DNA of 21,929 nt. Origin: a virus. The number at the start of each line of letters is the position of its first letter. Position 1 is the first letter of the stretch. Position numbers and translations under genes: made by a program. The DNA lies in the IMG/VR virus record IMGVR_UViG_3300042934_000884, positions 1-21,929 of that record; one strand, 5' to 3'. Under the pieces are notes generated by a model. That model was not told the DNA's origin, did not search any database, and was given only the letters and a program-made list of their open reading frames with translations. Positions 1 through 21,929 of the stretch are shown here, one piece after another.

Positions 1-592
1 ATGCTCTCTTTAATCGTTCATGATCATCAGTAGTAAAGTCTACCTCTTTATAATAGTTTTCAGTACCGTAGTATGGTGGATCTAAATAAAATAATGTACC
101 TTCTCTATCGTATGTGGTTATAATTTTTTCAAAATCCCTGTTTTCTATTACGACTGAGTTTAAGCGATTTTGTATTTCCTTAAGATAGTTTATATATTTA
201 GCTGTATCTTTTTTTACACAACCGTATGTACCACCTTTACTTCCGTATGAAGTTTTAATTATCATAAAATATCTAGCAGCTCTTTGTATGTCTGTAAGTC
301 CTCTGGTCTTATATTGAGACAAATAGTCTTGAAACATTTCCCTGGAGTTTAGAAAATAATTCAGTTCTCTTTGCAATTCTTCTCTGTGATATTTTACACA
401 CCTGAATATATTTACCAACTCAGAGTTATAATCATTGTATACTTCAAAGTTTGCATGTTTATCTTTATAAAACAATACCCATGCTGCTCCTCCAAATACT
501 TCGACATATCTATCTATTTTTTCAGGAAATCTATTCACTATTTCTTTTCTTAATAGTTTTTTTCCTCCTATCCAACTTAAAAAACTATCCAT
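1..592 (-). CDS. Dam-type DNA adenine methyltransferase (partial, C-terminus outside window)
   Basis: My own translation of the minus strand is open from an ATG at 592 to the window edge (197 complete codons, no stop). Residues 7-11 (WIGGK) match the N-terminal AdoMet-binding motif of the D12 class N6-adenine methyltransferases, residues 32-40 (VFGGAAWVL) fit the next conserved block, and residues 171-174 are the catalytic DPPY motif, followed by YYGTENYY. A ribosome site GAGGTG lies at 598-603, 5 bases before the ATG. Family knowledge: these enzymes methylate adenine, often at GATC, and phages carry them without a partner nuclease, commonly for protection from host restriction or for regulation. 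The recognition site cannot be read from this part. The C-terminal region is missing only because the window ends. The gene diverges from the plus-strand LexA-like gene; I found no convincing promoter of its own. Confidence 0.93.
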   Translation of the reverse strand, partial: MDSFLSWIGGKKLLRKEIVNRFPEKIDRYVEVFGGAAWVLFYKDKHANFEVYNDYNSELVNIFRCVKYHREELQRELNYFLNSREMFQDYLSQYKTRGLTDIQRAARYFMIIKTSYGSKGGTYGCVKKDTAKYINYLKEIQNRLNSVVIENRDFEKIITTYDREGTLFYLDPPYYGTENYYKEVDFTTDDHERLKRA

Positions 593-651
593 TTCATCAC
601 CTCAATATAATTATATCTTCGTATTTGTGTATTGAAAATAGCGAAAAGATA

Positions 652-680
652 TTTACTTCGAACATTTGTTCTGTTATAAT
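652..680 (+). promoter_or_regulatory. Sigma-A-type promoter of the LexA-like gene
   Basis: TTTACT (652-657), a spacer of exactly 17 bases, then a perfect TATAAT (675-680). The expected start of transcription is near 687, leaving a short leader with GGAGG at 701-705 before the TTG start at 713. The SOS box fills the spacer, so a bound LexA-type repressor would block RNA polymerase. Confidence 0.72.
659..672. promoter_or_regulatory. LexA (SOS) operator box
   Basis: CGAACATTTGTTCT matches the Gram-positive LexA consensus CGAACRNRYGTTYG at 12 of 14 positions, including the complete GAAC-N4-GTTC dyad core (660-671). It lies between the -35 and -10 hexamers of the promoter for the LexA-like gene. 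This predicts SOS control by host LexA, self-repression by the encoded DNA-binding domain, or both. The operator also sits in the gap between the two divergent genes. Confidence 0.8.
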
Positions 681-712
681 TTGTTATAACTAAATAATCT
701 GGAGGACTTAAT

Positions 713-958
713 TTGAAGTATTTAACTAATGCTCAATTTGAAATTATGAAGTGCATTGATGATTATACCAGAACTTACGGCTATCCTCCTACATATAGGG
801 AGATTGCAATATTAACAAATAGGGATTCTGTAAGCACAATATATTGCCATGTAAAACTTTTAATAAAAAAGAACTATCTTAAAATGCAAGAACATAGCCC
901 GCGTACAATAAAAATAATAAGTAATTATGATGAAACTCATATTAAACAACTGCATTAA
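713..958 (+). CDS. LexA-like winged-helix DNA-binding protein lacking the S24 peptidase domain
   Basis: The 81-aa product aligns along its whole length with the N-terminal DNA-binding domain of LexA: the opening LTNAQFEIMKCIDDY, the YGYPPTYREIA helix start, a recognition helix around SVSTIYCHVKLL, and the wing ending in SPRTIKII. LexA normally continues for about 120 further residues with a self-cleaving S24 domain; here the frame stops at 958 and a hairpin follows at once, so this looks like a deliberate short form and not a frameshifted gene. The start is TTG at 713, chosen because GGAGG (701-705) is well placed and the LexA similarity begins there. Inference: it could bind SOS boxes without being inactivated by RecA, competing with or replacing host LexA. 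It would likely need another way to dimerise, since LexA dimerises through the missing domain. Confidence 0.85.
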   Translation: MKYLTNAQFEIMKCIDDYTRTYGYPPTYREIAILTNRDSVSTIYCHVKLLIKKNYLKMQEHSPRTIKIISNYDETHIKQLH

Positions 959-984
959 AAAAAGACCAGGCATAATACCTGGTC
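957..984. terminator. Hairpin with A-run after the LexA-like gene, possibly bidirectional
   Basis: Perfect 7-bp stem GACCAGG (964-970) / CCTGGTC (978-984) with a 7-base loop, directly after the stop codon of the LexA-like gene. The seven-A run at 957-963 becomes a T7 tract on the minus strand, so the best terminator reading is for minus-strand transcripts running towards the methylase. Downstream on the plus strand there is only ACTTTA, so termination in that direction would be weaker. Confidence 0.7.
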
Positions 985-1095
985 ACTTTACTATCCAATC
1001 TAACAACGCAAATAATTATTATAAAAAGCATGTGAAAAGCTCAAAATTGCATGTTTGTTATTAAAAATTTAAGTAAATAATATTAAGGTGATACA

Positions 1096-1335
1096 ATGAG
1101 AATTCTAAACAAGCCAGTCAAAGTATTGGCTATTTTTAAAACAGACGGTAAAATCGAGCCGGTTCAGTTCACACTCGATGAAAAAGTTATTAGTATAGGC
1201 AAAATTGTAAAGTTTTATGAAGAAAACTTGGTTGGAAATACTAGGTTAGTCTTTTTATGTGAGCAAAAGGAAAAGTACTTTTATGAATTAAAATATGAGC
1301 TGGATAGCAATAAGTGGTACCTATTTGTACAATAA
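1096..1335 (+). CDS. Small conserved-looking protein of unknown function (79 aa)
   Basis: The ATG at 1096 has AAGGTG (1085-1090) upstream at good spacing, and the frame ends just before a strong plus-strand terminator (1390-1418), so this is a real small transcription unit. The protein is soluble, with no signal peptide or membrane segment. It has a predicted mostly beta pattern (KVLAIFKTDGKIEPVQFTL near the start, then LVFLCEQK and YELKYELDSNKWYLF near the end). From memory it resembles short Firmicutes proteins found near Y-family DNA polymerase genes in SOS-regulated loci; I could not check this and assign no function. It follows the LexA-like gene in the same direction but has a 137-bp gap with a hairpin before it, and no second SOS box is seen there. 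Confidence 0.68.
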   Translation: MRILNKPVKVLAIFKTDGKIEPVQFTLDEKVISIGKIVKFYEENLVGNTRLVFLCEQKEKYFYELKYELDSNKWYLFVQ

Positions 1336-1348
1336 GAATATTATATGG

Positions 1349-1371
1349 TATACCACCTGTCAGGTAGTATA
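1349..1371. repeat. 23-bp near-perfect palindrome
   Basis: TATACCACCTG (1349-1359) and CAGGTAGTATA (1361-1371) are inverted copies with one mismatch and a single central base (T1360). The spacing is too tight for an efficient RNA loop but fits a binding site for a dimeric protein. It lies between the 79-aa gene and its terminator. Function unknown. Confidence 0.6.
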
Positions 1372-1389
1372 TAATTTAATATCAGAATC

Positions 1390-1418
1390 GCCGGAGATTG
1401 ATTACCTCCGGCTTTTTT
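1390..1418 (+). terminator. Rho-independent terminator of the plus-strand gene
   Basis: Perfect 7-bp GC-rich stem GCCGGAG (1390-1396) / CTCCGGC (1406-1412), 9-base loop, then T6 (1413-1418). It ends the transcript of the 79-aa gene and faces the late-operon terminator a few bases away. Confidence 0.9.
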
Positions 1419-1424
1419 CACAAT

Positions 1425-1451
1425 AAAAAAACCCGGACATTTTGTGTCCGG
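1425..1451 (-). terminator. Rho-independent terminator at the end of the late operon
   Basis: Stem CCGGACA (1433-1439) / TGTCCGG (1445-1451) with a 5-base loop. The seven A residues at 1425-1431 form the T7 tract on the minus strand. It follows the last lysis gene by about 50 bases and closes the whole structural and lysis block. Confidence 0.9.
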
Positions 1452-1498
1452 TTATAATCTTAAAGGCATCTTCACCTTTACAGATGCAGGATCATCTC

Positions 1499-1876
1499 CT
1501 ACTGATTTTCTGTTTCAGATGTTTCACCTAATAGTGCAACACCCTCCTGTAAAGCCAAATCTGTAAATAGTAAATTTTGAGCTTTGTTCAGTTCATACAC
1601 GGCAGCTTCTATCAAGGCATCAAGTTCATTATCGGTAATTGTAATGCCCTTGTCCTTAATAAACGCTAAAACATACTGCTTTCTATCATCCTTATTCAAA
1701 ACATCTGATTTCTTAAGCTGTTCTGCAGCAGCTACAGCTACTTTAACCCACATCTGGACAATGCCCATTTTTTCAGTGCCTATTTTAGCTTTTACCCATG
1801 GTACAACAAAACCGGTCAGTACCAGGCCAAGAATTGATATTACAAGTGTTGCGATTTGATACATTAAATTGTTCAT
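1499..1876 (-). CDS. Phage holin, LLH family
   Basis: The 125-aa protein has one N-terminal transmembrane segment (residues about 5-28, MYQIATLVISILGLVLTGFV), then a charged cytoplasmic domain with the family signature: AAEQLKKSDVLNKDDRKQYVL followed by KGITITDNELDALIEAAVYELN. This is the LLH holin family (Phage_holin_6_1). The role is to form or control the membrane lesion that lets the endolysin reach the cell wall, or to act as a partner or antiholin of the second holin. The start ATG has AAAGGAG upstream. It is the last gene of the late operon, directly downstream of the amidase. Confidence 0.88.
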   Translation of the reverse strand: MNNLMYQIATLVISILGLVLTGFVVPWVKAKIGTEKMGIVQMWVKVAVAAAEQLKKSDVLNKDDRKQYVLAFIKDKGITITDNELDALIEAAVYELNKAQNLLFTDLALQEGVALLGETSETENQ

Positions 1877-1888
1877 AAATGCTCCTTT

Positions 1889-2623
1889 CTACTTCTCCAA
1901 TAGTCTTTTCATGATAATTGTATTTAGCCATACCAACTCATGAACTGTTATGGTTTTATTCTTTACTTTTGTTTCCCAATCTGCTGTGTTCAATATGCCT
2001 TTTTCACGCAATGTTTTCACATTTTCATACAGCATGTCCCATTGCCATTGCTCTGTTAACTGTAAAGCCATTTCGCACCTCTCATTAACATCATTTTTAA
2101 ATTTAACCCACTCTTCAGGGTTATTAACAAACCATCGGTGACAGTCCTTCCATCCAACAACTTCCTGGTGCAGCCATAAAGGCTTTTCTGCACCTACCAG
2201 GTCAAACTGTTGCATTAAATCGGCGACTCTATGTACCAGAGTTTTATATGTCTCATCAGTCATTTTCCCTGTCCAATCGATGTGTGTACATTCAATGCCA
2301 TATGTGCAGTTGTTTGGATATGATCCTAAGTATTTTATTGCTTCGTCAGTATATGGTTTTGTGCTGCCCACATGGTAAGCCATTTCATCAGCAGGAATAT
2401 CAACTATAATACTGCCATCTAAATCAATAATCTCATGTGCTGATCCATAACCGCTATTTCCTGATTTTCTATTTTCAAAGAAATTTCTATTAGCTGCAGC
2501 AGTAGAAAGTGGATTCGCTACCCAATGGATTACAATCCCTTTCACTTTTTTCAGCTTGATTCCTGGCCGTGAAAATTCATTTACAGTAAGTAAATTTTCT
2601 GTTACTTTATACTTTTGACTCAT
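1889..2623 (-). CDS. Endolysin: N-acetylmuramoyl-L-alanine amidase (Amidase_2)
   Basis: The 244-aa protein has a zinc amidase domain over residues about 20-170. Likely zinc ligands are H33 (in VIHWVANP), H152 (in WLHQEVVG) and C161 (in KDCHRWF). The GSAHEIIDLDG strand and the NCTYGIECTH block (residues 105-114) are typical of T7 lysozyme/PGRP-type amidases, which cut the bond between muramic acid and the stem peptide. Residues about 184-244 form a helical C-terminal region that may bind the wall or regulate activity. There is no signal peptide, so export depends on the holins. The ATG lies inside the end of the upstream holin gene (17-bp overlap), and the nearest GGAGG is about 16 bases away, so translation is probably coupled. 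Confidence 0.93.
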   Translation of the reverse strand: MSQKYKVTENLLTVNEFSRPGIKLKKVKGIVIHWVANPLSTAAANRNFFENRKSGNSGYGSAHEIIDLDGSIIVDIPADEMAYHVGSTKPYTDEAIKYLGSYPNNCTYGIECTHIDWTGKMTDETYKTLVHRVADLMQQFDLVGAEKPLWLHQEVVGWKDCHRWFVNNPEEWVKFKNDVNERCEMALQLTEQWQWDMLYENVKTLREKGILNTADWETKVKNKTITVHELVWLNTIIMKRLLEK

Positions 2624-3134
2624 TATCTGCTGTTTTAACCTCCTTTATGGTCCCATCTGCATTAATTCCTTCCTCTTCCAATATTTTTTCTTTTCTGTGC
2701 TTGACTATTGCAAGTAGCCACTTCACATCACTGCCGGCATCGTCAAGATTTTCAAGTATGGATTGGCACTCTCTTAAAAACAAAATAGAGTAAACAACCG
2801 TGCCGAGAAATGCTGCTACTCCGGCAACTGGTGATACCCTATAACTTAAACCAACCATTATGAAAATTATTAGATATGCAAATATTTTTCTTGATGTTCC
2901 CACCCACATACTATTACTGTTTATATACTTGCCTCTTATGCTCTTCCATAGCCCGCCATGATGGACAGCAATTGAGTAATACTTTGTAATGATGTCTAGC
3001 ACCATAACACCTACTACTGCACAAAATGCCGTCAAATATGAGCTCTCAGGAAATAGAACGTACATAACCGCACTTAAAAACAGGGCTGCTATTGGTTGCA
3101 CGTTTTCAAATGCATTTTTTAAATACTCATTCAA
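2607..3134 (-). CDS. Phage holin (holin-4 / toxin-secretion lysis holin type)
   Basis: The 175-aa membrane protein has hydrophobic segments at about residues 14-28 (PIAALFLSAVMYVLF), 33-50 (AFCAVVGVMVLDIITKYY), 83-98 (FAYLIIFIMVGLSYRV) and 100-118 (VAGVAAFLGTVVYSILFL). A conserved GLWKSIRGKY-type loop and SRKI lie before the third segment, and the C-terminal tail is highly charged. This matches the Phage_holin_4 family. The start is TTG at 3134 with GAGGTG (3140-3145) five bases away. It is the first gene of the lysis cassette and overlaps the amidase. The second, unrelated holin after the amidase suggests a two-holin or holin-antiholin system. Confidence 0.85.
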   Translation of the reverse strand: MNEYLKNAFENVQPIAALFLSAVMYVLFPESSYLTAFCAVVGVMVLDIITKYYSIAVHHGGLWKSIRGKYINSNSMWVGTSRKIFAYLIIFIMVGLSYRVSPVAGVAAFLGTVVYSILFLRECQSILENLDDAGSDVKWLLAIVKHRKEKILEEEGINADGTIKEVKTADNESKV

Positions 3135-3146
3135 TTCAACACCTCT

Positions 3147-5168
3147 CTATTGATTTGGTTGCCCAAATCTAATATTTTCATAATTTCTACGTTTTGCTTT
3201 TACTTCCCATCCGAATTTTATGTTATCACCTTTAACAACGAAATTAGTTGCATTGCGTTGCTCAATCCACACTCTGCCGTCACCATATGGCTGCAAAAAC
3301 ACTTGATAAGGCAAATCGGTATTAACACATGCAAGTAACTTTTCATCCAGTTTAATAACACATTCACTGTTTACAACTTCGTCTTCGCCTATGTCACCCA
3401 GGTATATATCTGCTGTTTCGTATGCGCTGAAATCCAAATTACCGTATTGTTCAGTTTTAATTCTACAATTTTTAGTACCATCAACTGTAAAATTCCCATC
3501 AACTGAAACATTTCCATAAAATTCAACAATTCCAATACTAAAATCCATCCTGCTACTATATACTACCATTGGGGGATAACCGTCAACATGCCACAATTCC
3601 CATGCGGAAGTAGCACAATCAATAATCACCTTAGAACCTTCAGCATTTGTTGGTGGCGGGTTATATCCTTTGCTTTCCCAATCAGCAAATGCCGGATATG
3701 ATTCAATCCAGTCAAATGTACCTCCATACATTGAAATATTAACCCAGTTGTTTCCTAAACTAACCGCACCATTACCAAATTCTAGCCCCATGTGTGAATT
3801 ATTGCTATTCAAACTAATAGTATTTTCAGCTGGCTTATTTGGATTTGTAGCTTTGAACTCGTCGTAAAATTCCAATTCGCTTTGTAATATATTTTGTGGC
3901 AAACCTGATCTATAATTAATATTAAACTGCTGTAATGTATCTTTCTTTTTTATACTCAACACACCATTATCAAGCTTTATTTCCGCATCTGCATTGTCGG
4001 ATGTAACGGTTGAGCCGGTTATAGTTACACCGTCGATATTTATAGCTGTTAATGTTCCGGTTGTTATTTCATTTGCTGATATGCTTTCCCCGGTTACAGC
4101 TGTTCGCCATATCCATTTTCCTGTATTGTCTTTTGCATTTGCAATTAGAATACCGCCGCTGCTTAGTAATATTACCCAGGTGCTTTCTACTTCAGTTGGC
4201 TGATTGTGTATCAATATGCCCCTGGTATCGAACGTTACATACCCTGTTTGTCCCTCTACAGTTTCAATTGCATCATTTAAAGTGCCTGACAATTTCTCTG
4301 CTATCAACTTCCCATGCTCATCAATAACACCATTTACTTTGTCTGCAGTTGCTTTCGCAGTCTTTTTTATAGCTGCGATATTAGTGCTCAGGTCCTTGAT
4401 TGGTTCACCTAATACAACTTTGCCATTCATCCCAGTAACAAGATCACGTTCCATGTCAATAATTCTGATATCAAGTTCAATGTTCAGGGCATCATCAACA
4501 ACTCTTACAGTATCACCTAAATCATAATATCCGAGTTCTTCAAGTTCACTGCCTTGTACAACATCAACCTCATAGCTTACAGTTCCTTCAACCTTGTCAA
4601 TGGATCTTCTTACACGCTCCATATTCTTGCCAAATCTGAAATCTGTACCTCTGTTCTGGCCAATCTGTTGTTTTAATGCTATGTCTTTCCGGAAGTATTC
4701 TATTTCCCCTCCCCAGATTATAGCAACTTGGTATAGTAAGCTTTTTATGTCTGTTTCAGACTGAACATCTATACTTGCAGTTGTAGTAACATCAGTCCCT
4801 GTGAAAGTAAAGCCACTGCCAGTTAACAAGTCATTCATGACATATATTGCAGCTCTATTCTGGTGCGTGAATGTCAATTTTGTTTGTTCTATCAAGTCAT
4901 AGCTGATATGTTCACAGCTTACTGTAACCTTAAGCATATTATTAGAATCATGCTCATCATCAAGGGTAACAACCCTGAAGTAATCATTGTTGTATACTAT
5001 TAGATTTGAGTCATCATAGAGAAACTCAGTTTTCAACTCCTCAATAATTGCCACGAAATCAAGTACATATTCACCATTAATAACTTTGTGAACACTGGCA
5101 CTCTCCAGGTTATTAAGATAGGCTAAAACAACACCGTCCTGATTAATTATTGTAAGTATATTACTCAC
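3147..5168 (-). CDS. Tal-like phage minor structural / tail endopeptidase-type protein
   Basis: The N-terminal 370 or so residues fit the phage minor structural protein N-terminal family (prophage tail endopeptidase or SPP1 gp21 type): the opening ILTIINQDGVVLAYLNNLES, the central VSCEHISYDLIEQTKL, and GYYDLGDTVRVVDDALNIELD. These proteins form the tail-tip hub. A SANEITTGTL segment (family form SA.KITTGTL) begins the C-terminal half, which is fibre-like and rich in beta structure. Start: the GTG at 5168 is the only usable start, as TGA precedes it in frame; the ribosome site is weak. The gene sits after the fibre gene and next to the lysis genes, which differs from the common Dit-Tal-fibre order. 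A terminator-like hairpin (5181-5207) stands directly before it. No clear peptidase residues could be assigned. Confidence 0.85.
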   Translation of the reverse strand: MSNILTIINQDGVVLAYLNNLESASVHKVINGEYVLDFVAIIEELKTEFLYDDSNLIVYNNDYFRVVTLDDEHDSNNMLKVTVSCEHISYDLIEQTKLTFTHQNRAAIYVMNDLLTGSGFTFTGTDVTTTASIDVQSETDIKSLLYQVAIIWGGEIEYFRKDIALKQQIGQNRGTDFRFGKNMERVRRSIDKVEGTVSYEVDVVQGSELEELGYYDLGDTVRVVDDALNIELDIRIIDMERDLVTGMNGKVVLGEPIKDLSTNIAAIKKTAKATADKVNGVIDEHGKLIAEKLSGTLNDAIETVEGQTGYVTFDTRGILIHNQPTEVESTWVILLSSGGILIANAKDNTGKWIWRTAVTGESISANEITTGTLTAINIDGVTITGSTVTSDNADAEIKLDNGVLSIKKKDTLQQFNINYRSGLPQNILQSELEFYDEFKATNPNKPAENTISLNSNNSHMGLEFGNGAVSLGNNWVNISMYGGTFDWIESYPAFADWESKGYNPPPTNAEGSKVIIDCATSAWELWHVDGYPPMVVYSSRMDFSIGIVEFYGNVSVDGNFTVDGTKNCRIKTEQYGNLDFSAYETADIYLGDIGEDEVVNSECVIKLDEKLLACVNTDLPYQVFLQPYGDGRVWIEQRNATNFVVKGDNIKFGWEVKAKRRNYENIRFGQPNQ

Positions 5169-5180
5169 CTGCTTTCATAT

Positions 5181-5207
5181 AAAAAAGAGACCTTTTTCAA
5201 AGTCTCT
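5181..5207 (-). terminator. Terminator-like hairpin inside the late operon, before the Tal gene
   Basis: On the minus strand the stem is AGAGAC ... GTCTCT (5186-5191 with 5202-5207), extended by AAA/TTT pairs with a bulge, followed by T6 (5181-5186). This is a normal rho-independent terminator. Only about 18 bases separate it from the GTG start of the next gene, so no new promoter can fit. Transcription of the Tal and lysis genes must therefore read through or be antiterminated. Confidence 0.75.
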
Positions 5208-5233
5208 GGGCCACGAAATATTTCTTTTGTTGC

Positions 5234-5383
5234 CTAAGCTGCAGTTAACATCGCAGTCAATTCATCGTAATTTTCTTGTGTAATCCTGTTGTTAAGTAGG
5301 AACACATCAAGCTTTATTTGCATGTCCTCTTTTGTACCATAAGTACCGTTTTGAATTACTTTTTTACAATAAATGTATGTCAT
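5234..5383 (-). CDS. Small tail-module protein (49 aa), XkdX-like in position
   Basis: Read from the sequence directly: ATG at 5383, TAG at 5234, with AGGAG well placed upstream. The peptide opens MTYIYCKKVIQNGTYGTKED and ends in the pattern NNRITQENYDELTAMLTAA. Short proteins ending in an I(T)x(E/Q)xYxEL motif are regular companions of tail-fibre genes in Firmicutes phages, such as XkdX of PBSX. Their function is not known; association with the tail tip or fibre is likely from position. It lies between the 97-aa gene and the terminator-like hairpin. Confidence 0.75.
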   Translation of the reverse strand: MTYIYCKKVIQNGTYGTKEDMQIKLDVFLLNNRITQENYDELTAMLTAA

Positions 5384-5398
5384 AACTTTTCTCCTTTC

Positions 5399-5692
5399 CT
5401 ATATGCCTAATTCAAGAAGGCTTATTCTATAATCCAAATCAATCAAGTAGTCAAATTCTGTTGGTTCCTGTGGCTGTTCAGATTCCTGTTCAATAATTGG
5501 CTCTACAACAGTTGCTTGTTCTCCCCATGTCTTACAAACTTCGATAAATACTGCTTCACCAAAGTCCGCAAGAAGTTCTTGCCTTCCAGTCGGTGTATTA
5601 ATATAACATCTTCGCCACAGATTACCTTGTTCATCAATTTTAGATAAATTTAATTGATTTATAGTTATTTCCGAAATATCAATATTCTCCAT
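5399..5692 (-). CDS. Small tail-fibre-associated protein of unknown function (97 aa)
   Basis: The first in-frame start is a GTG at 5701, but GGGAGG runs directly up to it, so the real start is almost certainly the ATG at 5692, giving a 97-aa acidic protein opening MENIDISEITINQLNLSKID. It has a middle segment GRQELLADFGEAVFIEVCKTWGEQ, a low-complexity acidic linker (EPIIEQESEQPQEPTEF), and an amphipathic end (LDYRISLLELGI). Such proteins occur after tail-fibre genes in Firmicutes phages; fibre assembly or a minor tail role is inferred from position only. No enzyme motif is visible. Confidence 0.78.
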   Translation of the reverse strand: MENIDISEITINQLNLSKIDEQGNLWRRCYINTPTGRQELLADFGEAVFIEVCKTWGEQATVVEPIIEQESEQPQEPTEFDYLIDLDYRISLLELGI

Positions 5693-5707
5693 AAATAGCA
5701 CCCTCCC

Positions 5708-8155
5708 TTAATCAATCAAATAATCTGCTGAACCATATAATGTTGAATTGCTTGCTAAATTCGAAGTAGTCAATGCCGAATAAGTTTTAGCACTTCCGCC
5801 TTGAGTAAGATATCCAAAGTTAGTACCACCCGATACATAACCGCTCAATTCAGTATAGCCTGTACCAAAAGTAATATTGTCATATCTACCAATTTTCATT
5901 GTAGCCATACCTACTATGCTTCCAGAGGACGCTGCAAAAGGCAACCCTTTTAATTGCACATTACCTGCCATAGCGGCATCTTTTGCTGTCATAGTTATTC
6001 CGAATTCAACGTGTACGAATTTTCCCATCTTATAGTATTTTCCAACCTGGGCACTATAAGTATTTGTTCCTGCTGTAGTCTGACCTGCAAGGATTGGCGT
6101 CCATGAACCCTCATCTGAATATACAAACTTTTGCCAGTTTGACCACGTTCCATTATAACGTGTACGAATGTACATTTCACCTTGACGGCTGCTAGAAGAA
6201 TTTATTATAGTAGCTCTTTGAAATAATCTATCAAGACCAACTAAACCTGTATTATATACTTCGACAATGTATGTATTATCTGAGTCTGTTATAGGAGCAC
6301 CATATCTTGTATAGCACAGATATGTTTTTCCAGTGTCAACTACTGAGTCTAAATTTGTTGCATTTGCTAGGTATGCATATTCCTTTGTTATATCTTGTAC
6401 AATTTTCATACTTTCAGAAATAATTGTTTGACTTTCAATCAATCCATCAATTGCTGCCCCAACGTTTGTAGGATAACTAAACTCAGCACTTGTCTGAGGT
6501 GAAGATGTTGAAGTTATAGCAACTTGACCACCTGGTTCAGCTATCAATGGCGCTGCGTTGGTATCAAGTATTTGAAGTGTTGCAAGTTGATAAATTATCT
6601 TTGTACCTGCAAGTGATGCTTGAGCTGCTGCTAAATTTGCATATGTGCCTTTTGAGACTATCACTTCTAATCTACTTGAATTAAATCTATGTTTTCCAAC
6701 ATTTGTAGTACTGTCAAACGTGCCTAAAGTATTATTCGCAGGAGTAGAAATAGGTGTCATTAATTTAGTTGCAACATTATCTGCTGTTCCTGCGTTTACT
6801 AAATCTGCAAAAGCATCCTCACCAATAAATATAACGTCAATATTGGTATATCCTGTATATAGTTGGTCGACATCTGTTAAAATTAATGTCTTTTCAGCAA
6901 TCCTTTTAACATACTTTTCATCCTCTGTTATCTCATCATACACACCATTAGGAAGTTTATTCAATGTAATTGCTTTACCGTCTAACGTCTTGTATTCAAT
7001 GTCAGTGCCTTTGTATGGTTCGTATGATGTTGCAACTGTGCCCTCTTCAATTTGAAATGTATTTGCCAATGCGTCAAGATTAGCACTTGATGGGGAGCAT
7101 CTTAAATATGCAGCATTTGCAGGAGCAATACTTGCTTTTGGTAAATTTGTTCCCCATACTTCACCCGATATATAATTTTTATTATTGTCATACCATGCAA
7201 GTCCAGCACTTCCTGAGCCCGCTGTAATATTAAAGTAATAAGTTGAACCACTTTTAACGGTGATATAGTCTGTTGCCATATAAGTTGCACTATTTCCAAG
7301 AGCACCTGTAGCAGCCAAAACATAAGCACCAAGCGTAGCTTTGCTCTTATCAAACAAGTTCTTTCCACAGCTAACAGCCTTAATTCCTGTTGAGCCTTGT
7401 AGACTCTCAAAATATGTGCCAAACAGCCTATCGCATGTCGCAAGGTCTGGCTCATTACCTGCGCCATAAATTGCTGTGAGGTCAACCATTCGTGCGTTTT
7501 TTGTGTAGACATTAGTCCAACCACTAGAACGTCTATCCTGCACATTAAACATAGCCGAAGATGATTTTGTGGTTGTACTTGTGAATAGCTTAGATAGTTT
7601 TTCATATTGATTACTCCCGGTATGGTATGTTAACACTTCCGTACTAGAGTAACTATCATTCAAACACACGCTGTTGCTATCACTTTTAACATCAATACTT
7701 GCATAATACTTATGTCCTGCTATCTCAGATAAACCGTATGAGTAGACATTCCCATATTGAGCTGATGCTAACATTGTAAGTACATTACCACTCACAGACC
7801 TCGTTGCATTGCTTGTACTCCAATTGTCTGTAGTTGCAAAGTTACCATTCTTAATCATATTTACAGCACTCATGCCTTTTAACTTCACGTCAAGTTTTCC
7901 ACGTTTTGCTGTTGTTGGTATGTTGTTTACTGTGTTGTAGTTTGCTGCGATTGTTTGTGCTTCTATTGTTCCTATTTGGGTATCCAAATCGTTAATTTGT
8001 GCCCTAATATCTGAGTGAGCTGTGACGTCAATATTATGTGCTTCAACATCACCGCTATTATTTAAAGCTTCTTCTATTGCTGTAAAATTTCTTCCGCATC
8101 TATAGAGGTTTTCTTTGCCTGTCAAGGCGCCTAAAATCTTTTCTAATGTTATCAT
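5708..8155 (-). CDS. Tail fibre / receptor-binding protein with carbohydrate-binding-like modules (815 aa)
   Basis: The product reads as a modular fibre. Residues 1-95 hold an N-terminal attachment region with a VEAHNIDVTAHSDIRAQI repeat typical of phage tail proteins. Residues about 98-250 form a jelly-roll module opening NMIKNGNFATTDNW and ending YFESLQG. Residues about 262-382 form a second module opening NLFDKSK and ending ATSYEPYKG. A linker and helical stretch follow, then a pyocin-knob-like domain (LCYTRYGAPITDSDNTYIV to TWSNWQKF) and a C-terminal beta domain of about 125 residues. The modules suggest binding to cell-surface sugars and host recognition. AGGAGG lies just before the ATG. 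The gene directly follows Dit, where many phages have Tal. Confidence 0.85.
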   Translation of the reverse strand: MITLEKILGALTGKENLYRCGRNFTAIEEALNNSGDVEAHNIDVTAHSDIRAQINDLDTQIGTIEAQTIAANYNTVNNIPTTAKRGKLDVKLKGMSAVNMIKNGNFATTDNWSTSNATRSVSGNVLTMLASAQYGNVYSYGLSEIAGHKYYASIDVKSDSNSVCLNDSYSSTEVLTYHTGSNQYEKLSKLFTSTTTKSSSAMFNVQDRRSSGWTNVYTKNARMVDLTAIYGAGNEPDLATCDRLFGTYFESLQGSTGIKAVSCGKNLFDKSKATLGAYVLAATGALGNSATYMATDYITVKSGSTYYFNITAGSGSAGLAWYDNNKNYISGEVWGTNLPKASIAPANAAYLRCSPSSANLDALANTFQIEEGTVATSYEPYKGTDIEYKTLDGKAITLNKLPNGVYDEITEDEKYVKRIAEKTLILTDVDQLYTGYTNIDVIFIGEDAFADLVNAGTADNVATKLMTPISTPANNTLGTFDSTTNVGKHRFNSSRLEVIVSKGTYANLAAAQASLAGTKIIYQLATLQILDTNAAPLIAEPGGQVAITSTSSPQTSAEFSYPTNVGAAIDGLIESQTIISESMKIVQDITKEYAYLANATNLDSVVDTGKTYLCYTRYGAPITDSDNTYIVEVYNTGLVGLDRLFQRATIINSSSSRQGEMYIRTRYNGTWSNWQKFVYSDEGSWTPILAGQTTAGTNTYSAQVGKYYKMGKFVHVEFGITMTAKDAAMAGNVQLKGLPFAASSGSIVGMATMKIGRYDNITFGTGYTELSGYVSGGTNFGYLTQGGSAKTYSALTTSNLASNSTLYGSADYLID

Positions 8156-8164
8156 ACAACCTCC

Positions 8165-9010
8165 TTAAACTATGTACGTGTTTCTGAAATCAACACTTAC
8201 ATTAACGTTAAAACTTGTTCCCTCGATTGTGATTGTGCTGTCTCCAACTGGAATAGATAAGAATTGCCCTGTAAATCGTGTTATAGCGCTTACTTTTGAA
8301 TTATCAACAACTGTGTAAACAATCATTTTTTCTGTGTCAATATAAACAGTCTCTCCAGCTATCAAATTTGATAGTGTAAAGCTATTTATACCATTGTCTA
8401 TTATTACGCTTGTACAGGCTGTATTTGCGTAAATTTCGATAATAGGGTTTGCTTCGAAGTTTCCATTGTTTGAAATAGCTTTTGCTGTCTGAGAACTTAT
8501 AGCAGGCCATTCTAAGCTATTGGTGAGTACGGTTAAATTGTCTGTGACAGTGAAAAGATTGTCTGTTATTGTATCGTTAAGATCTCCTAACAATTCATAT
8601 TTACAAAAGCTTGCTTTGAAATGAATTGTAATTTCTGTAAATAATTCACCCTCTGATACTTCGATGGCATCAATAACTTCTGCATTATAAAACAGTGTTG
8701 GTTCATCCATAAATATAAGCTTTGAAGTTATTCCTATGAAACTTTTAAGAAATGCTCTTTGCCTGGTCCTTCTTGTTTCAATGTTTATGTCATAAATTCC
8801 TACTATTACATCAATGAAATTATCTTCATACCTATTGTCAAAAGTCTGACTACCGTGCCTTTTGGGCACGATGAAGTCAAACCTGGTCTTAACTGGAGTT
8901 GCATTTCTCACAACGTCAATCAAATAAATGTTATTCAGCAAATCAAATTTAAGATTATCAACTGCAACATCATTAAAAGCAAATCCTCTAACCCTTGTTA
9001 ATTTAGCCAT
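8165..9010 (-). CDS. Distal tail protein Dit (Sipho_tail family)
   Basis: The 281-aa protein matches Dit proteins: an N-terminal domain with the RVRGFAFNDV opening, a central block RTRQRAFLKSFIGITSKLIFMDEPTLFYNAEV, and EITIHFKASFCKYELL at the end of the ring-forming domain. The C-terminal galectin-like half includes GNFEANPIIEI and the LIAGETVYIDTEKMIVY segment. Dit forms a hexamer at the tail tip, joining the tail tube to the hub and fibres. AAAGGAG precedes the ATG. It follows the tape measure gene as expected, but the next gene is the fibre and not Tal. Confidence 0.9.
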   Translation of the reverse strand: MAKLTRVRGFAFNDVAVDNLKFDLLNNIYLIDVVRNATPVKTRFDFIVPKRHGSQTFDNRYEDNFIDVIVGIYDINIETRRTRQRAFLKSFIGITSKLIFMDEPTLFYNAEVIDAIEVSEGELFTEITIHFKASFCKYELLGDLNDTITDNLFTVTDNLTVLTNSLEWPAISSQTAKAISNNGNFEANPIIEIYANTACTSVIIDNGINSFTLSNLIAGETVYIDTEKMIVYTVVDNSKVSAITRFTGQFLSIPVGDSTITIEGTSFNVNVSVDFRNTYIV

Positions 9011-9025
9011 CTATGCAACTCCTTT

Positions 9026-10471
9026 CTATGCAGGCACTGTTCCTCTTTCTTTTGTTCTTTGTAGTCTATGTAGTTCCCTGGCAATTTTTTTAATATCTGA
9101 TTCTTCTCTAACGACAAAACTGTTACCGGTTATAATTACATCTCCGCCACTACTTTCACTGTTTCGATACTTTTTATTTTCATCTTTTGTAAGTATGCCT
9201 TCACCCTCATGAACTTCAGCTATGTAACCATCAAAAGGCACATACGCTAAACCGGAAGCGTGGCTTCCATTTTTCTTTTTATTACCTGAAGATGATGTTC
9301 CAACATCCTTATCTTCTGCATCAGTATCGTTCCAGAATGTAAGCCAGTCAATAGCTTCAGCTATAGCATCAGAAACAGCTTTAAATATATCAACAACTGT
9401 TTCAACAGTTTTTACAATCGCTCCAAATGTTACTTCAACTATGCCCTGGATGAGTGGGAAAGTAGGTTCAATGAACTCCCATAATGCTGATAGTATGGGC
9501 AATAAACCATCTTTGAACAATGTCCATACGGTACTAACCAAATCAAATATTACACCGAATACTGTTTCAAATACTTTTTGTATTGCCGGCCAATTTTCAC
9601 CAACCCAAGTAAATATCGTATCAAATATAGGCAATAAATATTTGCTGAACCAATCATAAGCTACACTTACAACATTACTTATCACTTCAAATGCGGTACC
9701 CACAAATGATTGTATCTCCGGCATGTGATCAGTTACCCATGTAAGCAATTGCATGAAAATAGGTATTAATGATGTGCCTAATTCCATAAACAAACCGTTA
9801 GCCATGGTTTTAGCCTTGTCTATCGCATCTCCAAACTCAGCGCCTGCAGATACGGCTTCATTTGACATTACACCGCCTAATTTAACCGCTTCATCCTTTA
9901 GGGCTTTAATGCCTTCACTACCACCATTCAACATAGGAGCAAGCTCTGCATAAGATTTACCGAATATATCATTTGCTATGGCATTTCGTTCTGTTGTATC
10001 TTCTATATCTGCCAAAGCCATGATTGCGGCATCAAAAGCTCCGTCACTTGTCATGCTGCTTACATCAAGTCCTAACCTTGAAAAAGCTTCAGATGCTGTC
10101 TTACTGCCTTCTGATGCATCTGCAAAAGACTTCTGAGCCTTAATCATTGCGCCTTCAAGTGTCGCTGTTTCCATTCCGGATAACTTAGCTGCATAAGAAT
10201 ACTTTTGAAATTCTTCTGCAGATACACCTGCTTTTTGAGCTGAATCATCAATTGCTCCCATTGCATCTGCAGTTTTAGATGCAACTCCTAACATAGCTCC
10301 ACCAACAACACCGGCAGCAGCTCCAATACCTGCAGCCCATTTGCCGGCTGTCTTTATTCCTTCGCCTAGTTTGCCTGCAAGCCCTTGAGCTTTTTCATCA
10401 GTTTTGCTTATGCTTTCATTTGCCTTGTCAGTATCAATAAATATAGTTCCCATAAGTGTGAATATGTTCAT
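9026..10471 (-). CDS. Tail tape measure protein
   Basis: The 481-aa protein begins MNIFTLMGTIFIDTDKANES and has an Ala/Gly-rich amphipathic stretch (residues about 33-70, GIKTAGKWAAGIGAAAGVVG), a long helical region with SAEEFQKYSYAAKLSGM and a TTERNAIANDIFGKSYAEL motif, membrane-like segments near the middle, and the ASGLAYVPFDGYIAEVHEGE element near the end. All are typical of Firmicutes tape measures. Tail length scales with this protein at roughly 0.15 nm per residue, so a short tail of about 70 nm is predicted. The ATG directly follows the stop of the chaperone T frame, with TAGGTGA upstream. Confidence 0.92.
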   Translation of the reverse strand: MNIFTLMGTIFIDTDKANESISKTDEKAQGLAGKLGEGIKTAGKWAAGIGAAAGVVGGAMLGVASKTADAMGAIDDSAQKAGVSAEEFQKYSYAAKLSGMETATLEGAMIKAQKSFADASEGSKTASEAFSRLGLDVSSMTSDGAFDAAIMALADIEDTTERNAIANDIFGKSYAELAPMLNGGSEGIKALKDEAVKLGGVMSNEAVSAGAEFGDAIDKAKTMANGLFMELGTSLIPIFMQLLTWVTDHMPEIQSFVGTAFEVISNVVSVAYDWFSKYLLPIFDTIFTWVGENWPAIQKVFETVFGVIFDLVSTVWTLFKDGLLPILSALWEFIEPTFPLIQGIVEVTFGAIVKTVETVVDIFKAVSDAIAEAIDWLTFWNDTDAEDKDVGTSSSGNKKKNGSHASGLAYVPFDGYIAEVHEGEGILTKDENKKYRNSESSGGDVIITGNSFVVREESDIKKIARELHRLQRTKERGTVPA

Positions 10472-10759
10472 TTATTCACCTACCTTCATATCTAAAATTC
10501 CTTTAACTTTATTTAAAATCTTTTCCTTGCTTTCTTTTTTAACAGATGAATAAAGCCCATTTTTAAAATCATTGAAACTTATTGTCTCTTGATACGGTAT
10601 CCATCTTAAAAACATTTTGCTTTCAGTTGTTTTTTCTTCAGCTTTGTCAATAAGTTTAATACCATCTTCAAAATCTCTTAACATAACATAATTAATGTCG
10701 CTGTATCTGCTTAGCAGTAAATCAATTACTTCTGTTTCATCAAATTTACTGCACGATTG
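10472..10759 (-). CDS. T-frame of the tail assembly chaperone gpGT (made by -1 frameshift)
   Basis: This frame is read by ribosomes that slip back one base at T TTT TTC (10759-10765). It adds 95 residues (first QSCSKFDETEVIDLLLSRYS) to the first 115 residues of the G protein, giving a fusion of about 210 aa that spans 10472-11103. The part after an internal ATG at 10684 carries the FLRWIPYQETISFNDFKNGL pattern (RWI..Q..(I/M)SF..FK) typical of the T domain in Gram-positive phages. That ATG has no ribosome site, and the frame is open without a stop right up to the slip site, which supports frameshifting over independent initiation. The G-T protein is a chaperone that loads tail tube protein onto the tape measure during assembly. 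Confidence 0.87.
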   Translation of the reverse strand, partial: QSCSKFDETEVIDLLLSRYSDINYVMLRDFEDGIKLIDKAEEKTTESKMFLRWIPYQETISFNDFKNGLYSSVKKESKEKILNKVKGILDMKVGE

Positions 10760-10765
10760 AAAAAA
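10714..10765 (-). promoter_or_regulatory. Programmed -1 ribosomal frameshift signal (slippery heptamer plus stem-loop)
   Basis: In the zero frame the codons are GTT TTT TTC, giving the classic heptamer T TTT TTC (10759-10765). After a 6-base spacer comes a perfect 9-bp stem, GCAGTAAAT (10752-10744 on the minus strand) with ATTTACTGC (10722-10714), and a 21-base loop. The -1 frame is open across the site and continues into the T protein. The G frame stops at 10726, inside the loop. Confidence 0.88.
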
Positions 10766-11103
10766 ACACTTAAGTTATTCTCACTTGCCATTTTTTCGCA
10801 ATTTTCAAATAAAGAATCAATACTTAGTCCAGCAATAGATTTCTCATCCATTTCAAACGGCCCTGATAAAAATTTATATACTTTATCTTCGACACCCATG
10901 TTTCCTGCAGCTTCGATAATAGTTAACATTACTTCGATTCCGATTTGCTTTACATCTTTCTCAGTAACCTTTATACCTTTTTTGTCAGCTTTTTCTTTTA
11001 TTTCTCTACTCTTTGAAAAAAAAGGCTGCAATTCCTCTTTAAGATTTGCAGCCTTCATAACTTTAGTAAAATTGAATATGTCCTGTGTATTTAACTTTCT
11101 CAT
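10726..11103 (-). CDS. Tail assembly chaperone gpG-like
   Basis: The 125-aa soluble helical protein opens MRKLNTQDIFNFTKVMKAAN, followed by a KIGIE-like charged region and VMLTIIEAAGNMGVEDKVYKFL, the usual layout of G-type chaperones in siphoviruses. The slip site lies at codons 113-115 (V-F-F), so most ribosomes make this 125-aa form and a minority make the gpGT fusion. AGAGGTGA precedes the ATG. Its place between the tail tube gene and the tape measure is the standard one. Confidence 0.88.
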   Translation of the reverse strand: MRKLNTQDIFNFTKVMKAANLKEELQPFFSKSREIKEKADKKGIKVTEKDVKQIGIEVMLTIIEAAGNMGVEDKVYKFLSGPFEMDEKSIAGLSIDSLFENCEKMASENNLSVFFNRAVNLMKQK

Positions 11104-11113
11104 ATTTCACCTC

Positions 11114-11716
11114 TTATGCAGCTGGTGTAGGATAATAAATGGCAAATGGCGGACTATCTAAATCAGCATCATCATAGTGACCTGTCAACGTCAACGCTGT
11201 CACAACTTCGCTTTTATCTTGTGTCTGAATACTTAAACCATTTGTATTCAAAACATTGTAAATTTGTATTATAACAGGTTTATCTGAACCGCTTATTGTT
11301 CCTACCCATGTAATATTGTCAATATAATCAGCTAAAGAAATATAATTATTTGCCTTAATCTGTGTATACCCTGGATAATTTACAGCATCTACAGCTGATG
11401 TTGCACTTGCCAGTGATAACTTAAGACTTTCAATCGTTACTTCCAGCATGTTAGCTGTCATAGTTACTTTCCATGAATCAATTACTGTCAACCCCTTTGC
11501 CTCACCTTTTACGCCATCGACTTCAACCTGTCTTACTGTTGGAGTAGCATTGAAGTTTCCTCCGCCCCTGGTAGCACCTAGCAATTTGCCAGCAGTAACG
11601 GCAGTATCATATGTATCTGCCTTTACATCAAAATTCTTAAAAAAAGCTCCGGCATCCAGTACAAGATTTTCTGCTGTCTTGGCCGTATATCCGCTTAAAC
11701 TTTTTAGTAAACCCAT
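11114..11716 (-). CDS. Major tail (tube) protein
   Basis: The 200-aa beta-rich protein opens MGLLKSLSGYTAKTAENLVLDAGAFFKNFD, with a short SLSGY-type N-terminus and then the GKLLGATRGGGNF segment characteristic of Gram-positive phage tube proteins; VRQVEVDGVKGEAKGL and GSDKPVIIQIYNVLNT follow. It polymerises into the rings of the tail tube. AGGAGCGTG lies upstream, and the ATG overlaps the stop of the preceding gene by one base (TAATG), showing coupling. The family resembles phi13/SPP1-type tube proteins; there is no added Ig-like domain at the C-terminus. Confidence 0.88.
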   Translation of the reverse strand: MGLLKSLSGYTAKTAENLVLDAGAFFKNFDVKADTYDTAVTAGKLLGATRGGGNFNATPTVRQVEVDGVKGEAKGLTVIDSWKVTMTANMLEVTIESLKLSLASATSAVDAVNYPGYTQIKANNYISLADYIDNITWVGTISGSDKPVIIQIYNVLNTNGLSIQTQDKSEVVTALTLTGHYDDADLDSPPFAIYYPTPAA

Positions 11717-12087
11717 TAACTCACGCTCCTATCATAAAAATATATATCTATTAGTATCCTTCTTCTCTTGATTATGCTTTTATCATCATCCATTGAATTT
11801 CTTGAATTAACATTTGTAAAAATCAAAAAGCTATCATTGATGTACTTATAATTTTTGAATTTATTAGCAATGCTGTCAGCAATGATTTCAAGCTCTTTAA
11901 TATCATCACTGTAAATATTAACTTCAAGCTGCTTATCTTCCCTTTCACCAACATCAATATCGTCAATTGTGAAGACAGCATAGGGCATGCTCATATCAGG
12001 ATCATATTCTCCATATGAAACATTTGAACATATAGACACGATTTCTGGTTTCATATGCTTTTTAAGTAAATCTGTATTAATAACCAT
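11716..12087 (-). CDS. Tail terminator / tail completion protein (putative)
   Basis: The open frame extends up to 12147, but that would overlap the upstream gene by 71 bases. The ATG at 12087 gives an 11-base overlap and a 123-aa protein starting MVINTDLLKKHMKPEI, so I prefer it; the ribosome site is poor and coupling is likely. The fold signature is a short alpha/beta protein with YAVFTIDDIDVGEREDKQLEVNIYS and a final RRRILIDIYFYDR strand, as in tail-terminator proteins (lambda gpU, SPP1 gp17 type). Position between the HK97 gp10-like gene and the tube protein agrees. The role would be to cap the tail tube and provide the surface that joins the head. Confidence 0.7.
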   Translation of the reverse strand: MVINTDLLKKHMKPEIVSICSNVSYGEYDPDMSMPYAVFTIDDIDVGEREDKQLEVNIYSDDIKELEIIADSIANKFKNYKYINDSFLIFTNVNSRNSMDDDKSIIKRRRILIDIYFYDRSVS

Positions 12088-12508
12088 CACCCATTTCTTC
12101 ACTCTCGTTAATATATCCGAGAGCTGTATTTTCATCTTCAATGGCACTCAAATACATACCTTGAATTTTTATAATTTCCTCAATATTGTTATAAACGGCA
12201 TTTCTTAATGCTCCTACCTTAGGTATTCCTCTCTCCGGAGCTCCCAATTCCTGAAATATACCGTAAAAACCACCTACTTTAAAACCAACCAACAAATCCG
12301 TTTCTCTTTTTCTAACCCAATATTGAATATTCTTGGCCAGCTTTCCGGTTCTTCTTTTAATTTGCTTTCTTGTCATTCGACATACATACTTCCCTGTATC
12401 GCGTAATGCAGCTCTGGTTAGTTCTTTTATTGTATAATTAACTCTGTCAACTTGAGAAACATACTCAACGCCGTTTTTAGTAAACTTAATGGGGCTTGGA
12501 ATAGCCAT
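12077..12508 (-). CDS. HK97 gp10-like head-tail / tail component
   Basis: The frame can be extended to 12538, but the better start is the ATG at 12508, with AAGGTGAT a few bases before it and TAATG overlap with the stop of the upstream gene. That gives 143 aa opening MAIPSPIKFTKNGVEYVS. The basic core GKYVCRMTRKQIKRRTGKLAKNIQYWVRKRE, followed by GFKVGGFYGIFQELG, is the characteristic HK97 gp10 family pattern (a RTG.L..S/N segment then an E..G motif). These proteins act at the neck between connector and tail. It sits in the usual place, between the head closure protein and the tail terminator. Confidence 0.85.
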   Translation of the reverse strand: MAIPSPIKFTKNGVEYVSQVDRVNYTIKELTRAALRDTGKYVCRMTRKQIKRRTGKLAKNIQYWVRKRETDLLVGFKVGGFYGIFQELGAPERGIPKVGALRNAVYNNIEEIIKIQGMYLSAIEDENTALGYINESEEMGDGY

Positions 12509-12819
12509 TACATCACCTTCATTATCGGCTTGCTGCAAGTTAATTCAACAGTGCCCTTTTTAACATTTGGGAATGTCCGAATAATATTGTACACAACGCC
12601 ATTGTATTTTAGCGTATCTTCGTTATTGTATTCAAACTCCCTAACCTCAATCTTCAGTTCCGGTTTCATACCACTTGTTTGAGCTTCGTAAAATTCTTTT
12701 TGTCCAATTGACAAATAGTTACTCAATACTTTTTTTTCAACTGGTGCCTTGACTTTATCGCCTGCATCATCAAAACTTATTTCAAATGAAATCAAAAATA
12801 CTGGTGTAATAAACTTAAT
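12508..12819 (-). CDS. Head closure / head-tail adaptor protein, probable ATT start
   Basis: The frame is open up to 12906, but its upstream ATGs lack ribosome sites and lie deep in the gp6-like gene. AGGGGGTGAT, nearly the ideal anti-16S match, spans the stop of that gene and is followed at perfect distance by ATT (12819-12817) in frame, giving 103 aa opening (M)KFITPVFLISFEISFDDAG. The block LSIGQKEFYEAQTSGMKPELKIEVREFEYNNE and VVYNIIRTF match phage head closure or head-tail adaptor proteins, which are about 100-115 aa long. The role is to seal the connector after DNA packaging. If ATT is not used, the next possibility is a TTG at 12795. Identity is firm, the start is not. Confidence 0.78.
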   Translation of the reverse strand: MKFITPVFLISFEISFDDAGDKVKAPVEKKVLSNYLSIGQKEFYEAQTSGMKPELKIEVREFEYNNEDTLKYNGVVYNIIRTFPNVKKGTVELTCSKPIMKVM

Positions 12820-12823
12820 ATTA

Positions 12824-13081
12824 TCACCCCCTACATATTTGTCTTGCAAGCATATCAAATGCCGGAGAAAATTTAGTTTCTCCGGCATTATTATTAAGAA
12901 GATCATTGACTCCTATTGAAATGCATGCAATTTCCAACTCTGTTGGTATATCTTCTATTACAGCACCGCCGTTAACCAAATACAGTTTGACAGCTGTTAT
13001 TTTACTGTTTATGCTTAAATCTATGTTAGCATCGCTAACAGTAATGCCTAGGTTGTTTTTTACTTCATCCAATAGAGCCAT
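12824..13081 (-). CDS. Head-tail connector (gp6-like / phage_connect family)
   Basis: The 85-aa protein opens MALLDEVKNNLGITVSDANI, then NSKITAVKLYLVNGGAVIEDIPTELEIACISIGVNDLLN. This helical pattern with a short N-terminal LLDEVK..L segment is typical of gp6-type connector proteins that form a ring beneath the portal. GGAAGTG precedes the ATG. It follows the capsid gene directly. Its last third contains a strong hairpin (12858-12889). Confidence 0.85.
   Translation of the reverse strand: MALLDEVKNNLGITVSDANIDLSINSKITAVKLYLVNGGAVIEDIPTELEIACISIGVNDLLNNNAGETKFSPAFDMLARQICRG
12858..12889. repeat. Perfect 13-bp intragenic inverted repeat
   Basis: AATGCCGGAGAAA (12858-12870) and TTTCTCCGGCATT (12877-12889) are exact inverted copies with a 6-base loop. 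The repeat lies inside the coding region of the gp6-like gene, coding for the stretch around AGETKFSPAF. It ends about 28 bases before the ribosome site of the head closure gene. There is no T-run, so it is not a terminator; an RNA-processing, stability or translational-control element is possible. Confidence 0.85.
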
Positions 13082-13100
13082 ATTATCACTTCCTGGTCAA

Positions 13101-14384
13101 TTAAATTGTTGCTGCTTTTTTCAAATAGATTAAACCTTTTGCCCCAACTAAGGTTTCACTTCCTACCTCACCGATAGTTCCAATTGCCATTTTACCATCA
13201 GCAATCATTAGGGCTTTATGTATCCACTTATTTGTATCTTCATTGAAGTATTTTTTGTAGTACATAGCAAGGTTTGAATTCAGCATATACTGTGATAAGT
13301 CAACAACAGCACCGAAAATATCTCCCACCTGTGCTGCATCGTATGATGAAAATTTATCAACAGTCAACACTTCTCTACCATTTAGTATCTTCTGACCCTT
13401 CTCGTTAATTTTTCCAAGGCCGATTTTTTGACCTGTTGTAGATACCATACCGTTTAAGTATTTTTCCCATGTTGCCTTGCTCATTACATAGATTACGCTG
13501 TCCTCAGCAGATTCCGGAATCTTGGCTTCAACTCCTGCCCATGTTACAACTTTCCCCATATCTGCCTCTTTAATTTCAACTATCTGATCTGCAGGCAATA
13601 AGCTATGTTTTGTAAATCCTAAAGGTTGTCCAGCACCAGAACCGCTTACAATTGAAGTTTCCAGTGCTCTAGTCATAGCCTTTTTCAGTTGTTTAACTAT
13701 AGTTGATTCGAATATTGGCAATGATACTGTTGAGGATAATAATCCAATAGCAACCTTCGCTTCCAAAACATGATATGAGAAAGTTAGTTTTGCGTTCATT
13801 GCAGCCTTTTGTTCTGCAGATACCACTGCTTCAGATGCAAGCCATGTTGCTGTTGGATTGACTTCGGAAATTGGAATTGCAATTCCGCCCTGGAATGCTG
13901 TCTGAGTAACTCTTGAAAGAATTTTTCCTTCTACGGTCATATCCTCTATTACTTTGTTAAGGATGGTTGTTGGTATAACCGCTGCTATATCGGTTACCAT
14001 GGTCATCTCGTCAGCTCTTTTTTGTACAAACTTGTCCGGGATTGGAGTTCCTTTAACAATGTAGTCTTTAAAAGCATTTCTGTATTCCATAGAAGAATAA
14101 ACATCTTCTTCTGATCTAGATTGAATACCTGAACCACTCAATCCAAAAGATGCAATTGGATTAAGTCCGTTTTCTGCACCGGATGCGCTTCTTGCTGCTG
14201 GATCTGTTGGGTTATTTCTTTCCTCAACTGCTATCTTTGCTTCTAAATCAGCAATTTCCAAATCAGCCTTCCTTATGTCAAGCTCAATTTTGTCAAGAGC
14301 TTCTCTTGTCTCAGCTCCTTCAATTTGTGTTACTAAAGCACTTCTTTTTTCTCTAGCTTTTTTTAACATTTCTTTTAAATTCAT
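13101..14384 (-). CDS. Major capsid protein, HK97 family
   Basis: The 427-aa protein has an N-terminal charged coiled coil (residues 1-57, LKEMLKKAREKRSALVTQIE to AKIAVEERN), which is the delta/scaffold domain, then a Ser/Gly-rich linker where the protease usually cuts. The HK97-fold body follows, with IPTTILNKVIEDMTVEGKIL, GGIAIPISEVNPTATWLASE and SGSGAGQPLGF. Conserved P-domain and A-domain segments near the C-terminus include IYVMSKATWEKYL and GREVLTVDKF. It assembles the icosahedral shell. AGAGGAA lies before the ATG. The gene is flanked by the protease and the connector, the standard order. Confidence 0.95.
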   Translation of the reverse strand: MNLKEMLKKAREKRSALVTQIEGAETREALDKIELDIRKADLEIADLEAKIAVEERNNPTDPAARSASGAENGLNPIASFGLSGSGIQSRSEEDVYSSMEYRNAFKDYIVKGTPIPDKFVQKRADEMTMVTDIAAVIPTTILNKVIEDMTVEGKILSRVTQTAFQGGIAIPISEVNPTATWLASEAVVSAEQKAAMNAKLTFSYHVLEAKVAIGLLSSTVSLPIFESTIVKQLKKAMTRALETSIVSGSGAGQPLGFTKHSLLPADQIVEIKEADMGKVVTWAGVEAKIPESAEDSVIYVMSKATWEKYLNGMVSTTGQKIGLGKINEKGQKILNGREVLTVDKFSSYDAAQVGDIFGAVVDLSQYMLNSNLAMYYKKYFNEDTNKWIHKALMIADGKMAIGTIGEVGSETLVGAKGLIYLKKAATI

Positions 14385-14401
14385 ATTCTTTTCCTCTCTT
14401 A

Positions 14402-15019
14402 TTATTTAGATTTGTATTGGTATTTCAATTGTAACTTACGCTTATCCAAGTCAAAGCTCTCCAGCTGTTTCAAGTTACTCTCCAGCAGCTCAAAACTCCT
14501 TGCAACAACGCTCGTTGTATCATAAAACGGGGTATCCACCACGCTAACGTCATAAAGTTTTTGAATATTGGTAACAGTTCTAATGGTTTCAAGGTCTCCA
14601 TATTGCCAAGTATCGCCTTTATCTGCTACACGAAATGCAAATGACATCTTATCAATCAGTTTTTCTTTAACTGACTTATAAACATCTTTGTTACTTTGCG
14701 TATCAATCAATTCAGCACGTATTTTAAGGCCGACATCATCTTTAATAAGCTGCAGACTGTTGTTTCTTGTCCTGGCGAGAATGAGCCAACTATCATTATG
14801 GTTATATCTCATCGGAACATCCTTCATATCGGTAGTATCAAGGGCGCCCCTCTTAATAACCTCAGTAAACTTATAATTTCCATATTCATGAGTAGCCGGC
14901 TGATCATATGTTATTGCATATCCTTCAAGGACCATCTTACCGTCTTCTTCTCCGACAGCTCTCATTTCAACAAGTCTTATTTCATTATCAAATTTTAATG
15001 CTTTATTTTCCTTACCCAT
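14402..15019 (-). CDS. Prohead protease, HK97 family (peptidase S78)
   Basis: The 205-aa protein has the S78 layout: LEGYAITYDQPATH, then FTEVIKRGALD, the catalytic-His block PMRYNHNDS (H74), VGLKIRAELIDTQ, and the catalytic-Ser block DKMSFAFRV (S126), followed by LYDVSVVDTPFYDTT. It cleaves the delta domain from the capsid protein inside the prohead and then itself. A strong GAAGGAGG site precedes the ATG, which overlaps the end of the portal gene by 8 bases. Processing of the capsid linker next door is the expected partner reaction. Confidence 0.94.
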   Translation of the reverse strand: MGKENKALKFDNEIRLVEMRAVGEEDGKMVLEGYAITYDQPATHEYGNYKFTEVIKRGALDTTDMKDVPMRYNHNDSWLILARTRNNSLQLIKDDVGLKIRAELIDTQSNKDVYKSVKEKLIDKMSFAFRVADKGDTWQYGDLETIRTVTNIQKLYDVSVVDTPFYDTTSVVARSFELLESNLKQLESFDLDKRKLQLKYQYKSK

Positions 15020-16268
15020 ATTTAACCTCCTTCTCTTTTGCTAATTTACCCATTTGATATGAGTCAGCAATTTCTCTATTAATATAATTTAGTGACATGT
15101 GCCTTATATCGCCTCCTTCAAATGGAGGGTAGCCAAATATTGCAAGTATCTGATTATCTGTCAGTGTCCCTCGACTGCTCAAAACATCCACAGCGGAAAT
15201 CTTGTTTGCCATATTAGTAAAAAGCAACCCCTGAGAATAAAAAATGACTTCATTTCCAACATCCAATTCTCTTGCTGTAAATAAAGTCTTACTGAAAGCA
15301 CGTCCTAATGAAATTACCATAGGTTCAAGTTTCTTTTCATAAAATGCCTGATATTCCTCTTCTGTGAATGTTCCGTTTAATATTGGCAAAGACACATCAA
15401 AATTATTAATTATCCTTTTGTCAAGAAACTCCATTGTCTCTTTGTCTATTATCTTAGGATCAAGGGTTAAAGGTTGATAATCGCTTTTTAAATCAATTGC
15501 CAATATTCCAGATTCACTGTTTGCCATCTTTTGTTCAAAGGCTATTCTGTCTTGTTCCTGTTTTTCATCAGCAAGCATGGTGTTAATTTTAAGCAATCCT
15601 CTTATTGTAAGACCTGCTTTAATTCCTTTTTCCAATCCTTGATAAACAATATCATTAATTTTCAGTTGTTTAAGTATAGCATCATTATTAGCCCTACCGT
15701 TTGCATCTCCTCCCATGAATTCATTTGCTCCAAAATCCTTTCGCCAATGGATTATATCAGCATACGGCATTGTATACTCATAGAAGTTTGCAAAGTGCAT
15801 TCTAATATAAATTGTTCCTGAAGCATCCTGTAGAAACTCCACTTCTCGCGGATTTAACGGATAAAATCCTGTGTATTCCCTTCTAACGAGTCCGTCGCTC
15901 AAAGGAACTTCCCTGTATGCAGGATATATAAAGGCATTCTTGTTAATTTCCCTCAAATATGTTATGTTTTCTAAGAAATCTGTTGTTGTCATCCACTCGT
16001 TAGGTCCAAATTTAAGCAATCTATTTATGCTGCTGCTGACAACTGACTGGATCCCGGTTGCATTGTCTGTCCTAATATGTTTCGGCTGAAGTTTGCTCAT
16101 CTCTGTAGCAATGCACCGGATACAATTTTGAACAATATCGCTGGCATATATGTCTTCACCAAATTGTGTAAAAACAGGGACCGAGCCGTTAAGTACCTTT
16201 GCATAATATAAATTTTTTACACTTTTGCTAAACTTGGAAAGCACATTAATTATCCCCAAATCACTCAC
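15012..16268 (-). CDS. Portal protein, HK97 family
   Basis: The 418-aa protein has the HK97/SPP1-type portal pattern: an early SDIVQNCIRCIATEMSKL helix, the NEWMTTTDFLENI segment (PNPYMT..FW in relatives), a central wing with FYPLNPREVEFL, YADIIHWRKDF, and the clip/stem region ending in the motif SSRGTLTDNQILAIFGYPP before the C-terminal FEGGDIRHMSLNYI. Twelve copies form the channel through which DNA enters and leaves. The start is GTG, directly after the TerL stop (TAGGTG). Neighbours are TerL and the protease. Confidence 0.94.
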   Translation of the reverse strand: MSDLGIINVLSKFSKSVKNLYYAKVLNGSVPVFTQFGEDIYASDIVQNCIRCIATEMSKLQPKHIRTDNATGIQSVVSSSINRLLKFGPNEWMTTTDFLENITYLREINKNAFIYPAYREVPLSDGLVRREYTGFYPLNPREVEFLQDASGTIYIRMHFANFYEYTMPYADIIHWRKDFGANEFMGGDANGRANNDAILKQLKINDIVYQGLEKGIKAGLTIRGLLKINTMLADEKQEQDRIAFEQKMANSESGILAIDLKSDYQPLTLDPKIIDKETMEFLDKRIINNFDVSLPILNGTFTEEEYQAFYEKKLEPMVISLGRAFSKTLFTARELDVGNEVIFYSQGLLFTNMANKISAVDVLSSRGTLTDNQILAIFGYPPFEGGDIRHMSLNYINREIADSYQMGKLAKEKEVKYG

Positions 16269-17999
16269 CTACCTTATTAATTCCGTGTATTCTTTTCTGT
16301 ATCTATCATAAGTTGCATAAGCAATAATCAAAGCAACTGCTCCATCAATACGCCTGTTCGCCTGGTCTTGAGCTTTAATCGGCATAATCTGACCATATTT
16401 ATTAACTACACATGCTGTATTTTTCAAGCACCATATGTCTATTGGGTTCTTATTATAATTGACTAATTTGCTTTTTAAATCTGCTTCTAGCATTTTCATC
16501 CCCTGGCTCATGTTGATGTAGTCCTGTCTTATTTTTTCCATCTCAAAGCCATAGTCTTCCATTTCGGCAACAAAAGATTTTGCATTCCAACGGTCATATC
16601 CATCTTTAAAAATTCGTATGTTATACTTTTTGTAAAGCATTACATACCACATAACAACATCCGAATAATCGACCTCATTTCCTCGGCATATTGTTATTAA
16701 CCCTTGTTTTGCCCACTCTAAATAATTTTTTTTATCGATATGTGAGCCTTCCTCAACCTTCGTTTCCGGTATGAAATAGTGTTGCAAAATGTATTTTGTC
16801 CTGTCGCCCGGCCTCATGATCAGAACCTTTGCAGCAGTCAGGTCAGTTGTTTCTGATAGGTCAGTTCCCCCAATTCCAATAGAACCCCTTAAATCTTCAA
16901 TATCATAGGTAAGGTTGTTTATTATGTCCTTTTCCATAAGCCAAGCCTGTGCATTGTTTTGTTTTATATTGAAGTCCTTCGATAATGTAAATACCCTTTC
17001 TGCTTTGTCAGCCTGTGCTTTATTCAGTTGATCCCTAATGTATCCATATTTTTTTATGACTCCGAGCGAAGGATTTGCTTTTATCCAGCTTGATTCATCT
17101 TCAAATATTTCAATCTCACTATCCATTGTGTACAGCCATGCAAGTAGAGTATAATCTACTCTTTCACCATTAAGAACTTCCCTTGCATACTTAAGTTCCT
17201 TGTCTAAATAACCGTCATCGGTAAAGCCCTCTGTTGTTATATTTATAAAAATTGGCTCATCCTTTGTTGACTGAGACTGCTCAATTGATTTAGCTATGAC
17301 GTTATCTTTCATTTCATGGCTTTCATCTAGTATAGCAAGTTCTATGTTTCGACCTTCTTTATTTCTAGTCCTGTCGGAAAGCTTTTTGATAGTTGATTTG
17401 TTTTTAAGGTTAAATATTCCCTTTAGATTTTTATGTGTTCTTCTTGACTTAGGATCAAACATTTCTCGCATGTTTGTTATTTCGCTAAAAATTAAATCCG
17501 CCTGAGCATCATCATTCGATGAGCATATTATGTCGCTGCCAGCATTGCCAACCATAAATTCACTTAAACAAATAGCTGCACAAAGTGTAGATTTGCCATT
17601 TTTTCTGGCAACCAATAAAATAAGCTTCTTAAATCTTCTAAGTCCAGTATCTATCCACTTAAAAGAATAAAAAGCCTCAATTACTGCTTTTTCCCACAGT
17701 TCTAATATAAACGGCATGCCATAAAATGGGCTTTTGGTATGCCTGCAAAATTTTTCAATAAATGTTATTCTTATTTCTGCATCAAATATTTGATAAAACC
17801 ACTTGTCAGATTCTAAATCTTTAATAAGATTTTTCAGACACTGCTTTAATTCATGGCCAATGATAATCTCGCCGGACTTAGTTTTTTGATAATATTCCAA
17901 TAAATATGAGTATTGACCATTAATAATGTTATTCTCATAGTCAATCAAATTTTTAAATTCAATATCCTGGGCTAAGTCTCTTAATCTATCAATTATCAT
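16269..17999 (-). CDS. terL: Terminase large subunit (Terminase_1 type)
   Basis: The 576-aa packaging motor has a Walker A-like motif ARKNGKST at residues 131-138 and a Walker B LAILDESHE at 221-229. A coupling segment FINITTEGF lies at about 251-259, and the nuclease domain opens at GIGGTDLSETTDLTA with D380 as the probable first metal ligand. This matches the P27-partnered Terminase_1 family. The enzyme uses ATP to pump DNA into the prohead through the portal and cuts the concatemer. It overlaps the P27-type small subunit by 11 bases, so the two are translationally coupled. Together with an HNH protein nearby, this type is usually found in cos-site packagers. Confidence 0.95.
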   Translation of the reverse strand: MIIDRLRDLAQDIEFKNLIDYENNIINGQYSYLLEYYQKTKSGEIIIGHELKQCLKNLIKDLESDKWFYQIFDAEIRITFIEKFCRHTKSPFYGMPFILELWEKAVIEAFYSFKWIDTGLRRFKKLILLVARKNGKSTLCAAICLSEFMVGNAGSDIICSSNDDAQADLIFSEITNMREMFDPKSRRTHKNLKGIFNLKNKSTIKKLSDRTRNKEGRNIELAILDESHEMKDNVIAKSIEQSQSTKDEPIFINITTEGFTDDGYLDKELKYAREVLNGERVDYTLLAWLYTMDSEIEIFEDESSWIKANPSLGVIKKYGYIRDQLNKAQADKAERVFTLSKDFNIKQNNAQAWLMEKDIINNLTYDIEDLRGSIGIGGTDLSETTDLTAAKVLIMRPGDRTKYILQHYFIPETKVEEGSHIDKKNYLEWAKQGLITICRGNEVDYSDVVMWYVMLYKKYNIRIFKDGYDRWNAKSFVAEMEDYGFEMEKIRQDYINMSQGMKMLEADLKSKLVNYNKNPIDIWCLKNTACVVNKYGQIMPIKAQDQANRRIDGAVALIIAYATYDRYRKEYTELIR

Positions 18000-18381
18000 C
18001 TTGCTTCATACCTTTCATCCACTCGTCAAAAGGATCTTCGCCCTCAATAGTATTTTTCATCAGTATGCTGTTTAGGACTTTTACATTTAAGGCATAAATA
18101 TTGACTGTTCTTCTATACTCATTTGCTATCGGCAATGTCTTTTGCATTGCCTTATTACTTGGATTTATCTTTATCATGCCTGTTTCATCTAATATTTTTT
18201 TCATATCAAAGAGTTCACCTCTAAGATATGCTGTTTCCTGAATTAACCCTTCGACAAGCTTACTCTTAGACTCCTCAATATCCTTGAATATTTCAGTCAA
18301 TTTATTCAACTCTTGGCTGTAAACTTGCATTTTATCAAGTTCTTTCAAAAGCTTCACCCCGATTTCATTTTTTTGATTCAT
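17989..18381 (-). CDS. Terminase small subunit, P27 family
   Basis: The 130-aa protein has the P27 pattern: a basic N-terminal helix, IQETAYLRGELFDMKKILDETG, then NPSNKAMQKTLPIANEYRRTVNIYALNVKVLNSIL. It recognises the packaging site and delivers DNA to TerL, with which it overlaps by 11 bases. Start: the ATG at 18381 has no clear ribosome site because a GC-rich block lies before it; a TTG at 18348, preceded by GGGGTG, is a real alternative that would remove 11 residues. A second, unrelated small-terminase-like gene lies two genes upstream. Confidence 0.87.
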   Translation of the reverse strand: MNQKNEIGVKLLKELDKMQVYSQELNKLTEIFKDIEESKSKLVEGLIQETAYLRGELFDMKKILDETGMIKINPSNKAMQKTLPIANEYRRTVNIYALNVKVLNSILMKNTIEGEDPFDEWMKGMKQDDN

Positions 18382-18392
18382 GTGAGAATAAT

Positions 18393-18443
18393 GGGCCCCC
18401 TACATCGCTCCCCAGGGGGTCGCTAAATAAAAAACATGGGGGT
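18393..18443. other. GC-rich island, candidate cos site
   Basis: In otherwise AT-rich sequence this gap between the HNH gene and P27 terS holds GGGCCCCC (18393-18400), an inverted repeat CCCCCT / AGGGGG (18396-18401 with 18414-18419) and a second GGGGGT (18438-18443) 23 bases after the first. Location and composition fit a cohesive-end (cos) site for an HNH-assisted, P27-type terminase. The cut point cannot be read from sequence. Alternatives are a structured leader of terS or a terminator without a T-run. Confidence 0.4.
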
Positions 18444-18449
18444 ATTATT

Positions 18450-19205
18450 TTATTTTGTAAAGTTATCAAACCAATTATTAATGTACTCTGTCCACTCATC
18501 TTTGTGCTCTTGCCTATAGTCATTGCAATAGTTTAATCTATACAGGCAGTCTTCCTTGTCTGCTTCAATATAAACAAGCTCAGCTCCTAAGTCCGAAGCT
18601 AACTTATCTCTTGCATACTTGTCAGCATAACCGCCTATTATCCAGGCGCTGTTCCAATTGCCATACCTTGTTTTGATATTGTCCAGCAATGTGTTTCTTA
18701 ATCCAAAGATAATATACTTTAAGTTATCCGGTTTATCATACAGTGGTTGCAGACTAACAGCTTGATACAACCTATCCATATCAACAACTATGTCGCCTGG
18801 TTGCATGTTCTCTTTTACGTACGTAGTCTTACCGCACATTGGTGGACCATAAACTATATACACACCTTTATTCTTAACATGTCTCTTAGTAGCTGGACCA
18901 CTAAACCTATCATGCTCTTTATTGTGACAATGTAAACATGCTATTTTAACATTGTCAGGGTTAAGCGAAATGGTGACATCATTGACATTATCATCAGTCA
19001 ATTCAATAGGAGTATGATGTATCTGTATATGTCTTGATACAACTATGTTCTTCTTACAATATTCACATACAATATGCTTGGATATACTTCCATCCGGATT
19101 GACAACAGTAACCATTCTATCAAAAATGATTTGCTGCCTGAACAGCTGCCACTCAAGACCTCTAAAAAATTGTTTAATAGTTGAATAATTCATATTACCA
19201 AGCAT
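18450..19205 (-). CDS. HNH endonuclease fused to a P-loop kinase-like domain
   Basis: The 251-aa protein joins two domains. Residues about 40-105 are a zinc-finger HNH nuclease: C47-x2-C50, H63-H64 in IQIHHTPIEL, NPDNVK (82-87), C90-x2-C93-H94 and H98. Residues about 113-250 are a P-loop NTPase of the AAA_33 or polynucleotide/zeta kinase type: YIVYGPPMCGKTTYV with Walker A 120-128, and Walker B IVVDMD (139-144), then LVYIEADKEDCLYRL. Phage HNH proteins beside terminase genes stimulate cos cutting (HK97 gp74). A fused kinase suggests handling of DNA ends, but this is inference. Start: the ATG at 19205 overlaps the previous gene by 11 bases; the ATG at 19193 is also possible. Neither has a strong ribosome site. 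Confidence 0.87.
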   Translation of the reverse strand: MLGNMNYSTIKQFFRGLEWQLFRQQIIFDRMVTVVNPDGSISKHIVCEYCKKNIVVSRHIQIHHTPIELTDDNVNDVTISLNPDNVKIACLHCHNKEHDRFSGPATKRHVKNKGVYIVYGPPMCGKTTYVKENMQPGDIVVDMDRLYQAVSLQPLYDKPDNLKYIIFGLRNTLLDNIKTRYGNWNSAWIIGGYADKYARDKLASDLGAELVYIEADKEDCLYRLNYCNDYRQEHKDEWTEYINNWFDNFTK

Positions 19206-19836
19206 CCTGTTCTATCTTTTGTTTCAATCGCTTTACTCTTAGCTTTTGTTCATCTGTAGCAATGTCCCAGTTAGCATGTAGCATTTCATCATATTGTTTA
19301 ATCATTTTAGTAAGAGTGCTCATACCCTTTGACAGAGTATTCATTAAATTAGCTTCTTTGTCCCAGGCGAACTGTATTTCATATTCAATGCCTTGTTGTT
19401 TACCCTTTGTGAGTTTTTTAATGTCTTTTGTATGATCATCTCTGTTCTTAACATGCATTAAATCTTGCATATGTATAATTCTTGCTTCTTGCAGACAAAT
19501 GCTTCTCCACAATCTCTCTAAAGGATCTGCACTATCTAACTCTTCCATTATGTTCTTGACAGCAAATGGAATCCTCTCAGTATACTTACCAAAGGTAAAG
19601 CTATTATAATTACCTTTTGGAGCTCCACCACCTGCATTACCAATAGCATTTTGATTACCATATGGAGCACCTTTTTTATTTAGCCTTTTTGCCCATTTGT
19701 CTTGAACTCTCCATGAATTTATGTTATTAATTTTTTCATTTAGTAGCTCTGCAATCTCCTTGGAAGATATTTTCCCTTCATGCTCTTTATATATTTCAAA
19801 GGCCTTATCTCTATTAGGACTCCTTTGTCTTGACAT
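19195..19836 (-). CDS. Small-terminase-like protein of the XtmA/PBSX type
   Basis: The 213-aa protein opens MSRQRSPNRDKAFEIYKEHEGKI, then SSKEIAELLNEKINNINSWRVQDKWAK, a helix-turn-helix of the PBSX small-terminase type. The Gly/Asn-rich linker with GAPYGNQNAIGNAGGGAPKGNYNS that follows is a hallmark of this family. The C-terminal half is helical (ERLWRSICLQEARIIHMQDL and a coiled end). The frame extends to a TTG at 19851, but that TTG lies within the GGAG ribosome site, so the ATG at 19836 is chosen. Its usual partner is a PBSX-type TerL, whereas the TerL here pairs with P27, so it may bind DNA for another purpose or give packaging extra site recognition. It is first in the packaging operon. 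Confidence 0.85.
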   Translation of the reverse strand: MSRQRSPNRDKAFEIYKEHEGKISSKEIAELLNEKINNINSWRVQDKWAKRLNKKGAPYGNQNAIGNAGGGAPKGNYNSFTFGKYTERIPFAVKNIMEELDSADPLERLWRSICLQEARIIHMQDLMHVKNRDDHTKDIKKLTKGKQQGIEYEIQFAWDKEANLMNTLSKGMSTLTKMIKQYDEMLHANWDIATDEQKLRVKRLKQKIEQDAW

Positions 19837-19865
19837 GCTTATCAACTCCAATTTGCACTAATAAA

Positions 19866-19892
19866 AATAAGATAATCAATCATTATCTTATT
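19866..19892 (-). repeat. 27-bp dyad in the leader of the packaging operon
   Basis: AATAAGATAAT (19866-19876) and ATTATCTTATT (19882-19892) are perfect 11-base inverted copies with a 5-base loop. It begins about 15 bases downstream of the proposed -10 and continues on the minus strand into a short T-run (five T at 19863-19867). It could be an operator, a 5' stem-loop or a weak attenuator. Confidence 0.75.
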
Positions 19893-19906
19893 CGTGGTAT
19901 GTAAGT

Positions 19907-19935
19907 ATTATTGTTATGAAAAATATTAACATCAA
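19907..19935 (-). promoter_or_regulatory. Candidate promoter of the packaging/late operon
   Basis: On the minus strand TTGATG (19930-19935), 17-base spacer, AATAAT (19907-19912). The start of transcription would be near 19900, about 65 bases before the ATG of the XtmA-like gene, and the leader would contain the 27-bp dyad. The ArpU-like regulator encoded upstream could be its activator. Confidence 0.5.
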
Positions 19936-20066
19936 TTGAGTTTGTTTTCCGGGCATACAATTCGAAAATCAGATAAATTTCGCAAAACGTCTTATAGGGT
20001 TTTTTGCCCTAAATGTTACTTCTCTTTGAAACTTCAATAAAAACTCGCCTTTTTCGACACCCAAAC

Positions 20067-20099
20067 GAATTTTACATATCGTAGTATTCTGTAAAATTC
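20067..20099. repeat. Inverted repeat with ATTTTAC half-sites (site 1)
   Basis: GAATTTTAC (20067-20075) and GTAAAATTC (20091-20099) are perfect inverted 9-mers with a 15-base spacer; extended to 12 bases the arms differ at one position. The half-site recurs in site 2 (20151-20181). Confidence 0.75.
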
Positions 20100-20150
20100 A
20101 TTTTTTAACCCAATATATACTGATAGAAGAAATAGGATTATTAAAACAAC

Positions 20151-20181
20151 ATATTTTACTCAATTTAATTATGTAAAATAT
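20151..20181. repeat. Inverted repeat with ATTTTAC half-sites (site 2)
   Basis: ATATTTTAC (20151-20159) and GTAAAATAT (20173-20181) are perfect inverted 9-mers with a 13-base spacer, immediately after the recombinase stop codon. The centre is 83 bases, close to eight helical turns, from the centre of site 1. Confidence 0.75.
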
Positions 20182-20199
20182 AACCCCTAAAAAATAAAA

Positions 20200-20769
20200 T
20201 TACCGTTTTTTAATTCCAAACGATAATTTGTTCATCATTTTGTCTTTGCTGTCCTGAGTAACGCCTATATATCTCTTCGTGTAACCAATGCTTGAATGTC
20301 TAAAAATATCCTGTAGAGCTGCAGCGTCCTTTGTTTCACTGTAGAGAAGGTACCCAAATGTCTTGCGTAATGTATGACACCCAATAGGATCCTTGTACTC
20401 AAACTCATCAGCAGCAGCATTAAGTATTTGCCAAACTCTTTGCCTAGTGATTGGATGATTTTTAATTTTACCTCTTGTTGGCTGAAATAAAAATTCATAG
20501 TCACGCATACCAACGATGTATTCTTTATATATTTGCTTAAGTTCATCATTAATTTTGATTCTGCTTTTCTTCCCGGTCTTTTTCTCAGTCATAAACAGAT
20601 AATCTGCATTTTTAACATCCCTAACCTTTAAAGGCAATATGTCAGATATTCTAAGTCCTAAATATATCCCGGACATAAACAGAACAAAGTCTCTTATGCA
20701 CTTTTCTTTTAAATAATCCGCAAAATCTAAAATTGTATTTTCATCTCTGATTGGTTCAACAGTATTCAT
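20200..20769 (-). CDS. Tyrosine recombinase, catalytic domain only
   Basis: The 189-aa protein carries the full catalytic set: R40 ([10 protein letters not shown]), K64 or K67 in EKKTGKK, H132 and R135 (CHTLRKTFG), H158 (FRHSSIGYT) and the nucleophile Y167 (KRYIGV). The usual N-terminal core-binding and arm-binding domains are absent, so it is far shorter than a phage integrase (about 350-400 aa) or XerC/D (about 300 aa). Such short recombinases occur just before the packaging genes in Firmicutes phages; their job is unclear, with resolution of genome multimers as one idea. The ATG overlaps the stop of the 55-aa gene by 4 bases (ATGA). I do not take it as the prophage integrase. Confidence 0.9.
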
Positions 20770-20933
20770 TGCTCATACCGCACCTGCCTTAGAGCTCCAC
20801 CGTGACGTTTGTATACTGGAGCGTCTTCCATCAGTTTTTTATAGTCAACATTGTCTTGTTTAGTTTTGCTAAGCTTAATTAACTTATAATAAATATCCGG
20901 TTGTTTATTTTTAATAATTTCTCCAATTGCCAA
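20766..20933 (-). CDS. Small phage protein (55 aa) coupled to the recombinase
   Basis: Read directly from the sequence: TTG start at 20933 with AGAGGG (20941-20946) seven bases away, stop TGA at 20766-20768 overlapping the recombinase ATG (ATGA). The peptide opens [20 protein letters not shown] and includes [15 protein letters not shown], then a basic end [13 protein letters not shown]. It has no membrane segment or enzyme motif; the basic C-terminus suggests nucleic-acid or protein contact. Short proteins with a KQPDIY...DNVDYKKLM pattern appear, to my memory, in other Firmicutes phages in this position. Coupling to the recombinase suggests a partner role, perhaps supplying part of the missing DNA-binding function; this is inference. 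Confidence 0.78.
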
Positions 20934-20971
20934 ACTGTCACCCTCTTTTCAAATTATTCCCCGCCCCTCGC

Positions 20972-21000
20972 CCTATACGGTTTAAATCAGTCCGTATCAA
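20972..21000 (-). promoter_or_regulatory. Promoter with overlapping dyad upstream of the 55-aa/recombinase operon
   Basis: On the minus strand TTGATA (20995-21000), 17-base spacer, TATAGG (20972-20977). A dyad ATACGG (20975-20980) / CCGTAT (20992-20997) with an 11-base centre containing TTTAAA overlaps both hexamers, as an operator for a dimeric repressor would. A terminator (21005-21028) lies directly upstream, so this is a new transcription unit. Confidence 0.62.
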
Positions 21001-21004
21001 CAAC

Positions 21005-21028
21005 AAAAGGCACCCAATTCTGGATGCC
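21005..21028 (-). terminator. Rho-independent terminator after the small unknown gene
   Basis: On the minus strand GGCATCC / GGGTGCC (21022-21028 with 21009-21015) forms a 7-bp stem with one G-U pair and a 6-base loop, then TTTTGTTGTTG. It separates the regulator operon from the recombinase operon. Confidence 0.72.
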
Positions 21029-21065
21029 CCTAACTATACATTTCTACTCTAATACTATAACACAT

Positions 21066-21091
21066 AAAGTGTCCGATTTTGTCCGCACTTT
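21066..21091. repeat. Dyad with an inner TGTCCG direct repeat
   Basis: AAAGTG (21066-21071) and CACTTT (21086-21091) are inverted copies; between and over them lie two direct copies of TGTCCG (21070-21075 and 21080-21085), 10 bases apart, one helical turn. It is just after the stop of the 98-aa gene. There is no T-run for termination on the minus strand. Possible protein-binding site. Confidence 0.45.
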
Positions 21092-21105
21092 TTAAAAATC
21101 TAAAA

Positions 21106-21402
21106 TTATTTTATTTCTGTTATTAATTTTTTATTGATTATGTAGTCAACTTTGTTGACACATACACGTTTTTTGACATTTCTTTTATTTGTACATTCAA
21201 ATATAAATATATATCCATGCTGACTGATCAGTATGCCTGGAAGTAATTCTCTTGCAGGTTCAACTGTATCAACGCCGTTGTTACATAAATTCTTATTGAT
21301 CACTAAAATTTTATATTTTTTATCGTCATCAAGCTTTAAATTTTTTATTAAATCCGGTGTGATTATAACTTTTTCAGGATTGTTTTCAGATATTATTCTC
21401 AA
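21106..21402 (-). CDS. Small phage protein of unknown function (98 aa)
   Basis: The frame is open to an ATG at 21468, but this would overlap the upstream gene by 83 bases. A TTG at 21402 has AGAGGTG (21410-21416) seven bases away and cuts the overlap to 17 bases, so I choose it. The protein opens MRIISENNPEKVIITPDLIKNLKL, followed by YKILVINKNLC, a LLPGILISQHGYIFIFECTNK core, and a basic end. The pattern is a small beta-rich domain without membrane segments. I do not recognise it. It is coupled to the ArpU-like regulator and followed by a terminator, so it may belong to late-gene control. Confidence 0.68.
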   Translation of the reverse strand: MRIISENNPEKVIITPDLIKNLKLDDDKKYKILVINKNLCNNGVDTVEPARELLPGILISQHGYIFIFECTNKRNVKKRVCVNKVDYIINKKLITEIK

Positions 21403-21853
21403 AATAATACACCTCTGACATTTTCTTGATTGCATTGTTGTGAATCTCATGAACCTGGCTTTTTCCATAATTCACACATCCACTTATCATCCAAATCTTA
21501 TATTTTTTGAAATATTTTAATTCAATGATTTTCTTCTCTGTAGGATCTAATAAACTGATCAATGAATTAATAAGATTTCTTTTTCTAAAAGCCTTGTCCA
21601 ACCTATTTTCTAACTTAGCTATTTCCTGGCCATATGTCATTATTATTTTTTCAACACTCTCATATACAACATCTGATATCTCATTTCCTCTTGGCATCCC
21701 AGTCAAATTAAGAGCCTTAATATCTCTCTGTGAATTAATTACTTCACCCAGATTACAAATTTCTTCGTTTATGCCTTCTATTTCATCCTCAATGTATGTA
21801 TAACTGTATAACAAATTTTTCAACTTCGTTGTCTTCTCATCATCTTTAAACAT
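21386..21853 (-). CDS. ArpU/DUF1492-like late transcription regulator with sigma-region-4-like HTH
   Basis: The start is the ATG at 21853 (GGTG a few bases before it); a longer frame to 21886 has no proper ribosome site and would overlap the gene upstream. The 155-aa protein has a coiled-coil first half (IEDEIEGINEEICNL, then IIMTYGQEIAKLENRLDKAF) and a C-terminal helix-turn-helix over residues about 102-145 (DPTEKKIIELKYFKKYK, then GKSQVHEIHNNAIKKM), as in sigma-70 region 4 and in ArpU, RinA and DUF1492 regulators. These control late genes and sit just before packaging genes, as here. Its probable target is the promoter upstream of the recombinase or packaging operon. Confidence 0.8.
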   Translation of the reverse strand: MFKDDEKTTKLKNLLYSYTYIEDEIEGINEEICNLGEVINSQRDIKALNLTGMPRGNEISDVVYESVEKIIMTYGQEIAKLENRLDKAFRKRNLINSLISLLDPTEKKIIELKYFKKYKIWMISGCVNYGKSQVHEIHNNAIKKMSEVYYFENNI

Positions 21854-21869
21854 CGCTTCACCACTCTTT

Positions 21870-21929
21870 CTATAAAAAGTCTGCATATCCCGTCATTGTC
21901 TTGCCTTCAATCTTCAGTAAATAATACTT
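21870..21929 (-). CDS. C-terminal end of an unidentified upstream gene (partial)
   Basis: From the window edge the minus strand reads 19 codons, ending in the pattern LKIEGKTMTGYADFL, then TAG at 21870-21872, directly before the ribosome site of the ArpU-like gene. An open frame with close operon spacing makes a gene end likely, but the piece is too short to name. Confidence 0.4.
   Translation of the reverse strand, partial: KYYLLKIEGKTMTGYADFL

Follow-up and report, generated by a model that had tools for sequence, protein, structure and literature searches.

A Prophage-Encoded LexA DNA-Binding Domain without a Cleavage Domain, behind a LexA Box and Predicted to Damp the Host SOS Response

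Introduction

The SOS response drives prophage induction, mutagenesis and gene transfer. A phage gene that encodes the DNA-binding domain of LexA without the cleavage domain, behind what appears to be a LexA box, raises the question of whether host LexA controls it and what its product would do in a cell with damaged DNA. Such a gene lies in the IMG/VR virus record IMGVR_UViG_3300042934_000884, which we analyzed over its whole length (21,929 bp, herein referred to as the window) and which covers part of a tailed-phage genome of Firmicute type, including genes for terminase, portal, head, tail, lysis and integrase.

Results

The Gene Encodes a LexA DNA-Binding Domain Alone

The gene and its immediate signals are as follows.

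713 to 958, plus strand: gene for an 81-aa LexA DNA-binding-domain-only (herein DBD-only) protein, with a TTG start; the recognition helix spans about residues 39–52, within DSVSTIYCHVKLL
701 to 705, plus strand: ribosome-binding site GGAGG of the DBD gene, read directly
964 to 984, plus strand: terminator-like hairpin just 3' of the DBD gene, scored on both strands

Residues 1–65 of the protein match the Pfam LexA_DNA_bind profile over its full length (48.2 bits against a cut-off of 23.7), and no other Pfam family scores above its own cut-off. A Pfam profile search found no match to the S24 domain (PF00717), and the open reading frame ends after the DNA-binding domain. Because its score against the NCBIfam LexA equivalog (46.9 bits) falls far under the cut-off of 110.95, the protein is not a full LexA. 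An AlphaFold2 model computed from an alignment of 21 rows (mean pLDDT 92.2) retrieves LexA in each of the first six rows of a structure search (Z 13.0 to 11.5), including Thermotoga maritima LexA (3k2z; Z 13.0, 77 aligned, rmsd 1.9) and the Escherichia coli LexA–DNA complex (3jsp; Z 12.6, 70 aligned, rmsd 1.3), against a Z of 9.8 (74 aligned, rmsd 3.3) for the best of the other winged helices and lower values for the rest. A sequence-only reading of this DNA had taken the protein for the LexA winged-helix domain alone, with the S24 cleavage domain missing, and both points stand. A PADLOC match to Csn2 (15.7 bits) is weak and was taken as chance.

The window protein also matches phrog_3502 over its DNA-binding domain (60.7 bits, E 3e-16), an entry that is likewise the best match of 8/8 other DBD-only proteins tested. 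In the PHROG library, the label of PHROG 362 is "transcriptional repressor" and that of PHROG 3502, the best match of the window protein and of the relatives tested, is "unknown function", with no SOS control attached.

A Conserved LexA Box Fills the Promoter Spacer

652 to 680, plus strand: promoter of the DBD gene (−35 TTTACT at 652–657, 17-bp spacer, −10 TATAAT at 675–680)
659 to 672, no strand assigned: LexA (SOS) box CGAACATTTGTTCT, with the core GAACATTTGTTC at 660–671

The 14-mer CGAACATTTGTTCT lies wholly within the 17-bp spacer, between the hexamers at 652–657 and 675–680, which bears out the earlier claim of a GAAC-N4-GTTC box exactly in this position. Its core is the sole exact GAACN4GTTC match in the 21,929 bp, against a chance expectation of 0.15, and 13 of 100 shuffled windows contained at least one exact box somewhere; on a single sequence, the box is only mildly improbable. 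There is no further match with at most one mismatch to CGAACN4GTTCT in the window, matches with at most two mismatches are no more frequent than chance predicts (7 against 9.8), and three further words reach 7/8 of the core (at 4645, 9458 and 19369). Since promoter-like sites in 560–1100 number 7 against 3.9 expected, the promoter call, too, rests on conservation.

This conservation can be followed through two viral relatives (L002 and L003, with DBD proteins 93% and 90% identical to that of the window), an isolate prophage in S. acidaminivorans (L049, 79% identical) and a more distant Sedimentibacteraceae genome (L078, 46% identical). The 14-mer is unchanged in L002, L003 and L049, and L078 keeps the core with a changed N4; the promoter hexamers are kept in L003, L049 and L078, and the −35 hexamer is TTTACA in L002. 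A chance origin of the box is hence ruled out by conservation (phylogenetic footprinting and recurrence in distant relatives) and not by the single-window statistic. In L003, another 8/8 box (at 2933) falls within an open reading frame.

The Host Uses the Same Box

A contig (L048) of the Sedimentibacter metagenome-assembled genome JAQSYS (G016) is 100% identical to window positions 724–6955 (6,232 bp), so the host genus is known to be Sedimentibacter, with the usual binning caveat. This genome encodes a full-length LexA with S24. Across five Sedimentibacteraceae genomes, CGAACN4GTTCT occurs 3 to 6 times per genome and stands at the lexA promoter in 5/5. The exact 14-mer of the phage precedes a DNA polymerase IV-like gene in two of them, G016 (in which the protein was profiled) and G041 (in which it was recognized by likeness, and in which the longest open reading frame call extends over the box, with the probable start downstream of it); the pattern is also found at phage modules in G017 and G018. 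Because the genome-wide counts (4, 6, 5, 3 and 4) do not exceed those of a reversed-pattern control (7, 3, 2, 11 and 2), the evidence from host boxes rests on the identity of the genes behind them. A LexA operator of host type overlaps the DBD promoter, with the box in the spacer and the same box at a host gene. Control of the DBD gene by host LexA, which the sequence-only reading had proposed, is strongly supported by these shared boxes.

Box-Controlled DBD-Only Genes Recur

Within 120 bp upstream, a box with at least 7/8 of the core precedes 24 of 30 DBD-only genes (11 at 8/8 and 13 at 7/8), and in 16/30 it lies in the 17-bp spacer of a recognized promoter. The remaining six score 5/8 or less over this distance (L133, L135, L152, L153, L154 and L193); L193 and L152 have boxes farther upstream, and the DBD gene of L193 is third in a run headed by a gene with an 8/8 box. 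As a control, we scored 254 open reading frames of the same loci, from which DBD and methyltransferase genes had been removed by HMM and the duplicate locus L049 dropped. Only 4/254 have a box of at least 7/8: two unrelated genes (L138:7542 and L184:403), one divergent gene that shares the box of its DBD neighbor (L136), and the head gene of the L193 run; a laxer spacer test is likewise passed by 4/254, the L193 head gene included. In the unfiltered tally of 297 open reading frames, 30 have such a box, among them 20 DBD and 5 methyltransferase genes.

These 30 DBD-only genes are not independent (there are four close Sedimentibacter copies, L191 and L192 share upstream DNA, and seven represent one Bacillus type), and the shuffle P for single 7/8 boxes is only 0.02–0.04. 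The constancy of GAAC-GTTC amid changing N4 and flanks is a stronger argument than the counts. Phage Wrath and six related viral contigs carry a Bacillus-type DBD-only gene with GAACN4GTTT 77–78 bp upstream of the ATG and a variable N4; of ten Wrath-related contigs, six hold the upstream DNA, and the box is present in 6/6. A survey of 249 genomes of the host's order returned at least 14 short-frame matches (<130 aa), three already known and 11 new. For 10 of these 11, a TTTACA/TATAAT-type promoter holds a box of at least 7/8 in its 17-bp spacer (two, from one genome, share upstream DNA); the eleventh is L193. Among the matches listed from a class-wide sample of 391 genomes, G079 has three short-frame genes, two with a 7/8 box, and G431 (L133) has one without. 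The G079 genes (L134, L135 and L136), at least three DBD-only genes in one clostridial genome, include two whose promoter region contains CAAACACATGTTCG and one in which this sequence is degenerate.

In Psychrobacillus phage PVJ1 (L202), the DBD-only gene precedes a dinB/UmuC-type polymerase gene and a YolD-like gene in a same-strand run that also includes a small regulator, with a lysozyme gene upstream. Measured upstream from the DBD match, 7/8 boxes lie at 229 and 262 bp, close to where the run begins, and another at 462. For DBD-only genes of Enterobacteria, Pseudomonas, Mycobacterium and Pelagibacter phages (L203–L206), a search for this box type alone found no GAACN4GTTC of at least 7/8 in the 700 bp upstream. 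Searches with the window protein found nothing among plasmids at E up to 1 and phage Wrath alone among phages at E up to 10, and scans with A2 and A8 returned solely the two known viral relatives. Eight Listeria, Enterococcus and gut-phage records that were read (L194–L201) proved to encode full-length LexA and were rejected as DBD-only genes; short or partial LexA-domain matches at contig ends (e.g., L079) were left out.

A Divergent Methyltransferase Shares the Box in Sedimentibacter-Type Loci

2 to 592, minus strand: D12-class N6-adenine DNA methyltransferase, divergent from the DBD gene; 3' end lost at the window edge (197 of about 251 aa)
610 to 638, minus strand: methyltransferase promoter (TTTTCA at 638–633, 17 bp, TATAAT at 615–610)

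Beyond what the earlier reading had mentioned are this divergent methyltransferase, the cassette nature of the pair and the family-wide recurrence described above. Full-length relatives of the methyltransferase are present in L002, L003 and L049, and by PADLOC it matches type II and orphan methyltransferases. Its promoter hexamers are kept in four close members (the window, L002, L003 and L049) with a changing spacer, and the LexA box is centered about 62 bp upstream of the inferred start site. L002, L003 and L049 are arranged like the window, with the methyltransferase leftward, the same 14-mer and the DBD gene rightward, and L078 has the same gene pair with CGAACAATTGTTCT in the same promoter, such that a divergent pair sharing the box is found in 5/5 Sedimentibacter-type loci with both genes visible. 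Nucleotide similarity between L002 and L049 covers about 1.1 kb, from just past the methyltransferase stop to just past the DBD stop, with differing flanks; between L002 and L003 it extends about 135 bp more on the DBD side, and that of the window ends near 1012–1017 (L002, L003) and near 962 (L049). The dN/dS ratio is 0.05–0.08 for the methyltransferase (three pairs). By sequence likeness, L002:1-3753, outside the cassette, has genes resembling type I restriction-modification genes and one resembling a small regulator, which indicates that this accessory region is variable.

One explanation for this arrangement is that the DBD protein is a local switch for the methyltransferase, in a role like that of a C protein, with no effect on host SOS genes. 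It accords with the shared box of the five divergent pairs, with an L002–L049 similarity that covers just the two genes, and with DBD-only LexA-like genes beside or near adenine or other DNA methyltransferase genes in phages mEp460 (L203), F116 (L204) and Cosmo (L205), by which the link recurs outside Firmicutes, in phages of Gram-negative and mycobacterial hosts. However, the box is the operator of host LexA, and an HMM of nine D12-type methyltransferases found none in L184–L193 (ten stretches with 11 DBD-only genes) or in the Wrath stretch, where 10/11 genes and Wrath nonetheless keep the box; we consider a purely local switch improbable. By eye, L192 has a different, SAM-methyltransferase-like open reading frame downstream. 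The methyltransferase was also rejected as a constant partner: 13 loci with more distant methyltransferases (41–48% identity) have no LexA domain, although these records are fragments.

The same promoter bears on a second explanation, in which a truncated LexA made upon SOS induction binds a palindrome close to a promoter and recruits RNA polymerase. This is how gp6 of GIL01 is reported to work, a DBD-only LexA homologue that is a direct activator and whose transcript is LexA-repressed (PMC6182141). For the window protein, the target would be the promoter of the divergent methyltransferase or else a late promoter of the phage lying beyond the window. The methyltransferase promoter has a weak −35 (TTTTCA) and conserved hexamers, and a box centered at about −62 is where activators can contact polymerase. 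Against this, the window, itself a partial phage genome, shows no enrichment of the gp6 operator GACACANNTGTGAC (12 matches with at most three mismatches, 14.5 expected), the sole exact GAACN4GTTC of the window sits in the DBD gene's own promoter, 16/30 DBD-only genes keep the box in their own spacer, which is a repressor position, and an HMM search found no methyltransferase relative in the Wrath stretch or around the 11 genes of the order survey. We consider such activation unlikely, and repression through the spacer box remains our preferred reading.

The Recognition Helix Is Kept within LexA Variation

The comparison of recognition helices covered 18 clostridial DBD-only rows (of 19, without L152) and 51 full LexA rows (five divergent rows dropped). 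S39 is found in 18/18 DBD-only and 51/51 full LexA rows, S41 in 15/18 (A in three) and 51/51, and T or S at position 42 in every row counted of both kinds. Position 44 is H (11) or Y (7) in the 18/18 DBD-only rows and H in 47/51 full LexA rows (H or Y in 48/51); position 46 is H in 48/51 full LexA rows and H (7) or Y (11) in the DBD-only rows. The window helix DSVSTIYCH, with S39, S41, T42, Y44 and H46, is inside the variation of clostridial LexA and DBD-only relatives, and a helix unlike that of LexA, named beforehand as an outcome that would speak against the sequence-only reading, was not found at these five positions. Residues 36–38 (NRD), C45 and the wing differ between the window protein and host LexA, and its DNA specificity could have shifted from that of host LexA, as in GIL01 gp6. 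Two DBD-only proteins (L153 and L154) have clearly different helices, and their genes are without such a box upstream.

The kept helix positions also weigh on a third explanation, that the domain is a RecA decoy that binds active RecA filaments rather than DNA. The LexA N-terminal domain is reported to interact with RecA too (PMC3834820); however, both the recognition-helix positions kept in DBD-only proteins and the box in the gene's own promoter suggest DNA binding, and we regard a decoy as very improbable.

LexA is reported to dimerize via its C-terminal domain (PMC3834820), and because that domain is absent here, the affinity of the window protein may be low. By one account, the N-terminal cleavage fragment of LexA keeps SOS-box binding and must be removed by Clp proteases (PMC10584840); a Staphylococcus aureus review states the opposite in a simpler form, that truncated LexA loses SOS-box binding (PMC11442139). 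Start codons are weak (TTG in the window and close relatives, an apparent ATT at 6001 in L049), which may keep the DBD protein scarce. A C-terminal end of two alanines is a kind of ClpX signal, and none of the C-terminal tails of 17 DBD-only proteins read ends in this way (weak evidence).

DBD-Only Proteins Form Their Own Lineage in Accessory Loci

We inferred a FastTree phylogeny of 84 DNA-binding domains (from 117 unique domains, thinned at 90% identity, with contig-edge fragments dropped) over about 70 columns, a length at which conclusions on evolution are suggestive only. Nineteen clostridial-type DBD-only proteins group in a single clade, separate from full-length LexA (local support 0.78), within which the Sedimentibacter-type subclade has support of 0.997; the Bacillus-type DBD-only protein is placed with LexA from Listeria and Enterococcus contigs, an indication that it may have arisen separately.

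These relationships bear on the possibility that the gene is a decayed LexA fragment with no function, which the sequence-only reading had itself allowed for, should relatives always carry S24. The missing C-terminal domain is what a decayed copy would look like. However, stand-alone copies are conserved in their own clade under purifying selection (DBD dN/dS 0.09–0.19, six pairs), along with promoter, box and terminator, the promoter and box persisting in the relative at 46% protein identity (L078), and the next open reading frame downstream is unrelated to S24. We reject decay, which we regard as scarcely credible.

Holin or peptidoglycan-hydrolase genes lie near the DBD gene in the window, L049, L185, L186, L187, L189 and L190, and L184 has a holin match below its cut-off; L002 and L003 have lysin-like genes nearby, by sequence likeness alone. 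Judged by such neighbors, the position of the DBD gene is an accessory one of the lysogenic-conversion type. One small neighbor belongs to a family of its own.

1096 to 1335, plus strand: 79-aa protein of unknown family, whose relatives neighbor DBD-only genes elsewhere

There is no exact box before this copy, and no Pfam or NCBIfam match in the tested members of the family (about 80 aa). Members lie directly 3' of the DNA polymerase IV-like gene in Sedimentibacter (L088 and L095), just downstream of an exact LexA box in G017 and G018 (L087 and L096), next to DBD-only genes in prophages (the window, L003 at 5541–5789, L188 and L193) and, in L018, next to a methyltransferase; L186 has a similar-looking 82-aa gene by its DBD gene that is absent from the family HMM matches listed. 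The family is perhaps a YolD-like partner of the polymerase, and the tie of the 79-aa protein to the mechanism of the DBD gene appears to be one of association. No RNA family was found in positions 1–2000 at the gathering threshold.

Discussion

A Self-Limiting Brake on SOS

From what computation establishes (the domain, the lack of S24, the box in the promoter, host use of the same box, purifying selection and recurrence), we hypothesize, with a probability of roughly 0.6, that the DBD protein is a prophage-borne, SOS-induced, non-cleavable and self-limiting repressor that mimics the N-terminal fragment of LexA and damps host SOS. Host LexA on the spacer box would keep the DBD gene off; upon DNA damage, RecA would trigger LexA self-cleavage and the DBD promoter would fire. 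The 81-aa protein, having no RecA-responsive S24 domain, would not be switched off by the RecA route. It would then accumulate and occupy its own box, giving a delayed negative autoregulation, and would compete for other LexA boxes of the cell, such that host SOS and LexA-controlled elements would be damped or shortened. In this lineage, the divergent promoter also has that bound box about 62 bp upstream, so its occupancy may favor the methyltransferase over the DBD gene as well. What we infer is that the protein binds the box, represses its own gene, damps host genes and affects the methyltransferase; autorepression is the best supported of these functional steps, host SOS damping comes next, and the methyltransferase effect is the most speculative.

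More tentatively, the recurrence of these genes may mark a widespread class of prophage anti-SOS systems that has evolved at least twice, in which an uncuttable LexA DNA-binding half is placed under LexA's own operator, so that the damage signal alone sets free the brake that then counteracts it. Such brakes would have become linked, repeatedly, to error-prone polymerase operons, to lysis-end accessory loci and to DNA methyltransferases. If this is true, a phage gene that re-imposes LexA-type repression after LexA cleavage would alter the response of lysogens to DNA damage, and would affect the time for which error-prone polymerases remain on as well as the outcome of competition for induction among several prophages. 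The published point that the LexA N-terminal fragment must go for SOS to proceed would become a phage strategy that can be tested, and a candidate function would be at hand for phrog_3502, whose function is listed as unknown.

Comparison with Known Systems

Both the LexA domain and the habit of phages to carry it are already known. Among the matches listed from the literature searched, which was mostly open-access, there was no SOS-box-controlled DBD-only LexA besides GIL01 gp6, nor did we find in it an SOS-box-autocontrolled DBD-only family across Firmicute prophages; because of this combination, we regard the DBD-only family as a variant on a known theme.

The closest comparison is gp6 of the Bacillus tectivirus GIL01, described as a truncated LexA homologue that is encoded among the early genes, binds GaCACAC-GTGTGaC and activates the late promoter P3 (PMC6182141). 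Like gp6 as there described, the window protein is a phage protein made up mainly of the LexA DNA-binding domain without the cleavage domain, and the LexA-repressed gp6 transcript, made after DNA damage, finds its likeness in the predicted LexA control of the window gene. Unlike what that account gives for gp6, the window gene has a LexA box in its own promoter spacer, a LexA-type helix and a place beyond the lysis genes; the gp6 operator GaCACAn-nTGTGaC is not enriched in the partial-genome window. The account of gp6 places K38 in its recognition helix; residue 38 of the window protein, in its own numbering, is D.

The window protein shares its domain with the N-terminal cleavage fragment of LexA in E. 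coli and S. aureus; unlike that fragment, it is encoded as such by the phage, has its own C-terminal tail and is not made by cleavage. Other mobile elements damp SOS at different points: GIL01 gp7 is reported to act on LexA (as a co-factor, by stabilization), and PsiB and the ICEBs1 proteins RamT/RamA on RecA or its filaments (PMC11841131). In the available text of that source, none of gp7, PsiB and RamT/RamA is described as a LexA DNA-binding domain, which sets the DBD protein apart from them; what it would share with gp7, plasmid PsiB and RamT/RamA is the predicted outcome, namely a mobile element that limits the SOS response of its host.

What the first reader, a model, noticed from the sequence alone, without database searches (positions are those of the whole stretch)
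18450..19205. HNH nuclease fused to a P-loop kinase-like domain in the packaging locus
Seen: a complete zinc-type HNH motif and a complete Walker A/Walker B domain of polynucleotide/zeta-kinase type in one chain, placed between two small-terminase-like genes. Known: stand-alone HNH proteins help cos cleavage. Inference: the second domain could process DNA ends (for example 5'-phosphate) created at cos, or sense nucleotides to time the cut. I recall similar fusions in phages, but their biochemistry is, as far as I know, undescribed.
Basis: partly seen in the sequence, partly recalled or inferred. Interest (0 to 1): 0.66.

Follow-up and report, generated by a model that had tools for sequence, protein, structure and literature searches.

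The report
Kinase-fused DNA-end cutter for phage packaging
This phage gene makes one protein that joins a DNA-cutting domain to a kinase-like domain, and it sits beside the site where the virus cuts its DNA to length for packaging; the fusion is already catalogued in many phages, but why a cutting enzyme carries a kinase is unsolved and can now be tested.

Summary
The 251-aa ORF (18450-19205, minus strand) is real and intact. It has an HNH nuclease domain (PF01844, above cut-off) and a P-loop kinase fold: the AlphaFold model of the kinase domain has pLDDT 96, and its best PDB match is T4 polynucleotide kinase. It is one of at least 217 homologues found in Bacillota phages and prophages. The family is catalogued as PHROG_4581 ('terminase small subunit'); RefSeq notes a J-1 member as 'HNH endonuclease/P-loop NTPase'.

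The gene lies directly upstream of cos. In relatives, 21 of 59 distinct contig ends fall within 100 nt after its stop codon (p=5e-19), with TerL at the other end of complete contigs. In cos phages with recorded ends it is usually the last gene.

The kinase role is unproven. HNH histidines are kept in 96/96 homologues, but the Walker A Ser/Thr is lost in 14/96 (at least 7 times), and PNK's DxxR motif is absent. The same kinase domain is fused to HNH in some phages and to the prohead protease in others (S. aureus phages, BFK20, phi674), which keep a separate HNH. It therefore looks like a packaging module whose activity need not be 5' phosphorylation.

The parts
18450..19205 (-). HNH-kinase fusion gene, 251 aa (P0001)
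   Evidence: AlphaFold model pLDDT 93.3
18906..19067 (-). HNH nuclease domain, residues 47-100 (C47, C50, H64, C90, C93, H94, H98)
   Evidence: PF01844 above cut-off; H64, H94 and H98 kept in 96/96 homologues; best PDB profile hit GVE2 HNHE 5h0m
18453..18872 (-). P-loop kinase-fold domain, residues 112-251
   Evidence: Model pLDDT 96.1; Foldseek best hit T4 PNK 1ly1, E 3.3e-6
18825..18848 (-). Walker A motif GPPMCGKT (residues 120-127)
   Evidence: G120, G125, K126 96/96; S/T127 82/96
18774..18782 (-). DxD motif (D142, D144) after strand 2, where P-loop kinases have the general-base Asp
   Evidence: D142 90/96, D144 94/96; kept across Actinobacteria, Staphylococcus and Lactobacillus phages
18393..18443 (-). 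Core of the predicted cos: C tract 18439-18443, GGGGAGCGATG 18403-18413, G run 18393-18402
   Evidence: Alignment with relatives in which contigs physically end in GGGGAC; GC 0.59 against 0.35 for the window
18349..18392 (-). Conserved right flank of cos: CTCACATGAATC + AAAAAAATGAAATC, likely TerS/terminase recognition element, and the RBS of the next gene
   Evidence: Conserved as CACACAAACC + A-rich tract in relatives; position like the A-tract TerS site of HK97 cos (PMC11331095)
19195..19836 (-). Terminase small subunit (PF10668 / NF040601), upstream, overlaps the fusion gene by 11 nt
   Evidence: the ORF opens at TTG 19851; Met codon at 19836
17989..18348 (-). phrog_1066 gene (P0002) directly after cos; probable start TTG 18348 instead of ATG 18381
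   Evidence: the relatives' conserved cos DNA runs through 18349-18386; homologue downstream in 121/217 loci
16269..17999 (-). Terminase large subunit (TerL)
   Evidence: PF03354 + PF20441; downstream in 146/155 loci with room
14402..15019 (-). Prohead-protease position (205 aa), without a kinase domain in this phage
   Evidence: ORF list; contrast with kinase-protease fusions in other phages

Best explanation
The gene encodes the cos-cutting cofactor of this phage's terminase, with an extra ATP-using module. Shown: the protein is an HNH nuclease domain joined to a PNK-type P-loop kinase fold. In its family the gene is the last one before the genome's right end, and the next DNA is a conserved cos (C tract, GGGGAC core, G run, CACACA/A-tract element). 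Inferred: as for HK97 gp74, the HNH domain cuts or nicks cos together with TerL to give a 3' overhang of about 10-14 nt. Inferred: the kinase domain is a packaging module that works in the same complex, binding ATP and probably engaging the cut end or the terminase-procapsid junction, so that cutting is coupled to an assembled, ATP-charged packaging machine. In most lineages its active site looks intact, but phosphotransfer seems dispensable in some.
For: Position: 21 of 59 distinct contig ends lie within 100 nt after the stop codon, p=4.7e-19. Ten near-complete contigs with the gene at one end have TerL at the other, and their ends read ...GGGGAC with a gap of about 11-13 nt relative to spanning relatives, as expected for a trimmed 3' overhang. 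In named phages the gene stops 47-143 nt from the recorded right end (J-1, A2, LF1, BH1, ThulaThula, Tortellini, McGonagall, Moosehead, Mbo4, CL31, phi16); Mbo4 carries an annotated 3' overhang and BH1 a PhageTerm cos (PMC6950654). TerL lies downstream in 146/155 loci. HNH: catalytic His kept in 96/96. Kinase fold; Ka/Ks about 0.03-0.1 against the three closest relatives. Module logic: the same domain occurs as HNH-K, K-HNH, K-K-HNH, K-RapZc-HNH, adjacent HNH and K genes, or on the prohead protease while a K-less HNH sits at cos (BFK20, phi674; S. aureus 308 also has a separate HNH). Dispensable catalysis: Walker A S/T lost in 14/96, at least 7 independent changes, with D142 lost more often in the same proteins (Fisher p=0.004).
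Against: No biochemistry. 75/96 members keep K126, S/T127, D144 and R223 together, which argues for a catalytic role in most lineages. Many cos phages with packaging HNH proteins (HK97) have no such domain, so it is not generally needed. No physical contact with TerL or the procapsid is shown, and the exact cut positions in this window are inferred from relatives.
Confidence: 0.6

Rival explanations
1. End-repair kinase: the kinase domain phosphorylates 5'-OH ends at cos, or ends damaged by host nucleases, so that the cohesive ends can be ligated after injection.
For: Best structural neighbours are nucleic-acid kinases: T4 PNK, C. thermocellum Pnkp, PSTK. P-loop, D144 and lid Arg R223 are intact in the window, and all four catalytic positions are kept in 75/96. 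Actinobacteriophage homologues are already called polynucleotide kinase.
Against: PNK's DxxR Arg is absent (position 147 is W/Y/F in 90/96, R in 2) and there is no strand-3 Asp. Walker A S/T was lost at least 7 times in the HNH-fused family. HNH and TerL cuts should already leave 5'-P. TM-scores to gluconate and adenylate kinases are similar, so the substrate is not identified.
Confidence: 0.27
2. The kinase domain acts on something else (a protein such as scaffold or terminase, a nucleotide, or a host defence target) and is merely carried by packaging genes.
For: P-loop kinases of this fold have many substrates; profile hits include adenylate kinase and gluconate kinase. The fusion to the prohead protease places it inside the procapsid in some phages.
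Against: The only contexts seen in named phages are packaging/head genes, nearly always at cos with HNH.
Confidence: 0.2
3. Homing-type HNH selfish element that happens to lie beside the terminase genes.
For: Free-standing HNH homing endonucleases are common in phages (general knowledge).
Against: Conserved syntenic position at cos across Bacillota and Actinobacteria phages, catalytic His in 96/96, purifying selection, terminus at the gene's 3' end.
Confidence: 0.03
4. The GC island is a transcription terminator and contigs end there because G/C runs stop assembly, not because of cos.
For: G and C runs are present in the island.
Against: No terminator-like site in the island. Complete linear contigs have TerL at the other end, and phages with recorded or experimentally determined 3' overhangs end in the same place.
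Confidence: 0.03

Closest known systems
HNH-kinase proteins of Lactobacillus phages J-1, PL-1, Lrm1, BH1, A2 (PHROG_4581 'terminase small subunit'; RefSeq note in J-1 'HNH endonuclease/P-loop NTPase domain')
   Same: Same domain order and position; last gene before a cos with a GGAACGG core; profile match E=5e-49
   Different: Only about 25% identity; J-1 keeps a longer N-terminal extension; the A2 record is split in two by a 1-nt deletion
HK97 gp74 / S. aureus cos-phage HNH packaging proteins (Kala 2014; Quiles-Puchalt 2014)
   Same: HNH domain encoded beside the terminase genes; gp74 stimulates TerL cutting at cos (PMC9410871)
   Different: Those have no kinase domain; stimulation is not shown for this family
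T4 polynucleotide kinase (kinase domain)
   Same: Fold, P-loop, Asp after strand 2, lid Arg; best Foldseek hit
   Different: No DxxR motif, no strand-3 Asp, no 3'-phosphatase domain; about 15% identity; activity unknown
Kinase-prohead protease fusions (PHROG_9644; S. aureus phage 308, Corynebacterium phages BFK20, phi673, phi674)
   Same: Homologous kinase domain in a cos phage
   Different: The kinase is on the N-terminus of the S78 protease, and HNH is a separate gene beside cos
Adjacent HNH and 'polynucleotide kinase' genes of Mycobacterium phages (BigNuz, Phayonce, Tortellini; M. abscessus prophages)
   Same: Same two domains, overlapping genes beside cos or the terminase genes
   Different: Two polypeptides instead of one

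Membership tests
Packaging HNH cofactors (HK97 gp74 type) | HNH motif with metal-binding/catalytic His | tested here: met
   PF01844 above cut-off; H64/H94/H98 invariant in 96 homologues
Packaging HNH cofactors (HK97 gp74 type) | Gene next to terminase genes and cos in a cos phage | tested here: met
   Contig-end test, TerL synteny and recorded genome ends
Packaging HNH cofactors (HK97 gp74 type) | Stimulates TerL cleavage at cos | not testable with these tools
   Needs purified TerL, TerS and the fusion protein
PHROG_4581 HNH-kinase family | Profile match over both domains | tested here: met
   E=5.2e-49 over residues 41-250
5' polynucleotide kinase (T4 PNK / Pnkp) | P-loop GxxxxGK[ST] and Asp general base in a PNK fold | tested here: met
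   Residues 120-127 and D144; Foldseek 1ly1 E=3.3e-6
5' polynucleotide kinase (T4 PNK / Pnkp) | DxxR acceptor-binding Arg (T4 R38) | tested here: not met
   Position D+3 (residue 147) is Tyr; R in only 2/96
5' polynucleotide kinase (T4 PNK / Pnkp) | Asp at the end of strand 3 (T4 D85 region) | tested here: not met
   Gly at 191/192 in 83/96 and 89/96; correspondence by secondary structure only
5' polynucleotide kinase (T4 PNK / Pnkp) | ATP-dependent 5' phosphorylation | not testable with these tools
   Needs an enzyme assay
Classical terminase small subunit | Recognised TerS domain (PF05119, PF10668, PF23931) | tested here: not met
   None found in P0001; the upstream gene P0003 carries PF10668
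Classical terminase small subunit | Specific binding to cos DNA | not testable with these tools
   BH1 authors report that the A2 homologue was classed as a small terminase (PMC6950654); the primary paper is not held
Zeta toxin | Zeta_toxin profile match and antitoxin partner | tested here: not met
   No Pfam zeta toxin hit at E<=1; one weak PDB profile hit (E=0.11); neighbours are packaging genes

The most novel reading that the evidence does not exclude
The kinase-fold domain is an undescribed portable module of the phage packaging machine. It must be present in the terminase-procapsid assembly, and evolution delivers it on whichever partner is convenient: the cos-cutting HNH nuclease, a neighbouring gene, or the prohead protease. 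It couples genome-end formation to ATP or to the capsid, and has repeatedly turned into a pseudo-kinase without being lost.
Probability: 0.35. Interest if true: 0.78.

Novelty: new member of a known kind. Interest (0 to 1): 0.5.

Why it matters
Tailed phages must cut their DNA at exactly the right moment and place. A widespread group carries a kinase-like domain on the cutting enzyme, and others carry the same domain on the capsid protease. That swap points to an unrecognised step linking DNA-end formation with the capsid. The conserved cos defined here gives a concrete DNA substrate, and named laboratory phages give the genetics, so the question can be tested directly.

Tried and rejected
Sequence search of PDB with the single protein gave only chance hits. 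NCBIfam gave no family for the fusion. Terminase_4 relationship of P0002: not supported with a three-sequence target profile, so left open. One exact pattern for the right-hand cos element was too strict (2 loci); the element is described from the alignment instead. Terminator reading of the island rejected. Homing-element reading rejected on synteny and conservation. Zeta toxin considered and rejected. Papers: no description of HNH-kinase biochemistry in the searched library; Kala 2014 and Quiles-Puchalt 2014 are not held and are cited through later papers or memory.

Full report
OBSERVATION. The window is a 21,929-bp viral contig. The ORF at 18450-19205 (-) is intact, 251 aa. Residues 47-100 are an HNH domain (PF01844, 26.1 bits, cut-off 21.4). 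Residues 112-251 show Walker A GPPMCGKT, but Pfam sees the domain only weakly (AAA_33 E=0.024). The whole protein matches PHROG_4581 'terminase small subunit' at 5e-49.

STRUCTURE. With 96 homologues (alignment A4) AlphaFold gives mean pLDDT 93.3. The kinase domain alone, with 49 sequences, gives 96.1 and pTM 0.88. Foldseek against the PDB ranks T4 polynucleotide kinase first in both cases (1ly1, E 3.1e-5 and 3.3e-6, TM 0.62), followed by C. thermocellum Pnkp, PSTK, gluconate kinase and adenylate kinase. The kinase fold is therefore established, but TM-scores of 0.5-0.67 to several kinases do not identify a substrate. The strand order is that of a P-loop kinase: strand 114-119, P-loop, strand 139-142 followed by DxD, strand 186-191, strand 209-212.

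FAMILY. Two scans of viral contigs gave 137 loci and a genome scan 80 more, mostly Bacillota (Clostridium, Desulfosporosinus, Paenibacillus, Bacillus, Ruminococcus and others). The result lists were capped at 80, so totals are lower bounds. In 96 non-redundant members the HNH histidines H64, H94 and H98 are invariant, while seven members lack one or more zinc Cys. P-loop K126 is invariant, D144 is kept in 94/96 and R223 in 89/96, but Walker A S/T127 in only 82/96. On a maximum-likelihood tree the loss needs 11 changes, at least 7 on well-supported branches. D142 is lost more often in the same proteins (4/14 against 2/82, Fisher p=0.004). All four kinase positions are intact in 75/96, including the window protein. 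Ka/Ks against the three closest relatives is 0.03-0.10 for the kinase part and 0.09-0.22 for the HNH part, so the kinase domain is under strong constraint. It may nevertheless have become a pseudo-kinase in several lineages.

GENOME TERMINUS. Among the viral contigs, 22 right ends (21 of 59 after removing duplicates) fall within 100 nt after the stop codon, where about 1.5 are expected (p=4.7e-19). The control on the 5' side shows 3 of 39, all contigs truncated in or at the gene start. Many of these are near-complete contigs of 32-42 kb. Of 12 examined, ten carry full-length TerL 0.4-2.1 kb from the opposite end, so the contigs are linear genomes opened at cos. Their right ends read ...GGGGAC or similar. 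Their left ends start about 11-13 nt further on when aligned with relatives that span the site, as expected when a 3' overhang is trimmed during library preparation. Spanning relatives share C5-8 tract, 22-28 nt, GGRAC[C/T]G core, G run, CACACAAACC, A-rich tract. In the window these are 18443-18439 (C tract), 18413-18403 (GGGGAGCGATG), 18402-18393 (G run) and 18386-18361. HK97 TerS binds 15-29 bp downstream of its cut and reads an adjacent A-tract (PMC11331095), a similar layout. The conserved DNA runs through the annotated start of the next gene, whose likely start is TTG 18348.

NAMED PHAGES. The same protein is the last gene before the recorded right end in Lactobacillus J-1 (111 nt), A2 (98), LF1 (47), BH1 (111), Mycobacterium ThulaThula (121) and Tortellini (109), Gordonia McGonagall (143) and Moosehead (125), Rhodococcus Mbo4 (58, with an annotated 3' overhang), Corynebacterium CL31 (62) and phi16 (82). 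Gordonia Eyre (224 nt, one small gene between) and JustASigh (1390 nt, with a separate HNH at the end) are looser cases. A2's two ORFs are one gene in J-1 and LJ, split by a missing base in the A2 record. BH1's authors report its cos by PhageTerm and state that the A2 homologue was classed as a small terminase (PMC6950654).

A PORTABLE KINASE DOMAIN. Searches with the kinase domain alone find it in two contexts only: with an HNH domain near cos or the terminase genes, or on the N-terminus of the prohead protease. With HNH the architectures are HNH-K (Bacillota, Gordonia McGonagall), K-HNH (Staphylococcus IME1354, Mbo4, Moosehead, Eyre, M. abscessus prophiGD43A-5), K-K-HNH (CL31), K-RapZ C-terminal domain-HNH (phi16, PF22740 8.9e-20) and two overlapping genes (Mycobacterium phages). 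The protease fusions are in S. aureus phage 308, whose HNH is a separate gene before TerS, and in Corynebacterium BFK20, phi673 and phi674. BFK20 has a kinase-free HNH 92 nt from its annotated 13-nt 3' cos, and phi674 has an unannotated one in the same place; phi673/phi674 ends were determined experimentally as 13-nt 3' overhangs (PMC6132909). In these phages the domain is on one partner or the other, never on both. The window's own protease-position ORF is 205 aa, with no room for it.

MECHANISM. Shown: domain make-up, position at cos, conservation. Established for HK97: gp74 promotes cos cleavage by TerL (PMC9410871), and one strand each may be cut by TerL and HNH to give the 10-nt 3' overhang (PMC11331095). 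Inferred: the HNH domain here does the same at 18393-18413. For the kinase domain, the specific idea of 5'-end phosphorylation is possible but weakened by the missing DxxR Arg, the repeated loss of Walker A S/T, and the fact that these nucleases already leave 5'-phosphates. The swap between HNH and protease suggests a function needed in the terminase-procapsid assembly, such as ATP-dependent engagement of the cut end or coupling of cutting to the capsid. I put about 0.85 on the HNH-cos role, 0.27 on 5'-kinase activity at ends, and 0.6 on the overall statement.

NOVELTY. The protein is a new member of an already catalogued fusion family. The conserved cos beside it, the repeated Walker A loss against invariant HNH histidines, and the alternative placement of the kinase domain on HNH or protease were not found described in the papers searched. 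That library omits most subscription journals, so absence there is weak evidence.

Noticed in passing
L006 4726-5528 (phage A2 record NC_004112 42511-43313) against L009 and L019: A2 ORF60/ORF61, annotated as two small terminase subunits, are one HNH-kinase gene in J-1 and LJ; the A2 record lacks one base (GAAGA-CGCAC).
   Followed up: yes
L014 3998-5017; L251 3772-4824; L252 3505-4590: The same kinase domain is fused to the N-terminus of the prohead protease in S. aureus phage 308 and Corynebacterium phages BFK20 and phi674; their HNH is a separate gene (beside cos in BFK20 and phi674).
   Followed up: partly
L256 about 2322-2616 (phi674 record about 42821-43115): Unannotated HNH ORF about 76 nt from the cos end of phi674, homologous to BFK20 gp55.
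   Followed up: partly
L017 2998-4092 (Corynebacterium phage phi16): Kinase domain + RapZ C-terminal domain (PF22740) + HNH in one protein at the genome end.
   Followed up: no
L013 2021-3292 (Corynebacterium phage CL31): Two tandem copies of the kinase domain (the first with a degenerate DxD) plus HNH in one protein.
   Followed up: no
Alignment A4, residue 127 (14 of 96 loci): Walker A Ser/Thr replaced by K, H, Q, A, N, V or R in at least 7 independent lineages that keep the rest of the domain.
   Followed up: partly
window 18348-18381: The ATG start of the phrog_1066 ORF lies inside conserved cos DNA; the real start is probably TTG 18348 behind GGGGTGA.
   Followed up: partly
RefSeq against GenBank: Phayonce gp77, BigNuz gp82, ThulaThula gp80: RefSeq names the kinase-only proteins 'terminase small subunit' while GenBank names them 'polynucleotide kinase'; neither name has experimental support that I could find.
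   Followed up: no
L201 (contig titled Nanoarchaeota MAG): Match identity and E-value equal to L202 (Firmicutes HGW MAG); probably a mis-binned phage contig rather than an archaeal virus.
   Followed up: no
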